Assembly (NCBI GenBank): GCA_030425045.1
Contig: JAUHVL010000001.1
Location: forward strand, 248,001-312,000
Direction: 5' to 3'
Length of the DNA: 64,000 bases
Source: a bacterium
GTDB taxonomy: Bacteria > Bdellovibrionota > Bacteriovoracia > Bacteriovoracales > Bacteriovoracaceae
Every line of letters begins with the position of its first letter. The stretch's first letter is position 1. Shown here piece after piece: positions 1-64,000 of the stretch. The notes beneath the pieces were generated by a model, which was not told where the DNA came from, ran no database searches, and saw nothing but the letters and a program-made list of their open reading frames with translations. The position numbers and the translations under genes were made by a program.

Positions 1-473
1 CCTAAAATAGGATGCCCGTAACCATCGGTGAAGCAACTTTCTTGTAACTTTAAAAAAGAGTATTGCTGTGGAGAATCCATCGACCTTCTGTATTCTTCAA
101 GAACGACACCTCTTTCAGGTATAAGGTCCTCTTCATTAAAAGTAGGATTTGCAACCATGTCTAATAAAATATCCACGGCTTTATTAAGGTGAATATTCGG
201 CATATTAATGTAATAACAGGTGTAGTCAAAAGAGGTGAAGGCATTGAATTCACCACCAAGACTTTCCACATCGTCAGCTAACTTTGCTCCAGGCCTAGTA
301 GGAGTTCCTTTAAAAAACATATGTTCGAGAAAATGGGCTATTCCCCAATTATCTGCTTTTTCAAGTGCAGATCCAGCGTTGAACCAAATCTGAATAGTAC
401 TTGCTGTTCTTCCTGGTGAGTTGACAAAAATAGTATTTAAATTGTTTTTTAGTGTTATTAATTCATATTGCAT
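1..473 (-). CDS. M16 family zinc peptidase (N-terminal part, cut by window edge)
   Basis: The minus strand reads an open frame from an ATG at 473 off the left edge, 157 residues visible. It has the inverted zinc-peptidase motif HxxEH (HFLEH, residues 47-51), the downstream GGEFNAFTS segment and the glutamate-rich VVLEEYRR stretch (about 123-130) that supplies the third zinc ligand in the pitrilysin/insulinase family. M16 enzymes of this bacterial type degrade peptides or process exported proteins. No signal peptide is visible, so a cytoplasmic site or non-classical export is possible. It is divergent from hemW across 66 bp that must hold both promoters. Family assignment is firm; the substrate is unknown and the C-terminal half lies outside the window. 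Confidence 0.88.
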   Translation of the reverse strand, partial: MQYELITLKNNLNTIFVNSPGRTASTIQIWFNAGSALEKADNWGIAHFLEHMFFKGTPTRPGAKLADDVESLGGEFNAFTSFDYTCYYINMPNIHLNKAVDILLDMVANPTFNEEDLIPERGVVLEEYRRSMDSPQQYSFLKLQESCFTDGYGHPIL

Positions 474-539
474 AAACGCTAGTGTATACACGTTGAGCAA
501 GCTCTACAAGCCTAGAGATGGTAGTTTTAGAAGATAAAA

Positions 540-1628
540 ATGAGACAAATAAAATCTTTATATATGCATTTTCCTTTTTGTAAACATCTTTGCAATTATT
601 GTGACTTTTACAAATTTGTTCCCAACTCTTTTGAGGATATTGAAAAACATCAAAAAAATTTGCAACTTAATTATGAAGTGGTTTCAAAACTCCATAGTGA
701 TAATGGATATACGTGGGGCGAACTTGATACTCTTTTTTTAGGAGGTGGAACACCTTCTCTATGGGGAGTCGAAGGGGCACGTTATTTAAAAAATAAATTT
801 GAGGATTGGAATATCTCTTTAAAGTCTTCTGGAGAAAACACTGTTGAATTTAATCCGGGTTCTCTTGATGATAAGACGTTACAAAGTTTTCTTGATTCTG
901 GATTTAATAGATTTTCTATAGGAATGCAGTCTCTTAACCCTACTTTTTTGAAGATCCTTGATCGAATTCATTCTTTGGAAGATTGTTTTGAAATTTTAAA
1001 ACTAATGAAAAAAGCTAACGTAAATTATTCAATTGATTTAATGATTGGTCTTCCTTATGGGCATGAAAAGAAGAGAGACGTTATAGATGAATTAAAAAGA
1101 GCTATGGTCTATGACCCTTCTCACTTTAGTGTTTATATTTTAACGGTAAAAGAGAATTATCTTCACCCAATTCCTGATGAAGACTATATTGCTGATGAGT
1201 ACTTGAAAGTATCAGAATTTTTAAATACTCATGGCTTTAATCAATATGAAGTTTCGAATTTTTCAAAAGTTGGTTTTGAGTCTCAGCATAATTTAAAATA
1301 TTGGGACTCAGAATCTGTTGCCGCGCTAGGGCCTTCAGCAACCGGCTTTCTTGTAGAAAAGAGAAAGCGGTACAAATGTGGTCCGAATTATCAGCACATT
1401 AAAATAGAAAACTTAACGAAAAAAGAATTCACCTTAGAGAAAATATATATGAAGTTGAGAACCAAGACGGGCATCTCAATTGAAACATTAGAGGATCGTT
1501 CAAAGGCCATGGCCTTGCGAAAAAAATGGAACTCTTTAGGGCTATTAAATGAAACCTCTCCAGAGATAATTTCGTTAAATGCAAATGGCTTTCTGCTAAT
1601 AGACTCATTAATTAATGAATTAATTTAG
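540..1628 (+). CDS. hemW: HemW-like radical SAM protein
   Basis: A 362-residue radical SAM protein of the HemN/HemW group. Residues 10-23 hold the CX3CX2C iron-sulfur motif (Cys14, Cys18, Cys21), followed by the GGGTPSLW glycine motif that binds S-adenosylmethionine, EFNPGSL and the RFSIGMQSL segment. Length and the CX3CX2C spacing match HemW, a haem-binding protein thought to act as a haem chaperone, rather than the longer HemN coproporphyrinogen III dehydrogenase. Many databases still label it oxygen-independent coproporphyrinogen oxidase-like. ATG start at 540 with only a weak AGAAG upstream. Divergent from the M16 peptidase gene. Confidence 0.9.
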   Translation: MRQIKSLYMHFPFCKHLCNYCDFYKFVPNSFEDIEKHQKNLQLNYEVVSKLHSDNGYTWGELDTLFLGGGTPSLWGVEGARYLKNKFEDWNISLKSSGENTVEFNPGSLDDKTLQSFLDSGFNRFSIGMQSLNPTFLKILDRIHSLEDCFEILKLMKKANVNYSIDLMIGLPYGHEKKRDVIDELKRAMVYDPSHFSVYILTVKENYLHPIPDEDYIADEYLKVSEFLNTHGFNQYEVSNFSKVGFESQHNLKYWDSESVAALGPSATGFLVEKRKRYKCGPNYQHIKIENLTKKEFTLEKIYMKLRTKTGISIETLEDRSKAMALRKKWNSLGLLNETSPEIISLNANGFLLIDSLINELI

Positions 1629-1720
1629 CATGTAATTACAGTGAGATAGGCGTTTTTTTGCTTTTTGGTATACATATGGGTATACTTTATTCAGTTATTT
1701 GGAGCTATAGAGTATCATAT

Positions 1721-2434
1721 ATGTATATTAATAATTTAAAACGGTATCGCGAACTAGCCGGGTTAACTCAAAAAGATGTTGAAGAAACTTTGGGTTTAAG
1801 AAGGCTTTTAATGCGTGACTATGAGAGCGAAAGGCTAAAGCTGCCGGCCCAAACTGCAGTGGAATTAGCACGACTTTATGGTGTTAGTGTTGATGAGTTA
1901 TTAAGCTCTGAGCTTACAAATCAAAAGGGACAGCTTGATAATTTTAATGAGTTTCTTTATGGAAATAGTTTTTTTGTCATCTATTCAGATGCGATTATAA
2001 AAGCTTTTTTTGAAGAGATTGAGGATGTTAATTTTAAGGATTCTCTTTTCGAAATATTAACTTCTGAGTTGTCTCTGCTAGAAAAAAGAAGTTTCAAAAA
2101 ATACCTGATCCATTCGCTTATGGCCTTAGCTTGTTGTGATCGAAAAATTCATGATCATGAGTTAGTGGCGCTTAAAAAGATGTCTGCCGGGTTTGGAGTG
2201 AAAATAAAAAGCCCAAATATGCTCACGGAAGTTAAACCTGATCATAATGTTAGAGCTCTTAAGCATCTTCATCTGCGCCACTATATGGTTTGGTTGATGT
2301 TCTTTTTTGCTTATGCCGATGGGGAGGCTTCAAAAGAGGAAGTTTTGTTTATTGAAAAGTATGCAAGTGAGATTAAAATGAATAGGTCTAACTTCCTTAA
2401 AGTTAAAAAAGTATTTATTAAGGAGAAGTTGTAA
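1721..2434 (+). CDS. XRE-type HTH protein with TerB-like C-terminal domain
   Basis: The start is placed at ATG 1721 (MYINNLKRYRELAGL), where the helix-turn-helix homology begins; a longer frame from TTG 1658 adds 21 residues with no domain support. Residues 3-62 form an XRE/Cro HTH (ELAGLTQKDVEETLG, then a DYESERLKLPA recognition region and VELARLYGVSVDELL). The C-terminal half (about 120-237) has two repeats of the pattern ALACCDRKIHDHEL / FFAYADGEASKEEV, which resembles the helical metal-binding TerB-like fold. It overlaps the nfeD-like gene by one base (TAATG), so it is probably co-transcribed with the NfeD-SPFH genes and may regulate or sense membrane stress. HTH is clear; TerB assignment is moderately sure. 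Confidence 0.7.
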   Translation: MYINNLKRYRELAGLTQKDVEETLGLRRLLMRDYESERLKLPAQTAVELARLYGVSVDELLSSELTNQKGQLDNFNEFLYGNSFFVIYSDAIIKAFFEEIEDVNFKDSLFEILTSELSLLEKRSFKKYLIHSLMALACCDRKIHDHELVALKKMSAGFGVKIKSPNMLTEVKPDHNVRALKHLHLRHYMVWLMFFFAYADGEASKEEVLFIEKYASEIKMNRSNFLKVKKVFIKEKL

Positions 2435-2874
2435 TGACAGCTTGGCAAATTTGGGGAGCAGTAGGAATTCTTTTTATTTTATTAGAGTTTGTTGTTCCTG
2501 GTGGGATCATTGTTTTTTTAGGAATGGCAGCACTTTTTGTGGGAGCGCTTGTTTACTATGGAGTGATTACCACGATTACGATGAGTTTAATCGCATGGTT
2601 TATGTCATCGTTATTTTTAATGTTATTTTTACGATCCGTTTTCATCAAATATTTCGAGGGCGACTCTAATATTGAAAATGTAGATGAGGATGAGCATATT
2701 TTAGGATCTATTGTTCAGGTCATAGAAGAAGTTTTTCCTTACAAAGAGGGGAGAGTTCGCTTTCGAGATTCTACATGGGCCGCTCGAAGTGAAGAAGAGT
2801 TTAAGGTGGGAAGTTCTGCAGTAATTTCAGGACGTCAGGGAAATTGTTTAATAATTAAATCCATTATGGATTAA
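2434..2874 (+). CDS. NfeD-family membrane protein
   Basis: A 146-residue protein with three N-terminal hydrophobic segments (about 4-24, 28-44, 48-70) followed by a soluble C-terminal beta domain (about 88-146, with GRVRFRDSTWAARSEE) typical of the OB-fold NfeD domain. The GxVRFRGxxWxA pattern is characteristic. NfeD proteins pair with SPFH/stomatin-like proteins in bacterial membrane microdomains; this short form lacks the ClpP-like serine protease part. Start ATG overlaps the upstream stop (TAATG) behind AAGGAG, and a strong AAAGGAGG precedes the next gene. Part of a four-gene operon at 1721-4721. Confidence 0.88.
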   Translation: MTAWQIWGAVGILFILLEFVVPGGIIVFLGMAALFVGALVYYGVITTITMSLIAWFMSSLFLMLFLRSVFIKYFEGDSNIENVDEDEHILGSIVQVIEEVFPYKEGRVRFRDSTWAARSEEEFKVGSSAVISGRQGNCLIIKSIMD

Positions 2875-2884
2875 AGGAGGAAAT

Positions 2885-3805
2885 ATGGTTACAGCAGCTA
2901 CAGTTGTTACGATCATTTTAATTTTTGTACTCTGGAATACATTAGTTGTTGTTCCAATGAGAGCAAATTATGTTGTAGAAAGGTTAGGAAAGTTTCGTGT
3001 GGTTCTAAAGCCAGGTTTCCATTTTCTCATTCCATTTTTTGATAGAATCGCTTATCGGCACGAGACTCGAGAGCAGGTTTTAGATATTCCGTCTCAAACG
3101 TGTATTACCAACGATAATATGCAAGTTGAAGTTGATGGTCTTGTCTATTTAAAAGTTATCAACACGAGAAAGGCCAGTTACGGAATTGGGAATTATCGAA
3201 ACGCTGCAGTTAACCTCGCTCAGACAACAATGAGATCAGAAGTTGGTAAGTTAACGTTAAGTAGAATTTTTAGTGAAAGAGAGAGCTTAAACGATAAGAT
3301 TGTTCGTGAAATTGATATTGCGAGTGACCCATGGGGTATTAAGGTTTTACGTTATGAAATTAAAAATATCTCTCCTTCACGTCACGTTGTTACGACTCTT
3401 GAAAAGCAGATGGAAGCGGAAAGAGAGAAAAGAGCTGATATTACGTTAGCTACCGCGAGTAAAGAAAGTAAGATTTTACTTTCTGAAGGTGAGAAGCAAG
3501 AGGCGATTAATATCTCTGAGGGTGAGAGACAAAAAAGAATAAATTTTGCACAAGGTAGAGCTAAAGAAATTGAATTATTGGCCAATGCCACAGCAGAAGG
3601 TTCGAAAATGGTTGCAGAAGCTATTAACGAGCCAGGAGGATACTTAGCCGTAAAAATGCAACTTGTTGAGCAGTACATTGATGAGTTGAATAATGTTCTT
3701 GGAAATGCTGATGTCACAGTTCTTCCCGAAAATATGGCAAACATAAAAGCCTTCTTTGATGGAACAGAAAAGCTCGTTAACCCCATCAAGAATATAAAGA
3801 GTTAA
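2885..3805 (+). CDS. SPFH/Band 7 (stomatin-prohibitin) membrane protein
   Basis: 306 residues with one N-terminal membrane segment (about 5-24) followed by an SPFH domain starting at NYVVERLGKFRVVLKPGFHFLIPF. The C-terminal region (about 170-240) is rich in Ala, Glu and Lys and forms the coiled coil used for oligomerisation (SEGEKQEAINISEGERQKRINFAQGRAKE). Members such as QmcA form large ring-like or cage-like membrane assemblies and control membrane proteases or microdomains. It lies 10 bp after the NfeD-like gene with a strong AAAGGAGG site, and is followed by a paralogue. The NfeD-SPFH pairing is conserved in bacteria, so a joint membrane-quality role is likely; direct partners are inferred. 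Confidence 0.9.
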   Translation: MVTAATVVTIILIFVLWNTLVVVPMRANYVVERLGKFRVVLKPGFHFLIPFFDRIAYRHETREQVLDIPSQTCITNDNMQVEVDGLVYLKVINTRKASYGIGNYRNAAVNLAQTTMRSEVGKLTLSRIFSERESLNDKIVREIDIASDPWGIKVLRYEIKNISPSRHVVTTLEKQMEAEREKRADITLATASKESKILLSEGEKQEAINISEGERQKRINFAQGRAKEIELLANATAEGSKMVAEAINEPGGYLAVKMQLVEQYIDELNNVLGNADVTVLPENMANIKAFFDGTEKLVNPIKNIKS

Positions 3806-3815
3806 GGAGAAAAAA

Positions 3816-4721
3816 ATGACAAATATGATAAATTTAGTTTTTTGGGGCGGACTTTTCTTGATTGTTGTAATTAAGTTTGTTCAGTCAATTAGACTTGTCC
3901 CAACGAAAAAAGCGTATATTGTTGAGAGACTTGGTAAGTATCATAAAACACTTTCTGCTGGATTCCATGCGCTCATTCCATTTGTAGATAAGGTAACTTT
4001 TATTCAAGACCTAAAGGAAAGAACGATAGATGTTCCGCCACAAGACTGTTTTACTAAAGACGAAGTAAATGTTGTTGTCGACGGAGTGATTTATATGTCT
4101 GTTACAGATCCGTCTATGGCAAGCTATGGTGTGACTAATTATGTATTTGCATCAATTGAATTGGCCCAAACAACAACAAGATCTGTTATTGGTACTCTAG
4201 ATTTAGATAATACTTTTGAAGAGAGAGATCTGATTAGTTCAAAAGTTGTAGAAGTTCTTAATCAAGCAGGTGAGAGTTGGGGAATTAGGGTGCATCGTTA
4301 TGAGATTAAAAATATTGCTCCACCACAAAGTGTTCAAAACTCCATGGAGAAGCAAGTGACAGCTGAAAGAGATCGAAGAGCAATCCTTGCCTCTAGTCAG
4401 GGTGACAAACAGGCAAGAATTAATGAGTCTGAGGGTAAAAAGATGGAGATGATCAATGTTTCTGAAGGTGAAATGTTGAAAAGGATCAATGAAGCTGAAG
4501 GACGTGCTGAAGAAATATTAACAATTGCTAAAGCGACTGCTGAGTCGATTAAGAAAATAGGTTCAGTTCTTTCTACTCCAGGTGGAGAAGACGCTTTTAA
4601 GTTAAAAATGAAAGAGAAATATCTTAAAGGTTTAAATAATCTCGCAGATGGTAAAGTTCAAATTGTAGTACCTGGATCTGTTAATCAGTATGATGATTGG
4701 ATTAAAAACTTAGGTTTATAA
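3816..4721 (+). CDS. second SPFH/Band 7 membrane protein
   Basis: A 301-residue paralogue of the gene just upstream. It has an N-terminal membrane helix (about 5-22), the SPFH core beginning KKAYIVERLGKYHKTLSAGFHALIPF, the VPPQDCFTKDEVNVVVDGVIYMSV strand region and a similar coiled-coil segment with repeated SEG motifs. Two tandem SPFH genes suggest a hetero-oligomer like HflK-HflC, but the sequences and NfeD linkage fit the slipin/QmcA branch better. AAGGAG precedes the ATG. A bidirectional hairpin terminator follows immediately, marking the operon end. Confidence 0.9.
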   Translation: MTNMINLVFWGGLFLIVVIKFVQSIRLVPTKKAYIVERLGKYHKTLSAGFHALIPFVDKVTFIQDLKERTIDVPPQDCFTKDEVNVVVDGVIYMSVTDPSMASYGVTNYVFASIELAQTTTRSVIGTLDLDNTFEERDLISSKVVEVLNQAGESWGIRVHRYEIKNIAPPQSVQNSMEKQVTAERDRRAILASSQGDKQARINESEGKKMEMINVSEGEMLKRINEAEGRAEEILTIAKATAESIKKIGSVLSTPGGEDAFKLKMKEKYLKGLNNLADGKVQIVVPGSVNQYDDWIKNLGL

Positions 4722-4728
4722 AATAATT

Positions 4729-4751
4729 GGTGGGCGATTACTTCGCCCACC
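4729..4751. terminator. bidirectional hairpin terminator
   Basis: GGTGGGCG (4729-4736) and CGCCCACC (4744-4751) form a perfect 8-bp GC-rich stem with a 7-base loop. It lies between convergent genes (SPFH stop at 4721, peptidase stop at 4766). The minus-strand product runs into an AATTATTTTAT tract and the plus-strand product into TTCTCT, so it can serve both. Confidence 0.75.
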
Positions 4752-4765
4752 TTCTCTATCTTCAG

Positions 4766-6763
4766 TTACCAGATTTTAACTCTTTGATCGTTTGGAAGAA
4801 CCATTTTATCTCCAGGTTTACAACTGAAGGCTTTTTCAAAAGACTCTTGATGCTTAACCTGCTCATTAACTCTCGCCCAACCTAGAGAGTGAGGCCCCGT
4901 TTTTAATCGTCTCTCTTCCATTTTGGGTCTCATCTTTCCACACCATGCTCTAGCGTATTGAGTATAAAATTCTCTTTGAGCTTGAAGTCTTGCTTCACCA
5001 TTACGAGGCATAACTTTTAATGCAGCTTTGTGGGCGAAGGTTAGACCAACGAGGTCTCCAATATTTTCTCCAAGAGTTAATTCGCCATTATGTCCTGCTT
5101 TATCAAAGTGAGAAATTAACTTCTTACCTCTTTCTTGAAACTTCTTTATATCTTCATCACTCATCCACTGATTAAGCTTTCCATAAGCATCATACTTTGC
5201 TCCTTGGTCATCCATTCCGTGACCAAGCTCGTGACCTACGACTGCACCCACAGCACCTAGGTTTTGCCACTCTTCTAGTTCTGGGTCATAAAATGGATAC
5301 TGAAGAATACCTGCAGGCATAACAAATTTATTATTAGAAGGGTCATAATAGGCATTAACGGTTAGTGGGCCCATGTACCATTTGTCTCGATTGACTTGTT
5401 TAGGTAAACGTTCAAATCTTCTTTGGACTAGTTTTTTGTTAAGTAATTGTTTGTTGCCGATATATGTCTTGGGATTATAGTTTGCTTTAGGATTAAAGTC
5501 CCATTCTTCTTCTGTTTTTGGTTTTACTACTTGGAACTTGGCCAATTTGATTTTTTTGATTGCTCCCTCTTTAGATTTTTTAGAAAGCCAAGTGTTTTTC
5601 TCAAGGCCTTCTACAATTGATTCTTTTACTCTCTGTAGTGTTTTAACAAATTTTTCTTCATCAAAATTGGGAAAAATTGTATCGAAAAGTTCTGCATCAA
5701 TTTCTTTGTTAAAACGTCTCATGTCTTGAGCGCATCTTTCATTTAAAACAGTTCTTGTTTCAGGGCCACCAAGAAATTTATGTCTAAATTCAAATTTTTT
5801 TTTGTAGAAGTCTTTGTATCCCTCATCCAGTACATTCAACATTGAGTGATAAAAGTAAAATGTCTGTAATTGCTCAAGAGTAGACTCTTCAAAAAGCTTG
5901 TTTAAAAAGATTAGAACATCATTCATTGGGTTTCTGATTTTTACAGTGTCAGGAACTTTGTCGAGCAGTCTTTTGAGATTTAAAGATTTGAATTTTAAGA
6001 GATCGGCTTTGGTAGAATATTTTCTAAGTGACCACCTTTTTCTCTGTTCTGCTGGCAGTGGATAAGCGTCTGCAAACCATTTCTCTACCTGTACAACCAT
6101 TCCTGTTTTTGCGAGGGGGTCAGAAACATTTGTTTGCTTGAAAAAATCTAGAATGACTTCTTGATAACTTCTAACCAGTTCAAAGTTTTTGTAATAACTT
6201 CTCTCGGGGAGATTCATCATTTTTGTTGGTAATAGTAAAAAGTCATATTTGTTAGGGTCATCTAAGTTTGCATCATTAAAAAAACGAATAAACGAAACTC
6301 TTCCTTCAAGGGCGCGATCTATGAGGTAGTCTAAAAACTCCTGCTTCGTCTCCATAGAGCGGAGCTCTTTCAATTTTTCTTTAACAAAAAGTCGTTCTTC
6401 TTTTGCTCTAGAATCTTGGTCCATACAAGAGGCGTAGTAGTTTTTTAACTGTTTCGATCTTTCACTATGATTAGATTTTGAGAGAAGATTACTTAAGTAA
6501 TTTTTCTTATGTTCAAGAATTCGGTCATAGGAATCGTGAAAGGCAAAAGTGTGTCCACTTCTATCAGGCCGTAGTTTAAAATTTGATATAACTTCATCAC
6601 AAGCATACTTATAAAAATCGTCACAAGGTTTATAGTTTTTACTGATGGGAAACTCTCTTTTGGTCATCAGTACGTTGGACTTTTTTTGGGTTACTTTTTC
6701 TGCTTTTTTTGAGCATGAAGTTATTGCTAATAGAATCCCCAAAATAATGACTAAGTTCTTCAT
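4766..6763 (-). CDS. M13 family (neprilysin/PepO-like) metallopeptidase lipoprotein
   Basis: 665 residues. The N-terminus is a lipoprotein signal with lipobox ITSC (Cys17), so the enzyme is exported and lipidated. The catalytic domain has the gluzincin motif HELGH (about 508-512), the downstream ENIGDLVGL motif that carries the third zinc ligand, the substrate-binding NAYYDP (family NAFY/NAYY) and a C-terminal CKPGDKM...KIW typical of M13. Length matches the family (650-750). M13 enzymes cut oligopeptides at hydrophobic residues; in this context it may digest peptides outside the inner membrane. Transcribed alone, convergent with the SPFH operon. Confidence 0.93.
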   Translation of the reverse strand: MKNLVIILGILLAITSCSKKAEKVTQKKSNVLMTKREFPISKNYKPCDDFYKYACDEVISNFKLRPDRSGHTFAFHDSYDRILEHKKNYLSNLLSKSNHSERSKQLKNYYASCMDQDSRAKEERLFVKEKLKELRSMETKQEFLDYLIDRALEGRVSFIRFFNDANLDDPNKYDFLLLPTKMMNLPERSYYKNFELVRSYQEVILDFFKQTNVSDPLAKTGMVVQVEKWFADAYPLPAEQRKRWSLRKYSTKADLLKFKSLNLKRLLDKVPDTVKIRNPMNDVLIFLNKLFEESTLEQLQTFYFYHSMLNVLDEGYKDFYKKKFEFRHKFLGGPETRTVLNERCAQDMRRFNKEIDAELFDTIFPNFDEEKFVKTLQRVKESIVEGLEKNTWLSKKSKEGAIKKIKLAKFQVVKPKTEEEWDFNPKANYNPKTYIGNKQLLNKKLVQRRFERLPKQVNRDKWYMGPLTVNAYYDPSNNKFVMPAGILQYPFYDPELEEWQNLGAVGAVVGHELGHGMDDQGAKYDAYGKLNQWMSDEDIKKFQERGKKLISHFDKAGHNGELTLGENIGDLVGLTFAHKAALKVMPRNGEARLQAQREFYTQYARAWCGKMRPKMEERRLKTGPHSLGWARVNEQVKHQESFEKAFSCKPGDKMVLPNDQRVKIW

Positions 6764-6857
6764 TTTTATCCTTTTTAGTAGGTTTTCATTTCGTTAGGAA
6801 TTTTGGCATTTTGATGCAGTATTTTCAATAGGTTATCTTTTTTTTTACGTCATACCA

Positions 6858-6886
6858 TTGACACTCTTCCAGATAACGCCATCTTA
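6858..6886 (+). promoter_or_regulatory. sigma32-like heat-shock promoter before grpE
   Basis: TTGACAC at 6858-6864 and CCATCTTA at 6879-6886 are separated by about 15 bases, resembling the RpoH consensus (CTTGAA ... CCCCATnT). They lie about 28 bases before the grpE start codon. No CIRCE inverted repeat is visible. The same TTGACA would also serve as a good sigma70 -35 box, but the region 17 bases downstream is a poor -10. Assignment is by eye only. Confidence 0.4.
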
Positions 6887-6914
6887 CAGCTGTAAAACAA
6901 TTGAGGGAGAAGAA

Positions 6915-7448
6915 ATGTCCGAAACATCTGCTGAAACAGAAGAGAAAAAAGCTGAAGAAGTCGCGGAAGAAGTTGAGGCTGAGTCTTCAGAAGAAGGTTC
7001 AGAGAAAACAGATATTCCTGAAAGTGAGGATTATAAAGCTAAGTATTATTATCTTGCTGCTGAAATGGAAAACATGAGGAAAAGGTTTGACCGTGAAAAA
7101 GAAAGCCTTCTCAAGTTCGGCAATGAGAAAATTTTAAATGGTCTGATTGAAGTGATTGATAATTTTGATCGAACCGTTGACTCTTTGGTTAGTGATGAAG
7201 ATGAGAAGATTAAAAATATCGTAAAAGGAATTGAAATGGTTCGAACCCAATTCCTTGAAACGTTAGAAAATAATGGGCTTAAAAGAATTGAAGCTCTCGG
7301 TGAACAATTTGATCCAAATTTTCACGAAGCAATTTCTCAACAAGAAGTTGAAGGAGAGGAAGAGGACAAGATCGTTCAAGAGTTTCAAAAAGGTTATATG
7401 TTAAATGGCCGCCTTTTAAGAGCATCAAAAGTTGTAATTTCAAAATAA
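6915..7448 (+). CDS. grpE: GrpE nucleotide exchange factor for DnaK
   Basis: 177 residues from ATG 6915, which has GAGGGA seven bases upstream; a longer frame from TTG 6858 would overlap the promoter-like TTGACA and is not used. Residues 1-45 are an acidic, disordered leader. The GrpE core follows: a long helix with YLAAEMENMRKRFDREKE, then VIDNFDRTVDSL, and the C-terminal beta wing with LGEQFDPNFHEAISQ and GYMLNGRLLRASKVVISK, the family signature. GrpE releases ADP from DnaK. First gene of grpE-dnaK-dnaJ. Confidence 0.96.
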   Translation: MSETSAETEEKKAEEVAEEVEAESSEEGSEKTDIPESEDYKAKYYYLAAEMENMRKRFDREKESLLKFGNEKILNGLIEVIDNFDRTVDSLVSDEDEKIKNIVKGIEMVRTQFLETLENNGLKRIEALGEQFDPNFHEAISQQEVEGEEEDKIVQEFQKGYMLNGRLLRASKVVISK

Positions 7449-7463
7449 GATAAGGAGATAGTG

Positions 7464-9392
7464 ATGGGAAAAATTATTGGAATTGATTTAGGTACAACAA
7501 ACTCATGTGTTTCTGTACTAGAAAACGGAAAGTATAAAATTATACCAAATGCTGAAGGACATAATACAACTCCTTCTGTCATAGCCTACGGTAAGAATGA
7601 CGAAGTTCTTGTTGGTCAAGTTGCTAAAAGACAAGCTGTTACGAACCCCAATAAGACTCTTTATGGTATTAAAAGATTAATCGGGAGAAAGTTTCAAGCT
7701 GCAGAAGCGAAGCAATTTGCAGAAGTTGCTCCATTTGAAATTTTTGCAAATAAAAATGGCGACGCTTGGGTAAAAATTGATGGTAAAGAAATGTCTCCTC
7801 AAGAAATCTCGGCTAAAGTTTTGGCCAAGATGAAGTCTTCTGCTGAAGAGTATTTGGGTGAAACAGTTACAGAAGCTGTAATTACAGTTCCTGCATATTT
7901 TAACGATGCTCAAAGACAGGCGACTAAAGACGCTGGAAAAATTGCTGGTCTTGAAGTTAAGCGTATCATTAACGAGCCTACGGCTGCTGCTCTTGCTTAC
8001 GGTTTAGAGTCTAAAACTGATAAAAACATCGCCGTATTTGACTTAGGTGGTGGTACTTTCGATATTTCAATTCTTGAAATCACTAGCGATGGTGTATTTG
8101 AAGTTAAGGCGACCAATGGAGACACTTTCCTTGGTGGTGAAAACTTTGATGAAGCAATCATTAACTTTTTAGCCGATGAGTTTAAGTCACAAGAAGGGAT
8201 TGATCTTCGTGGTGACCAGATGGCGCTTCAGAGATTAAAAGAAGCAGCTGAAAAAGCTAAGCACGAACTATCAAACGTAACAAGTACTGATATCAACTTG
8301 CCATTTATCACTGCTGACCAGTCAGGTCCTAAACACTTAAACCTGAATATGAGTAGAGCTAAGTTTGAAAGTTTAATCGCAGATCATTTAACAGCGCTAG
8401 CGAAGCCTTGTGAAACTTGTATTGCTGATTCTGGTCTATCAAAAAGTGAGATTCATGAAGTGATTCTCGTTGGTGGTTCAACTCGTATTCCAGCTGTTCA
8501 AGCACGAGTGAATGAGATTTTCGGAAAAGAGCCTTCAAAAGGTGTAAACCCAGATGAAGTTGTTGCTGCTGGTGCTGCTATTCAAGGTGGCGTTCTTGCC
8601 GGTGACGTGAAAGATGTTCTTCTTCTCGATGTAACACCTCTTTCTCTTGGTATTGAGACTCTTGGTGGTGTGATGACAAAAATCATTGAGAAAAATACGA
8701 CAATTCCTACGAAGAAATCTCAAGTGTTCTCAACGGCTGCAGATAACCAACCAGCTGTTAGTATTCACGTTCTTCAAGGTGAAAGAGAGTTTGCAAACGA
8801 TAACAAGACATTGGGTCGTTTCGATCTAACTGGAATTGCTCCAGCCCCAAGAGGCGTACCTCAGATTGAAGTGACATTTGATATTGATGCCAACGGTATC
8901 GTAAATGTAAACGCAATTGATAAAGCGACTGGAAAGTCTCAAGAAATCAAGATCACAGCAGGTTCTGGTTTAAGTGAAGAAGAAATCGAAAAAATGGTTA
9001 AAGATGCCGAACTTCATAGCGCTGAAGACAAGCAAAGACGTGAAGCTGTTGATACGAGAAACAGTCTTGATGCCATGATTATGGCCGCTGAAAAAACGAT
9101 TGCTGAAGGTGGAGATAAAATTTCTGCTGACTCTAAAGCAGAACTTGAAGCTGCTATTACTGAAGCTAAGGGTAAATTAGAGTCTCAGTCTACTGATGAG
9201 TTAAAAGCTGCAATGGAAAGACTGCAAAATGTATCTCACAAAGTTGCTACAGAGCTTTATAGCCAACAAGGCGGTCAGCCAGGAGCTGAAGGACAACAAG
9301 CGGGTCCTCAACCGGGTGCAGAATCAGCTGGAGCTGAAAGTTCAGATAAAAAAGATGATGATGTAGTTGATGCGGACTTCAAAGAAGTTTAA
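7464..9392 (+). CDS. dnaK: chaperone DnaK (Hsp70)
   Basis: 642 residues from ATG 7464, six bases after AAGGAG; an adjacent GTG at 7461 is too close to the site. The ATPase domain shows [28 protein letters not shown] and [11 protein letters not shown]; the linker reads [19 protein letters not shown], leading into the substrate-binding domain (to about 500) and helical lid. The tail is Gln/Gly-rich and ends VVDADFKEV, as in other bacterial DnaK proteins. It folds client proteins with DnaJ and GrpE. It lies 15 bp after grpE and 35 bp before dnaJ, in one heat-shock operon. Confidence 0.98.
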
Positions 9393-9427
9393 TCTTTATT
9401 GAAACTCCAGGGTGAGGTTGGTTATTT

Positions 9428-10561
9428 ATGAGTAAAAGAGATTATTACGAAGTCCTTGGGGTACAAAAGGGGGCAAGCAAAGATGAGATAAAAAAAGCTT
9501 ATCGAAAACTTGCCCTTAAATATCATCCCGATAGAAATCCTGACGATGCAGATGCTGAAGCAAAATTTAAAGAAGCATCTGAAGCTGCAGAAATTTTATT
9601 AGATGAAAATAAAAAAGCTCGCTACGATCAATTTGGTCATGCTGGAGTTGATGGTCAATCTGGTTTTGGTGCCGGTGGCTTTGGTGCCGGTGGAGACTTT
9701 GGAGACCTCGGTGATATTTTCGGAGATATCTTCGGTGATATATTAGGGGGTGGAAGAAGGCGAGGCGGTGGAAGAAGAAGCCGTGGACGTCCTGGAAACG
9801 ACCTTCAAATGGCCGTCAGTATAAGCTTTGAAGAAGCGGCCTTTGGTATTGAAAAAAATATTTCAGTTAATAGGTTCGCTACTTGTGGAACTTGTGATGG
9901 CTCTGGAAGTAAGTCTGGAAAATTAACCACCTGTGGAACTTGCCAAGGTGTTGGCGAAGTCAGAAGACAGCAGGGATTTTTTACTGTTGCTTCAACCTGT
10001 CCAACCTGTAGTGGAACTGGACAAGTTGTTTCAGATCCCTGTGATTTTTGTCGTGGAGAAGGACGAACGAGAAAGAAAACAGATCTGTCTGTAAAAATTC
10101 CTCCTGGAATTGATCACGGCCAAAGATTAAAGCTTTCTGGAGAAGGTGATTCTGGATCAATGGGGGGAATGAACGGCGACCTCTATGTTGTCGTTGATGT
10201 GAAAGAACATGATATTTTTGAAAGAGAAGGTCAGGATGTTCACTGTATTGTTCCCATCAGTTTTTCTCAGGCTGCATTAGGTTCTGAAATCGAAGTTCCT
10301 ACTCTTGATGGAAAAGTTCAAGTATCAATACCTGAAGGAACACAGTCTGGTAAAAAGATGCGTTTAAAAGGTAAGGGAATCCAGCGTTTGGGTGGCTATG
10401 GAGTGGGAGATCAGATTTTGACGATCCACGTAGAAACTCCCACCAAACTAAGTGCTCAGCAGAAAGACTTGTTTGAACAATTGTCTCAATTAGAAGAGCA
10501 GGGTGCCTGTAACCCTATGTCACGTGGCTTTTTTGATAAAGTGCGTGATCTTTTTCAATAG
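9428..10561 (+). CDS. dnaJ: chaperone DnaJ (Hsp40)
   Basis: 377 residues. The J domain (1-70) has the essential HPD at 33-35. A Gly/Phe-rich segment (about 75-118) follows. Four CxxCxGxG zinc repeats then appear in order: [32 protein letters not shown]. The substrate-binding C-terminal domain starts [19 protein letters not shown]. It is a full-length class A DnaJ that delivers clients to DnaK and stimulates its ATPase. Last gene of the grpE-dnaK-dnaJ operon. A perfect 22-bp palindrome lies 59 bases after the stop. Confidence 0.98.
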
Positions 10562-10620
10562 AAATTTCTCAGCTGGCCAAGTTTTCTATTCTCATAAAGC
10601 TAGGTAATCACTACAATTAT

Positions 10621-10642
10621 AGCGCTATCAGCTGATAGCGCT
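10621..10642. repeat. perfect 22-bp palindrome between dnaJ and the LpoA-like gene
   Basis: AGCGCTATCAG immediately followed by its exact complement CTGATAGCGCT, with no loop. As RNA this can form a hairpin, but no U-run follows on either strand, so a classic terminator is doubtful. It sits 24 bases before the next start codon, where an operator for a dimeric repressor would also fit. Either role is inference. Confidence 0.55.
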
Positions 10643-10666
10643 TAAAATAATTTAACGGTATTTTCT

Positions 10667-12685
10667 ATGAAGATTGGTCATATTTCTTTTGTCTTAATTT
10701 TGCTTCTTACACTGCTTCAGGGTTGTGGTGGAATCAAGATGATCTCGGGCTCTAAGTCAGACTTATATTCAAAAGAGTTTATGGATCAAGTCAACGTTAT
10801 CAAGAAAGATTATTCAAGCGGGAATAAAGACTCTGCAATAACTAAACTACAGGCCATCGATGATAACTTGATCTCAGAACCTGAGCGAGCATTAAAATAC
10901 AATCTTCTTGGTGTGATTAGCTTTTCTCTTAATAACTTTGAAGAGGCGAAAACGTTTTTCTCTTCAGCCAAAGTTTACTCTGGCAAAGACCCAGAGTTAT
11001 TGGCGCAAATCCAATTAAATCTAGCGAGTACTCACTTTAAAGCTCTTAAAAAAGATGAAGCTTATGATGAGCTATCTCAAATTCAGGTGAATTACTTAGG
11101 GAAAAACGAAAAAAATAAATACTTCAAATTAAGATATGAATTGGCCCAGCTACGAGGCGATAATTTTGAAGAAATTGATTCCTTGGTTGGAATTCTAAAA
11201 GATATTAAAAGCGGGATTGAGCTCAAGAGTGAATCCTATTATGAATCATTAAGAAGTAAATTTTTAAAATTAAGTGACTCAGAAAAATATAAAATTTTTG
11301 AGAACTACTCAGACGATAACCCATTTGTTCTAGGTTATTTAGCCTATTTAGAAGCAGAAAGACTCTATTTTAGGGGATCTCGAGAGAACGCAAACGAACT
11401 AATGGAATGGATTGAAAGTAAGTATGGACATCATGATGAGATAAAAACTCTTGTACAGAATTTCAATCAGCAAGCAACTCATCTCGCTCAAATTGAGCCA
11501 CTGAATATTGGTGTGATTTTACCAATGTCGGGGGAGAAAAAGGCATATGGTCAAAGAGCGCTTAGGGGTATTGATGCTGCCATTCAAGAACTAAAAAAGA
11601 ATGATGAATTTCAGTTAAATGTTTTTACTAGAGATAGTAAGGGAAGCGGAGTTGTTGGTTCTTACCATGTTAAAGATTTACTTGAAAAACATAAGGTAGG
11701 AATTATCATTGGTGGTCTTTTTGCTACGGAAGCAAAAAAAGAATATGAGCAGTCACGTAGGTTAGGAATATTCTATATTTCACTATCAGATATTTATGTT
11801 CCTCGTTCAGATAAAGATCATATGTTACTAGAGTTGCCTGGCTCTGTTGAGTCTCAGGTCGCTAGACTTTTCTCCGAAAAAATGGTGAATAATTTTGGTA
11901 CCAAAGCCGCAATTATTTATCCAGATACTCCTATGGGTGAAGCATATGTAGAAGAGTTTTGGAATACTTCAAAAGAAAATAATATTGAAGTTGTAGATGT
12001 TCTTAAGTTTCAAACAAAAGGAAGAGACCTTAGAGACCCCATTAAAAATTTACTTGGCTTGAAGTATACGAGGGTAAGGCAAGAAGAGTACGACCTTTTA
12101 TCTGAAATTTATGATTTAGAAGGGAAAAAATCATTACGTCGAGTTCAAGTCTTAAAGCCGCAAATTGATTTTGATTGGGTTTTTATGCCAGCACTTCCTC
12201 ACGATGCGATTCAGTTAATTCCAACTTTTACATATTACGACGCATTTGATGTGAAGCTTTTTGGAGGCCCTAGCTGGAGAAGTAAAAGACTATCAAAAGA
12301 GTCTCACAAATTTAAAAATATTTATTTTGTAGGAGAGAATGTAAAAGAAGGCTCACAGTCATTTCAGCAGCATTTTTATGAACTCTATAAGAATGTACCT
12401 CGTTTAATTGAGATTAGATCTTATGATAGTTTAAAAATCGCTCACTCAATTATTAAAGCAGAAAATTTCACGAACCGTCAGCAGCTTGAAACACACCTTC
12501 GAGATCGAGGTGAGCTTTCTGGTTTGACTGGTTCATGGACTCAAGAAAACGGTCTGTGGATTAAAAATATGTCATTACTAAGATTGATAAATGGTAGAGT
12601 AGAAAAGGAGCTTTTAAGCACCCCTGCTAAAGCTGAAGCCTCTACTGAAGAGGAAGCTACTGAGACTAGCGAACAGTCCCTTTAA
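10667..12685 (+). CDS. LpoA-like lipoprotein with periplasmic-binding fold
   Basis: 672 residues. Signal peptide ends in lipobox LLQGC (Cys at about 20). An N-terminal helical, TPR-like region (about 30-265) precedes a type 1 periplasmic-binding domain starting LNIGVILPMSGEKKAYGQRALRGIDAAIQ and running to about 645. This order is that of LpoA/YraM, the outer-membrane lipoprotein that activates the peptidoglycan synthase PBP1a, so a cell-wall role is likely. Alternatives are an amino-acid receptor of the LivJ type, but the TPR-like N-terminus and lipid anchor favour LpoA-like. The last 72 bases overlap the convergent glycosyltransferase gene, an unusually long convergent overlap. Confidence 0.75.
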   Translation: MKIGHISFVLILLLTLLQGCGGIKMISGSKSDLYSKEFMDQVNVIKKDYSSGNKDSAITKLQAIDDNLISEPERALKYNLLGVISFSLNNFEEAKTFFSSAKVYSGKDPELLAQIQLNLASTHFKALKKDEAYDELSQIQVNYLGKNEKNKYFKLRYELAQLRGDNFEEIDSLVGILKDIKSGIELKSESYYESLRSKFLKLSDSEKYKIFENYSDDNPFVLGYLAYLEAERLYFRGSRENANELMEWIESKYGHHDEIKTLVQNFNQQATHLAQIEPLNIGVILPMSGEKKAYGQRALRGIDAAIQELKKNDEFQLNVFTRDSKGSGVVGSYHVKDLLEKHKVGIIIGGLFATEAKKEYEQSRRLGIFYISLSDIYVPRSDKDHMLLELPGSVESQVARLFSEKMVNNFGTKAAIIYPDTPMGEAYVEEFWNTSKENNIEVVDVLKFQTKGRDLRDPIKNLLGLKYTRVRQEEYDLLSEIYDLEGKKSLRRVQVLKPQIDFDWVFMPALPHDAIQLIPTFTYYDAFDVKLFGGPSWRSKRLSKESHKFKNIYFVGENVKEGSQSFQQHFYELYKNVPRLIEIRSYDSLKIAHSIIKAENFTNRQQLETHLRDRGELSGLTGSWTQENGLWIKNMSLLRLINGRVEKELLSTPAKAEASTEEEATETSEQSL

Positions 12686-13612
12686 AAAACCACACCCATA
12701 AAAAATAATAATCAAAAATTGAATTAAACTGACTGAAAAAAAGAGATGCAGTTTATTCATAACCAAAACTTCTTTTAAGCTCGTTATTGAATTCAACATT
12801 ATATAGAGAAATAGTGGAAAAGCGTTCATAGGAGTTGGGAATACTAATAAAAATAATAAATAACCAATAAAGATTGATGGTGTAAAAAAAATGATCTTCT
12901 GTGCACTAGGGTTGATGCCAATGGTTTTAGCTCTAAAATAGCCACTGGTTGAAACGGCTTTATAAAGAGAGGCGTAATTCTTTTTTCTATGGTGATAAAT
13001 CCATAGTTGTGGAGAGTAGAGAGCTTTGGCTCCGGCTTTTATTAAATCATCTATAAGTACGTTCTCTTCATTTCGTTGTAAGTTAGAGTTAAATTTTCTT
13101 TTCGAAAGCCAGCTATTTCTAATCCAAAGGTGACACAGAATCAAATTTGATTCGGAACCCGCGGTTAATCTTTTAGTTGTTTTGTGTCGGTATCTTGTAT
13201 GAGCTGTAGACAAGGGAGACTTAAGAGCAATTGAGAGAGCATTTTCAAATTCGCTTGCCTGTGGAGGAACTTGGTCCGGCCCTCCGAAAATATCGGGTTT
13301 AAATCGTTGAATAATTTTGTGAGCTTTATCTAAATAGTTTTTTGGTAAAATGGTGTCGTCATCTAAAAAACATAACCATTCATTTTTAGCGAACTTAAGA
13401 GCATAGTTTCTAGCTGCCGCTGGTGTCGTCCTACTAATCTTATGAATATTTATTTTGTTTGATCTTTTTTGAAGATCATTTAATAGTGATGAGTTTCCGT
13501 TATCGACTATAATGACTTCATCGTGATCATGAATTTGCTTCATTAAACTTTCAATACATTCTTTTAAAAGTTGATCTCTATTAAATGTAACGATGATAAA
13601 GCTGGTATTCAT
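12614..13612 (-). CDS. family 2 glycosyltransferase with C-terminal membrane segments
   Basis: 332 residues from ATG 13612 (MNTSFIIVTFNRDQ); an upstream TTG at 13630 adds six residues without support. The GT-A fold is shown by SFIIVTFNR, EVIIVDNGNSS and the metal-binding CFLDDDTILP. After the catalytic domain (to about 215) come hydrophobic stretches near 245-275 and 290-320 that should anchor it in the inner membrane. Acceptor and sugar are unknown; surface polysaccharide or glycolipid synthesis is likely. It is divergent from an HprK-like gene 42 bp away, and its 3' end overlaps the LpoA-like gene by 72 bp. Confidence 0.82.
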   Translation of the reverse strand: MNTSFIIVTFNRDQLLKECIESLMKQIHDHDEVIIVDNGNSSLLNDLQKRSNKINIHKISRTTPAAARNYALKFAKNEWLCFLDDDTILPKNYLDKAHKIIQRFKPDIFGGPDQVPPQASEFENALSIALKSPLSTAHTRYRHKTTKRLTAGSESNLILCHLWIRNSWLSKRKFNSNLQRNEENVLIDDLIKAGAKALYSPQLWIYHHRKKNYASLYKAVSTSGYFRAKTIGINPSAQKIIFFTPSIFIGYLLFLLVFPTPMNAFPLFLYIMLNSITSLKEVLVMNKLHLFFSVSLIQFLIIIFYGCGFLKGLFASLSSFLFSRGFSFSRGA

Positions 13613-13654
13613 ATATTCTGTTAGGCACAATATTAGTGATTAAATAATCTTTGC

Positions 13655-14698
13655 ATGAATTGGATAGAAATGACAGGGGAGAGCACGCTCAATTTAGATT
13701 TTATTGGCTTTAAGGTTGAATTACTTTCAGAAAGTGAAGAAATTTTGAAAAGAATAGAAAAAGACTTTTCTTTTTTCGTTTCAAAAAAAACTTCTCAAGT
13801 GGATCTAAAAATACAACTTTTTTGGAAAGATTCAGATGAGTTAGCGATTCCTCCTCTGGCAAGTTCAAGGCAGAGTCATTTGTGTATTTCTTATGATGTT
13901 AAACATATTCGCTATGTTGATTACCATGGTAAATTAAAGTGTAAGTTCGACTTCTCAAAAGAAGAGGCTTTTCTTTATTCAAAAAATACTGAAAAGGCAC
14001 ATGAAGTTCTTTATTTACTTATACTAAGTAGGGCTGGAAAAGCTTTAGATCTAAAAGGTTATCACCGTATTCATAGCTTTGGAGTTTATTATAAAGAGAC
14101 GATTTGCTTAGGTGTGATGCCATCAAAAGGTGGAAAAAGCACTTTATTAAAGGCCTTGTTAGAGGATAGTGAAGTACAATTAATTTCAGATGACACTCCC
14201 CTTATTGATCGGCTGGGGAGAGTTTATTCTTTTCCAATTAGGCTCGGTCAAGAGTCTGAATTCCCTGAAAGTTTTCCCATTATTAATAGAGAAGAAAATT
14301 TATACACTCTCAATCGTGAAGTGTGGGGTATGAAATATTTGCTCTCGGTTAAAGGTTTAAAAAATAAAATATTTAAAAACCATCAGGCAAAAAGAAAAAT
14401 ACTTTTATTTGGAGTGCGTTATTCTGGAGAAAGAGGGAGTTTGGTCACGATTAGCAAAAGTAAGGCTTGCGGTAAGCTCTTTGTGTCATGCATTGTTGGG
14501 CACGGCCTACCTATTGTCATTGAGTACTTTTGGGAGAATGGGGCTGAAGATTTTATAAGAAAAGCGAAAATAGCGCTATCTAGGGCGTTTTCGTGCCTCT
14601 GCTTGTTAGTGACAAGTGATTGTTATGAAATTCAGCTCGGAAGTGATCTGGATTATAATAAAAGGCTTCTAAAAGAGAGACTATCGACTTTTAGTTAG
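13655..14698 (+). CDS. HPr-kinase-like P-loop protein
   Basis: 347 residues with no signal or membrane segment. The centre has a P-loop MPSKGGKST (155-163, Lys161) followed 16 residues later by ISDDTPLI (Asp179-Asp180). That P-loop plus acidic pair pattern is shared with HPr serine kinase/phosphorylase and related HprK-like proteins often found beside glycan or peptide-modification genes. Upstream residues 1-130 have no recognisable domain. No HPr gene is nearby, so the substrate is unknown. Divergent from the glycosyltransferase gene and possibly functionally linked to it. Its stop overlaps the small basic gene by 8 bp on the opposite strand. Confidence 0.6.
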   Translation: MNWIEMTGESTLNLDFIGFKVELLSESEEILKRIEKDFSFFVSKKTSQVDLKIQLFWKDSDELAIPPLASSRQSHLCISYDVKHIRYVDYHGKLKCKFDFSKEEAFLYSKNTEKAHEVLYLLILSRAGKALDLKGYHRIHSFGVYYKETICLGVMPSKGGKSTLLKALLEDSEVQLISDDTPLIDRLGRVYSFPIRLGQESEFPESFPIINREENLYTLNREVWGMKYLLSVKGLKNKIFKNHQAKRKILLFGVRYSGERGSLVTISKSKACGKLFVSCIVGHGLPIVIEYFWENGAEDFIRKAKIALSRAFSCLCLLVTSDCYEIQLGSDLDYNKRLLKERLSTFS

Positions 14699-14795
14699 CT
14701 GATTTATTGATGCGGCTTTTGATTCTTGCTTTTTTCTTAGCTTGATTCTTTCTACGCTTCATTTTTAAAACTGATTTTTTTCTACCCATTCCCAT
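14691..14795 (-). CDS. 34-residue highly basic protein
   Basis: A short frame ATG 14795 to TAA 14691 encodes 34 residues, of which about 16 are Lys or Arg, with no acidic residue. AAAAGG lies seven bases before the ATG. A second in-frame ATG at 14789 is possible. The composition (GRKKSVLKMKRRKNQ near the start) resembles tiny ribosome-associated proteins such as bacterial COX24/AURKAIP1-like or THX proteins, but no motif proves it. It lies alone between convergent and divergent genes and overlaps the HprK-like gene by 8 bp. Its size means automated gene callers may miss it. Confidence 0.55.
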   Translation of the reverse strand: MGMGRKKSVLKMKRRKNQAKKKARIKSRINKSAN

Positions 14796-14956
14796 GAATA
14801 TACCTTTTGCTTTGTGTTAAAACTTCGACTACCCATATTAATCGGATGAAAAGAGCTTGGCAAGGGCCGGTTCTTTAGTTGTCATAGATAAGCGCTAAGT
14901 GATAAATTTTACGTTGAGAAATTGAATTCTCAGGCTTGTGAAACGAGGGATTGGTA

Positions 14957-15907
14957 TTGCCTGTCAATAATAAGAAAACTACAAAAAAGACACCCACTAA
15001 GTCTAAGGCTAGAAAACCATCGAAGATGGCCAAAAGTCGTTCGAAAAAAAAGAATAGTGAAGAAAGAGTTCCCTACAATAATTCCATTCAAGTAAGGCGT
15101 GCATTTTTAAAAGCAAAAAGAATTCATGGTAACTCTGAAAAAAAGAGAATCGCCATTGATATGCTCGAACGTTATACAGGCCATGATGTAAAAGATTTTC
15201 AAGAGCAAATTATTCTTACTAACTTTCAATACTATGTTGAAAGATTCAATTCAATACTAGATGACGTTCACTACACTGTTGGTTCTGCTTTCAATGCTTC
15301 AAGTTCAAAGAAATCAAGAGTTACAATTATTCAGTTTGGTGTTGGTTCTGCAATGGCCGCCTTAATTGGTGAACTTATATCTGTGATACAACCAAAAGCG
15401 GTTTTGTTTTTAGGACTATGTGGTGCGGTTCACCCTTCCTTAAAAGTTGGTGATTTTATTTTACCAATTGCTTCCATTAGAGCAGAGGGGGTTTCAAATC
15501 ACTTCTTACCACCACAGGTTCCAGCACTACCAACTTTCAAAGTACAAAAGTTTGTAAGTCAGATCCTCGTAGAGGAAGGTCATGAATATAGAACCGGGAC
15601 AATTCATTCTACTGACTTTCGGTTTTGGGAATTCGATGACAAGTTTAAACTTAATTTGATTGAAGAAAAAGTTTTAGCTGTGGAAATGGAAACAGCGGCG
15701 TTATTTACAATTTGTTTTGTGAGTAAAGTTAATATAGGTGCATTGTTATTGGTTTCAGACTGTCCAATGAAGCCAGGTGGAATTAAAACAAAAGCATCTG
15801 CTAAAAAAGTTTTTAAAGAGTTTACGGATAAGCATATTGAATTGGGAATTAAGGCCATGATTGAAATTGCTGACCGTGGTGAAAATATTCGTCATTATCA
15901 CTGGTAA
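14957..15907 (+). CDS. amn: AMP nucleosidase (short form)
   Basis: 316 residues from TTG 14957, seven bases after GAGGG; TTG 14951 is too close to that site and no ATG is near. Residues 1-35 are a Lys/Thr/Ser-rich tail, then the nucleoside phosphorylase fold begins. Visible motifs are IILTNFQYYVERF, TIIQFGVGSAMAALIG, VLFLGLCGAVHPSLKVGDFILP and AVEMETAALFTICF, ending in IRHYHW. This matches the short AMP nucleosidases that split AMP into adenine and ribose 5-phosphate, acting in purine salvage and adenylate balance. The basic N-terminal extension is unusual. It lies 19 bp before mreB, probably co-transcribed. Confidence 0.82.
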   Translation: MPVNNKKTTKKTPTKSKARKPSKMAKSRSKKKNSEERVPYNNSIQVRRAFLKAKRIHGNSEKKRIAIDMLERYTGHDVKDFQEQIILTNFQYYVERFNSILDDVHYTVGSAFNASSSKKSRVTIIQFGVGSAMAALIGELISVIQPKAVLFLGLCGAVHPSLKVGDFILPIASIRAEGVSNHFLPPQVPALPTFKVQKFVSQILVEEGHEYRTGTIHSTDFRFWEFDDKFKLNLIEEKVLAVEMETAALFTICFVSKVNIGALLLVSDCPMKPGGIKTKASAKKVFKEFTDKHIELGIKAMIEIADRGENIRHYHW

Positions 15908-15926
15908 TATTTAAAGGGATATATAA

Positions 15927-16964
15927 ATGTTTAGAAAAATTCTCGATTGCTTTTCAAATGATTTGGCCATTGATCTCGGAACAGCAAACTGTTTAGTTTA
16001 TGCAAGAGACAGAGGTATTATTGTAAATGAACCATCTGTGGTTGCTGTTCATCAAGGTGTAAAGGGTATTTCTAAGGTTTTGGCCGTAGGTAAAGAGGCT
16101 AAAGAAATGCTAGGGAGAACACCTGGCTCCATAAAAGCGATTAGGCCAATGAAAGACGGTGTGATTGCTGACTTTGAAGTTACTCAGGCAATGCTTAGAT
16201 ATTTTATTCAAAAATCTATGCCTGGATCAAAGCTCATTAAGCCTAGAATTATCATTTGTATTCCTTTTGGCATTACTCAAGTTGAAAAAAGAGCGGTTAA
16301 GGAATCAGCAGAGCAAGCTGGTGCTAGAGAAATTTATCTTATTGAAGAGCCAATGGCCGCAGCGATTGGTGCCGGTCTTCCCATTACAGAGCCCTCGGGA
16401 AATATGATTGTTGATATTGGTGGTGGAACAACTGAAGTCGCTGTTATTTCTCTTGGTGGTATTGTTTTTTCAAAGTCCGTGAGAGTTGCTGGTGATAAGT
16501 TTGATGAAGCGATTACTCAATATATTAAAAAGAAGTACTCTCTCTTAATTGGTGAACGAACTGCTGAAGCCATTAAAATTTCAATTGGAAATGCTTATCC
16601 TTTTGATGAAGAAGTGAGGAGCTTTGAAGTTAAGGGGCGTGATTTGATTGCAGGCGCTCCTAAAATTATCGAGGTAACTTCAGACGAAATTAGAGATGCA
16701 TTAAATGATCCCATTGTTGAAGTTGTAGAAGCTATAAAGATTTCACTTGAAAAAACTCCACCTGAACTTGCTGCCGATATTGTTGATAATGGAATTATTC
16801 TCGCTGGTGGTGGGTCACTTCTTGCAAACTTAGATTTACTCATTAAGGAAAAAACAGGACTACCTGTTAGCTTAGCTGAAGATCCACTAACTTGTGTTGT
16901 GAGAGGATGTGGAAAGGCTCTAGAAACTGTTGATCTCTTAAAGCAGGTTTCTACACTTTCATAG
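15927..16964 (+). CDS. mreB: rod-shape protein MreB
   Basis: 345 residues with the actin-fold motifs: phosphate 1 [31 protein letters not shown], phosphate 2 [19 protein letters not shown] and the adenosine motif ILAGGGSLL. The N-terminal [12 protein letters not shown] is the amphipathic membrane-binding helix. It forms filaments on the inner membrane that guide lateral wall synthesis. mreC/mreD are not adjacent; instead it is followed by a PilZ-like gene 12 bp away. AAAGGGATAT precedes the ATG. Confidence 0.97.
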
Positions 16965-16976
16965 ATAGGAATTGCT

Positions 16977-17843
16977 ATGACTGAAGATTTTTCAAACTTT
17001 GTTCTTTTGAGTCACAGTGAAGTGATCATGAAGCTAAAGAATATAGCTGATCAAAAAGACATGATCAAAATGTGGGTCAAGGGTATTGAGTCTATTCAAT
17101 ACAGAGTTTGTGAATTGAAAAGTGTAACCCTTGGTGGAAAAAAAACCTTTATGATTACAGTTTTCTCTGAGGGAGAAGATGCTGATAAGTCTATTTTAAA
17201 TAAAAACGTCTTTGTTAGCTTTTGGTTTAATGAAATTGATTATTTTACTGAAGGGACAGCGACACTCGATGAAGTAAGTGGAAATATCGTTGTTTTTATA
17301 AATAAAGAAGTTTTTAGATCTGAAAAAAGAAACAACGAAAGACTCCTCACTTTTCCTCACCACCATGTCTATGCCTACTTTGTGATGGGAGACTTAAAAG
17401 GGCGTAAAGAGGAAACCAATGTCGTTTCCCTTAAAAAAGATCAGATAAAGCAATACGAAATTAGAAAAGAAAAAAAGAATAAACTAAAATCAGAGCTAGC
17501 GGCAAAACTTAAAAAGAATGTAGATGATCTAAATGAGTTTAGGGCGCTCGATATTTCTCGCTCGGGGATTGCTTTTATTACCGGACAAGATGAGAAAGTT
17601 TATTTCGACGAAAATGAAAATTTAGAATTTTATGTTCTGTTTGATAATAATGTTTTTAGAGTTAAGGAAGCACGTTTGGTCTATGCTGTTAAATACTCAG
17701 CAACCAAAGAAAAGGTTTCGTATAAAATTGGACTTAACTTTAAGCCTGTAGAAAATCTAACTAAAAAAGTAATGGAGGCTTTAAGGGATGGAGATTCTGA
17801 AAACGCCATCCAGAAAGAGTTTGAAAACTTTATTGAAGACTAA
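16977..17843 (+). CDS. PilZ-domain-like protein
   Basis: 288 residues, soluble. The C-terminal part (about 115-275) resembles a PilZ c-di-GMP-binding domain, with a basic KRNNERLLTF segment, the D-x-S-x-x-G motif DISRSGIAF (about 190-198) and YKIGLNF near the end. Residues 1-110 form a less clear domain similar in layout to the N-terminal YcgR-like beta domain. PilZ proteins bind c-di-GMP and alter motility or secretion; here it directly follows mreB, suggesting a link to cell shape or polar function. The classical RxxxR is imperfect, so ligand binding is uncertain. Its end overlaps the next gene by 56 bp. Confidence 0.6.
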   Translation: MTEDFSNFVLLSHSEVIMKLKNIADQKDMIKMWVKGIESIQYRVCELKSVTLGGKKTFMITVFSEGEDADKSILNKNVFVSFWFNEIDYFTEGTATLDEVSGNIVVFINKEVFRSEKRNNERLLTFPHHHVYAYFVMGDLKGRKEETNVVSLKKDQIKQYEIRKEKKNKLKSELAAKLKKNVDDLNEFRALDISRSGIAFITGQDEKVYFDENENLEFYVLFDNNVFRVKEARLVYAVKYSATKEKVSYKIGLNFKPVENLTKKVMEALRDGDSENAIQKEFENFIED

Positions 17844-18609
17844 TTCAATATCATTTTGTTTGATTCCTCTTTTATTATTGGGTTGTGCTAGTAATCGTTC
17901 TTCGGGAGGGATTACAAGAGACTTATATTATAAAAAACAATATTCTCTTGAAGATAAGTCAGGAAGATTTATTCTGGAAAGAGAAGTTGGAATGAGTAAA
18001 GGCAAAAAAGTTTTTACAAAGTATCAGGTTAGAAACCCTGATGGTGATAGAAAAGTTTTAGAAAGATCAGTCGTTCTTTCTTCCGTTGGTACCTACAATA
18101 AAAAATATAGATTACTTAGGCCTTATGCTCATCAATATGATGTTTGGTTTGAAAAACAAAAGTACAGCACCACTGGGAAAATAAATGTCAAAGACAAATC
18201 AATGAGCTTAAAGCTGACAAGTCCAGAAGAACAGTGGAACAAGCCAGAGATACATAAGTTTCCAGGATCTCAAAGTATTGCTTATTGCTATTTTTCTCAA
18301 GTGATAGAGTGCGCGAAAGTGTCTGGATTTATTGGGAAAGCAATTGGTAAAAATGTCGGTTCAATGTATTTAAATATTCTTTGGGAAGGATATCCATATG
18401 TTCAGGAACAATATTTGAATATTCCAAGTGGTTTTTTTACTGCTGCCACGCTTGAGTACGATGGTGAAAATAAGGCAGGGGAAAAAAGGTTTACGCTGAA
18501 ATTTGGAGAAAATGCGATATTCTATTTCTTAGATGATAATCTTCAGCTCACGAAGGTCTTTTGGCCCTCTCAAGGTTTGTCGATTGTAGAATTAGGAAAG
18601 AAAAAGTGA
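17788..18609 (+). CDS. lipoprotein of unknown function
   Basis: 273 residues. A basic N-terminus and hydrophobic core end in lipobox LLLGC (Cys33), so the product is probably an exported lipoprotein. The start at ATG 17788 lies nine bases after GGAGG and inside the previous gene (56-bp overlap). The mature part is rich in beta-like alternating residues (KYQVRNPDGDRKVLERSV; STTGKINVKDKSMSLKLTS) with no known motif. It overlaps nagZ by four bases (GTGA), so it is in the amn-mreB-nagZ run and may be a wall-related lipoprotein. No family recognised. Confidence 0.7.
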   Translation: MEILKTPSRKSLKTLLKTNSISFCLIPLLLLGCASNRSSGGITRDLYYKKQYSLEDKSGRFILEREVGMSKGKKVFTKYQVRNPDGDRKVLERSVVLSSVGTYNKKYRLLRPYAHQYDVWFEKQKYSTTGKINVKDKSMSLKLTSPEEQWNKPEIHKFPGSQSIAYCYFSQVIECAKVSGFIGKAIGKNVGSMYLNILWEGYPYVQEQYLNIPSGFFTAATLEYDGENKAGEKRFTLKFGENAIFYFLDDNLQLTKVFWPSQGLSIVELGKKK

Positions 18610-19694
18610 ATGAGTTAGGTCAGCTAGTAATGACTGGTGTTTCCTCAACGACGTTGTCTGATGAGGAAAAAAATTTTTTAGAAAAAGAAAATATTGGTGG
18701 AGTGATCCTCTTTTCTCATAATTTTGAATCGCCAGCTCAGCTTGCTGAGTTGATAAACTCAATTCAATCTTGTCGAAATGAATATCCACTTTATATTGCT
18801 GTCGACAATGAGGGGGGAAGGGTCTTTCGATTTAAAGATCATTTTTCACAATTGCCAGCGGCTTTGGATATTTCAAAACTTGGCTCACCTAAAACATGTT
18901 TTCATGTTTCTAAAATTGCTGCAGAAGAACTCGCTGCTTGTGGAATAAACCTTAATCTCGCTCCTGTTTGTGATGTGTGGAATAATCCAAAAAATAAAGT
19001 TATTGGTGATAGGGCCTATGGCACAGATACAGAAACTGTTTCAAAGTTTGTTTCTTCAGTAATTCGAGGCTTTCAAACAAGTAACGTTCTCGCTTGTGCA
19101 AAACATTTTCCTGGGCATGGTTGTACGACTAAAGATTCTCATTTTGATTTACCTCTTGTTAAAAAAACAATGAAAGAGCTCGAGAGTGAAGAGTTTATTC
19201 CTTTTGAAAAAGCGGTAAAGTCTCGTGTGGAATTTATCATGATGAGCCATATGATTGTTGATGCTTTTGATCAGGAAAACCCCACAACTTTGAGCGAAAA
19301 AGCATATCAAATTTTAAGAGATAAACTTAAATACAATAAAATTATTATTACTGACGACATGGATATGAAGGCGATTTCAGATCGTTACTCAATTGAGGAC
19401 GCTGCCGTCAAAGCAATTGAGGCCGGCGCAACTATTATCGAGTATAGAGATATTGAAAACGCAAAAGTTGCTCTAGAAGCGCTTAAAGAGGCGAAGAAAG
19501 TTAAAAAACTTAAAAACTCGGTTATCAATGAAAAGACCTCTTTGGTTTTAAAAAATAAAAAAACATTCTTAAAAGATTACAAACCTATTTATATTCCAGA
19601 CCTTCAAAAAGTTTTTAACTCAAAAGCTAATCAAAACTTTATGGAAGAGATCAGAGAAAAAATAACTGAAGTAAAAGAATCAAGTACAGACTAA
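18606..19694 (+). CDS. nagZ: beta-N-acetylhexosaminidase NagZ (glycoside hydrolase family 3)
   Basis: 362 residues from GTG 18606, which overlaps the previous stop (GTGA) and has AGGAAAG seven bases upstream; a TTG-like extension to 18561 is not needed. The GH3 fold is shown by GVILFSHN, IAVDNEGGRV, LNLAPVCDVWNNP, the catalytic-loop motif KHFPGHGCTTKDSH and the nucleophile region ITDDMDMKAI. NagZ removes N-acetylglucosamine from muropeptides in peptidoglycan recycling. No signal peptide, as expected for a cytoplasmic enzyme. A C-terminal 40-residue tail is Lys-rich and longer than usual. Confidence 0.92.
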   Translation: MNELGQLVMTGVSSTTLSDEEKNFLEKENIGGVILFSHNFESPAQLAELINSIQSCRNEYPLYIAVDNEGGRVFRFKDHFSQLPAALDISKLGSPKTCFHVSKIAAEELAACGINLNLAPVCDVWNNPKNKVIGDRAYGTDTETVSKFVSSVIRGFQTSNVLACAKHFPGHGCTTKDSHFDLPLVKKTMKELESEEFIPFEKAVKSRVEFIMMSHMIVDAFDQENPTTLSEKAYQILRDKLKYNKIIITDDMDMKAISDRYSIEDAAVKAIEAGATIIEYRDIENAKVALEALKEAKKVKKLKNSVINEKTSLVLKNKKTFLKDYKPIYIPDLQKVFNSKANQNFMEEIREKITEVKESSTD

Positions 19695-19776
19695 ATTACG
19701 GAATAAAATTTCCCCTGTGCATCAAAATTTCCTCTATTTGATATCATAAGTTTATGTAATTAGGAGGAGTGTCCTT

Positions 19777-20682
19777 ATGTTGATGTGGGCCGCTGTGATT
19801 TTAATTGGTATTGCAACCTTTATGGTTACCAGTGTTATCTTTATTGAAGAAGATGAATATAAAGCTCAAGAGAAATTAGAGGATGGCGTTAATCCGACTC
19901 AAGAGTTATTGAAAAAACAAGGAATTATACTTAGATACTCTCGTCCTTTTTTTAGAAGATATGTTTCACCAGTTGTTAGTACTTTAAAAAACAAAAAGAA
20001 AATTAAAGAGAAGTATAAAAGAAAACTTGCAGCGGCAGGCCTTCAAGAAATTTTATCTCCAGAAGATTTTTACGCTTTTAAACTTTTTTTGATCTTAGGG
20101 TTTCCCATTGTTTTTCTTGGGCTACGTTGGTTTCTTGAAGAATCTTGGCCTCTTGAATATGTTTTTGCTTTGGCTCCTCTTGGATTTATTTATCCTGATC
20201 TTTGGATAAAGGGTGTAATCGAAAATAGGCAAAAAGAAATAATTCAAGCCATGCCTTTTGCTGTTGATATGTTAGCTCTTTCTGTAGAAGCAGGTTTGGA
20301 CTTTATGGCGGCGATTACAAAAGTTGTGGCAAAGGCGAAGCCAAGTGCTTTAACAACAGAATTTAATATTTTATTAAAAGAAATAAAGATTGGTGCGAGT
20401 CGTGCAGAAGCTTTACGAAATATGGCGTGGAGAATTGATCTCACGCAAATTTCATCTTTTTCTGCAACGTTAATTGCCGCTGACTCTGTTGGTGCATCAA
20501 TTGGACCAATTCTAAAAGCATTATCAAATGAAATTAGGCAAAAAAGATCTTCTGATGTTGAGAAGGCTGGTGCAACGGCTAGTACAAAGATTTTATTTCC
20601 GTTGATGTTTTTAATTGTCCCTGCTGTTTTTGTCGTCATTGCCTCACCGATTATTATTGAAGCATTAATTGGGCCTAAGTGA
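19777..20682 (+). CDS. tadC: TadC-like type II secretion F-domain protein
   Basis: 301 residues with an N-terminal membrane segment (2-24), a pair near 95-140, and a C-terminal hydrophobic segment (about 270-297). The F domain has AMPFAVDMLALSVEAGLDFMAAI and EIRQKRSSDVEKAGATASTKILFPLMF, the TadC signature. TadC is the inner-membrane platform of Flp/Tad pili. Strong TAGGAGGAG precedes ATG 19777. No other tad gene (ATPase, TadB, secretin or pilin) is in the window, so it may work with genes elsewhere or lie at the end of a tad operon. It heads a tight run with DUF192, FHA and PP2C-like genes. Confidence 0.9.
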   Translation: MLMWAAVILIGIATFMVTSVIFIEEDEYKAQEKLEDGVNPTQELLKKQGIILRYSRPFFRRYVSPVVSTLKNKKKIKEKYKRKLAAAGLQEILSPEDFYAFKLFLILGFPIVFLGLRWFLEESWPLEYVFALAPLGFIYPDLWIKGVIENRQKEIIQAMPFAVDMLALSVEAGLDFMAAITKVVAKAKPSALTTEFNILLKEIKIGASRAEALRNMAWRIDLTQISSFSATLIAADSVGASIGPILKALSNEIRQKRSSDVEKAGATASTKILFPLMFLIVPAVFVVIASPIIIEALIGPK

Positions 20683-21029
20683 TGATTGTGAGAATTGATA
20701 AAGGAGAGTTGAGTATTGCAAAGAAAGTAAGAGTTGCTGATACCTTTTTAGGAAGAGCGATTGGGTTGATGTTTAGTGATTCATTAGGAGAGTACGATGG
20801 ATTATTGATTCAACCAACTAATGCAATACATACTTTTTTTATGAAATATAATTTAGACATAATTTTTTTAAATAGAAATAACGAAGTCGTATCTGTTGTA
20901 AGAGAGATGAAACCTTGGAGGCATACGAAATTATATTTTCGTGCCATTAAGGTGATTGAAATGAAGGGAGGAACTTTTCCTGAATCTGTAAAGGTTGGGG
21001 ATAAGTTAAATATTGAATGTATAAACTAG
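20682..21029 (+). CDS. DUF192 family protein
   Basis: 115 residues from ATG 20682, which shares a base with the tadC stop (TGATG). It shows the DUF192 core: VRVADTFLGRAIGLMFSD, DGLLIQPTNAIHTFFMKYNLDIIFLN and KPWRHTKLYFRAIKVIEM. Family members are small beta proteins, often exported; this one has no signal peptide. Function is unknown, but DUF192 genes are frequently found beside tad/type II secretion genes. It overlaps the first FHA gene by 13 bp. Confidence 0.88.
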   Translation: MIVRIDKGELSIAKKVRVADTFLGRAIGLMFSDSLGEYDGLLIQPTNAIHTFFMKYNLDIIFLNRNNEVVSVVREMKPWRHTKLYFRAIKVIEMKGGTFPESVKVGDKLNIECIN

Positions 21030-22573
21030 TTGCGATTGCTGGAAAAATTAGAGGTGACGAATTTGTTCTCGAGGATGGAGATAATTCTCTTGGTAGAGAT
21101 GAAGAGAATAATATTTGTATTCCGATACAAGGTGTATCTAAAAGACATATGAACATCACAGTGAAAGATGATTCGTGTTATTTAGAAGATTTGGGAAGTT
21201 CAAATGGAACATTCTTAAATGGTAAAGTTGTTAATAGAGCAACATTAGAAAATGGCGATAAGATAACGTTACCAGACTGTATTTTACAAGTCGTCTATGT
21301 TCAAGAGAAGAAAGTCATTATCAAACAAAGAGCAGAAGGTAGTGATGTTGATGTTGAAGAATATAAAACGGGAGGAACCCCTCCAGGCCCCTTACCTCAA
21401 AAAATAATTTGGTTTTTTAAATATAAAGTAATGCCAATCTTTCATGGATTAAACGAAGAGTATGAGTGGCATTATATGTTTGGAATCTTTATTGCGATAT
21501 TTTCGGTACTCGCTATTTCTCTAACAATTTTCCCTGTACTTGAAGATAGTAAAAAAATACTTCTTATTGAAACTGCTAAGCGTGGTGGTCATTATGCTGA
21601 TCAGGTTGCAAGGATTAATAATAGGGCCCTTGAGCAAAAAAGACTTGATAAGGTAGATACCAATTTTATTAAGTCTGAAGATGGGGTGAGAGACTTTAGG
21701 TTATTTGATTTAGAGGGAAGGATCGTTCGTCCTATCGAGAAGTTAAATGATTATGTTATGGATCCATTCTTTGTGACAGCCTTAAACTGGGCAAAGGCCA
21801 ATAAAGAATCAAGACAAGTAAAAGCTGTTCCTTTATCTGATGGTCAAATCGGTATTGCAAAACAAATTTTTGCTTTCAATCCCAAGATGGGTATTGAAGA
21901 GTCTGTTGGTGTTATTGCCATTAGGTTTGAGCCAACATCATTAAAAGTAGAGGCTGCTAAGTCGAGAAAAGCATATTTAGAGTCTTTGGCAACAACTGCA
22001 CTTGTGGCCATTTTCTTTTTTGGCTTTGTTTATTATTTAACGATTAGGCCAATTGAAGAAATGAGATATCAGCTTGAAGAAGCCTTAAGGGGAACGAGAA
22101 AGAATCTTGAAGGTACTTATCTCATGTCTGAGTTAAAACCACTTCGAAACTCTATTAATACTATTCTTCAAAGAATGAGAGAGTTAAGTAATGAAGGTGA
22201 TGAAGACATGGAGGAAGAGGAAAGTGATATCGAATATGTAAGATCATTTTATGAGATCATGCAAACAGTAAACGGGCCAGCAATGGTTTTAGATTCAATG
22301 AAAAATGTCTCCCATCTTAATATGGTGGCAGAGGACTTGGTTGGATTTAGAGAAAGTGCTTCTCAGGGGATGAGTCTGTTAGATGTTTCAAGAGAAAAAG
22401 GGTTTGCCGCAACAGTGATAGAGCTTTGTGATAACTCAGCTAGTGCTGATGGTGCTTGTCAGAAAGGCGAGTACGAATTAGGTGGAATTCCACACACGGT
22501 AAGTGTGGTGACATTAATGGGAAGAGATAGTTTTGCAAAAAGTTATCTTATTACGTTTGCACAGGAAGAATAA
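21017..22573 (+). CDS. FHA-TM-sensor-TM-HAMP-PAS-like transmembrane protein
   Basis: 518 residues. An N-terminal FHA phosphothreonine-binding domain (1-98) has LGRDEENNICI, VSKRHMNITV and LGSSNGTFLNG. A membrane helix (about 151-175) leads to an extracytoplasmic region (about 176-320), a second helix (322-343), a HAMP-like segment (IRPIEEMRYQLEEAL, 344-395) and a C-terminal PAS-like region (about 415-515, NGPAMVLDSMKNVSHLNMVAEDLVGF). The layout is that of a receptor with phospho-peptide input but no kinase, cyclase or methyl-accepting output. ATG 21017 lies inside the DUF192 gene; the Shine-Dalgarno is weak, so translational coupling is likely. Domain calls beyond FHA and the helices are inferred. 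Confidence 0.75.
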   Translation: MYKLVAIAGKIRGDEFVLEDGDNSLGRDEENNICIPIQGVSKRHMNITVKDDSCYLEDLGSSNGTFLNGKVVNRATLENGDKITLPDCILQVVYVQEKKVIIKQRAEGSDVDVEEYKTGGTPPGPLPQKIIWFFKYKVMPIFHGLNEEYEWHYMFGIFIAIFSVLAISLTIFPVLEDSKKILLIETAKRGGHYADQVARINNRALEQKRLDKVDTNFIKSEDGVRDFRLFDLEGRIVRPIEKLNDYVMDPFFVTALNWAKANKESRQVKAVPLSDGQIGIAKQIFAFNPKMGIEESVGVIAIRFEPTSLKVEAAKSRKAYLESLATTALVAIFFFGFVYYLTIRPIEEMRYQLEEALRGTRKNLEGTYLMSELKPLRNSINTILQRMRELSNEGDEDMEEEESDIEYVRSFYEIMQTVNGPAMVLDSMKNVSHLNMVAEDLVGFRESASQGMSLLDVSREKGFAATVIELCDNSASADGACQKGEYELGGIPHTVSVVTLMGRDSFAKSYLITFAQEE

Positions 22574-22576
22574 TTA

Positions 22577-23554
22577 GTGGAAAAAAAGCCTGTTGAAATT
22601 ATTAGAAACTATGAGAAGCCCAAAAAGCTTGGGAAGCATCATTGTTTGTTATGTATGACGGGTGATAATAAGGGAACAACTTATATTATTAAAAATAAGA
22701 GAGTTGTGCTTGGTCGAGGAGATACAGCTGACATTAAAGTTCTCGATGGTAAATGTTCAAGAGAGCATTTGGAACTTGTTTATAACAACGGAAAATATAT
22801 TCTCACTGATCTCAAATCTCAAAATGGTACGGTTGTTAATGATTTAAAGGTAACGCAACATATTTTAAAAGACAGTGATAAAGTTATTATTGGTAAAACA
22901 GTTTTTAGTTATAAGATTATTGAACGAGTTGAAGAAAAAGCAGATTTAGAACTTGTAGAGTATGAGGAAGAAGAGGAAGAAGAAGAGGAAGAAGAAACAA
23001 AAACAAAAAGTAGTAAAAAAGGGAATAAGCAAGAGGGGAATAAGCGCATCCTTATATATGGAATAGCACTCCTTGTCTTAGCATTTGTTTTTCTCGATGA
23101 TGGGACAAGTAATAAAAAACCACCACCAAAAAAGAAAGAAAAGAAAGAGTTGGCGCAATTTTATACTGGCGCTAAGGATGATCTCGACGAGGACTTACGT
23201 GAAAAGGTTATGGCCTATATTCATCAGGGAAGACGAGAGATGAGAGAGCAAAACTACTTTCGTGCAATTGAGCAATTTAATATGGCCCTCATTTTACATC
23301 CTACAAGTGGTGAAGTGAATTTTCTGTTGAACAAAACAAAGCAACAACTGGATGATCATATTAAATCAATTTTTACTAAAGCTAACAGAGAAGCAGAGTC
23401 ATTTAAGTATGAAGAGTCGATTAAACAGTATTGTGCTGTTTTATTATATCTTCAAGAATATCCAGATGATGAACGATTTAAAGATGCAAAGAAGAATATA
23501 GAATTTTTAGAAGAAAAACTAGGATTAGAGCAAGGTGAATCTAAGTGTTACTAA
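22577..23554 (+). CDS. FHA-domain membrane protein with C-terminal TPR-like region
   Basis: 325 residues from GTG 22577, three bases after the previous stop. FHA domain at about 22-113 (VLGRGDTADIKV, CSREHLEL, LKSQNGTVVND). Residues 130-140 are eleven consecutive Glu, encoded by a GAA/GAG run. A single membrane helix (157-173) is followed by a Lys/Pro linker and helical repeats resembling TPRs (about 205-325, YFRAIEQFNMALILHPTSGEVNFLL). With the FHA domain in the cytoplasm the repeats would be periplasmic. No catalytic motif. Overlaps the next FHA gene by 20 bp; the two were probably co-expressed parts of one complex. Confidence 0.8.
   Translation: MEKKPVEIIRNYEKPKKLGKHHCLLCMTGDNKGTTYIIKNKRVVLGRGDTADIKVLDGKCSREHLELVYNNGKYILTDLKSQNGTVVNDLKVTQHILKDSDKVIIGKTVFSYKIIERVEEKADLELVEYEEEEEEEEEEETKTKSSKKGNKQEGNKRILIYGIALLVLAFVFLDDGTSNKKPPPKKKEKKELAQFYTGAKDDLDEDLREKVMAYIHQGRREMREQNYFRAIEQFNMALILHPTSGEVNFLLNKTKQQLDDHIKSIFTKANREAESFKYEESIKQYCAVLLYLQEYPDDERFKDAKKNIEFLEEKLGLEQGESKCY
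22964..22996 (+). repeat. GAA/GAG trinucleotide run encoding poly-Glu
   Basis: Thirty-three bases of GAG/GAA codons encode eleven glutamates between the FHA domain and membrane helix. Because the unit is three bases, length change would alter linker length without frameshifting the gene. Confidence 0.7.
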
Positions 23555-25910
23555 AAACGACCTAGAGCTACAAAAAGTAGACTTAGGATCGGAGATTTTA
23601 GAGGGTCAAGGAGACCTTAGCTTTTTTATTGGAAGAAGCTCTGAATCTCATATTGTGCTCGATGATCGTCGTATCTCTAGAGAACATGCAGAGATCACGT
23701 TTACTGAGGGAGTTTGGCTTGTTAAAAGCCTTGGCCAAAATCAAGTTTTAGTTAATAACTCATCTGTAAATGAACATGAACTGAAAAATGGAGATGTTAT
23801 TGAAATTACTCCATTTAAAATTATTGTAAATGAAATTGTGATTCCTGAGGGAGTGGCTAGTGTGGCTGCTGAAGAAGATGGGCTCGAAGATCTTTCCGAT
23901 TTGGATAATGAGGCTACTGTTACAGAGACAATTGCTGAGCAGGATCTAAACTCTGATGATAGTGCTGAAGAGTTAGGAGATGACTTAGGGGATGATCTAG
24001 GAGACTTAGAAAGTAGTGAAGGTGACCAAGATTTAGAAGAAGGTTTTGATGTATCAGGAGAGGAGCTTCAAGAGGAAGAGGAGTTAGACCTCAGTGGTGA
24101 GTCTGGCAACGATGATTTTCTAGGTGATGAAGCAGATTTTTCAGGAGACGAAGAAAGCTCTGGTGAAGAAAGTTTAGAAGGGGACGATGCTGAGTTTTCT
24201 GATGACTTTCAAGATGAATATGCAGAGGGAGATGCTGAAGATTTTAATGATGAATATGCTCCTGCTGAATATGATGACGATGGCTTTGGCGATGACGGAT
24301 ATGGGGGAGAGGATGGAACTCAAATTATACAGAGTTTCGCCACCACAACACTGATTATCGATGGGCAATATGCTCCTTACGATAAGTACTCTATCGAAAA
24401 AAATGAAGTAAGAATTGGGCGTGATCCAGAAAAGTGTGAGATTGTTCTTGCTGACCCAGAGGTTTCTGGTGTCCATGCCATAATCAAGAAATCTAATATT
24501 ACATGCACCCTTGAAGATTCAGATTCTGCTAACGGTACACTATTAAATGGTGAAAGAATTAACTCTGCCACTCTAACAAACGGAGATGAGTTTGTTATTG
24601 GTACAACGACCTTTACGGTAAAAATCGCTTCAGATTTCTTACAGAATGAAGAACAGAGGTTAATGCCAGTTGAAGAAAACCAGGTTGTAGAAGTAGAAGA
24701 AATTGTAGAAGTTGGCGATGATGAAGATTTAGACGAGGAACTGTTACTTGAGGCAGGTGAAGCTGGAGAGGCTGTAGCTAGTAGTAACTCTATTTTTAGT
24801 AAAGATGCTTGGAAAAATCCCGAGCAACGTAAAAAGTTTATACGTTTGTTAGCAGTACTGGCGATTGTTGTGATTTTTTTATTGCCGGAAGAAAAAGATC
24901 AAAAACCAGTAAAACCAAAAGAAGAAAAAAATAATAGGCTTTTAAATAAAGATGATCCTAAGACTAAGTCCGATCCCCTTGCAAAAACGATAGACAATAA
25001 ACCTCTAACGGCAGAGCAAAAAGAGTTTGCTGACTCAACATATCGTTTGGCAAAAGAATTATTTGATGTAGGAAGATATCGTGAGGTATTGGATGAATTG
25101 GCCAAAATTCATGCCATTACTCCAAATTATAAAAACTCGAAACAATTAGAGGAATTGGCGGAAGAGGGATTAAAGCGTTTGGCAGAGTTAGCTGAACAAA
25201 AAAGACAAGAAGAGGAAAAGAAGAAGAAGTTGGCCAGAGTCAAAGAGCTGGTTGAAAAAGCTAAGAAGGCAGTTAAAGAACGAAATGTTTCATTATCAGA
25301 GGCCTTGTTTGGAGAAATTGCTAAACTTGATCCTGAGAACTTTGATTTAACTCAGATGAAACTTGAAATTGAAGCTTACAAAAGAGAAGAAGAGAAAAAG
25401 GCTTTAGAAAAAGCTCAAAAAGAGGCTGAAAGAAAGAGGCAGCTTGATGAGTTAGCTCCTGGAAAGAACTTCTACTTAAAAGGAGACTGGTATCGAGCCA
25501 TTTTAAAGCTAGAGGATTATTTACGAAAAGAAAATTTAGATGAAGACCTTAGAAAAGAAGGGGCGGATATGCTCAAAAAATCTAAGGACAACTTATCTAA
25601 AATAATTGATCCTATGCTGGGAAGGGCCAGATCTTTAAAAGAAGGACAAGATTTAAAAGGGGCTTATGAAATTTATATTGATATTTATAAAAAAGACCCA
25701 AGTAGAGAAGAAGTCTTAAAAGAAATGTATGAAATTAGAGAAACCTTAGAATTAAAAGCACGAAAGATTTATCGTGAAGCGATTATTGCTGAGTCACTAA
25801 GTTTATTTGATGCCGCTAAGGAGAAATATCAAGAAGTTCAACAACTATCACCAGTGGATAGTGATTATTATAAAAAAGCGACAGAAAAGCTTAAGGCATA
25901 TTTGGAATAA
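23535..25910 (+). CDS. double-FHA membrane protein with acidic linker and coiled-coil/TPR tail
   Basis: 791 residues from GTG 23535. FHA1 lies at about 28-100 (FIGRSSESHIVLDDRRISREHAEI), then a very acidic Asp/Glu/Ser/Gly linker (about 112-265), then FHA2 (about 270-365, RIGRDPEKCEIVLADPEVSGVHAII, SANGTLLNG). A single membrane helix (about 435-452) precedes a Lys/Glu-rich coiled coil and TPR-like repeats (480-791). Two FHA modules per chain plus a large extracytoplasmic part suggest a scaffold that links threonine-phosphorylated partners to the envelope. It follows two other FHA genes and precedes the PP2C-like gene by five bases. The start overlaps the upstream gene by 20 bp with no strong ribosome site. 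Confidence 0.8.
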   Translation: MNLSVTKNDLELQKVDLGSEILEGQGDLSFFIGRSSESHIVLDDRRISREHAEITFTEGVWLVKSLGQNQVLVNNSSVNEHELKNGDVIEITPFKIIVNEIVIPEGVASVAAEEDGLEDLSDLDNEATVTETIAEQDLNSDDSAEELGDDLGDDLGDLESSEGDQDLEEGFDVSGEELQEEEELDLSGESGNDDFLGDEADFSGDEESSGEESLEGDDAEFSDDFQDEYAEGDAEDFNDEYAPAEYDDDGFGDDGYGGEDGTQIIQSFATTTLIIDGQYAPYDKYSIEKNEVRIGRDPEKCEIVLADPEVSGVHAIIKKSNITCTLEDSDSANGTLLNGERINSATLTNGDEFVIGTTTFTVKIASDFLQNEEQRLMPVEENQVVEVEEIVEVGDDEDLDEELLLEAGEAGEAVASSNSIFSKDAWKNPEQRKKFIRLLAVLAIVVIFLLPEEKDQKPVKPKEEKNNRLLNKDDPKTKSDPLAKTIDNKPLTAEQKEFADSTYRLAKELFDVGRYREVLDELAKIHAITPNYKNSKQLEELAEEGLKRLAELAEQKRQEEEKKKKLARVKELVEKAKKAVKERNVSLSEALFGEIAKLDPENFDLTQMKLEIEAYKREEEKKALEKAQKEAERKRQLDELAPGKNFYLKGDWYRAILKLEDYLRKENLDEDLRKEGADMLKKSKDNLSKIIDPMLGRARSLKEGQDLKGAYEIYIDIYKKDPSREEVLKEMYEIRETLELKARKIYREAIIAESLSLFDAAKEKYQEVQQLSPVDSDYYKKATEKLKAYLE

Positions 25911-25915
25911 TTTTT

Positions 25916-26647
25916 ATGGAAATAAAAAGTTATATCGCAAAAAGTGATCAGGGACCTTATCTAAATATTAATGAAGATAAAGTAGACGTTAATCTTAAAG
26001 ATAATCTTTTTATGATTCTTGATGGTTTTGGTGGTGCAGGTATTGGTGATATAGCTACTTCTAGAGTCGTTGAAGATGTGAATAAGTTTTATACCAAGAT
26101 TGGTGATGATCCTGAAGCCACATTGCCATTTTATTACAATAAAAAGTTTCTTATTGAAGGAAACGCTTTAATAAACGCTGTTCATGTCGCTCATAAGAAT
26201 CTCGTTAACTTTAATTTCAATCGTCAAATGGGAGAAAGGGCGGGTGTTTCAGGTATCTTTCTCTCACATGCTGAAAATATGATCAGTATGGTGATGACGG
26301 GTAATTGTAAATCATATTTTGTTAGAGGTGGCGAGCTCAATACGCTATCAATTGCCGATAGTTATGAGCTTATAGCGGGAGATATGAATCATAATTCTAC
26401 TTTTCCCTTATCAGGCCTTGGGCTTTTTGATGATTTGAGTTTTTCCACAAGAGAGTTTAGACCTTTAGCTGGAGATACATTATTGCTCATGACAGAAGGC
26501 GCTTATTGGGGACTTAGTAATAGAGAAATAGAAAATATATTTGCAAATGAAGACCTCGCAATGAGTGATAAAGTGAAAATGTTGATAAGTTCTGCAAACG
26601 ACAAGGGTAATCAAAGAAATCAATCGGTTTTATTATTACAGTACTAA
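25916..26647 (+). CDS. PP2C-like protein with altered metal-binding residues
   Basis: 243 residues in the order of the PP2C/SpoIIE phosphatase fold. Motif 1 is SDQGPYLNINEDK (10-22), motif 2 is DGFGG (36-40) and a Gly/Ser loop follows. Where active enzymes have GDSR this has TGNCKSY (Asp replaced by Asn130); where they have SDG it has TEG (Glu194); the final DN is RNQSV (Asp lost). Only Asp36 and the first acidic pair remain. It may therefore be a weak phosphatase or a non-catalytic binding protein. It lies five bases after the double-FHA gene, as expected for a partner that removes or reads the phosphate FHA domains recognise. No Ser/Thr kinase is in the window. Confidence 0.7.
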   Translation: MEIKSYIAKSDQGPYLNINEDKVDVNLKDNLFMILDGFGGAGIGDIATSRVVEDVNKFYTKIGDDPEATLPFYYNKKFLIEGNALINAVHVAHKNLVNFNFNRQMGERAGVSGIFLSHAENMISMVMTGNCKSYFVRGGELNTLSIADSYELIAGDMNHNSTFPLSGLGLFDDLSFSTREFRPLAGDTLLLMTEGAYWGLSNREIENIFANEDLAMSDKVKMLISSANDKGNQRNQSVLLLQY

Positions 26648-26756
26648 ATAGTCGGTTATTCCAAATGACATCTGACTAGTCATAAGATTGCTAAGTTATA
26701 CAAATTAAGTGACAATATAATGAATATTGATCTCACAACTAGGGTGTGTTTCGTAC

Positions 26757-28112
26757 ATGAGTGCAAAAATTTTAGTTGCCGATGATAGTTTGACTATCCA
26801 AAAAGTAATTAGCATTACCTTGTCTTCAACTGGGCATGAATTATTAACTGCTAATAGTTATCAAGAACTTATTGAGAAACTTAAAGGTGGCGAGATCAAC
26901 CTCGTTTTGCTCGACTTTAACTTGTCAGAAAATATTGATGGTTATTCTCTAGCAAAAAAAATTAAAGAACTTTCACCTTCGTCTGAAATTATAATGATGT
27001 ATGGAACGTTTGATAATGTTGATGATGGTCAGCTAAGTGATAGCGATGTTAGAGATAAAGTTATCAAGCCGTTTGAGAGTAATCTTTTTATTCAAAAGTG
27101 TAATGAAGTCTTAGGAGAAAGTAATATTTCTTCCATTGAGTCTGCTACAGATAATGCTGTGTTGGAAGGAGACCTGACGCAAGAAAGTGCGAATCTTTCA
27201 AATATGGAAAGTATTTTTAGCAGTGATGACAATTGGGTGATAAGTGCTCCTTCGATGGAAGATGATGAGACAGAGTCTCTCGAAGTTATACAGCAACCAG
27301 TAAGTGAAGAAGATTCCAATTTGGTCTTAATGGAATCGGCCATGAATAATAAAAACGTTTTGAAAAATGAAATTGAAGACTGGGGAATGAGTGTTCCTGG
27401 TAAAATTGACGGAGATGAAGAACGTGTTTCAATGCCTCCGGAAATTGCTGCATCTGATGAAAGCAGTGTAGATGAAGTTGTTATTGATCAAAGCCAAGAG
27501 GAAACTGCTGAGCATGTCATTGAAGATATCATTGAGGATAATACTGAAGATACAGACGATGTCATAACACTGAGTAGTGATTTTACTGATAAACCAGAAC
27601 TTCAAAGTATTGATGAATTTGCTCTTGAGGATGAAGGGATCACAGAAATGCCGATTACTGTTGAGTCTGGAGATGAAGAACCAGCGGCTGTAGTTGAAGA
27701 AAAAGTAGAAGAGCTTGCTAAAGATATAGAAGAAGAAATAAGTGCCGACAATTTTTGGGCCGCAGATGAGGACGATTCAGGCCAATCAGATCCTGATGCA
27801 ACATTAGAAATTATTCCGGCAAACTTACAACAAGCTCATCATGAAAAAATTATTGATGATCCTGAAGAAGAGCCAGTTGAAATTGTTCAAGAGTTTAATC
27901 CTATTCAGCAAACGATCAATGAGCAAGATGTTGTAGAAGCACTTTTTGAAAAAGTGAAGCCGTTACTCGATGAAAAGATCGAAGAGTATATAAAGAAACA
28001 TCTTGATAATTCGGCTTGGGATATAATTCCTGATTTAGCAGAAAACGTGATTAAGGAAGAAGTTAGAAGAATTTCTGACTCTGTTCTTGATAGTTCATCA
28101 TTCGAAGAATAG
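26757..28112 (+). CDS. response regulator with long acidic linker and helical C-terminal domain
   Basis: 451 residues from ATG 26757 (MSAKILVADDSL); an upstream frame to 26727 lacks support. The receiver domain (1-118) has Asp9-Asp10, phosphoacceptor Asp53 (LLDFNLS), Thr84 and Lys104-Pro105. An acidic disordered linker (about 125-385) leads to a helical C-terminus (about 390-445; VVEALFEKVKPLLDEKIEEYI, IPDLAENVIKEEVRRI) like that in delta-type single-domain regulators and similar in style to the PopZ/DUF2497 tail. No DNA-binding domain is visible, so output is probably by protein interaction, perhaps polar localisation. A TATAAT lies at 26716-26721 upstream. Its last 15 bp overlap birA. Confidence 0.78.
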   Translation: MSAKILVADDSLTIQKVISITLSSTGHELLTANSYQELIEKLKGGEINLVLLDFNLSENIDGYSLAKKIKELSPSSEIIMMYGTFDNVDDGQLSDSDVRDKVIKPFESNLFIQKCNEVLGESNISSIESATDNAVLEGDLTQESANLSNMESIFSSDDNWVISAPSMEDDETESLEVIQQPVSEEDSNLVLMESAMNNKNVLKNEIEDWGMSVPGKIDGDEERVSMPPEIAASDESSVDEVVIDQSQEETAEHVIEDIIEDNTEDTDDVITLSSDFTDKPELQSIDEFALEDEGITEMPITVESGDEEPAAVVEEKVEELAKDIEEEISADNFWAADEDDSGQSDPDATLEIIPANLQQAHHEKIIDDPEEEPVEIVQEFNPIQQTINEQDVVEALFEKVKPLLDEKIEEYIKKHLDNSAWDIIPDLAENVIKEEVRRISDSVLDSSSFEE

Positions 28113-28784
28113 TGATCCACTCATAATGTTTTTTAATCCTTGGTCCGTTTCAATAAGAGCGCTGCCAATATGATTAATACCCTTAAAAACACCTTCAACT
28201 TTTTCGTTATGATCTACAATGATGACATTTTGATTAAAATGTAGGCAATGAGCATTCCATTTTTGCTGAATTTCTTCGTTGGTAAGTCTGTTCTGATGGA
28301 TATATTCAGCTAATGTTTTTGGAAGTTCTTCTTTAAAATTTGATGATTGAGGAGGAGTTTGAAAAATACCTCCCGGAGGAATCTTGTAATCAAAATCTTG
28401 TTGCTCTGAGAGATAAAGGTTAAGACCTATTCCAGCAATAATTGTTTTCGAGTCGACAACATTACAGATGATACCACCACATTTTTTTACATCTGGAGTA
28501 AGAAGATCATTTGGCCATTTCAACGATATTTTTTTGGGGAAAAACTCAGCAATTAAAACACCTAATTCAAGTGAGGTTAGGCTAAACTCATCACTAGGTT
28601 TGAGTGACATGGAAAAAGCGATGGCATTTTCAAAATTATTCCATTCGGAGCCTCTTCTGCCGACCCCTGATGTTTGGTGATTTGTAGAGATAAGAACCTG
28701 TTCATCATTTTGAGAAAGTGTGCTCCAGTTATCTTTTAAATAGCTTTGGGTGGAAGGACAAGTGTCAAAATGTTGATGATACAA
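28098..28784 (-). CDS. birA: biotin--[acetyl-CoA-carboxylase] ligase
   Basis: 228 residues, monofunctional form without an N-terminal HTH. Motifs are PSTQSYLK, TSGVGRRGSEWNN (biotinyl-AMP loop, GRGRxGxxW family), LKWPNDLL and KKCGGIICNV, ending in a short SH3-like domain (QNVIIVDHNEKVEGVFKGI). It attaches biotin to the carboxyl carrier protein of acetyl-CoA carboxylase. Start is TTG 28784, seven bases after AGGAGA; an ATG just upstream is out of frame. Divergent from rph by 50 bp and convergent with the response regulator (15-bp overlap). Confidence 0.93.
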   Translation of the reverse strand: MYHQHFDTCPSTQSYLKDNWSTLSQNDEQVLISTNHQTSGVGRRGSEWNNFENAIAFSMSLKPSDEFSLTSLELGVLIAEFFPKKISLKWPNDLLTPDVKKCGGIICNVVDSKTIIAGIGLNLYLSEQQDFDYKIPPGGIFQTPPQSSNFKEELPKTLAEYIHQNRLTNEEIQQKWNAHCLHFNQNVIIVDHNEKVEGVFKGINHIGSALIETDQGLKNIMSGSLFFE

Positions 28785-28834
28785 GTTGCATCTCCTATAC
28801 TGTAAAAATAAATTTTAATTCAAAAGGTTTTGCT

Positions 28835-29539
28835 ATGTCATTGATTTTAAGAGAAAGCTCAAGAGAAATAAAAATTACTCCTCACATTAATCCTTATTCA
28901 TACGGAAGTGTTATCGTCGAATTTGGAAATACAAAAGTTCATATTACAGCAACAGTTGAAGAGAATTTACCATCGTGGCTTAAGGGGCAAGGAAAAGGTT
29001 GGGTTACGGCTGAGTACTCGATGTTACCTGGTTCAACACATACACGTTCAAGAAGAGAGCGTTCTAAAATTGGTGGCCGTACTTATGAAATTCAACGATT
29101 AATCGGAAGAAGTTTGCGCTCTGTTGTTGATCTCGTGGCGTTGGGTGAAAGAAGTATTGTTGTGGATTGTGATGTACTTGTTGCTGACGGGGGCACGAGA
29201 ACAGCTTCTATTACGGGAGCTTATGTGGCCTTAAAGTTAGCAATAAAAAAACTGATGGATCAAGGTGAATTAAAACAAGATCCTATCACTGAGCAGTTGG
29301 GGTCAATTAGTATTGGCATAAACCGTGATGGAAAAATTATTGCGGACTTAAATTATGACGAAGACTCAACTTGTAAAACTGATATGAACCTCGTTATGAC
29401 TCGCTCTGGGAAGTTTGTTGAAATTCAAGGAACAGCAGAGGAAGAACCTTTTTCGATGGATGAACTAAACGGAATTTTAGAGACGGCCAACAAAGCAATG
29501 GAAGGAATTTACAAAGCACAAGATCAGGCATTGTCGTGA
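28835..29539 (+). CDS. rph: ribonuclease PH
   Basis: 234 residues from ATG 28835 (MSLILRESSREIKI), placed by homology start and AAAAGG upstream; a longer frame to 28718 is not supported. The RNase PH core shows the phosphate-binding region GKGWVTAEYSMLPGSTHTRSRRE, QRLIGRSLRSVVDL, VDCDVLVADGGTRTASITGAYVAL and DLNYDEDSTCKTDMNLVMTRSGKFVEIQGTAE. It trims 3' ends of tRNA precursors by phosphorolysis. Overlaps rdgB by four bases (GTGA); the rph-rdgB pairing is common. Confidence 0.96.
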   Translation: MSLILRESSREIKITPHINPYSYGSVIVEFGNTKVHITATVEENLPSWLKGQGKGWVTAEYSMLPGSTHTRSRRERSKIGGRTYEIQRLIGRSLRSVVDLVALGERSIVVDCDVLVADGGTRTASITGAYVALKLAIKKLMDQGELKQDPITEQLGSISIGINRDGKIIADLNYDEDSTCKTDMNLVMTRSGKFVEIQGTAEEEPFSMDELNGILETANKAMEGIYKAQDQALS

Positions 29540-30114
29540 AAGTATTGCTAGCATCGGGAAACGCACATAAAGCAGAAGAGTTTGCAGAACTTTTTGATTC
29601 AGAAATTATTCAGGTTCAAGCTGCATCAGAAAAAATTGACGTCATAGAAGACGGTGAAACATTTTTTGCCAATGCTCGAAAAAAAGCTGAAGCCTACTTT
29701 AAAAAATACAATAAGCCTGTGATGGCCGATGACTCTGGTCTTGTCGTTGAAGCATTACCTGACGAGTTAGGGCTTTACTCAGCTCGTTTTGGAGGCGAGG
29801 GGCTAACAGATAAACAAAGAGCTGAACTTCTTTTAGAAAAAATGAAAGGAGTCGAAGTAAGGTCAGCTTATTTTATTTGTGTCCTTTGCTTTTATCTTTC
29901 AGCAGAAGAGGTTTACTTCTTTGAGGGGCGCATGGATGGTGTGATTGGTGATGAATATAAAGGTGAGTTTGGCTTTGGCTATGACCCTGTTTTTATTCCG
30001 GTTCACCACGAAGGTGATGATACCTTGGCCATGATTCCTAAGTGGAAGAAAGAAAACTCTCATCGCTCACAAGCCTGTGTTGCAGCGCAAAGTTTTTTCA
30101 ATAGACAAAACTAG
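29536..30114 (+). CDS. rdgB: RdgB/HAM1 non-canonical purine NTP pyrophosphatase
   Basis: 192 residues from GTG 29536, overlapping the rph stop. Family motifs are LASGNAHKAEEFAELF, the catalytic ADDSGLVVEALP, LGLYSARFGGEG and the C-terminal GFGYDPVFIP with SHRSQA. It hydrolyses ITP, XTP and dITP to keep them out of nucleic acids. Ends 41 bases before tRNA-Pro(UGG). Confidence 0.96.
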   Translation: MKVLLASGNAHKAEEFAELFDSEIIQVQAASEKIDVIEDGETFFANARKKAEAYFKKYNKPVMADDSGLVVEALPDELGLYSARFGGEGLTDKQRAELLLEKMKGVEVRSAYFICVLCFYLSAEEVYFFEGRMDGVIGDEYKGEFGFGYDPVFIPVHHEGDDTLAMIPKWKKENSHRSQACVAAQSFFNRQN

Positions 30115-30155
30115 GAAGATAAATTATACCTATCTAACCCAAATTACATCTAAGT

Positions 30156-30232
30156 CGGAGCGTAGCGCAGCTTGGTAGCGCACTTGCTTTGGGAGCAAGG
30201 GGTCGCTGGTTCAAATCCAGTCGCTCCGACCA
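30156..30232 (+). tRNA. tRNA-Pro(UGG)
   Basis: A full cloverleaf of 77 nt including an encoded CCA. The 7-bp acceptor stem pairs CGGAGCG (30156-30162) with CGCTCCG (30222-30228). The anticodon loop TTTGGGA (30188-30194) gives anticodon TGG at 30190-30192, and the T-loop has TTCAAAT. It shares its T arm with the tRNA-Pro(GGG) at 54587-54663 but differs in the acceptor stem. No partial copy of it is seen nearby, so no element has inserted here. Confidence 0.97.
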
Positions 30233-30238
30233 TCTTAT

Positions 30239-30805
30239 CTAGTTTAAAGTTTTAATCAGTTCAATCATCCCACGTCTCATTTCGTCGAGGTTAACCACTT
30301 CGAGCTTGTCGAGATCACAAGATTTGAGGCTTTGATCAACGGAAACGGCAGTTGTGCGGAGAGATTCTCTTGATCTGATTTTTGTATGGATAAATGTACA
30401 AACACCTGCCACAGTCGTTGCTCCATAGCTGGCCGGGACAGTAAAGATCATATGAAAGAGAGCCTCGTAATTGCCGTTATCGCCGGTAAACATTCTATAG
30501 GTAAAAAAAGCGGCAGCAGCGAGGCCAAGACCAGTTGAAACTTTTAAACCTCTATTCAGCTTATCTCCCATTTTTACTTTTGATACGAAGGATTCAAGAT
30601 CTCCGAGGTCAAAGTTTCCAAAATCGCTACAGTTAGATTCATCACTACACGAGAAAACGTTCACTTCATTTCCTGATGATTCGACGAGAAGAAAATCACT
30701 TCTTCCTGATTCTGTGATGGTAAATGTTGAGACAGTTCTAGCGCTGAGGCTGTAATTAAGCCCAAGGAGAAGAGTCATAACTAGTGTAAGTGCCTTTAAA
30801 TTCAT
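30239..30805 (-). CDS. exported protein of unknown function
   Basis: 188 residues from ATG 30805, where a signal peptide begins (NLKALTLVMTLLLGLNYSLSA); a longer frame to 30859 would bury it. After a short mature region the chain has two further hydrophobic stretches (near VSTGLGLAAAAFFTYRMF and FTVPASYGATTVAGVCTFI), so it may be membrane-anchored. Contains CSDESNCSDFGNF, a possible disulfide segment. No family recognised. The stop lies six bases after the tRNA CCA on the opposite strand. Confidence 0.6.
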   Translation of the reverse strand: MNLKALTLVMTLLLGLNYSLSARTVSTFTITESGRSDFLLVESSGNEVNVFSCSDESNCSDFGNFDLGDLESFVSKVKMGDKLNRGLKVSTGLGLAAAAFFTYRMFTGDNGNYEALFHMIFTVPASYGATTVAGVCTFIHTKIRSRESLRTTAVSVDQSLKSCDLDKLEVVNLDEMRRGMIELIKTLN

Positions 30806-30958
30806 ACTGTTATCCAGTTTTTTAAGTTTTATTGTCCCTCCATCATAGTTGAAAACCATATTGGTCTATAGTGAGTTATAGAATTTTCATAGGGGTGTTT
30901 GAAATCTAGGCAAATAATGTATAAGTTCCGTGAAAACATTGTTTTATTGGAGTTGGTT

Positions 30959-31426
30959 GTGAATAAGTTGATGATCTTTATTCTTCTTGTGGTTTCATTT
31001 TCTGCGGGAGCAAAAACGTATTATCGTGTATCAGAGAGTTTTGAAGAAGTTCTCTTAACTCCAGTAAACTTGGATCTTGTTCCTTTATTCAAATCTAAGC
31101 CAAAGAAAAACTGTGTTGCTTGCCAGTCTTTTCCTGTGATTGAAGAAATATTAAACTCCTCATCAGTTGAAATTGTTGGCGATAGAAAAGAACTTGAAGT
31201 CATTCTTCCAAGCGGAGAGTCTTTTATTTTTGAAAAAATGGACAACGAATTTGGGTTTATGTCAGTTGATTTTGATAAGGCCATGAATGGAAAATATCTC
31301 CTGAAACTACTTAATTATTATAATCTCAAAGTATTTAGTATTCATAAAAAGCGCTTTTTTTCGAGTGAGTACCGTTTTATCGGTCTATTCGGTTTTCATG
31401 TCATACCAGATTATCGTGGTAACTAA
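30959..31426 (+). CDS. exported hypothetical protein
   Basis: 155 residues from GTG 30959, six bases after GGAG, with a signal peptide NKLMIFILLVVSFSAGA. A frame to 30899 would place the hydrophobic core too far in. Mature part has one CVAC pair (KKNCVACQSFP) and no recognised domain. It may be periplasmic or secreted. Confidence 0.6.
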   Translation: MNKLMIFILLVVSFSAGAKTYYRVSESFEEVLLTPVNLDLVPLFKSKPKKNCVACQSFPVIEEILNSSSVEIVGDRKELEVILPSGESFIFEKMDNEFGFMSVDFDKAMNGKYLLKLLNYYNLKVFSIHKKRFFSSEYRFIGLFGFHVIPDYRGN

Positions 31427-31531
31427 TTAAAAATTTATTGAATCGGTGTCATTCATACTCTGGATAAAACTCATGATGAATTTTCTTCAAGAAAAAACCT
31501 CCACATAGTTTTTTGTTGTATGGTTTGGCTT

Positions 31532-31550
31532 CTAATGAGCAATTCATTAG
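31532..31550 (+). other. 7-bp inverted repeat upstream of the hydrolase gene
   Basis: CTAATGA (31532-31538) and TCATTAG (31544-31550) are complementary with a five-base loop, ending 24 bases before the hydrolase ATG and 13 bases before its ribosome-binding site. It could be an operator or a weak leader hairpin; it may be chance in AT-rich DNA. Confidence 0.3.
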
Positions 31551-31574
31551 TTGGGACAACAACAGGGGACATTT

Positions 31575-32378
31575 ATGAAATCTTTTGGAGCAATCAAGAC
31601 TCTAATTCTTTCAATTAGTTTTATCAATTTTAACTCTTATGCAATCGAGCGTGTGACATCTAAAACAAGTCTCGATGAAGCAACAGTAATGTGTACAGCT
31701 TGGGCAAAAAACGCATTAAAGAGAAAATCCACTAAGCTAGTAATTGGAATTGAGGGACTCGTTAGTTTTAAGCAACGTTTCGCGGATTCAATCTATGATT
31801 ACCAAGATAATTTATTATTGGGAAAAAATGTACAGCCTCCTAGAGGTGTAGGGTTAAATTTTGTAGCAAAAAATCTTGTTAAACCTCATATGAAAAAAAA
31901 CTATAAGAATGTTGATTATTTATTGATGCCTGAAACATCTGAGTCAGCAAAGGCAGAAAGTGTGAATGAGAGATGTATAAAATCTTGGTATTGGGTGATG
32001 GGTGATCGTCTTCGTGTGGTGATCGCTTCTCATAGTTTTGGTGGTAATGCTGCAAGAATGCTGGTGCAAAAATTAGAAAAATCGTTGCCAGATTTTAAGG
32101 AAATACAAATGTTAACAATTGATCCGAGGACGCCAAATCCTGCAGATATTGGGAAACGATTTTACGCTCCTGTTAACGTGAGAGATAACTTTGTCTTTTA
32201 TCAAAAGTATACGCCTTTTCTTTGGGGATATCCTTTTTTAGAAAGAGCTAATACGGTGAACAGGAAATTGTTGAAAGATGACTTTGCACCGGGAAGTGTA
32301 TGTCGTGGTAACAGCCACGCCAGAACAACTTGTGCTCCGGCGGTGGTTGAAACATATCTTAGATTAATTCGAAATTAG
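31575..32378 (+). CDS. exported serine hydrolase-like protein
   Basis: 267 residues from ATG 31575, with AGGGGA upstream and a signal peptide (about 1-22). The mature part has a nucleophile elbow ASHSFGG with Ser154; the usual first Gly of GxSxG is Ser. Downstream IDPRTP (Asp183) and NSHARTTC (His248) are in the right order for an alpha/beta-hydrolase triad. Cys residues at 40, 134, 243 and 253 may form disulfides. A secreted lipase or esterase is a fair guess, substrate unknown. Convergent with the metzincin gene, overlapping by four bases. Confidence 0.6.
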   Translation: MKSFGAIKTLILSISFINFNSYAIERVTSKTSLDEATVMCTAWAKNALKRKSTKLVIGIEGLVSFKQRFADSIYDYQDNLLLGKNVQPPRGVGLNFVAKNLVKPHMKKNYKNVDYLLMPETSESAKAESVNERCIKSWYWVMGDRLRVVIASHSFGGNAARMLVQKLEKSLPDFKEIQMLTIDPRTPNPADIGKRFYAPVNVRDNFVFYQKYTPFLWGYPFLERANTVNRKLLKDDFAPGSVCRGNSHARTTCAPAVVETYLRLIRN

Positions 32379-35300
32379 AGAAGACCATTGATGATGTCAT
32401 TCATAACATCTTGTTTGGCATCAAGCTCGTTTTTGTACTCTCTGTAGTAGAAATACATATTGAGATCTTGTTGAAATCTTTGCTGAAGTGCTTGAACTCT
32501 CGCTTCATATGAGTCAGGCCCAACGTTTCTTAAGATAACGGTACTGACACCTTGCTCTTCAAAGATTTCTTTCGCTGTTTTGTTAGCAATGTCATCAGAG
32601 GTGAAGTTAAGACGAGATTCAATCGTATTAATAAGATTGATTTCTGGTCCTAAGATCTTTCTCACAACATAGTTTGCTTCTCTTGGGTTTGGATACTGCT
32701 CTTGTAGCGCTTGAAACTTTTTAGAGATGAGATCGAGAAACTCAGGAAGTTTCTTTGTTCCGGCAACTTCTAACGTTATAGGATCGGTATCATTAAGAGC
32801 GGGCAAGATCTTGCTGAAATCTGGCTGAATAGGGAACATCGTCGCTAGATCTTGCATGGTCGAAATTTCGTAATACTTTTCAAGTAGCATATAAGCAAAT
32901 TGATTTCTTTCCTTATGGGCCCAGACATAGAATCTATCCATATAGTTAATCATCAGTACATCTTCTTGATTTCCTACCGCAGGGTTATTTGAAACACCTG
33001 GTGTAAAGAGACTTAAAATTTGAGAGTTTTGTCTCGTTTGCCCAGGGATTGCCAATGAGTTAACCATCGTTACCCACGAAGCCGCAAGAAGGTTTTTCTC
33101 TCTTAAGTAAAATGGAATAGGAGGATTGTTCCCTTGAACATTAAGCTCTCCTAGTTGTTGACCATTAAGAACTCTGTTTATCAACTTTGATAAGTATTGT
33201 TGTCTAAAAATGGGGTTGTCCATGAAGTTCGGTCTAAAGACTTCTCCATCGGGAGTTCTATAGAAATGAATCATAGACGGAGATCTACTTGTCAGAGTGA
33301 TGATGGCAAAAAGTCTTGTTAGACCGATACCCGCAGATTCAATTTTTTCGTAATTACGACTATTGAAATCAAACTGACTGCTTTGTGGATCAAGATCTAG
33401 TAGTCGATCGTTAACATAGTTACCAACTTCAACATGAGTCCCATCGGCATTAGCTGGCGGTATTGCAAGCTCATAGTTCATGCCCCCTCTTCTTTCTTCA
33501 AGCGTTTTTTCGTAAAACTTCATGAGGTCTTGATTGTCACATGACTGAATGGTGACTTTGTGAGCACCGTAATAATCATTTCTTAATCTCTCAAAGTCTT
33601 CAATTTCAAGTTGCCCTGTCGTTTTGTTATCGTATTTACAGTAACGAGCTGGAGCCAGAGCAAGATCAGTCAGGAATTCAAATATTTTCTTTGAAGCTTC
33701 GTAGTAAGGCTCAAATTTTTCTGCATAATCAGGACGAGCTTTTAGCTCATTTATCATTTGTTCGTAAGACTCTGCTGTTTCTCCAACAAAGTATGCTCTA
33801 TCTTTTCCTAGGTGATCTTTTAAGATTGATCTCCACTGATCATAAACTCTCATCATCATAGGGAAGGTTCTTCTGAGAGCGTAACTCGCAATTCTCCAGT
33901 CTGGGTTACCTGCTCTACGATCATAACGATGTCCATAAACTTCATAGTAACCTTTAAAGTCATCAATGAGGTAGGTGACAAGCTCTAAGGGGGTACGCCC
34001 ATCATCGTGTCTGTTACACATAGGAGTCCAAGATCTAAATCCTGTATGCTCATCAGTACAATATTTATAAGGGTAGAGAGTCGCATTGGAGATTCTATTT
34101 CCTTCGCTATCTGTTAAGTTTTGTAGGTTCCATTCTATAGGTTTACTATTGTCAGCTAGAGTAACAACACTATCTCTTGGTGAACTAATTCTAATTTTGT
34201 TACCATAACCAAATCGAATTGCGGCGATATCGTATGGACCTGGTTTCGGTAGTTCATCCACATGATGACCTGGTTGGTAATCCATGGTTGAACTTGATTT
34301 CGCAAGAGGGACTTCGCGCGCTTGATCTCTGTAGTGATAGTTATCAGGGTCAGAAGATGCTAGGAAGTTGTGTCTCAGACCAAAGTTATGTCCCATTTCG
34401 TGGATAAGTGTCGCCAGAACTTGTTCTTCAATAAGTTTAACAGAACATTTTTCAAGTAAGGCTATTTCATCGCTATTCCACGTCTCACCTTCGCCAAGGC
34501 TGTAGATATAGGCCTCAATATCGTCTTTACAGTACTTTTCAATTTTTGCGACGATGTCTGCATTGTGAACACCATAAGAGCAGAAATTACCATCGTTAAT
34601 AAAGTTATTTAAACTTCTTTCACGAGAAAAACCCTCACTTTGAAATTGGGCAATTGTTTTATTTTGAGTTTGAAGTACATCTTCAAAGAATCTTCCTTTT
34701 TCGAGTGCGTCACCTAGACCTGCATTAACTTTCGCCGTTGAATTTTCTCCAAAGAGTTGATCAAAGAGAGTATTTGAATTAAAGACCGTTCCACGATAAT
34801 TGGTTGGTGGAATATAACCTGGCCTTTCTTTTACTTGAAGCAGGTGGTTTGTCCAATTGAAGTTATTATTTTCTAGAAGAGAGTCAACAAGGCTTTCCTT
34901 TGGTGTTGCTTTTAAAACACCTGGTGCGACTGTTGAAGGCACTTCGACTGAAAATGAGTCAAGTAGGTTGTTATAATCTTGAAACTGCTTAACAAATTGT
35001 CTGTAGGCAAGTTCAATAGAGTCACTTTCTGCAGAAGTCGTACCATGGCCTTGTGTTGCGCCAAGATACTTTTGATCAAAAAGATTTTTTCTTGACCTAA
35101 TATAGTTTCTAATTTGCCTCATGGCCGTCTCCCTAAATGGATTGGCATAGATATTAGAAGAAGCCGAGATAAGTTCACCTGAGTAGGAGTCACTAATACT
35201 TGGTCCATAACCGAGTAATCCTGCGCCATCTCTAGAGTCAACAATATTAATAATATTATAACGAAGATCACCAAGTTCAACGAGTTTAGATTCATCAAGT

Positions 35301-36751
35301 TTTACTCGAATGCCCGTTTGAGCTTCTACGAAAGCTTCATCCCAAACTCTAACAGCTTCTCTACCGACATCTTTTAAATATTCCGGAGTCCGCTTAGAAA
35401 AATAATAGACGATTGCTGGCTCACAGGTTTCACCATCACTACAATACTTTGGATCAACTTCTGGATAGAACCTATTTAGGAAGTATTGCTTTTCGAGTTC
35501 TTCTTCTCTTGTGTAACGAACACCATCAGTGAATTTTCTTCTTGTTACGAAGAAGCCAAATTTCTTTCTATCATCGAAATTATAAACAGTTCCTTCTTTT
35601 GGATCATGTGCTTTTCTAAAAGCAAACTTGATTTTCATTTCTCTATTAGGATAGTAAAGAACGAAACTGAAATAATCTTCAGCAATTTGAAAGTCTTCAT
35701 AACTTGCTCTTTCTGTCGTGAGTGTCTCTTCAAAAACACCCGCTCTTTTGAATGGAAAGGCAACACTTTTAAAATCAATCTTAACCCAGTCTCTTTCTTC
35801 CCAGTGTTTAGCTTCTGGATCACCATCTTCAATAAGCTCTTCTTCAACACCTGCTTTTGAACCGTCTGTTTTTAAACGGTAGTCAACCCAGCTTACGGGA
35901 ATATCAAGAGCTATCTCGTAGTTGATTTCATCAGAGGTATCGATATTGTCGGCGATGTTTTTGTTGGCCACTTGAAGAAATTCTTTTGTTTTAACAAACT
36001 TTACCCTCGAAACACTTTCAAAGTTAAAGTCGACAGAAAGGTCACGGCCGACAAGAGTGGCTTTGTCTGATGCCGCTGAAACAATTGTGGCTGCGTAAAA
36101 CCAGTCACCTTCGAACATATCTTTTGGAAAGACATCAACTTTTTGTTGGGCATTGATTCTTTCTCTATTATGTTTATTTATTCTGAAGTGTGTCGCTTCA
36201 GCTAGGCTTCTCGCTGGATATTCTTGGATTCGATCAGTTGCTTCATCATTACTATTTAGAATTGTTTGAACTTTAATGAGTTGTGCTGAGTAACTATGAA
36301 GAGGAACTTTATACATTCCCTTGTTGGCACCAGAGGTGATTTCTTTAGCGTATGTTTTTTCTAGTTGAGGAAGGTCTGCTTCCGCTACAACCTTGTTAAC
36401 AATGAGGTGGTTTTCTGTTACTTCAAATTGAAACTGATAGTTGGTGCCAGCTCTACCTCTGATCGTTGTGTCTGATAAAAGCTCATGATTTGATTCAACG
36501 GGAACGAGATCAAAACCTCTAAATCTTCTGTCTTCTAATGTTTCACTAACTGAGACATTGTCAGACCCCGCAATAGTGCTTTCACCATTGATACCTTGGC
36601 CGGTTTGTTCGTTAATAACTTTTCCTTGCCATTCATTGATTGCATAAAGATCAGGTCCCCCTTGTCCTTGTACAAACTTAGTATCTCTTTCTTTTGCACA
36701 TCCAATCAGAAAGAGTAGAGTTAAAATTGGCAAGACATTAAACATTTTCAT
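32375..36751 (-). CDS. very large metzincin-type zinc metalloprotease lipoprotein
   Basis: 1458 residues from ATG 36751, six bases after GAGG; an upstream frame to 36784 is unneeded. The signal ends in lipobox LIGC, so it is an exported lipoprotein. The catalytic site HEMGHNFGLRH (about 783-793) is the HExxHxxGxxH metzincin motif, and SSTMDYQ about 30 residues later is the Met-turn. This arrangement fits the large zinc-dependent metalloproteases with DUF4953/DUF5117 domains. About 750 residues precede the catalytic centre and 600 follow it. A role in digesting prey or environmental proteins is plausible in a predator-like genome but is inference. Its stop overlaps the hydrolase gene by four bases. 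Confidence 0.85.
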   Translation of the reverse strand: MKMFNVLPILTLLFLIGCAKERDTKFVQGQGGPDLYAINEWQGKVINEQTGQGINGESTIAGSDNVSVSETLEDRRFRGFDLVPVESNHELLSDTTIRGRAGTNYQFQFEVTENHLIVNKVVAEADLPQLEKTYAKEITSGANKGMYKVPLHSYSAQLIKVQTILNSNDEATDRIQEYPARSLAEATHFRINKHNRERINAQQKVDVFPKDMFEGDWFYAATIVSAASDKATLVGRDLSVDFNFESVSRVKFVKTKEFLQVANKNIADNIDTSDEINYEIALDIPVSWVDYRLKTDGSKAGVEEELIEDGDPEAKHWEERDWVKIDFKSVAFPFKRAGVFEETLTTERASYEDFQIAEDYFSFVLYYPNREMKIKFAFRKAHDPKEGTVYNFDDRKKFGFFVTRRKFTDGVRYTREEELEKQYFLNRFYPEVDPKYCSDGETCEPAIVYYFSKRTPEYLKDVGREAVRVWDEAFVEAQTGIRVKLDESKLVELGDLRYNIINIVDSRDGAGLLGYGPSISDSYSGELISASSNIYANPFRETAMRQIRNYIRSRKNLFDQKYLGATQGHGTTSAESDSIELAYRQFVKQFQDYNNLLDSFSVEVPSTVAPGVLKATPKESLVDSLLENNNFNWTNHLLQVKERPGYIPPTNYRGTVFNSNTLFDQLFGENSTAKVNAGLGDALEKGRFFEDVLQTQNKTIAQFQSEGFSRERSLNNFINDGNFCSYGVHNADIVAKIEKYCKDDIEAYIYSLGEGETWNSDEIALLEKCSVKLIEEQVLATLIHEMGHNFGLRHNFLASSDPDNYHYRDQAREVPLAKSSSTMDYQPGHHVDELPKPGPYDIAAIRFGYGNKIRISSPRDSVVTLADNSKPIEWNLQNLTDSEGNRISNATLYPYKYCTDEHTGFRSWTPMCNRHDDGRTPLELVTYLIDDFKGYYEVYGHRYDRRAGNPDWRIASYALRRTFPMMMRVYDQWRSILKDHLGKDRAYFVGETAESYEQMINELKARPDYAEKFEPYYEASKKIFEFLTDLALAPARYCKYDNKTTGQLEIEDFERLRNDYYGAHKVTIQSCDNQDLMKFYEKTLEERRGGMNYELAIPPANADGTHVEVGNYVNDRLLDLDPQSSQFDFNSRNYEKIESAGIGLTRLFAIITLTSRSPSMIHFYRTPDGEVFRPNFMDNPIFRQQYLSKLINRVLNGQQLGELNVQGNNPPIPFYLREKNLLAASWVTMVNSLAIPGQTRQNSQILSLFTPGVSNNPAVGNQEDVLMINYMDRFYVWAHKERNQFAYMLLEKYYEISTMQDLATMFPIQPDFSKILPALNDTDPITLEVAGTKKLPEFLDLISKKFQALQEQYPNPREANYVVRKILGPEINLINTIESRLNFTSDDIANKTAKEIFEEQGVSTVILRNVGPDSYEARVQALQQRFQQDLNMYFYYREYKNELDAKQDVMNDIINGLL

Positions 36752-36839
36752 TAACAACCTCGAATTTATTAAAAATACACACACAACTTTTGAGTATTAC
36801 TCGTTAATCTTTTCGGAGTCAGAGATGAATTTATTAGAA

Positions 36840-37304
36840 TTATTTAAGTGAACAATGAATTTCTTGAAAGAAATTATTCTGGACTTTTTTAGTTTGAATA
36901 TGAAAGTTATCTTTCTTTAAACCTGAGACAAGACCTATTGTATTGTCTTTAAAATAGCCAAAGTCTTTTAGGTCTCCATTCACGGCAACAATTTTTTGAT
37001 TGTATTTCTTTAAACCAGGGATGAGTGAGGTAAATGTATTACATAACTTAATCGCCGTACTCTTTTCCGTCACCATAACATCTCTTTTTGATATGCTTAG
37101 GTGAGGGTTGAAAATAATAAAAGCAGTGTCGTTTCTCGGCTGATCATAGACATCAATGCCTTTATAAAAAAGTTTGTGAGTCTTACCATCGACATTGAGG
37201 TCGATATATTCGTTAACAGAGGCAATCTTTCTCCCCTCAGTCTTCTCTAGAGTACTGCAAGAAGTAAAAAGAAAGATAAATATTAAAAGACTGTATAACT
37301 TCAT
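36840..37304 (-). CDS. small lipoprotein of unknown function
   Basis: 154 residues from ATG 37304; a TTG at 37322 is not preferred. N-terminal signal with lipobox FTSC followed by STLEKTEG. The mature part has two Cys (KLCNTF and EIHCSL) that could pair and a basic, hydrophobic-strand pattern. No family recognised. It lies just upstream (in its direction) of the metzincin gene by 88 bp and may be co-expressed. Confidence 0.65.
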   Translation of the reverse strand: MKLYSLLIFIFLFTSCSTLEKTEGRKIASVNEYIDLNVDGKTHKLFYKGIDVYDQPRNDTAFIIFNPHLSISKRDVMVTEKSTAIKLCNTFTSLIPGLKKYNQKIVAVNGDLKDFGYFKDNTIGLVSGLKKDNFHIQTKKVQNNFFQEIHCSLK

Positions 37305-37376
37305 TAACCTGCTTTTTCCCAAGTCAGGTTAAATTTATCGGCAAATTTTTCTACAATTTAAATTTTCGTCAAATAT

Positions 37377-38522
37377 TCAACGTTTTTGTATAAGTTGCTG
37401 ATATGTGTTGATAGTGTTTTGAGCAATGGTGTCCCAATCAAAGGTTTCTTTATGGGCAGTTTGAGATGCTTTGATTCTCTCTTCTTTTAAAAGAGTTTTA
37501 TCTTCTAGTAGTTGAATAATTCTCTCTGCCATTTTAAAACCATTTCCTGCTCCTACAAGCATATTGCTCTCAAGCATAAGAGGAGGTCCCGGTACATCAT
37601 AGGCCACCACGGGAACTTTTGCGGCTAGCATTTCTAGCACACCAAAGCCAAAACTTTCTAAATGAGAAGGGAACATACCTACAGAAACACTTTTAAGATA
37701 TTCGGGAAGTTTTTGTGGGTCAAATTGTGGAATAATTTTAATTTGGGAGTGATACCTTTTAGGGAAAAAGTTTAAAACTGAAACTTCATCAGGGAAAAGT
37801 CCTTTTGTTCCTAATAATAAAAATTCTACATCAGAAACTTTATTAATAACTTCATGAACGATTTGAGGAAACTCTAGTGCTCCTTTTCGATAATCAAAAG
37901 AACCAACAAAAGCTACGATATTTTTTTCTGGAGGTTCTGTCGATGTTTCAAAAAAATCATTGAGTCGTTCTTTTGAAATACCATAAGGAAAATCGAAAAT
38001 TTTATGAGACTCATGGCCTTCAGCGATTAATTGTTTTTTGTCATCTGGGTTTGTGACGTTAGCTATGTCTGCATTTTTAATGGTTTCATTGGCCATGTTT
38101 ATTCTTTTTTGAACAAACTTAGATCGTTTATTTCCATATAGTATATTTTTAACTAGTCGTAAGAAGTTTTTACGTTCAGGAATAACAATTGCATTTAAGT
38201 GTTGTACCAAAAGAACAGAGCGTGCCACCATAAGAGTATTTTTTGGAAAAAGTTCCCTTTCAAAAGGTAAGAACTCGTGCTCGTATTCAACAACATCATA
38301 TTGAGCGGCATTGTCTTTTAAATAATTTTTTAGTGCTTTAGGGTATTTTTTAAATTTATCTTCAAAGGATAACTCTGTAATCATTCCCTCTGATAAATCG
38401 TTTGGGCTAACGATAGTACAATCATGACCAATTCTCCTATAAGCTTCGGCCATTTCCATATAAACTTTTGCGCCACCATATTTTTTGTCTAGTATTAGCG
38501 GACAACATAATAAAATTTTCAA
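37377..38522 (-). CDS. family 4 glycosyltransferase (GT-B)
   Basis: 381 residues from TTG 38522, nine bases after GAGG. N-terminal KILLCCPLILDKKYGGAKVY and VEYEHEF, C-terminal Rossmann half with IVAFVGSFDYRKGALEFP and the donor-binding ESFGFGVLEMLAAKVPVVAYD (EX7E region). Cytosolic enzyme that transfers a nucleotide-sugar-derived residue, probably to a surface glycan or glycolipid; acceptor unknown. Divergent from the ABC transporter genes by 79 bp. Confidence 0.88.
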   Translation of the reverse strand: MKILLCCPLILDKKYGGAKVYMEMAEAYRRIGHDCTIVSPNDLSEGMITELSFEDKFKKYPKALKNYLKDNAAQYDVVEYEHEFLPFERELFPKNTLMVARSVLLVQHLNAIVIPERKNFLRLVKNILYGNKRSKFVQKRINMANETIKNADIANVTNPDDKKQLIAEGHESHKIFDFPYGISKERLNDFFETSTEPPEKNIVAFVGSFDYRKGALEFPQIVHEVINKVSDVEFLLLGTKGLFPDEVSVLNFFPKRYHSQIKIIPQFDPQKLPEYLKSVSVGMFPSHLESFGFGVLEMLAAKVPVVAYDVPGPPLMLESNMLVGAGNGFKMAERIIQLLEDKTLLKEERIKASQTAHKETFDWDTIAQNTINTYQQLIQKR

Positions 38523-38601
38523 AAAGAAATCCTCATTTGAAGTAGTTGTTTATGTATGTTATTCATTCACTACGATTATAACTTAAATTCTTGGAGAGTC
38601 G

Positions 38602-39336
38602 TTGATTGAAGTAAGAAATCTTACGAAAATTTTTACCCAAGGCAATGTCAAAGCCGTCAATAATGTTAATTTTAAATTAAATCAAGGTGAAATCGGTTGT
38701 ATTATCGGTACAAGTGGCTGTGGTAAAACAACAACTCTTAAAATGATTAATCGACTTATTGAGCCAACTGAAGGTGAAATTATTGTAAGTGAGCAATCGT
38801 TCAAAGATTCAGATGCTGTAAAATGGCGTAGAAAGATCGGTTATGTCATTCAAAAAGCCGGATTACTTCCACACCTTACGATAAAAGATAATATTTCTCT
38901 TCTTTCAAAAATTCTCAAAAAACCTAAAAGTGAAATTGATTCCAGAGTAAAGGAATTAATGGAAACGATTAATTTACCTTTTGAAAAATATAAAGACTTT
39001 TATCCTAAAGAATTAAGTGGTGGCCAGCAACAGCGAGTGGGAATTGCTCGCGCGTTGATGGAAGACCCTCCTGTTATGCTAATGGATGAGCCCTTTGGTG
39101 CACTTGATCCTATTACCAGAGAATCACTTCATGAAGAATTCATAGAGTTAAATAGAAAATTAAAAAAAACAATTCTTATGGTTACCCATGATATGAATGA
39201 AGCCTTTAAGCTTGGTGATAAAATTATTTTAATGAATAAAGGCGAGATTGTTCAAATGGGGAGTAAGTTAGAGTTAATTGAAAACCCTAAAAATGAATTT
39301 GTTGAAGAATTTGTCAAAGGACATGGACATGATTAG
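38602..39336 (+). CDS. osmoprotectant (glycine betaine-type) ABC transporter ATP-binding protein
   Basis: 244 residues from TTG 38602 behind GGAGAG. Walker A GTSGCGKTT, Q-loop VIQKAGLLP, signature LSGGQQQRVGIARAL, Walker B VMLMDEPFGALDP and switch His in MVTHDM are complete. The sequence VKWRRKIGYVIQKAGLLPHLTI is typical of OpuCA/ProV-like ATPases. No C-terminal CBS domains. It powers import of compatible solutes through the fused permease/binding protein encoded next, whose start overlaps by eight bases. Confidence 0.9.
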   Translation: MIEVRNLTKIFTQGNVKAVNNVNFKLNQGEIGCIIGTSGCGKTTTLKMINRLIEPTEGEIIVSEQSFKDSDAVKWRRKIGYVIQKAGLLPHLTIKDNISLLSKILKKPKSEIDSRVKELMETINLPFEKYKDFYPKELSGGQQQRVGIARALMEDPPVMLMDEPFGALDPITRESLHEEFIELNRKLKKTILMVTHDMNEAFKLGDKIILMNKGEIVQMGSKLELIENPKNEFVEEFVKGHGHD

Positions 39337-40873
39337 GTGCTTTCTCTTTTCTTGTCTTTTTCTTTTATCTAATTCGGTTTTAGGCGAAAGCTATAAGAAA
39401 CCAATCACAATCGGATCTAAAAACTTCTCAGAAGCTTTTATCTTAACAGAAATTGTTTCAATACTCTTGGAAGAAAAATTTAATCAACCTGTGATACGAA
39501 AGCATGGACTAGGTGGAACGAAGGTCGCATTCGATGCGCTCATAAACGAAAATATCGATATGTATGGCGATTATACCGGCACAGGTTATGTCATGATATT
39601 AAAAATGAAAGGGGAGCGAGACCCTGATCGTGTTTTTGATATTGTTAATAATGAGTTTCAAAAGAGATGGGATATCCGTTGGATGCCTTCTTTGGGATTT
39701 AATAATACTTATACTGTTGCCGTTAGAAGTTCTGACGAACGATTTAAGAATATTAATAAAATATCTGAGCTTCCATTAAACCTAGAGTCTTATGTCTATG
39801 GAGCTGGTCATGAGTTTATGGAAAGGGCGGATGGCCACCGCGAATTTGTCGATTATTATAATCTAAGATTAGATCCCAATAATATGATCGCTATGAATGT
39901 CGGTTTAATGTATTCGGCAATAAGAGATAAAAAAATAGATATGATTGTTGCTTATTCAACAGACGGTCGAATTAGAGCGTACGATCTTAAAACTCTAGTT
40001 GATGATAAAAAATTTTTTCCACCTTATTACTCATCATTCTTAGTTAAAAACAAAACATTAGAAAAATTTCCTGTCTTAAATAAAGTCTTTGAGCTTACCC
40101 ATAATTTGATTAATGAAAGTGAAATGATGGAAATGAATGATCTGGTTGATCGAGAAAAGATGAACCCTAAGGTTGTCGCTAAAAACTTTCTTATTAATAA
40201 AGGCTTAATTTCTGGAAGTATTGATCTTAGTAAAAAAGAACAATCATTATTCGGCTATTTTTGGGACAAGCGAAACTATCTTTTGAAGTTACTCATCGAA
40301 CATTTAAGTCTTTCGTTTTGGGCCCTCTTTTTTGCTTCTATTATTTCGATTCCTATAGGTGTTTATTTAACTCGTTATGAGAGTCTTGGAAAAATTGTAT
40401 TTCCTATTGTGAATACGATTCAAACAATTCCAAGTTTAGCACTACTGGGTTTTCTCATTCCTCTTATTGGAATTGGGAAGTTTCCGGCCATCATTGCTCT
40501 TTTTCTTTACTCATTATTACCGCTCATAAGAAATACTTATTCTGGAATCCAAGGGGTAGAAAATCGCTATGTGGAAGCTTCTCGGGGCATTGGGCTTACC
40601 GAGTGGCAAATTCTATTGAAGGTTGAAATCCCACTTGCCATGCCGATTATTCTAGCTGGCTTTAGAACGGCTGCCATCATTGTCATTGGAACGGCTACTA
40701 TTGCAGCTTTGATAGGAGCTGGAGGCTTTGGTGATCCTATCTTTAGAGGTGTGGCCACGGTAAATTCAAATCTAATTCTCTTAGGTGCAATTCCCGCTGC
40801 TCTATTAGCTGTCTTTACCGATAAATTAATCAGCATTCTCGAAAATATTCTAGTTTCTAAGGGCTTACGCTAG
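39329..40873 (+). CDS. fused substrate-binding protein and permease of an osmoprotectant ABC transporter
   Basis: 514 residues from ATG 39329, eight bases after AAAGG. Signal-like hydrophobic segment (1-19), then an OpuAC-type binding domain (about 25-300: KPITIGSKNFSEAFILTEI, GGTKVAFDALINENIDMYGDYTGTGY), then five or six membrane helices of the BPD_transp_1 permease (about 325-510) with the EAA loop VEASRGIGLTEWQILLKVEIPLAMP. The SBP domain is thus tethered at the N-terminal, periplasmic side of the permease. Fusions of these two parts are known, though the permease-first order is common elsewhere. Import of glycine betaine, choline or a related solute is likely; the exact ligand is not determined. 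Confidence 0.88.
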   Translation: MIRCFLFSCLFLLSNSVLGESYKKPITIGSKNFSEAFILTEIVSILLEEKFNQPVIRKHGLGGTKVAFDALINENIDMYGDYTGTGYVMILKMKGERDPDRVFDIVNNEFQKRWDIRWMPSLGFNNTYTVAVRSSDERFKNINKISELPLNLESYVYGAGHEFMERADGHREFVDYYNLRLDPNNMIAMNVGLMYSAIRDKKIDMIVAYSTDGRIRAYDLKTLVDDKKFFPPYYSSFLVKNKTLEKFPVLNKVFELTHNLINESEMMEMNDLVDREKMNPKVVAKNFLINKGLISGSIDLSKKEQSLFGYFWDKRNYLLKLLIEHLSLSFWALFFASIISIPIGVYLTRYESLGKIVFPIVNTIQTIPSLALLGFLIPLIGIGKFPAIIALFLYSLLPLIRNTYSGIQGVENRYVEASRGIGLTEWQILLKVEIPLAMPIILAGFRTAAIIVIGTATIAALIGAGGFGDPIFRGVATVNSNLILLGAIPAALLAVFTDKLISILENILVSKGLR

Positions 40874-40961
40874 TGTCGAAATATTGAGCACTCTGTAATT
40901 CTTTCTAATTTTAAATACTTAACATTGATACATGCTATAACAAGCTTATCGGGAGAGAGAA

Positions 40962-41369
40962 TTGAAAAAACTTTGTATTTTATTATGGGCATGCTTAAAC
41001 ATTTCTACATTTGCATCATCAGTATGTGGAAAAATTTCGGAAATAAGAACACCAATGGATATCCAAAATGATGTTGTTCAATCGGTACTGGTTATTACCA
41101 GAACGGATATGTTTACAGTTAAAGATGAAGTTGTTGTTGTCGCCGCCGAAAGAGCATTAAAAAAGAAACTAGGAGCTCGTCTCTTTGAAGAGTATTTATA
41201 TCAGCATGACCGCTTGGCCCACCTTTCTGAAGAAGGATTTACAATCTGTTTTAGTGAAGAGCCTGTTATTTCAAGAACGTTTCCATACCCTATTGTTGAT
41301 CGAGTAAGAAACTTCACCATCCACCATAAAACATTTGTTTTATTTGATTCGAGAAAAGATGAAATTTAG
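40962..41369 (+). CDS. exported hypothetical protein
   Basis: 135 residues from TTG 40962 with GGGAGAGAG upstream. Signal peptide KKLCILLWACLNISTFAS; the mature part has two Cys (SVCGK and FTICFS) that may pair. No known domain. Overlaps the EreA/ChaN-like gene by 11 bp, and the two are probably translated together. Confidence 0.6.
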   Translation: MKKLCILLWACLNISTFASSVCGKISEIRTPMDIQNDVVQSVLVITRTDMFTVKDEVVVVAAERALKKKLGARLFEEYLYQHDRLAHLSEEGFTICFSEEPVISRTFPYPIVDRVRNFTIHHKTFVLFDSRKDEI

Positions 41370-42216
41370 TACTTTAATCATATTTATTTTTTCACTCTCT
41401 ATCTTTGCCCAGTCAGATGTGCACTTGTTTGTAAACTTTACTGATCACATAGCACTTCATACTCATAAGTCTTCACGTTTAAGCTGTCCAAGCCGCACGT
41501 TGAAAAATCTTGATCCCGATATTATATTTATTGGCGAGAACCACTTTGATGGTTTTGCTGATGAGTTTGTTCTCAATAATATTTCTACTTTTAAAGAGCT
41601 TGGTTTTGAACATTTCTTTGCAGAGTATATTGAAACTCGTGATCAAAGAGTTCTCGATCGTTTTAATGCTGATCCAGTAGGTAATATGAATCAACTCTAC
41701 CGTACTTTTGGTATGGAAGGAGATTGGGGCTACGATACGAGTAAATATTTATCTCTCAGTGCTCATGTCGCAAAAGCCGGAATCAACATCATGGGACTAG
41801 ATCGTCGTTATGATTTGATGTTTATGATCGATAGAGATAAAAAAATGGAAATTCGTGACCGTCATATGTTTGAGGTCGCTGAAAGGTTTATTCTCAACAA
41901 CCCTGGAAAAAAACTGATCTTTTTTAATGGCTGGGCCCATTCATTTATCAATGATAGGCTAACAGCTCCAAGTTTCTATGAGCTTTTTGTAGAGCGCTTT
42001 CCAAACTTAAAAGTTGTTAACCTTAAAAGAGATTTCTACGACGAAATGAGCGACGAGAGACTTGGTTTAGCAAATGATTTTGAAAGCCTAAGCCGAGGTT
42101 GTAAGAGTGAATTTGTATTTTATGAGGGTGACGACTCATCCTTTGATTATTATGTCTTTGAACAGGATAAGCCGTTACTTCCGATTTCAGATTCCTACGC
42201 TACAGACTTTATTTAA
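41359..42216 (+). CDS. exported EreA/ChaN-like protein
   Basis: 285 residues from ATG 41359, with GAGAAAAG just before it. Signal peptide about 1-18. The motifs IIFIGENHFDG (near 60) and FNGWAHSF (near 190) follow the GExHxx and GxxH pattern of the EreA/ChaN/TraB-like (Tiki) superfamily, whose members include haem-binding lipoproteins and esterases or metalloproteases. Which activity this one has is unknown. It overlaps its upstream partner by 11 bp and the next convergent gene by four bases. Confidence 0.6.
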   Translation: MKFSTLIIFIFSLSIFAQSDVHLFVNFTDHIALHTHKSSRLSCPSRTLKNLDPDIIFIGENHFDGFADEFVLNNISTFKELGFEHFFAEYIETRDQRVLDRFNADPVGNMNQLYRTFGMEGDWGYDTSKYLSLSAHVAKAGINIMGLDRRYDLMFMIDRDKKMEIRDRHMFEVAERFILNNPGKKLIFFNGWAHSFINDRLTAPSFYELFVERFPNLKVVNLKRDFYDEMSDERLGLANDFESLSRGCKSEFVFYEGDDSSFDYYVFEQDKPLLPISDSYATDFI

Positions 42217-42932
42217 CCTTTAAATTTAGGAAGTCCGCATCTTGCAGGGAAGTAATCCATATTAACTGAAATTCTCGTTCTTGGTTTCCACTCGTTATTA
42301 TTATCGAGAAGAATAGATCTTTCTTTGTAGAGCTCTTCAATTTTTGCAATAGCTCTTCTTTTTAAATTCTCAAGATAAATCTTACTTAAAGCTAGGTGTC
42401 TTTGACCAAGAGTCTGTTTAATTCCATCATTTATTTGTCTGATAAGATCTCTTACCTGATAGATTTGCATTCTATTATCAAGTAACTCTTGTGGCTCTTC
42501 GTAAGCAATCCAGCGGTGTAGGTTAGATGCTTTTACAGCAATATCTCTTTTTCTATCGATATCGACATTCTTAACTAAGCGGTTACCCATTCTATAACAA
42601 TTATAAACATGTCTATATGAATTATTATGATCCTTGGTTGTAAAGAGATCGAATGTGGACCATTGGGTATGAGGAATGTTTTCTACACTGTTTTTGGTGT
42701 CATTCTTAATGACAACTTTTCCCATATGACCTTCTGAATGAAAACTGACTTCATTATTATCAACTCTATGATCTTTAATTCTGTAGTCAAGTCCGTAAAA
42801 ATCTTGAATTTTTAAATAAACTGTAAACCGATCGGTTCCATAATCTTCCATTAGATTTCTATCCATAACATCATTGGAAAATGAGCTCACAGATAAAATA
42901 AAAGTAATAATAGTAATAAATAAATTTTTCAT
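42213..42932 (-). CDS. exported protein of unknown function
   Basis: 239 residues with signal peptide KNLFITIITFILSVSSFS. Mature region is basic with a helical C-terminus (LALSKIYLENLKRRAIAKIEELYKE), and three Cys are scattered. No known family. Start ATG 42932 has GGCAGGAA close by. Convergent overlap of four bases with the EreA/ChaN-like gene. Confidence 0.6.
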   Translation of the reverse strand: MKNLFITIITFILSVSSFSNDVMDRNLMEDYGTDRFTVYLKIQDFYGLDYRIKDHRVDNNEVSFHSEGHMGKVVIKNDTKNSVENIPHTQWSTFDLFTTKDHNNSYRHVYNCYRMGNRLVKNVDIDRKRDIAVKASNLHRWIAYEEPQELLDNRMQIYQVRDLIRQINDGIKQTLGQRHLALSKIYLENLKRRAIAKIEELYKERSILLDNNNEWKPRTRISVNMDYFPARCGLPKFKG

Positions 42933-43079
42933 TTCCTGCCCCCAGGATTAATCATCTCAATATAACTATTTTAAGATGCTTCGCTGTTTATCGGCATTTA
43001 TAAGCAAAATAATTAATGAAATTACGAAATTTTAGGTATTTAGAGGGAGGGGATAGCCTAAGTGCCTTAAAAGTCACTG

Positions 43080-43093
43080 CCAATAATTATTGG
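43080..43093 (+). promoter_or_regulatory. 14-bp palindrome in the intergenic region before the acidic membrane protein
   Basis: CCAATAATTATTGG is a perfect palindrome 49 bases before the ATG at 43142 and about 150 bases from the divergent gene start. Its size and position would suit a dimeric repressor site, but AT-rich palindromes of this length can occur by chance. Confidence 0.3.
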
Positions 43094-43141
43094 TACAGTC
43101 TTTTTAATTTGCACCTAAATAATCAGTTTTGAAGATCCGAT

Positions 43142-43732
43142 ATGCAATTTATGAAAAATACGAAAGTTATCGGAAGCGTTGTCATTATTGGTGCTGTCCT
43201 TTTATTTATTTTTTTAGATACACCAGATTCAAAAGATGAGGATCTAGGTGATGATACGTTTGTCGAAATATCTGAACAAGATATGAAACCAAAAAAAGTA
43301 TCGGAAATCCAAGAGAGTAGTCTAAAGAGTGAAGTAAAGAAAGTCAGTGCCTCAGAAGTTGATTCGTCACCAGATGAAAGTAAAGATGATATCGAAGAAG
43401 AGTTTGCGGAATCAGATGCTGCAAAAGACTTTTTACCGACGAAAAAAAGCTATGCTGATAGAAGTGAGAGAACGCTTCCCCCTCGAACGGCAAAAGAAAA
43501 AACGAAAACAAGCGAAAAATCGATCGTCGTTAGTAGCATTATGGAAGAAGCCGACAAAGAGGACATAGAAAAGATAGCAGAGCAAATGCCGGCCGTTGCT
43601 GAAAAGCTAAAAGAAACCTTTAAGCAAAAAATTATCAGTGAAAAAGAAGCAATGGATATGACGCCAGAAGTGGAGGCTGTTTCAGATGATATAGCACCTC
43701 TTACCTCAGAAGAGCTTAGTATGGACCAATAA
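43142..43732 (+). CDS. membrane-anchored low-complexity acidic protein
   Basis: 196 residues; ATG 43151 (MKNTKVIGS) is an alternative start. One N-terminal helix (about 8-26, VIGSVVIIGAVLLFIFL) is followed by a long Glu/Asp/Lys/Ser-rich region with no fold-like hydrophobic core, so it is likely a periplasmic disordered tail. The C-terminal part (PAVAEKLKETFKQKIISEKEA) may form a helix. Unknown function. Ends directly at a bidirectional terminator. Confidence 0.55.
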   Translation: MQFMKNTKVIGSVVIIGAVLLFIFLDTPDSKDEDLGDDTFVEISEQDMKPKKVSEIQESSLKSEVKKVSASEVDSSPDESKDDIEEEFAESDAAKDFLPTKKSYADRSERTLPPRTAKEKTKTSEKSIVVSSIMEEADKEDIEKIAEQMPAVAEKLKETFKQKIISEKEAMDMTPEVEAVSDDIAPLTSEELSMDQ

Positions 43733-43733
43733 A

Positions 43734-43757
43734 AAAGGAGTGGCGAACCACTCCTTT
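43734..43757. terminator. bidirectional terminator hairpin
   Basis: AAAGGAGTGG (43734-43743) and CCACTCCTTT (43748-43757) form a perfect 10-bp stem around CGAA. An A-run precedes it on the plus strand, giving a T-run (TTTTTT) after the stem on the minus strand. It separates convergent genes ending at 43732 and 43783. Confidence 0.85.
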
Positions 43758-43782
43758 CTCAAACACACATATATGGAACAAA

Positions 43783-44154
43783 CTATTTTGAAGCTCTTTC
43801 AAGCTCAATAGTTACTTCATCACCATTAAAGTTTCTAAGTGTTAATTCTTCAGCCTCTGAAGCAATATTGCTTTTTTTCAGGCTTAGGGTAAACGTTACG
43901 GGCTCAAGACTTGATTTTCCACAGTACATTTTTGTTGAACGTACAATCAAGTCAGCTCCACAGCTCGTAGCATAGTTTTTTGTAAGTCTATCATTACGAC
44001 ATAGACCGTCTACATCTAGTGCAAGCCCATGAGAGTTACAATCATCAAGTAACATTGTTACATAAAGATTGTCGCCATCTGCGAAAGCACTAAAAGAGGC
44101 GGCATTAATTGAAGCCGTTATCAGAAGTGTTGCTAATAAAGTTAAAATTTTCAT
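43783..44154 (-). CDS. small exported Cys-containing protein
   Basis: 123 residues with signal peptide KILTLLATLLITASINA. The mature part has four Cys (DDCNS, GLCRND, TSCGAD, MYCGKS), suggesting two disulfides, and the rest is beta-like. No family recognised. Preceded on its 5' side by repeated TGCCAC motifs (44190-44252). Confidence 0.6.
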   Translation of the reverse strand: MKILTLLATLLITASINAASFSAFADGDNLYVTMLLDDCNSHGLALDVDGLCRNDRLTKNYATSCGADLIVRSTKMYCGKSSLEPVTFTLSLKKSNIASEAEELTLRNFNGDEVTIELERASK

Positions 44155-44189
44155 ATCGATTTACTCCGTTTTGTTTTCTGAAGACTTTA

Positions 44190-44252
44190 TGCCACGACCT
44201 GTGGCAGTTATCAACTCTGAGTACGTGAAAACGTGGCAAACCCTCTGCCACG
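44190..44252. repeat. four copies of TGCCAC/GTGGCA in the divergent intergenic region
   Basis: TGCCACG (44190-44196), GTGGCA (44201-44206), CGTGGCA (44232-44238) and TGCCACG (44246-44252) form two inverted-repeat pairs, stems of 6 and 7 bp. Any arm can pair with either opposite arm, giving alternative folds. They sit between the starts of a Cys-rich exported protein (44154) and a hybrid histidine kinase (44360), so a shared operator or an RNA switch could be present. Confidence 0.5.
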
Positions 44253-44359
44253 GGTAAAAAGGTAATAGAGAGCAATTATCTGAAATTATTAACTTTATTA
44301 GAGTGATTAGCCGATAAACTTATGAAATCATTTAGGAATATGAATCGAGAAAAATTATT

Positions 44360-47197
44360 GTGAATAATAAGTTAGCTAAAGAACATTCATTTGGCCTTGA
44401 TAAAAAACTGCAAGATTTAATCTTTAAAAAAATGTTACTGGCCACATGGATTATTATTACTCTTTATATTTTTGTTTATCTTTATTTTAAAGCGTGGCTT
44501 GCTTTTTCAATGGTATTGATTGGGACAACGATCCTCTCACCACTTAGTTATTACTTATACTTTAAAGGAAAAAAAGATTTAGCAAAATTATTATTAATAG
44601 TTTCTTGTGGCTTTTATATTCTTGTTTCTGATTTAAGTTTAAAACAATTAGTGATCGTTGAATTGTACTATATCCCTGCAGCGATTATTCCTCTTTTATT
44701 ATTTAATCTCGAAAAGAAAAAAAAGATTGTCACTTTTTCACTTCTTTTTCTTTTTTCTCTTTGGTTATTTTCTAAAATAGTTGGTTATCAGTTTTTACCT
44801 GAGAACTTTGTCGTTGAAACGAATATGACAAATTTTTTAAAATATTTTAACTTTGTTGGTGCTTTAGGTATCTCATTAGTTTTTGTAAATATTTTTGTTC
44901 GGACGATTACATTTTTATCAAAGAATATTAAACAGCAGTTCGACCAATCTCAAGATGCCATTATGACATTGGAGCCACCGACATGGGGTTTTACATCGTG
45001 TAACCTCTCTACGTTAAAGCTCTTTAATGTTAAATCAGAAGAGGAGTATATCAAACTAGGGCCTTGGAGTATTTCTCCAGAGTTTCAACCGGATGGAATT
45101 TCTTCAGCAGAAAAAGCCAAAAAGATGATTAGCTTAGCTATGGAGACGGGATACAATTATTTCGAGTGGATGCATACCACTGTTGATGGCAAGGAAATAC
45201 CTTGTACTGTTCTTCTTAGTCGTATCGATACTGAAGGAAGTTCGTACTTGCAGGCGGTAGTAAGAGACAATTCCGAGGAGAAGAGACTTCAGAGTAAACT
45301 TGTCGAATCTAACGAATATCTTGATCTCGCTTTAGAAGGTGCCAAGCTTGGAGTTTGGGATTGGATTTTAGAAAGTAATATTGTGACTTACGATAAAAGG
45401 TGGGCCGAAATTCTAGGGCTTAGCTTTAGTGAACTTGTCATGGATATCTCAACTTGGGAATCGAGAGTACATCCAGATGACTTAGATAATTGTTATAAAC
45501 AAATTGAACGTTATAGAAGAGGTGAAATATCTTCATATGAAAATATTTATCGAATGAAACACAAAAGCGGTAAATGGCTTCATATTTTAAGTAGAGGACG
45601 TTTTTCAGAATACGATGAAAAAGGAAACCCTGTTCGTTTTACGGGAACTCACCTCGATATTAGTGAGCTTGAGAGTGTGAAACAAAAATTATCACTTCTC
45701 TATGAAAACAGCCCTTTTGGATTTGCCTTTTGTGACATGGATGGAAATCTACTTGATGTAAATAAAAAATATGAGGAAATCACAGGCTATCCATTCGATG
45801 AGTTAAAAAAATTATCTTATTGGGATATCACTCCTAAGAAATATGAAAAAGAAGAAGCAGAGCAACTTAAGTCGTTAGAAAAATATGGAAAGTATGGTCC
45901 CTATAAAAAAGAATATATTAAAAAAGATGGAACACATATTCCTGTAGAGTTAAATGGTTTTATCGTAAAAGAGATTGATGGAACAATTGGTATCTGGTCA
46001 ATCATTGAAGACATCACCTTGAAAAAACAGCAGGAACAAGAAGTTGAAAAACAAAAACAAATTGCCTCTCATCACGCCAAGCTGGCTTCTATTGGGGAGT
46101 TGGCGGCAGGAGTTGGTCATGAGGTCAATAACCCCTTGGCGATTATAAATGGTTATGTCGCTACAATTGAAAACAAACTAAATAGACAAAAGTTAAATGA
46201 AGAGGAGTTGTCGGAATACCTCTCAAAAATAAATAGTGCTTCATATCGAATTTCAAATGTTATTCGAGGACTTAGAAACTTTTCAAGGTCTGATACAGAT
46301 GAAATTGTAGAATTTTTTCCCGTCGAAGCCATTAAAGAATCTTTTAACTTGATCAATGAGATTTATTCAAGTGAAGGAATTCAAATATATTTAACCGTTA
46401 AAGCGCAAGAGAAAATTTCTGTTAGAGGTAATAGGGGAAAATTTCAACAGATATTAATGAATTTAATCTCGAATGCAAAAGATGCAACACAACTCAAAGA
46501 TAAACGTATCATAGATATTTTGGCCTACGAGAATAAGAGTAAGTTTATCGTTGAAGTTAAAGACAATGGTGTTGGTATCGCAAAACATGTTTTAGATAAA
46601 ATGTTTGATCCTTTTTTTACAACAAAGGAAGTTAATAGAGGAACAGGGATTGGAATGTCTCTGGTTCATAGTTTTGTAAAAGAAATGAAAGGTGAGATTA
46701 TCGTAGACAGTAGAGAGGGACAGGGAACAACAATTAAAGTAGAAATACCGGCGGTACTTTCTAGTGAGGAAGTAATCGATGAGGTTGTTGAAACAAGTAA
46801 TGATGAAGATCTCAGTGGAACAATTTTATTAGTCGATGATGAAGAAAGTATTTTGACATTATTTTCTGATATCTTAAAAGATATGGGTTTAAATGTTGTC
46901 GTTGCCTCTGATGGAAAAGAAGCGCTAGATTATTATGAAAAAGAACCAGAGCGTTTTGATGTAATTGTTTCTGATATGCAGATGCCTATTATGGATGGAC
47001 CAACATTATTAAAAAGCTTGAGAGAAAATAAAGAAATAAAACAGCCAAAATTTATCTTTATTACTGGTGGAATTGATATTGATTTCGAAGAAAAATATAA
47101 AGACTTGATTAACCTAATAGATGGTCACCTCTATAAACCGTTTGATCTAAAAAAGATTTTTGATTTATTAAGAAAATGTTTAGATGAAATTTCGTAG
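44360..47197 (+). CDS. hybrid sensor histidine kinase with PAS domains and receiver
   Basis: 945 residues from GTG 44360. Six or so hydrophobic helices (about 28-195) form a membrane sensor. Three PAS-like regions follow (about 196-310, 318-435, 445-555; PAC segments KSGKWLHILSRGR and KKDGTHIPVELNG). The kinase core has the H-box GHEVNNPLAII (His about 586), N-box NLISNAKDAT, VKDNGVGI, and G-box RGTGIGMSLVHS. A C-terminal receiver (about 823-940) has VDDEES, phosphoacceptor DMQMPIMDG (Asp about 871) and KPFD. It senses an unknown signal and may phosphorylate its own receiver. No cognate regulator is adjacent. Confidence 0.9.
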   Translation: MNNKLAKEHSFGLDKKLQDLIFKKMLLATWIIITLYIFVYLYFKAWLAFSMVLIGTTILSPLSYYLYFKGKKDLAKLLLIVSCGFYILVSDLSLKQLVIVELYYIPAAIIPLLLFNLEKKKKIVTFSLLFLFSLWLFSKIVGYQFLPENFVVETNMTNFLKYFNFVGALGISLVFVNIFVRTITFLSKNIKQQFDQSQDAIMTLEPPTWGFTSCNLSTLKLFNVKSEEEYIKLGPWSISPEFQPDGISSAEKAKKMISLAMETGYNYFEWMHTTVDGKEIPCTVLLSRIDTEGSSYLQAVVRDNSEEKRLQSKLVESNEYLDLALEGAKLGVWDWILESNIVTYDKRWAEILGLSFSELVMDISTWESRVHPDDLDNCYKQIERYRRGEISSYENIYRMKHKSGKWLHILSRGRFSEYDEKGNPVRFTGTHLDISELESVKQKLSLLYENSPFGFAFCDMDGNLLDVNKKYEEITGYPFDELKKLSYWDITPKKYEKEEAEQLKSLEKYGKYGPYKKEYIKKDGTHIPVELNGFIVKEIDGTIGIWSIIEDITLKKQQEQEVEKQKQIASHHAKLASIGELAAGVGHEVNNPLAIINGYVATIENKLNRQKLNEEELSEYLSKINSASYRISNVIRGLRNFSRSDTDEIVEFFPVEAIKESFNLINEIYSSEGIQIYLTVKAQEKISVRGNRGKFQQILMNLISNAKDATQLKDKRIIDILAYENKSKFIVEVKDNGVGIAKHVLDKMFDPFFTTKEVNRGTGIGMSLVHSFVKEMKGEIIVDSREGQGTTIKVEIPAVLSSEEVIDEVVETSNDEDLSGTILLVDDEESILTLFSDILKDMGLNVVVASDGKEALDYYEKEPERFDVIVSDMQMPIMDGPTLLKSLRENKEIKQPKFIFITGGIDIDFEEKYKDLINLIDGHLYKPFDLKKIFDLLRKCLDEIS

Positions 47198-47719
47198 AAA
47201 TTTCTTAATTTCTTTTCTCGATCGCAACCGATAGAATTTTATATGAGAATATTGAGTCTCTTTAAACCTTTTTTCGTAACGTTTTATATTTCCACGATAT
47301 GTTTTTAACATCCACCATACGATTGAGTCTTTTGAAAACAACATTTTAAGTGATTCTCTATTACCTGTTCCTTCCCAGCGTTCTTCTTGAGAGAGTATTC
47401 TTTTAAGCGCCCTTGAGACACTTTGATAGAGGTTGATAATAAAGGGGGGATTGATCCAGATGACAGTATCAGCATAAGGCCAAGTGAGATGATTCGTTCT
47501 ATTATAATTTCCATCTACAATCCATTGCTCAGATGCCGTCGCATTTTTTAACTTTTCAAAAAGCTCATGGTCCGTTGACTCTTGCCAATTTGCTTTCCAA
47601 TGAAGTTGATCAATTTGAATGTGAGGATAGTTCAATTTGTCAGCGAGCTGTTTAGAAAATGTCGATTTTCCACTGCCCGTTGTTCCCACGACGATAATTT
47701 TTTTGATGAGTGTCTCCAC
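47180..47719 (-). CDS. small P-loop kinase (adenylate-kinase/FlaR-like)
   Basis: 179 residues if GTG 47719 is used (VETLIKKIIVVG); an upstream TTG at 47761 reads through the tRNA-derived repeat and is rejected. Walker A is VGTTGSGKST and a lid region with Arg/Lys follows, giving the fold of small AK-like P-loop kinases annotated as FlaR or topology modulation proteins. ATG/GTG evidence for the start is weak, with no clear ribosome-binding site. Before the island inserted, the gene would have started about 14 nt after the tRNA-Pro(GGG) 3' end. It overlaps the histidine kinase by 18 bp at its 3' end. Confidence 0.7.
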   Translation of the reverse strand: METLIKKIIVVGTTGSGKSTFSKQLADKLNYPHIQIDQLHWKANWQESTDHELFEKLKNATASEQWIVDGNYNRTNHLTWPYADTVIWINPPFIINLYQSVSRALKRILSQEERWEGTGNRESLKMLFSKDSIVWWMLKTYRGNIKRYEKRFKETQYSHIKFYRLRSRKEIKKFLRNFI

Positions 47720-47733
47720 TAATGAGTCATATA

Positions 47734-47752
47734 AATGGTCGGGCCGACTGGA
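47734..47752. repeat. left attachment repeat (partial tRNA-Pro 3' copy)
   Basis: Identical over 19 bases to 54585-54603, which spans the CCA end, acceptor stem and start of the T-stem of tRNA-Pro(GGG) (plus-strand AATGGTCGGGCCGACTGGA). It then diverges. It is a duplicated attachment core left by integration. Confidence 0.9.
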
Positions 47753-47793
47753 GCAATCCAACTATTCAAAATCATTTCGTTTTAAAAATGCTA

Positions 47794-47809
47794 GGTCACA
47801 AAAAGTCAC
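47794..47809 (+). repeat. GGTCAC/AGTCAC direct repeats near the left end
   Basis: GGTCAC at 47794-47799 and AGTCAC at 47804-47809, spaced 10 bases, lie 41 bases inside the left repeat. The same motif recurs three times at the right end in the same orientation. Spacing near one helical turn and location near both ends suggest integrase arm-type or Xis binding sites. Confidence 0.45.
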
Positions 47810-48126
47810 TAGGAAGCTAATTTATCCGCAATAGACTGATCTTTTGATAAAACTTCCAGCAGTCTTGAGGCCGCACCATCAGGTGTTCGCTGTCCTTGTT
47901 CCCACGCTCTCACTGTCGCTGTTTTCACGTTGAGTAGGGAAGCAAAAACGGGCTGGCTCATTTCAAAAACTTCTAATCGCAATTTCTTGATCGCCGTTTT
48001 AGTCCATTTGGGAGCAGGCTTGGAAAGTTTTCTCATGGTTTGTTTTCCCTTGAGTTCACCTTTCTCAATGGCCACCGCTTCACCTAGACTTTTTAAAAGG
48101 CCATTGGCCATACGTTTCTTTGCCAT
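47809..48126 (-). CDS. higA: HigA-type antitoxin (XRE family)
   Basis: 105 residues from ATG 48126, seven bases after AGGAG. The C-terminal half is an XRE HTH (EVFEMSQPVFASLLNVKTATVRAWEQGQRTP), the N-terminus is basic. It overlaps the toxin gene by one base (TGATG), toxin first, the HigBA order. It neutralises the toxin and probably represses the pair through the palindrome at 48462-48491. Confidence 0.85.
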   Translation of the reverse strand: MAKKRMANGLLKSLGEAVAIEKGELKGKQTMRKLSKPAPKWTKTAIKKLRLEVFEMSQPVFASLLNVKTATVRAWEQGQRTPDGAASRLLEVLSKDQSIADKLAS

Positions 48127-48461
48127 CACTCTTCTCCTTTCAATGTTGCCACAAGAGCCTTGAAAACCTTTTTCTCTTTTGGCGTTAAATCCTCAGACTC
48201 ATCTTTGCCATAGAGGTAGAGTAAATGGGTTATTTCTCTGTCGGGAATATCGAGATAAATGATCCTTAAACCACCTCGTTTTCCCTTTCCTCTCGATGAA
48301 TCGGGCATCCGCATCTTTCTTAGGCCACCAGTTCCAGCAATGACTTTGCCGATACTAGGGCTTTCTAGGATAGCGTCTTGAATTGCCTTTAAGAGGCTTT
48401 TATCGCCCAAGACTTCTAGTTTCTGTGAAAATGTAGGAGTCTCTTTGAACAGCCTCTTCAT
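48126..48461 (-). CDS. higB: HigB/RelE-type toxin
   Basis: 111 residues. The RelE/HigB fold is suggested by ETPTFSQKLEVLGDKSLLKAIQ, the conserved RGKGKRGGLRIIYLDI segment and LLYLYGKDESEDLTPKEKKVFK. Such toxins cut mRNA on the ribosome. ATG 48461 lies next to a large palindrome that holds the likely promoter/operator. Precedes the antitoxin gene with one-base overlap, and the pair would stabilise the island. Confidence 0.85.
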   Translation of the reverse strand: MKRLFKETPTFSQKLEVLGDKSLLKAIQDAILESPSIGKVIAGTGGLRKMRMPDSSRGKGKRGGLRIIYLDIPDREITHLLYLYGKDESEDLTPKEKKVFKALVATLKGEE

Positions 48462-48491
48462 AATACACAGTATTACATAATACTATGTATT
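48462..48491. promoter_or_regulatory. operator palindrome of the toxin-antitoxin pair
   Basis: AATACACAGTATT (48462-48474) and AATACTATGTATT (48479-48491) are complementary at 12 of 13 positions with a four-base centre, directly before the toxin start codon. The position suits autorepression by the HTH antitoxin; the AT-rich arms could contain the promoter -10. Confidence 0.65.
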
Positions 48492-48511
48492 AGTCAAGGT
48501 GCGTAAGAGTT

Positions 48512-48966
48512 TTAGCTTTTAACTAGGGGGATATCTTCACGGTTTTCGGCCCGCTCGGTAATTTCTTCTACTTGTTCGCTACTGAGGCTTTCTAACTTAC
48601 TTTTAGCCGTCCATTTCTTTCGGTTGTCTGGGGCAGCGTATTCATATCCCCAATACTCTGTGGCCTTGATATAAGGTCGTCTTTAAATTCAAAGAATGAA
48701 CTAGCAAAAGCTGTTTGCTCTGTATCGGCAGAAATGAAGGCAGTACAACTAACTATACTACCTTCCTCTAAGAGATGAAGTATTTCGGCAATATGATGAC
48801 CAGGGTATTCTCTATTCATTTCAACAAAATTTTCAGCACCTAAAAAGACTTCCTTAGACTGAGGCCAAATGGCTTTGAAGTCTGGATGGAAAAGACTTTT
48901 GGACTCATCCCATTTCTGTTCAGAGAATAACCGCCAGAGTTTACGAATAGTTTCTTTTTGATCCAT
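48512..48966 (-). pseudogene. frameshifted NTF2/SnoaL-like protein
   Basis: The frame from ATG 48966 encodes an NTF2/SnoaL-like fold (KETIRKLWRLFSEQKWDESK, LFHPDFKAIWPQS, HHIAEILHLLEEGSIV) up to about residue 98 (FFEFKDDL), then runs out of homology to a stop at 48592. Shifting the frame near 48678 restores ATEYWGYEYAAPDNRKKW, the expected end of this family, and runs to a stop at 48512. One lost base near 48678 explains it. It may be a pseudogene or a sequencing error. Intact function is unknown. Starts 9 bp after the integrase end. Confidence 0.75.
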
Positions 48967-48975
48967 GCCAAAAAA

Positions 48976-50150
48976 CTAGCTTTCTTGCCTTCTCAATTCA
49001 AGCACACTTGCGTTAAGAGTCTTGGGAAGGGAATAGCCGAGCTGATCTGTTGAGCCTTTAACATCGACACCTGCGAGCCGTAAATACTCGTCTGTTGTGC
49101 TTGTTTTGGAATGGCCACGATCGACATTACCTTTGGTAGCGAAACGCCTTGAGCCAGTAGATTGGTTATGAAGGTTGCCCGTAAGTCGTGAAACTTTACA
49201 GGCTCAAGACCAATCATTTCGCAAAATTCTCCTAAAACCTTGGCCTGATTTCCGTATTGCCACTCCTTTCTTCTCGGAAGAACCAAATCATCAAAAATGA
49301 GTGAGTCATCGTTTTTTCCGCCGAGATCTTCAGAGAACGGGCCGATATTTCTTAATTCCAAAAGTAAATTTGAAAGCTCTTTAGAAATTGGGCAGACCCT
49401 ATTTTGATTAGATTTTGTAGAGTGGTAACCATCTTTTTTACTCCATGAAGATTTGATCGTAATGATTCCTGAAACTTCATCAATATCAGACCATCTTAGG
49501 GCGTAGAGTTCTCCGCTTCTCATTCCACTCAAAAGAGCAAAAGCCCAATGGAAATAAAAAGGATGATTTGAATCTTTACCTTCAAGGAGAAGCTTTTCAG
49601 CCTCTTTGGTATTCAATACTCTCTTTTTTGATGGAGCTACTTTTATTTTAATTCCACTAACAGGATTTCTCGGTATGCCTCCATCTTCAACGGCTGCCTG
49701 AAAAATCCTTCTTAGATTTCGGCAGATTCTCTTCTGGGTATGGGCCGTAACCTTTCCACGACTTGGCATAGTTTCAAAGATAAAGTCATAGATATCGTGT
49801 TTGGTAATGTTACGAATCTCTTTTTCTTCAAGGTCTGGAGTTAGCCACTTCTTTAAGTCACCATCATATTGCATTATAGTGCTGTTTTTATGAGTCGTCT
49901 TAATACAGTTTAAAAACTTTTGGCGATACTCTTTAAAGCTTAGATGGCCACAGTCTCCACTTAGCCGAGCTTCTTCTTCCATTCTTCGCTTAAAGGCTGC
50001 TTGTTCCGCTAATCTATAGGAACTAAATCGTTGTCCTTTTTGATCTGTACGGAATTTTGGTTGATGTCTTTTCCCCGTTTTGGGGTCTGTAATACTTAGT
50101 TGGACTTTATAATAAGTCTTACTTTTGTGTTTATAAGCTTTAATCATCAT
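48976..50150 (-). pseudogene. tyrosine integrase, frameshifted before the catalytic His/Tyr
   Basis: From ATG 50150 (AGGAG seven bases upstream) the protein has the SAM-like core-binding region (about 70-160) and catalytic Arg211 (SGMRSGELYALRW), Lys near 246 and H321xxR324 (FHDLRATFITN). At residue about 345 (KVMSIV, near 49114-49118) the frame changes, and the next expected motif GHSKTSTTDEYLRLAG, with catalytic His and Tyr, is found only in the other frame, ending at stop 48976. The uninterrupted frame instead stops at 48993. Loss of one G from a GTGGGCC-like run explains this. As read, the integrase cannot act, so the island should be immobile unless another recombinase helps; an assembly error must be ruled out. 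Confidence 0.88.
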
Positions 50151-50353
50151 TGGTGATCTCCTTTGATTTGAGATACCAATAACTGGTCTAGCTTTTCTCG
50201 TCTGAATCTCAAGTTTCGTCCCAATTTTCCATCAACTGGTATTTGGCCTCGAGATACTTTTACTCTCAAGTTTTCTTCCGAAATACATAAATATTCGGCC
50301 GCTTGCTTAGAGTCTAACCATTCTTTTTGACTGTTAAAGATCTTGTCTTTCAT
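50147..50353 (-). CDS. excisionase-like helix-turn-helix protein
   Basis: 68 residues from ATG 50353, behind AGGAT. MerR-like HTH_17 domain (WLDSKQAAEYLCISEENLRV, GKLGRNLRFRREKLDQLL). Proteins of this kind act as excisionase or transcription factor beside integrases. Its stop overlaps the integrase start (ATGA), so the two are one operon. Confidence 0.82.
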   Translation of the reverse strand: MKDKIFNSQKEWLDSKQAAEYLCISEENLRVKVSRGQIPVDGKLGRNLRFRREKLDQLLVSQIKGDHQ

Positions 50354-50450
50354 ATTTATCATCCTGTTCTTAAAAGTTAAACTTCTTGGCCAAGAACTTG
50401 GTCAGAATGACATGGATAATTTATTGCCAGTGGTACAGAAACATGAATTC

Positions 50451-51218
50451 TTAATTTATTTTGACAACTTTTGGTGCGCCGCTAACTGGGCCTATATTCA
50501 TTGAACTAATGATATGGCCTTTGTAAAAACCAGCGACTCCAGCAGAATTGAAGGCGTTGATATCCCTTTTAAGGGTGCTTTTATAGAAATGTTCAGCAGA
50601 TTCGTTAAACAAGTAAATATTGTCTTTGAAAAGGTGGTAGAGGTTAGGGGACTTTTTTTGATCTTTGGTTTCGTCTTCATCGAAGGTTTTTCTAAGTTTC
50701 TGTAGAAAAGAAGACTTTCCTGGGTGGCAGTCTATCCCTAGTAGAACAAGGATTTTTGAAGCAAATAACAGTCCTTGGCTTTTTGACTCAAAATAGTTTT
50801 GTGACTTTAGATTTCCAAGTGAAGAGCCGTTTCCGTAAAGAAGGTAATGACAAAATTGCAGGATATGATGTTTTAGCTTTTGAGGGATTCTACCTTTAGG
50901 CAGATCAAGCCCTAATTTGTTCCATTCTTTAGTCTTTTTCTTATCGAAGGACGTTTGTTCGCTTTCTTCTCTCCTCGTTTTGGGAGCGCTACTCATAATA
51001 ATATGTGTTAATTGGTTTATGATTGTTGGAGCTGCTAGAGATCTAGGGGCTAATTCGCTGGGGATATTCTGATCTTCTTTTAAAAAAGTCTTAAGGTTAT
51101 TGATAATGTCTTCGGGGGAAAATCCACCTAGCTCCTCCGCCTTATAGGCCGCATATAAATACTCATGAAAATTAATTTCATCAACAATATTTAAAATGCA
51201 GTTTTTGTAAATTTTCAT
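50451..51218 (-). CDS. island protein of unknown function
   Basis: 255 residues from ATG 51218; a TTG at 51260 gives 14 more. No signal peptide or membrane segment. Mixed alpha, with Lys/Glu-rich segments (TRREESEQTSFDKKKTKEWN) and a CHYLLYGNGSS / GIDCHPGKSSF region with paired His/Cys but no known motif. Divergent from the plus-strand module by 87 bp, which is where the replication or packaging-control genes of satellites often sit. Function not recognised. Confidence 0.5.
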   Translation of the reverse strand: MKIYKNCILNIVDEINFHEYLYAAYKAEELGGFSPEDIINNLKTFLKEDQNIPSELAPRSLAAPTIINQLTHIIMSSAPKTRREESEQTSFDKKKTKEWNKLGLDLPKGRIPQKLKHHILQFCHYLLYGNGSSLGNLKSQNYFESKSQGLLFASKILVLLGIDCHPGKSSFLQKLRKTFDEDETKDQKKSPNLYHLFKDNIYLFNESAEHFYKSTLKRDINAFNSAGVAGFYKGHIISSMNIGPVSGAPKVVKIN

Positions 51219-51305
51219 GTTTTTGTACCACTGACTTTTAAAATTCTCGGTTAATTTCAAAGAAATTGTTCAAGAAGTTTCTGAAGCCTATCAGAGGAGG
51301 TCTTT

Positions 51306-51530
51306 ATGAGAAAGCGCAACTTCAAACTTTTGGCGGCACTGGCCGAGAAAGGTTTAAGACAAATTTACTTGGTAAACTTATCAGTCGTTAGCAACGAGTC
51401 GAGAATGTCAAAGATCATCAATTATCGTGTTGTGCCAAATCGGGCCGAAGTCGAAAAACTTGAAAATATCCTCGGAAAGACTTCAGAGCAATTGGACTTA
51501 AATTACGACTTAGTCGTTCAACAAAAATAA
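51306..51530 (+). CDS. small XRE-like HTH protein
   Basis: 74 residues with AGAGGAGG seven bases before ATG 51306. Sequence KLLAALAEKGLRQIYLVNLS, SRMSKIINYRVVPNRAEVEKLENILGKTSEQLDL fits a Cro-type HTH (helix, turn, recognition helix around SRMSKIINYR). It could be the regulator of the plus-strand module. Strong Shine-Dalgarno supports that it is real. Confidence 0.6.
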   Translation: MRKRNFKLLAALAEKGLRQIYLVNLSVVSNESRMSKIINYRVVPNRAEVEKLENILGKTSEQLDLNYDLVVQQK

Positions 51531-51564
51531 GTAGTTAGGTCTACTTAAAATTTAGGAGGCAGTT

Positions 51565-52260
51565 ATGGCAAGAGTTACTTGTTCTAGGTTATCTACGCCC
51601 TTTAAAGGAAGCATGGAAAATGAGTATTTTGAGATTAAGCGCTACGAATCCAATGATCTTGTGAAGAAGCGGGTTAAAGCATTGTTCTATATGAACAATA
51701 TTTTCATTGGAAACTCGTATCGAAAAAAGAGGGTCAGGCAGCATTTTAAGGTTAAAAAGAATGAATCAAATGTATATCTTCAGACCTTGGAGGAGGCATA
51801 CAATATCGTTAGGAAGCAACTTGACTCAAAATACCGTTTTGAAACTATTCAAACATTCCATGAACAGAGTTTGGCCAAGTTTTTAAACCTTAATCAAGTA
51901 AAAACAATTCGATCAATTTGGATAGGGAGAAGGAATATAGATCTGTATTTACCCGATTACGGCTTTGCTATCGAAGTAAATGGGCCAATTCATCATCAAG
52001 AAAGAAAAATGAAAAAGGATACCAGTCGAGATTTATTTTTTAATAATAATCAAATTCCAATTATGGAGATTGAAAATCAGGACATTAGAAAGAGAAAATA
52101 TTTTCTATTATCCAATTTAAAATATGAGAAAAAACTCAATTTAAGAGAGCGGGAAAAACGGGCATTAAACATTTATGCCATAACCGTTGCGACGTATTGT
52201 GATTGGTCTTGGATCGAGAACTTCTTTGGATACAACCTTCGTGGACTTGATGAGATTTAA
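51565..52260 (+). CDS. DUF559/VSR-like endonuclease
   Basis: 231 residues; strong TTAGGAGGCAG before ATG 51565. The C-terminal half has RRNIDLYLPDYGFAIEVNGP (Asp126, Glu137, Asn139), HH at 143-144 and Lys151-Asp152, then RDLFFNNNQIPIMEIEN, the layout of VSR/PD-(D/E)xK-fold nucleases with DUF559. The N-terminal 100 residues are basic and unassigned. It may cut phage or host DNA, or process packaged DNA. It is in an operon with the terminase gene 23 bp later. Confidence 0.7.
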   Translation: MARVTCSRLSTPFKGSMENEYFEIKRYESNDLVKKRVKALFYMNNIFIGNSYRKKRVRQHFKVKKNESNVYLQTLEEAYNIVRKQLDSKYRFETIQTFHEQSLAKFLNLNQVKTIRSIWIGRRNIDLYLPDYGFAIEVNGPIHHQERKMKKDTSRDLFFNNNQIPIMEIENQDIRKRKYFLLSNLKYEKKLNLREREKRALNIYAITVATYCDWSWIENFFGYNLRGLDEI

Positions 52261-52283
52261 CTTTTAAGGGGATTATTAAGGCC

Positions 52284-52811
52284 ATGAAAGAGATAAAAAG
52301 AAACTTAACTGATAAAGAACGAGTTTTTATTCATGAGTATATGAAGGATCTCAATGCAGCAGCGGCCTGTCGAAGGACGGGCTACTCTGCTCAAAATTCG
52401 GATAAAATTGGTCATCAATTACTAGGTAAAACTAGAGTTCGTGAAGAAGTTGATAAACTTTTGGCAGAGAGACTGGATAAAAATAATATTGATGTTGATA
52501 GGGTATTGGATGAGTTGTCCCTTATTGCTTTTTCAAGAATTGATAAGATTTTGGAGAACATTCGTAATGAAGACTATGAGAGGCCTGAGATGGCCGCTGT
52601 TAAAAGGTTTAAATACAATAAGAGCGATTATCATCAACTCCTTGAAGTTGCTTTATTGGACAAAGTAAAAGCTCTTGAGCTTCTGGGGAGATATCTTGGG
52701 ATGTTTGATCGCTCTAAAAATCATGTGCGGAGTGAGAGAGGCTTTTCTGAGAGATTAAATAAAAGGGTGAGGGAAGCATTACTGAAAAGAAGCAAGGCTG
52801 AGCGACTTTGA
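52284..52811 (+). CDS. phage terminase small subunit
   Basis: 175 residues. N-terminal LTDKERVFIHEYMKDLNAAAACRRTGYS is the HTH of P27/terS-type small terminases, followed by a central helical part (DRVLDELSLIAFSRIDKILENI) and a basic C-terminus. The subunit recognises the packaging site on phage DNA. No large subunit is present in this element. In satellites, terS redirects a helper phage's packaging to the satellite genome; in a remnant prophage it would be inert. The upstream ATG has AAGGGGATTATTAAGGCC. Confidence 0.75.
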   Translation: MKEIKRNLTDKERVFIHEYMKDLNAAAACRRTGYSAQNSDKIGHQLLGKTRVREEVDKLLAERLDKNNIDVDRVLDELSLIAFSRIDKILENIRNEDYERPEMAAVKRFKYNKSDYHQLLEVALLDKVKALELLGRYLGMFDRSKNHVRSERGFSERLNKRVREALLKRSKAERL

Positions 52812-52838
52812 AGGTCGTCCAGAGCTAAGTTATGTCTT

Positions 52839-53327
52839 TTATTGAAATGATTTAAGCTTATACATGGTTTTAGAATGGTGGTCGATTACTTTAAATATAC
52901 CATTATAGGGACCTTCTCCAATCCAAACGACACTTGAGCCTTGGTTGTAGTAATGGTCATACATAATTCTGATTGGAACCCAACTTGGCGGACTTTTTAT
53001 TTTACAGGTCACGTAAGGGCGATTTTCGATATTCATTACTTCAAACTTTCCAATTCCATGATCTTCACACCAGTCAACAATATCGGCTGCAGAGTAAGAA
53101 GGGAAATAAGAATCGTCTGCTCTCCAGGATTCTACATATTCTCCCCATGTATACTCAACTTTTACCAAATGTGATAAGAAGTCTTCATCAATTTTGGTTA
53201 CACTTTCTCGGATAATTTGGGGAGTATCTTCACCTATAGAACGATATTCATATTCGAGATAGTCTCCAAGAGTGATTGAATATATATTAAGGCTAAATAG
53301 AAAAAGTAGAAAACTGATAAGCTTCAT
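52839..53327 (-). CDS. exported protein of unknown function (island)
   Basis: 162 residues with signal peptide KLISFLLFLFSLNIYS. Mature part contains two Cys (DWCEDHG, VTCKIK) and a tail of GPYNGIFKVIDHHSK. No family recognised. It lies in the island on the minus strand 91 bp from the next exported gene; a cargo gene is likely. Confidence 0.6.
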   Translation of the reverse strand: MKLISFLLFLFSLNIYSITLGDYLEYEYRSIGEDTPQIIRESVTKIDEDFLSHLVKVEYTWGEYVESWRADDSYFPSYSAADIVDWCEDHGIGKFEVMNIENRPYVTCKIKSPPSWVPIRIMYDHYYNQGSSVVWIGEGPYNGIFKVIDHHSKTMYKLKSFQ

Positions 53328-53418
53328 AATAATTCCTTTGATTAGTTAATTTACTTTCAATTATAGGCTACGAGCTTTGAGAGAAATATATAGGAACACT
53401 TTTCCTTGCTTCGTATTG

Positions 53419-54000
53419 TCATTTGTTGACCTTTTTCTTTTTCTTTTTGTTAAGTGATTCTAAATGATCTTTAAGGGTAAAGGCTTTACGTTTTGACTTG
53501 TGAGGTTTTAATAGGAGATATTTCCATTTAATTTCTGAAATCCAATACTCTACTTTTCCATAGGGAATATCATATTGCTTGTCAAAAAAGATCCTCTCCA
53601 TTTCGCAGTCGCTATAGGCTCCATGATCTCCAGGAACAACAAATCGTCTGGTTTTATGTCTTTTATCATCGTATACAAAACTATCAGAAGCGACTTTTTT
53701 CCCATTCCGATTGTATAGACTAAAGTGAATTTTATAGTTTGCGATTGATTTTCGATAAGCTTTCTTATCTTTCCATATTCTTTGGCTATAGCTACTTCCT
53801 GCCCATGAGATAACTGTATGCTGGCCTTTCGCTTGAACGGTTGATGAGGGGTCGCAATCAAATCCCATCTTTCTAAAGTTGAGATCCTGTATATCTTCAG
53901 TCTTTCCACGATATTTTTTTCCCGTAAGGTCAACAAAGGTGATATTGGCAAAAGTGGAAAGATTAACCAACATTGTTAAAGCAATAAATATTCTCATCAT
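53419..54000 (-). CDS. exported protein of unknown function (island)
   Basis: 193 residues from ATG 54000 (AAGGAG six bases upstream). Signal peptide RIFIALTMLVNLSTFA; the mature part has two Cys and a strongly basic C-terminus (SLNKKKKKK). No known domain. It overlaps the XRE gene by four bases (ATGA), so the two are translationally coupled. Confidence 0.65.
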   Translation of the reverse strand: MMRIFIALTMLVNLSTFANITFVDLTGKKYRGKTEDIQDLNFRKMGFDCDPSSTVQAKGQHTVISWAGSSYSQRIWKDKKAYRKSIANYKIHFSLYNRNGKKVASDSFVYDDKRHKTRRFVVPGDHGAYSDCEMERIFFDKQYDIPYGKVEYWISEIKWKYLLLKPHKSKRKAFTLKDHLESLNKKKKKKVNK

Positions 54001-54275
54001 TTTATTCTCCTTAAGACGACTTCAAAGACGCCAGCGTTAATTTCATGTTCATAGTCTTGTATATTCTTTTGTTTCTCTTTGATTCCAAAGCAAAGGTAGT
54101 CGATGCTTACCTCAAGATAATCCGCAACTTTACGGACCTGTTTTAGGCTTCTCGGTTCCATTCCTGATAACCAGTTATGAAGGGTTTGAACTGGAACGCC
54201 TGACTTTTTGGAGAGTTGGGATACTGTGATTCCTTCCTCTTTGATGAGGTCACGTAAAACGGTTTTTAATTTCAT
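53997..54275 (-). CDS. XRE-family transcriptional regulator (island)
   Basis: 92 residues from ATG 54275 (MKLKTVLRDL); ATG 54293 is an alternative. XRE HTH at about 10-62 (TVSQLSKKSGVPVQTLHNWLSG, LKQVRKVADYLEVSIDYL). The ATG 54000 of the exported protein overlaps its stop. A 13-bp inverted repeat lies upstream at 54314-54377, suited to self-repression. Confidence 0.8.
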   Translation of the reverse strand: MKLKTVLRDLIKEEGITVSQLSKKSGVPVQTLHNWLSGMEPRSLKQVRKVADYLEVSIDYLCFGIKEKQKNIQDYEHEINAGVFEVVLRRIK

Positions 54276-54313
54276 ATCTATATCTTCTTCCATAAACAAA
54301 ATTTTCGTAATGC

Positions 54314-54377
54314 AGATTCCCACTCAAGATAGATAAATCCCTTGGGTGGGACTTTTTATTTCCGTGAGTGGGAATCT
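54314..54377. repeat. 13-bp inverted repeat upstream of the XRE gene; content of 54276-54586
   Basis: AGATTCCCACTCA (54314-54326) and TGAGTGGGAATCT (54365-54377) are exact complements 38 bases apart. A third partial match (GGGTGGGA) lies between them. They flank the region where the XRE promoter must be. The rest of the 310-bp gene-free stretch (54276-54586) holds three GGTCAC repeats near its right part and no recognisable gene. Confidence 0.55.
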
Positions 54378-54423
54378 TGGTTCAAAAAACAATCAATAGA
54401 TGGAAAGACTCGTTTAAAAAAAG

Positions 54424-54452
54424 GGTCACAAAAAAGGTCACATTTTGGTCAC
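54424..54452 (+). repeat. three GGTCAC direct repeats near the right end
   Basis: GGTCAC at 54424-54429, 54436-54441 and 54447-54452, spaced 12 and 11 bases and followed by A-rich spacers, lie about 130 bases inside the right att repeat. They match the left-end motif in sequence and orientation, so they may be arm-type integrase sites. Confidence 0.45.
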
Positions 54453-54584
54453 TCGGCGAGTAACGAACTGTAATTTTCTGTAATGTTGAAAAAAGAAAAG
54501 CTAGATAACTATTGGTATCTTGGTGTTAATAAAAATAAAAACTTAGTAAAACTTAATCGAAAAAGTAAAAATGATTTGAAGTTG

Positions 54585-54603
54585 AATGGTCGGGCCGACT
54601 GGA
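54585..54603. repeat. right attachment repeat (3' end of tRNA-Pro(GGG))
   Basis: The intact tRNA copy of the 19-bp core. Its counterpart at 47734-47752 is the leftover half. The tRNA 3' end faces the island. Confidence 0.9.
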
Positions 54604-54663
54604 TTTGAACCAGCGACCTTTCGCCCCCCAGACGAACGCGCTACCAAACTGCGCTACGGCCCG
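54587..54663 (-). tRNA. tRNA-Pro(GGG)
   Basis: 77 nt on the minus strand with encoded CCA. Acceptor stem CGGGCCG pairs with CGGCCCG; the anticodon loop CTGGGGG gives anticodon GGG (plus-strand 54627-54629), T-loop TTCAAAT. The 3' end is the target of the island and is duplicated at 47734-47752, yet the gene here is intact, so tRNA function is preserved. Confidence 0.97.
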
Positions 54664-54759
54664 ATAATCAAATGGATGATTAGGTGGGGAAATATACTTG
54701 CAATGGGGAGAATTGTCTATTAAGCAATTAGATTTCAGATGTTTATGTTTCTTTAGGTC

Positions 54760-55224
54760 TTATTTAATAGAAATAGCGCTATGGAATCTGTCAGGGTTTG
54801 CTTTGTAATAGTCTGGGTATTCCTTCTTTATAGATGCTATCCAGCGATCGGTTAAATCATCTAGGGCAGATCTTCTCATTTTAATACAGCTTGCTGAGAA
54901 ATGGCCTAATTGATCCTTTTCACTTATTGAGTAATGAGTATTTGCTTTTAATTCAATCACGTTTGGATAATGGCAATCTTTTGGAAGCGACCAAATGTCT
55001 GAATGTGGAACTTTTTTAATTTCCTCGTTTCTTTCAAATTCGTCTCTTAGGCCATGGAATACAGGGGCAAGTGTTTGATTAACCCTGGTTGGATCAGTCA
55101 GCATGAAGCCGTAATAATTGGCTTCGTAATCAATTGATGAGGGAGAGCGATCTTTTTTTTCATTTAAAGAGCATGAGCTAGTAAAAATAAGAGTGAGTAA
55201 TAGTGGATATAAAAAGTATTTCAT
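54760..55224 (-). CDS. lipoprotein of unknown function
   Basis: 154 residues from ATG 55224, where a signal peptide starts (KYFLYPLLLTLIFTSSC, lipobox TSSC). A frame reaching 55458 lies over the divergent AlkC-type gene and is not used. Mature part has Cys in DCHYP and ASCIKM that may pair. No known family. It is divergent from the AlkC-GIY-YIG gene by 73 bp. Confidence 0.65.
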   Translation of the reverse strand: MKYFLYPLLLTLIFTSSCSLNEKKDRSPSSIDYEANYYGFMLTDPTRVNQTLAPVFHGLRDEFERNEEIKKVPHSDIWSLPKDCHYPNVIELKANTHYSISEKDQLGHFSASCIKMRRSALDDLTDRWIASIKKEYPDYYKANPDRFHSAISIK

Positions 55225-55297
55225 AAGTCTTTTCTCTTTTAATAATATAGTACTTCGTTTATCGGTATTTTGATTGGATATATTTAGGACGCAAGAT

Positions 55298-56620
55298 ATG
55301 GAACCTTTTAAAAATGAGTTTTCATCACCTTTCATTAAAGATTTAGCAAGGTTGTATAATAAACACTTTAAGTCTTTTAATTCAAAAGGTTTTGAAAAAG
55401 CTGTTCTGGATAAAGATTGGGAAGATCGGGAACTAAAACAGCGAATGAGGCATATCACTCTTTGTACAAAGAAGTATTTTCCAGAAGATTATCTAGAGGG
55501 ATTATATATTATTTTAAAGGTAGCGCCTGAGTTTTCAGGGTTAAAGGGAATGTTGTTTCCTGACTTTGTTGAAGTCTACGGTCTTGATAAAAAATATCGA
55601 AAGCAAAGCCTAAATGCTTTAAAGTCATTAACTCCTTATTTTAGTTCTGAGTTTGCGATCAGGCCTTTTTTAAAAGATGACCTAATGGGAACATTAAAAG
55701 TGATGGAAGTTTGGAGTCGAGATAAAAATGAGCACGTGAGAAGACTAGCTTCCGAAGGTTGTAGGCCTCGACTTCCCTGGGGACAAGCTCTGCCTGAATT
55801 AAAAAAAGACCCTAAGCCTTTGTGGACTATTTTAGAGAGCTTAAAAAATGATCCAAGTGAATATGTTCGAAAATCGGTTGCGAATAGCTTAAATGATATA
55901 ACGAAGGATCATCCGGATTTGGTCTATAAAAATATTAAGGGTTGGGTTGGAAAGAGTCAGCACACAGATAAGCTGGTTAAGCATGCTCTTAGAACATTAT
56001 TGAAAAGTGGTGATGCGCGGGTGATGAAGTTATTTGGTTATGGAGATCCTAGAAAGTTAAAAGTAGAAGAGTTTTCTTTAAAAAATAAACGTATCGCCAT
56101 CGGTGAAAAATTGGAGTTCTCATTTCATTTAGCGATTAAAACACCAATGAAAGTAAGGCTTGAGTACGCTATTTATTTCTTATTAAAAAATAATCAATAC
56201 GGTAAAAAGGTTTTTAAAATTTCAGAAAAAGAAGTTGAGAAGGGAGTTCTCTCAATGGAGAGGGCCCATAGTTTTAGGACTATTACCACCAGAACGTTTT
56301 ATACAGGTGTGCATAAAGTTGCTCTTATTTTAAATGGTATTGAGCAAACCGCTCATGAGTTTAAACTTGTCGATAAAAAGCCTGATTGGTGGGTTTATAT
56401 GATTCAGACAGATAAGGGAAAGCTGTATACCGGAATAACAACAGATCTAAAAAGACGATTTGAGGAGCACGCCTCTGGAAAAGGGGCGAAGTACCTCAGG
56501 GGTAAAAAGTTAAAAGAGATGGTCTTCACGGAAAAACATCGGTCGAGGTCATCCGCTACCAAAAGAGAGATTGCTATCAAAAAACTCTCAAAAGCAGAAA
56601 AGCTAAAACTATTTTCGTGA
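55298..56620 (+). CDS. AlkC-like DNA alkylation repair glycosylase fused to GIY-YIG nuclease
   Basis: 440 residues from ATG 55298, eight bases after AGGA. Residues about 1-255 are helical HEAT-like repeats with the AlkC hallmark WSRDKNEHVRRLASEGCRPRLPWG region (split here: EHVRRLASEGCRPRLPWG) and KNDPSEYVRKSVANSLNDI. An Ig-like beta region follows (about 260-355, YAIYFLLKNNQYGKKVF). The C-terminus (365-440) is a GIY-YIG nuclease: WVYMIQTD, LYTGITTDLKRRFEEH and the conserved Glu in SATKREIAIK. AlkC removes alkylated bases by glycosylase action; a linked nuclease would cut at or near the abasic site. Such a single-chain combination is not one I know. Overlap with neighbours is none; possibly solo-transcribed. 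Confidence 0.82.
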   Translation: MEPFKNEFSSPFIKDLARLYNKHFKSFNSKGFEKAVLDKDWEDRELKQRMRHITLCTKKYFPEDYLEGLYIILKVAPEFSGLKGMLFPDFVEVYGLDKKYRKQSLNALKSLTPYFSSEFAIRPFLKDDLMGTLKVMEVWSRDKNEHVRRLASEGCRPRLPWGQALPELKKDPKPLWTILESLKNDPSEYVRKSVANSLNDITKDHPDLVYKNIKGWVGKSQHTDKLVKHALRTLLKSGDARVMKLFGYGDPRKLKVEEFSLKNKRIAIGEKLEFSFHLAIKTPMKVRLEYAIYFLLKNNQYGKKVFKISEKEVEKGVLSMERAHSFRTITTRTFYTGVHKVALILNGIEQTAHEFKLVDKKPDWWVYMIQTDKGKLYTGITTDLKRRFEEHASGKGAKYLRGKKLKEMVFTEKHRSRSSATKREIAIKKLSKAEKLKLFS

Positions 56621-56810
56621 TTGCTTGCCGCGTCAAGTTGTGTTTCCTACGAATCTTACACGTATATTCCGGTCTAGGTGTCAATAATCACAACGCACAA
56701 ATTTCATGAAATGTTAAAGATCGTTGTACACATTGAGTGTGTTGTCATAAGCTTTATTTTGCAACAGGAGACAGGGCGAAAACCCGTCAGAAACGACAAA
56801 AGGAACTTTT

Positions 56811-59800
56811 GTGAAGCTGACTAAGCTAATTGTTCAAGGCTTTAAATCATTTAAAGACCGGACGACCATTCACTTCGATCAAGGTATTACAGGTATCGTA
56901 GGACCAAACGGTTGTGGAAAATCTAACATCGTTGACGCCCTTTTTTGGGTGATGGGTGAGCAGTCTGCTAAGCACTTGCGTGGTAACTCAATGAAAGACC
57001 TCATCTTCGCAGGTTCTTCTAAGCACGCCCCCGGATCTTTTGCTGAGGCAACTCTTGTTCTTGCAAACACTGAAGGAAAGCATATTCATATTGGTAATAA
57101 AGTTGCCAGTCCTTCTGAGATTCAACTAACGCGTAAATTATTTAGAAATGGTGAGACAGAATATCGTATTAACGGAAGTCCTTGCCGTTTAAAAGATATT
57201 CAAGAAGTTTTCATGGATACGGGAGCCGGGGCGAAAGCATACTCTATTATCGCTCAAGGTGAAATCAATCGTCTTGTTCAGGCCAAGCCTGTTGAAAGAA
57301 GAAATATGATTGAAGACGTCGCAGGAATTACAAAGTTCAAGTTACGTCGTCGTGAATCAGTAAGAAAAATAGAAGCGACTCAGTCTAACCTTGAAAGGTT
57401 AAGTGATCTAAAAAGCGAAGTGGGTAAAAACCTTGCTTCACTTAGAAAACAAGCTGAAAAGGCAGATCACGCTCGTAAGTTAAAAGAGAAAGTTCGCAAA
57501 AATGAGCTTGTCGTAACATCACATAAGGTTTTCGACTTCTTAAGACACCTCACTGAAGATCAAACAATTGTCTCTGAAAAAAGAGAGATCATCGAAAACG
57601 GTGGTGTTGAAAAAGAAGAGCTTGAAACTTCTTTAAAAGAAGAAAGAGTTCAAAGAAAAGAAATGAGCGCTGAAGTTGATGAACTTCAAAATCAGATAAA
57701 TGAAATTTCTAAACAGTTAGCAGCTGAAGAAGAACGATACAATTTCTTAAAGAACTCTATTGGGGATAAGCAAAAACAAATTTCTCAAAGAGAAGAAGAA
57801 CTAGAAGATCAAAACAGAGAGCTTGAAAATAGAAAGGTTAAACTTTCTGAGCTTAAAGAAAAAGAAGATGAATTACTTAAGCAAAAAGAAGAAGGCTTTG
57901 ATTTTTCTGATCTTGAAGCTGAAGTAGAGTCTCTCTCTAGCCAAATTGCTGACAATAAAGAAAAGCTTTCGGATGAGGAGAGATCTTTCGAAGAGCTTAA
58001 TGAAAAACTTAATGAACTAAACCAAACGAAATTTAGAAATAATTCCAAATTGGAAGAATTCTCTACTACCCTTCAGGATTTAACTAGTGAAATTGAGGTG
58101 TTGGAAGAGCAAGTTTCTGGTTTTTCTAAAACGATGGCCGATGAGCGTAATGAGGCGATTCGCTTAACTGAAGAGGCTGCTGAATTAGAAAATAGATGTG
58201 TTGAACTCAAAGAAAAGCTCGATGAGTTAAAGACCCTTCATAAAGAGAAAGAAGGTTCTGTTAGGGCACAAACGAAAGAACTTATTCAAACACAATCAAG
58301 ACTAGAATCCCTGCAAGAAATTAAAAAGTCCTTAGAGGGAGCTAGAGAGGGAACAAATGAATTTTTAAACCAAGAAGAAGGGGAGAATTTCTCACTTCTT
58401 GGTAACCTTATTCAATGTGAGGATAAATTCACAAAATCTGTCCAATTTGCATTACGTGATATGGTCAATTCTCTGGTGCCAAAAACAGACCTTGAAGGGT
58501 TAAAAAATTGGTTAAGAGAAAACTCTGAAATGGGAATTGATTTCATTTCACCTTTCGCTGAGGGTACAAATTTCAATGAATCTCGTGAGAGATTAGAGTT
58601 GAAAGGCTTTAAAATCGAAGCCTCTCTCGATGAAGTGATTGAGCTTCCGGAGGACTATAAACATTTAAAGAGTCTCTTCGGTGGCATTTTTGTTGTTGAA
58701 TCATTGAGCCAAGAGCTTATCGAAAAGCTTGAGCCGTCAATGCGCTTTAGAGCGATGGTGAGTCTTGATGGTAAAGATACCGTAAGAAATATTGATTCAG
58801 GCTTACAATACTATAGAGAAAGTGAAACCACTGAATCTATGGGAATGGTCGAAAGAAATAACTTGATTGCCGAGTTAGAAATTAAAGTAACAGAGTTACA
58901 AAACACTCTTGATTCAGATGAGTCAGAATTGACGACGATGGAAGAGCAACTGGCCACCATGGCAACAGAGTATGAAGATGCTCGCAATATGCTAGGGGAA
59001 AGAAAAGCTGAGGCTGCTGCTAAAAATTCAGCTCTCGAGTCAAAAACAGCCTCAATGGAGTCTGGTAATAGTCGTCTTGAAATCTTGAAAAACCGTAAAA
59101 AAGATATCTCTCAAAAGAAATTCGATCTTATTGAGGATGAAGATAAGCTTTCAAAAGAATTAGAGGAAATTGCGACTCAAGCAGAAGAGAGAAAGGAAAG
59201 AGTTCAGTTTATTAAAGATCAAAATGATGAACTAAGTCCAATCTTTGAAGAAAAGAGAAGTACTTTGTTTGAAAAACAAGCGGCAGCTTCGTCTTTTGAG
59301 CAAGGACTACAAAATACTCAAGAACAAATTGAAGATCTCAAATCTCAACTAGAAAGAATTATTTCTACCATTGAGAAAAATACAGACACCATTGAAGACG
59401 TAAAAGTAGAAATTGAAGAGATTGAAGCGACAGTTAAAGAGCTTGCTGATAGTAACTTTGAATTAAAAGATAAAATTGAAACAGAAAAAGCAGGCCTCAA
59501 AGAAAAGAAAACTGCCGTGGCCGCCTTACAAAAAGAAATGTCTGCCAGGGAAGATCGTATTAAAAAACTTGTTCAGGAAATCAATCAAGCAGAAAAGAAA
59601 GTTGTTGAGCTTGAAGCCAAGAGAGAACAGTATCTCGATGAAGAAGAGTTTATTGTTAGAGACGTTTTTGAAAAGTATCGTGTCGATCTTCGTAAAACAA
59701 TTGGCGAGTTCCTAGATTATAAAGAAGAAAATTACGCAATCTTAAAAGATACAGACTCTATGTATGACATGGAAGAAGGTGAAACAACGGTTAGAGTTGA

Positions 59801-60485
59801 AGCTGAGCCTTATGAGTTTAATAGACGTTATGGTCAAGACCTTAAAGATTGTGAGTTTAGATTTAAGCAAACAAAACATGAGCTCAAGAGACTTGGGGAA
59901 ATTAATTGGCAAGCAATTGAAGATTACGAAAGACAAAAGCTGCGTTTTGACTTCCTTGAAGTTCAAGAAGAAGAACTTAAAAAGTCTCTAGAAGACCTTG
60001 ATACGGCAATTAATCATATTGATGTTAAGTCTAAAGAGCGTTTTAAGATCGCTTTCGAAGAAGTGAATATGCGTTTTGAAAAAGTATTCCCTTTGATCTT
60101 TGGTGGTGGTTCTGCTCAGCTTAAAATTGTTGGTGATGTTAATGATCCAGACTGCGGGATTGAGATTATTGCTCAACCTCCTGGCAAGAAGATGCAAAAT
60201 ATTAACCTTATGTCTGGTGGGGAAAAAGCTCTAACAGCATTAAGTTTAATTTTCTCGATCTTTCTTGTTAAGCCGGCTCCATTTTGTTTACTGGATGAAG
60301 TCGATGCACCACTAGATGATGCCAACGTCGGTCGATTTAATGAGTTACTTCGTGAAATGAGCTCTGAATCTCAATTCATTCTGATTACTCACAATAAGAA
60401 AACGATGGAATTGAATGACACGCTTTACGGGGTTACGATGCAAGAACCTGGTGTTTCGAAAGCGGTAAGTGTCCAATTACACTAA
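56811..60485 (+). CDS. smc: chromosome segregation protein SMC
   Basis: 1224 residues from GTG 56811, with AAAGGAAC before it. N-terminal ATPase lobe has Walker A GPNGCGKSN (about 32-40) and IAQGEINRLVQAKPVERR; two long coiled coils flank a hinge (about 525-670). The C-terminal lobe has the ABC signature LMSGGEKALTALSL and Walker B PFCLLDEVDAPLDDANV. It condenses DNA and helps chromosomes separate. No scpA/scpB adjacent. A 190-bp gap before it holds no gene I can support; a hairpin follows the stop. Confidence 0.97.
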   Translation: MKLTKLIVQGFKSFKDRTTIHFDQGITGIVGPNGCGKSNIVDALFWVMGEQSAKHLRGNSMKDLIFAGSSKHAPGSFAEATLVLANTEGKHIHIGNKVASPSEIQLTRKLFRNGETEYRINGSPCRLKDIQEVFMDTGAGAKAYSIIAQGEINRLVQAKPVERRNMIEDVAGITKFKLRRRESVRKIEATQSNLERLSDLKSEVGKNLASLRKQAEKADHARKLKEKVRKNELVVTSHKVFDFLRHLTEDQTIVSEKREIIENGGVEKEELETSLKEERVQRKEMSAEVDELQNQINEISKQLAAEEERYNFLKNSIGDKQKQISQREEELEDQNRELENRKVKLSELKEKEDELLKQKEEGFDFSDLEAEVESLSSQIADNKEKLSDEERSFEELNEKLNELNQTKFRNNSKLEEFSTTLQDLTSEIEVLEEQVSGFSKTMADERNEAIRLTEEAAELENRCVELKEKLDELKTLHKEKEGSVRAQTKELIQTQSRLESLQEIKKSLEGAREGTNEFLNQEEGENFSLLGNLIQCEDKFTKSVQFALRDMVNSLVPKTDLEGLKNWLRENSEMGIDFISPFAEGTNFNESRERLELKGFKIEASLDEVIELPEDYKHLKSLFGGIFVVESLSQELIEKLEPSMRFRAMVSLDGKDTVRNIDSGLQYYRESETTESMGMVERNNLIAELEIKVTELQNTLDSDESELTTMEEQLATMATEYEDARNMLGERKAEAAAKNSALESKTASMESGNSRLEILKNRKKDISQKKFDLIEDEDKLSKELEEIATQAEERKERVQFIKDQNDELSPIFEEKRSTLFEKQAAASSFEQGLQNTQEQIEDLKSQLERIISTIEKNTDTIEDVKVEIEEIEATVKELADSNFELKDKIETEKAGLKEKKTAVAALQKEMSAREDRIKKLVQEINQAEKKVVELEAKREQYLDEEEFIVRDVFEKYRVDLRKTIGEFLDYKEENYAILKDTDSMYDMEEGETTVRVEAEPYEFNRRYGQDLKDCEFRFKQTKHELKRLGEINWQAIEDYERQKLRFDFLEVQEEELKKSLEDLDTAINHIDVKSKERFKIAFEEVNMRFEKVFPLIFGGGSAQLKIVGDVNDPDCGIEIIAQPPGKKMQNINLMSGGEKALTALSLIFSIFLVKPAPFCLLDEVDAPLDDANVGRFNELLREMSSESQFILITHNKKTMELNDTLYGVTMQEPGVSKAVSVQLH

Positions 60486-60487
60486 GA

Positions 60488-60514
60488 TTTACCCCGAAGC
60501 GAATACGGGGTAAA
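60488..60514 (+). terminator. hairpin between smc and lolA
   Basis: TTTACCCCG (60488-60496) pairs with CGGGGTAAA (60506-60514), a perfect 9-bp stem and nine-base loop, starting two bases after the smc stop. The downstream tract (ATCATTTC) is a weak U-run, so partial termination or attenuation before lolA is likely. Confidence 0.6.
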
Positions 60515-60522
60515 ATCATTTC

Positions 60523-61122
60523 ATGAAAAATTTAATAGTATTAATAGCGTATGGTTTTTCTCTAGGTGTTTGTGCGAACTTTTTTGTTCCCAATTTTAAA
60601 GCAACCTATGTTCAAGAGTATAAAAGTGAATTGAAAGGTAAGCTGATTAAAACGAAAGGGACAATCGCGTACTCATACCCATCGAAAATTAAATTTGAAC
60701 AAGAATCTCCTGATAAACTTCTTTATATTAGTAACCCTTCACAGTCTTGGTTGTACACACCACCCCTTTTTGATGACATGGAAGGAGATTTAATTGTTGA
60801 TCCTACGGGAAAAAACTATCCCTATGCTAAATTATTTGATGTCCTAAAGTCAGGGTTAAAAGATAATAGTTACTATAAAGTGATCGTAAAAGATAAGGTG
60901 AAAAAACTGTATCAGTTTGTATACTCCAAAGACATGCAAAAGAAACTTGGAGTAACAGAGACGTTAGTGAAATTTAGAAAGCAGTTAAACCTTAAAGATA
61001 TTGCACTTTTAGAACTGGTCTATAGTGATGGCAAAAAGGTTAAACTTACTTTTGAAAAAGTTGATACCAAAATAAAATTTCCAAAAGATTATTTTTATTT
61101 CAAACAGAAAAAGAAGAATTAA
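60523..61122 (+). CDS. lolA: outer-membrane lipoprotein carrier protein LolA
   Basis: 199 residues with a signal peptide (KNLIVLIAYGFSLGVCA). The LolA fold is shown by FKATYVQEYKSELKGKLIKTKGTIAYSYPSKIKFEQ-type strands and SPDKLLYISNPSQSWLYTPP, with a Lys-rich tail. LolA ferries lipoproteins from the inner-membrane LolCDE to the outer membrane, which supports a Gram-negative organism. Its stop overlaps the lytic transglycosylase stop by four bases. Confidence 0.88.
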   Translation: MKNLIVLIAYGFSLGVCANFFVPNFKATYVQEYKSELKGKLIKTKGTIAYSYPSKIKFEQESPDKLLYISNPSQSWLYTPPLFDDMEGDLIVDPTGKNYPYAKLFDVLKSGLKDNSYYKVIVKDKVKKLYQFVYSKDMQKKLGVTETLVKFRKQLNLKDIALLELVYSDGKKVKLTFEKVDTKIKFPKDYFYFKQKKKN

Positions 61123-63251
61123 TCCTCTTTGAGTTCAGAAGTCCAAAAGAATTCCGGAGAAATGGTTTTATCAAATCCGAGAAGTCTTTTATAAATGACA
61201 TAATTTCTAAAAACCATTTTTACATAATTACGGGTTTCTTTATAAGGAATCATTTCAATAAACTCTAGTGGGTCTTTGCGGTAGCGTTTCTTCAGCCACT
61301 TGCGGACAACGCTAGAGCCTGCATTATAGCTGGCCACAAAAGCGATAAAGTTATTATCGTGAGACTCTCTTAATTCGTTGAGAAGATATGAGCCAAGAGT
61401 AAGGTTTATAGAAACATCGTAAAGGTCATTATGATCTTTAAAGTCAGTAGATGTTTTGCGAGCGATTTCTCGAGCTTTTTCTGGAATTAGTTGAAGTAAG
61501 CCGAAGGCATCAGCGTGTGATCTTGCATATTGATTAAAAGCAGACTCTTGTCTCGCTATTGAGTAGGCAAGGGCTGGATCAACATCATATTTTGTTGTGA
61601 ACTTTTGAAATTCATATTGAAAAGGAGTTGGGAAAATATATTGAATAGCTTCGTCTTTAATTTTTTTTCTTTTATCGGTTGAGAGTGAAAAATATTTTCT
61701 TATTCCTTCGATATACCAACCCGCTAATTGGTAATAAGGAAGGTGCTGAATAATTTGTTTATCTTTTTTGAAGGACTTCTGCTTCTCACGTAAATACTCT
61801 TTTGAAAGTTCCGTTTCTTCTAAAACCATAAGCCATCTGAATGTTGTATCCTCAATATCATCGATCATTCTGCTTGTGGGCGTTATTGGGGTAAACTTTT
61901 TTCCAAGTTTTAAGTATGTGAGAATTTGGTAATAATCAAAAGACTCTTCTTCATCCATGTCTTGCCAAATGTCTTTTGATTTACTGACTTCACCAAATTT
62001 TTCATAAGCCTTGCCCAACCAAAAACGAATCTTATTTTTAAATGAGCCGTCTTCTAGATTATCGATCGCATCTTCAAAAGCCTTGATTGAACCAGCATAA
62101 TCTTCCTTGAGATACTTATTCCATCCTCTAGACCAAGTGATCTTTTCAAGTAGATCTTGTGGGAGATTTTTCTTGGTGCTGGCCGTATCTAAATGAGAAA
62201 GAGCTGTGACATAGTCTTTTTTCTCTAGGTACATAGCCGCAATTATCCAGTGGGCCTGGGCTTGGAGTTGATCGTCGAGATCTTTTTCTTTAAGAAGAGA
62301 GTCGAGGACAATTCGTCCTTTTTCCATTTCATCAATAGTCCAGACTGCACGTGAATATTTTAATTGTGTTTTAAAATATTCCTGACGAGCGATCTTTCCG
62401 TGGTTTTTGTTAGAAGATTCTTTTTTCAACCAATTAATCATTTCTAATGTTTGATTGACGTACTCTCTTCTTTTTCTTTGTTGTTTAAAGGAGAGTCTGT
62501 AGCGATTATAGGCCATCACTTTATATTCAAAACTCATCTCTTCACTATTGATCACTCGTCGATAAAACGATCTGGCCATTGAAAATTCACGATGACGTTC
62601 GAAATCTCTTCCCGCATGAAATATATCTTCACCTTCAACATAAGGTCTCAGTCTTGGAGAGTACTCGTAAAGAAGACTTTTACTTTCCTCGATAGTTTTT
62701 TCGTTTTTTGATTTTTCTGCAAGAGAAACAGCTTGCTTTAAAAAACTTTCTTTCGTGACTCTTGATTTTTGATACTTTGCTAGTGTTGCTGAAAATAAAC
62801 TTGCCAGGTCATAGAGTTCCAACTCCTCTGAAAATTTTAAAAAGTGTTCTGAGTAAAACTTTTCTAAATAGGAAGGGAGTTTGTCTTGATTTTCAATCCA
62901 GTAATTTTTAAAACTACGAATTTCGGTATTACAGTTGACGAGAGTTTTAATTTTCACCAACTGCTGTAAGGGGAAGTCCTCAATTGTTCCAAGTCTTTTA
63001 AAAAGAGGGCAGGCCAATTCACTTTGCCCTTTCGTTTCATACCTTTTTCCAAGAAGATACATATTGGCCCAAAACTGTGGTTGATGTTCACTATCTTGCT
63101 CTAGTAACTTTCCTTGCTCGACAAGTTCTTTCAGCTCACCAATTTCTTTAATAGAGGGGGCATTAATATTTTTACCAGTTGAACAGGAGTAACCAAAGAT
63201 TAGCCCAACCAGCATGAGTTTGGTTATTGAGCTAAGTTCAGCATATTTCAT
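61119..63251 (-). CDS. Slt-type lytic transglycosylase lipoprotein
   Basis: 710 residues from ATG 63251 (ATG 63272 gives seven more). Lipoprotein signal ends in YSC (about residue 23). A long helical U-shaped domain (about 30-520) with TPR-like repeats is followed by the SLT domain: ARQESAFNQYARSHADAFGLLQLIP (catalytic Glu about 567), LGSYLLNEL and VASYNAGSSVVRKWL. It cleaves the glycan strands of peptidoglycan with anhydro-ring formation. Soluble Slt70-like architecture, here lipidated. In a predator-like genome it could also act on prey wall. Confidence 0.9.
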   Translation of the reverse strand: MKYAELSSITKLMLVGLIFGYSCSTGKNINAPSIKEIGELKELVEQGKLLEQDSEHQPQFWANMYLLGKRYETKGQSELACPLFKRLGTIEDFPLQQLVKIKTLVNCNTEIRSFKNYWIENQDKLPSYLEKFYSEHFLKFSEELELYDLASLFSATLAKYQKSRVTKESFLKQAVSLAEKSKNEKTIEESKSLLYEYSPRLRPYVEGEDIFHAGRDFERHREFSMARSFYRRVINSEEMSFEYKVMAYNRYRLSFKQQRKRREYVNQTLEMINWLKKESSNKNHGKIARQEYFKTQLKYSRAVWTIDEMEKGRIVLDSLLKEKDLDDQLQAQAHWIIAAMYLEKKDYVTALSHLDTASTKKNLPQDLLEKITWSRGWNKYLKEDYAGSIKAFEDAIDNLEDGSFKNKIRFWLGKAYEKFGEVSKSKDIWQDMDEEESFDYYQILTYLKLGKKFTPITPTSRMIDDIEDTTFRWLMVLEETELSKEYLREKQKSFKKDKQIIQHLPYYQLAGWYIEGIRKYFSLSTDKRKKIKDEAIQYIFPTPFQYEFQKFTTKYDVDPALAYSIARQESAFNQYARSHADAFGLLQLIPEKAREIARKTSTDFKDHNDLYDVSINLTLGSYLLNELRESHDNNFIAFVASYNAGSSVVRKWLKKRYRKDPLEFIEMIPYKETRNYVKMVFRNYVIYKRLLGFDKTISPEFFWTSELKED

Positions 63252-63395
63252 TTTATCTTTAAGAAATTTCATTTAGATCAGTTTATAGTTTGGGGCATAT
63301 GCCTTCAAGTACTTGAAATCACATACTTGAGTAGTTTGGACGGTAAATAGTTCATAACCCTTTGAAACTTTGTAGCTTTTATCATAATTAGAAGC

Positions 63396-64000
63396 ATGCA
63401 AATTTTCGAAAATAAAACTGTCTACTTTACCAGTTTGGGTTGTTCTAAAAACCTTGTTGATTCTCAAGTGATGCTTGGACATCTTGGTTTAAATGGTTAC
63501 CGCTTTGCTGAGGGGCCTTCTGATGCTGAAGTAATCGTTGTTAACACCTGTTCATTTATTGAGGCCGCAAAAGTTGAATCAATCGATACTATTTTAGAGT
63601 TGGCTGACTATAAAGAAAAAGGTGTTTGTAAGGCCCTGGTTGTAGCGGGTTGTATGGCGCAACGATATAGCCAGTCCTTAGAAGAAGAGTTACCTGAAGT
63701 TGATCTTATAATTGGTACCGGTGAATACCCCAAGATTGCTACTTTATTGAGAACTTTTGAGGAAGGAAACCTTGATAAAAAATCTCATGTTGAAATCCCA
63801 AAGTTTATTCATACTGAGTTTGATCCCCGTATAAATACATCTCCAGGTTATATGGCCTGGTTGAAAATCTCTGAAGGTTGTAATCGTAATTGTACGTTCT
63901 GTATTATTCCAACTCTAAGAGGAAGACTGCGGTCGAGATCAGTTGACTCATTGGTTAGTGAATCTCAAAACCTCTGCCGTGATGGAGTGAGAGAGTTAAA
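63396..64000 (+). CDS. rimO: ribosomal protein S12 methylthiotransferase RimO (5' part)
   Basis: Open from ATG 63396 through the window end, 201 residues seen. The N-terminal UPF0004 domain has TSLGCSKNLVDSQVML and NTCSFIEAAKVES, and GCMAQRY. The radical SAM site CNRNCTFC (about 168-175) is the CX3CX2C motif. RimO adds a methylthio group to Asp88 of ribosomal protein S12; the same fold is in MiaB, but CSKNLVDS is the RimO form. Not complete because the window ends. The 120-bp divergent gap to the transglycosylase holds a weak ribosome site. Confidence 0.93.
   Translation, partial: MQIFENKTVYFTSLGCSKNLVDSQVMLGHLGLNGYRFAEGPSDAEVIVVNTCSFIEAAKVESIDTILELADYKEKGVCKALVVAGCMAQRYSQSLEEELPEVDLIIGTGEYPKIATLLRTFEEGNLDKKSHVEIPKFIHTEFDPRINTSPGYMAWLKISEGCNRNCTFCIIPTLRGRLRSRSVDSLVSESQNLCRDGVREL

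Follow-up and report, generated by a model that had tools for sequence, protein, structure and literature searches.

The window, by which we mean the whole stretch of 64,000 nucleotides that was analysed, encodes a single polypeptide (P0001) in which a complete AlkC is joined to a GIY-YIG domain, and this fusion is genuine. We propose, with a probability of roughly 0.5, that the protein is a 3-methyladenine glycosylase carrying its own domain for strand incision, in which removal of the base would be coupled to incision, as judged from its sequence and that of its relatives. The features discussed below are collected in Table 1. The open reading frame is stop-free from its ATG start, its translation agrees with the coordinates and the length given in the initial annotation, and the protein is the sole match to the fusion in its own genome.

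Table 1. Features of the fusion gene and of the adjacent integrated element; positions are those of the window and residues those of P0001.
Feature	Position	Strand	Remarks
Integrated element	47734-54603		within tRNA-Pro(GGG)
Tyrosine integrase	48993-50150		in integrated element
Terminase small subunit	52284-52811		in integrated element
HTH regulator	53997-54323		in integrated element
tRNA-Pro(GGG)	54587-54663	-	insertion site of the element
AGGA, likely ribosome-binding site	55286-55289	+	8 bases 5' of the ATG, read directly
AlkC-GIY-YIG fusion gene (P0001)	55298-56620	+	440 aa
AlkC HEAT-like repeat catalytic domain	55298-56032	+	about residues 1-245
AlkC Ig-like domain	56048-56371	+	about residues 251-358; beta strands in the model, 5vhv alignment to residue 359
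Short linker between the two enzymes	56372-56386	+	about residues 359-363
UPF0213/Slx1-like GIY-YIG domain	56387-56617	+	residues 364-440

The initial annotation had described one chain with AlkC-type HEAT repeats, an Ig-like domain and a GIY-YIG domain, and Pfam, phmmer and structural comparisons all agree with this description. The Pfam matches, each of which exceeds the gathering cut-off, are to GIY-YIG (PF01541, residues 364-435, E 3.4e-16), DNA_alkylation (PF08713, E 1.6e-6) and HEAT (PF02985, E 2.5e-5). No HhH-GPD domain is matched by Pfam or phmmer, and the glycosylase is of the AlkC type. The AlphaFold2 model, based on a 42-row alignment, has a mean pLDDT of 94.6 and a pTM of 0.82, and the junction between the two parts comprises approximately five residues, which tether the GIY-YIG domain directly to the Ig-like domain.

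The AlkC part is complete. Residues 13-357 match the AlkC of known structure (5vhv) in phmmer with an E-value of 2.6e-68, and residues 1-359 of the model superpose on it with 2.0 A rmsd over 356 residues (Z 39), revealing a full-length solenoid of HEAT-like repeats followed by the C-terminal Ig-like domain, which according to this superposition is a part of AlkC proper. The best other structural matches, apart from AlkC and AlkD, were to PP2A and beta-glucosidases and were set aside as reflecting common HEAT or Ig folds. Eleven residues (E118, R122, R148, R149, E153, R156, W161, D185, N199, D200 and K203) are identical in 42/42 AlkC sequences drawn from many phyla. Among them, E118, E153, W161 and D200 correspond in structural numbering to E121, E156, W164 and D203 of Pseudomonas fluorescens AlkC, which we take to be the active-site residues. 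No key residue has been lost in this half of the protein, and the AlkC part very probably has glycosylase activity. In the course of the comparison we also came across AlkC-like frames of about 276-286 residues in L016 (G032), G105-G107, G137, G241, G258 and G269, which match only about residues 5-256 and apparently have no Ig-like domain.

The GIY-YIG part belongs to a family of small proteins. Residues 360-439 match the UPF0213 proteins 1ywl and 1zg2 in phmmer (E about 2.5e-12), and in a Foldseek search with the domain modelled alone, at moderate confidence (pLDDT 76), UPF0213 folds rank first and Slx1 second, ahead of UvrC and homing endonucleases, in agreement with the sequence comparison. 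The motif has been defined by GIY, YIG, a central Arg and a C-terminal Glu, with the final Asn absent in the Slx1 family (PMC1564403), and Y367, Y377, R387 and E424, together with H391, fit this definition. These five residues and G379 are invariant in all 26 GIY-YIG domains of the family, fused and free, and no key residue has been lost in this half either. The domain is predicted, with reasonable confidence, to be active as a nuclease. Nuclease activity of any bacterial UPF0213 protein was not found in the literature searched, and Slx1 has only weak nuclease activity when its partner Slx4 is absent (PMC7017083). The same GIY-YIG family also occurs in L024:1489-2175 (G029), where it is fused to a 2-thiouracil desulfurase domain (PF04463/DUF523).

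A search with P0001 of 129 genomes from its family and 369 from its phylum revealed five further full-length fusions with the same uninterrupted order of domains, at 43-47% identity (G081, G082, G083, G084 and G087). They come from five species, all of one other genus (g61), and the linker residues differ among the six fused genes; in a sixth g61 genome (G086) the end of a contig falls within the gene. The fused gene of G087 matches the public record L072. The two parts are separate genes in G092-G095, four species of genus g3, where alkC overlaps a free gene for a UPF0213 GIY-YIG protein by the 4 bases ATGA, in which the stop of one gene is the start of the other. In G101 (genus g17; L041:2540-2595) the frame for GIY-YIG and the end of alkC have about 30 bases in common, which include no ATG; either a rare start codon is used, or another fusion is masked by a sequencing indel. 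The genes are clustered in G020 (L149:4258-8399), where alkC, an adenine deaminase gene, a gene for a ChaN-like lipoprotein and the GIY-YIG gene lie on one strand, with spacing or overlap of at most a few bases; it is curious that an adenine deaminase should directly follow a 3-methyladenine glycosylase.

When the AlkC type of P0001 is defined by an E-value below 1e-80 to this protein, it is present in 15 genomes of the family, 13 of which also have the GIY-YIG gene. The two are linked in 12 of these 13 (six fused, five overlapping, one clustered), and in the remaining one (G110) they lie on different contigs; G111 and G034 have the AlkC without a GIY-YIG match. A second AlkC type in the family (about 38% identity) exhibits no linkage to GIY-YIG among the matches listed. 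The same fusion in five related species and the overlapping neighbour genes elsewhere indicate that the join is real and that the AlkC and GIY-YIG parts probably work together.

Outside the family, AlkC matches in 395 Bacteroidota, 398 Pseudomonadota and 398 Bacillota genomes contained no fusion, and of the 80 best AlkC loci in a GTDB scan only L072, which is from Bacteriovoracaceae, is fused; rare cases may lie beyond these 80. Neither the fusion alignment nor the GIY-YIG domain gave a match in scans of viral sequences, a phage collection gave partial matches to the query, none covering 80% of it, and the best eight plasmid records among the matches listed have the AlkC part only. In the genomes sampled, the fusion is restricted to its lineage.

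The phylogenetic trees and the gene neighbourhoods bear on how often the two genes were fused. In the AlkC tree the window protein groups with a Bacteroidota AlkC (support 95/93), apart from the g61 proteins (100/100), and the AU test rejects a single clade of all fusions (p 0.012). Downstream there is a fadD-like gene in g3, in g17 (G101) and in two g61 genomes (G084, G087), and a BrkB-type gene nearby is common to other g61 genomes and G020, while the fusion in the window is followed by an SMC gene and the fadD of its own genome has no adjoining GIY-YIG gene. Given the different neighbours and the separate positions of the AlkC parts in the tree, the two genes probably became linked on more than one occasion, and two independent fusions in the family are likely; this falls short of proof because the GIY-YIG tree, which is weak (77 columns), does not reject one fused clade (p 0.36). 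A fadD-like gene adjoins the GIY-YIG gene in several genera, with or without alkC (L020, L022, L026, L033, L035-L037 and L039-L041). In L020, L022 and L026 alkC is absent from that place, and it seems that alkC was added to an older GIY-YIG-fadD neighbourhood.

AlkC enzymes remove 3-methyladenine, 3-methylcytosine and 1-methyladenine without base flipping, their Ig-like domain helps to kink the DNA, and they are glycosylases without lyase activity. In the mechanism that we propose, the AlkC part would find small cationic alkylated bases, chiefly 3-methyladenine, use its Ig-like domain to help kink the DNA, and cut the base from the sugar, after which the GIY-YIG domain would nick the same DNA by a metal-dependent, hydrolytic reaction at or beside the abasic site or the kink, so that base removal would be handed over to strand incision within a single molecule. 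The preference for 3-methyladenine and the kink are presumed from what is known of the AlkC family, and the activity of the GIY-YIG domain, its choice of the lesion strand and the position of the cut are putative. The proposal draws on the architecture, on the retention of both active sites, on the repeated linkage by fusion or overlapping operon and on the restriction to one lineage. A fuller version, which we put forward more tentatively, would have a self-contained base-excision incision enzyme, in which a non-flipping glycosylase kinks the DNA sharply and leaves an abasic site there, next to which the tethered GIY-YIG domain hydrolyses the backbone, evolve at least twice from a two-gene operon within one family.

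Such an enzyme would not be the only AP-site cutter of its genome, because separate AP endonuclease genes are present: each of the 11 fused or linked genomes that were checked has an ExoIII-type AP endonuclease, a gene of the EndoIV type (PF01261) and one or two HhH-GPD glycosylases. The idea that the fusion compensates for missing AP endonucleases is hence unsupported, and the fusion would make the handover faster or shield it, not supply a missing activity.

The foremost alternative, which we regard as possible although unlikely, is that the GIY-YIG domain is an Slx1-like structure-selective nuclease that AlkC brings to replication forks blocked by alkylation, where it would cut branched DNA near the lesion and not the AP site. 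It is in line with the nearest solved relatives of the domain, which are UPF0213 proteins and then Slx1, and with the established fact that 3-methyladenine blocks polymerases; however, no constant fork-processing partner gene lies nearby, and the neighbours vary by lineage.

Somewhat less probable still is that the two enzymes were joined for co-expression only and perform separate repair jobs with no handover. Linkage need not imply joint chemistry, because in the G020 cluster an adenine deaminase gene and one for a ChaN-like lipoprotein stand between alkC and the GIY-YIG gene, and the fusion to 2-thiouracil desulfurase in a relative points in the same direction, as does the observation that GIY-YIG domains are mobile and some of their fusions incidental (PMC1564403). 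What this explanation accounts for poorly is that the same two partners were linked repeatedly, and probably fused repeatedly, in an unchanged order and with both active sites intact.

A third possibility is an anti-phage or restriction enzyme, in which AlkC would recognize modified invading DNA and the GIY-YIG domain would cut it; both GIY-YIG and glycosylase restriction enzymes exist, and the gene has an integrated element with a phage integrase as its neighbour. This element, which is bounded by exact 19-bp repeats AATGGTCGGGCCGACTGGA at 47734-47752 and 54585-54603, looks like a phage-satellite-type element; one of its proteins (51565-52260) has weak matches to a bacterial PH domain (E 9e-4) and to DpdF in PADLOC (E 1.2e-3 over 56 residues). 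The fusion gene is not a part of it, as the element ends at tRNA-Pro, before the gene. P0001 has no PADLOC match at E 0.01, which sets aside a known defence system, the neighbours in other species are of housekeeping type, and the core residues of its AlkC are those of ordinary AlkC, all of which renders a defensive role very improbable. Finally, a sequencing or assembly artefact joining two genes, against which the initial annotation had warned in the form of a frameshift, has nothing direct in its favour except that a single indel could fuse genes that overlap in relatives, and is ruled out for practical purposes because the architecture is found unbroken in five other species, at 43-47% identity and with differing linkers.

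The reading that we prefer, a glycosylase with its own incising domain, touches on the standing question of how glycosylases without lyase activity hand AP sites, which are toxic when free, over to an incising enzyme. The natural fusion makes this handover directly testable, and the sister species in which the two genes are split provide ready controls. Besides, the fusion would give a first lead on the role of the widespread, little-characterised UPF0213 GIY-YIG proteins.

Both domains belong to known families. The AlkC of P. fluorescens (5vhv, 5vi0) resembles the fusion in its HEAT-like repeats, Ig-like domain and core residues (38-39% identity), but it ends with the Ig-like domain, where the fusion has about 80 further residues that form the GIY-YIG domain. 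The small UPF0213/Slx1-like proteins (BH0048, 1zg2; EF2693, 1ywl; E. coli YhbQ) share the sequence family, fold and signature residues of that domain, but are normally free proteins of about 80-110 residues, whereas the domain in the window is tethered to a glycosylase. UvrC and Slx1 likewise have a GIY-YIG incision domain that another module brings to damaged or branched DNA; however, UvrC depends on UvrAB and a second nuclease domain and Slx1 on Slx4, and neither removes a base. The initial annotation knew of no described example of such a two-step enzyme. This holds for AlkC, as no description of an AlkC with a nuclease domain was found in the literature searched and the combination appears to be undescribed there, but not for glycosylases in general: a fusion of endonuclease III to a GIY-YIG domain (COG1833) is present in two Methanococcales (e.g. 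MJ0613) and was proposed to cut on both sides of the damage (PMC1564403). That protein also combines a DNA glycosylase with a GIY-YIG domain, but it is archaeal, its helix-hairpin-helix glycosylase already has AP-lyase activity and its GIY-YIG domain is of another family; P0001 has no helix-hairpin-helix GPD domain. That one protein removes the base and cuts the strand is ordinary for bifunctional glycosylases (Nth, Fpg, OGG1), which cut by AP-lyase chemistry, that is by beta-elimination in one active site, whereas the fusion would use a separate hydrolytic nuclease domain. What is new here is the joining of AlkC, a glycosylase without lyase activity, to a predicted hydrolytic nuclease domain.
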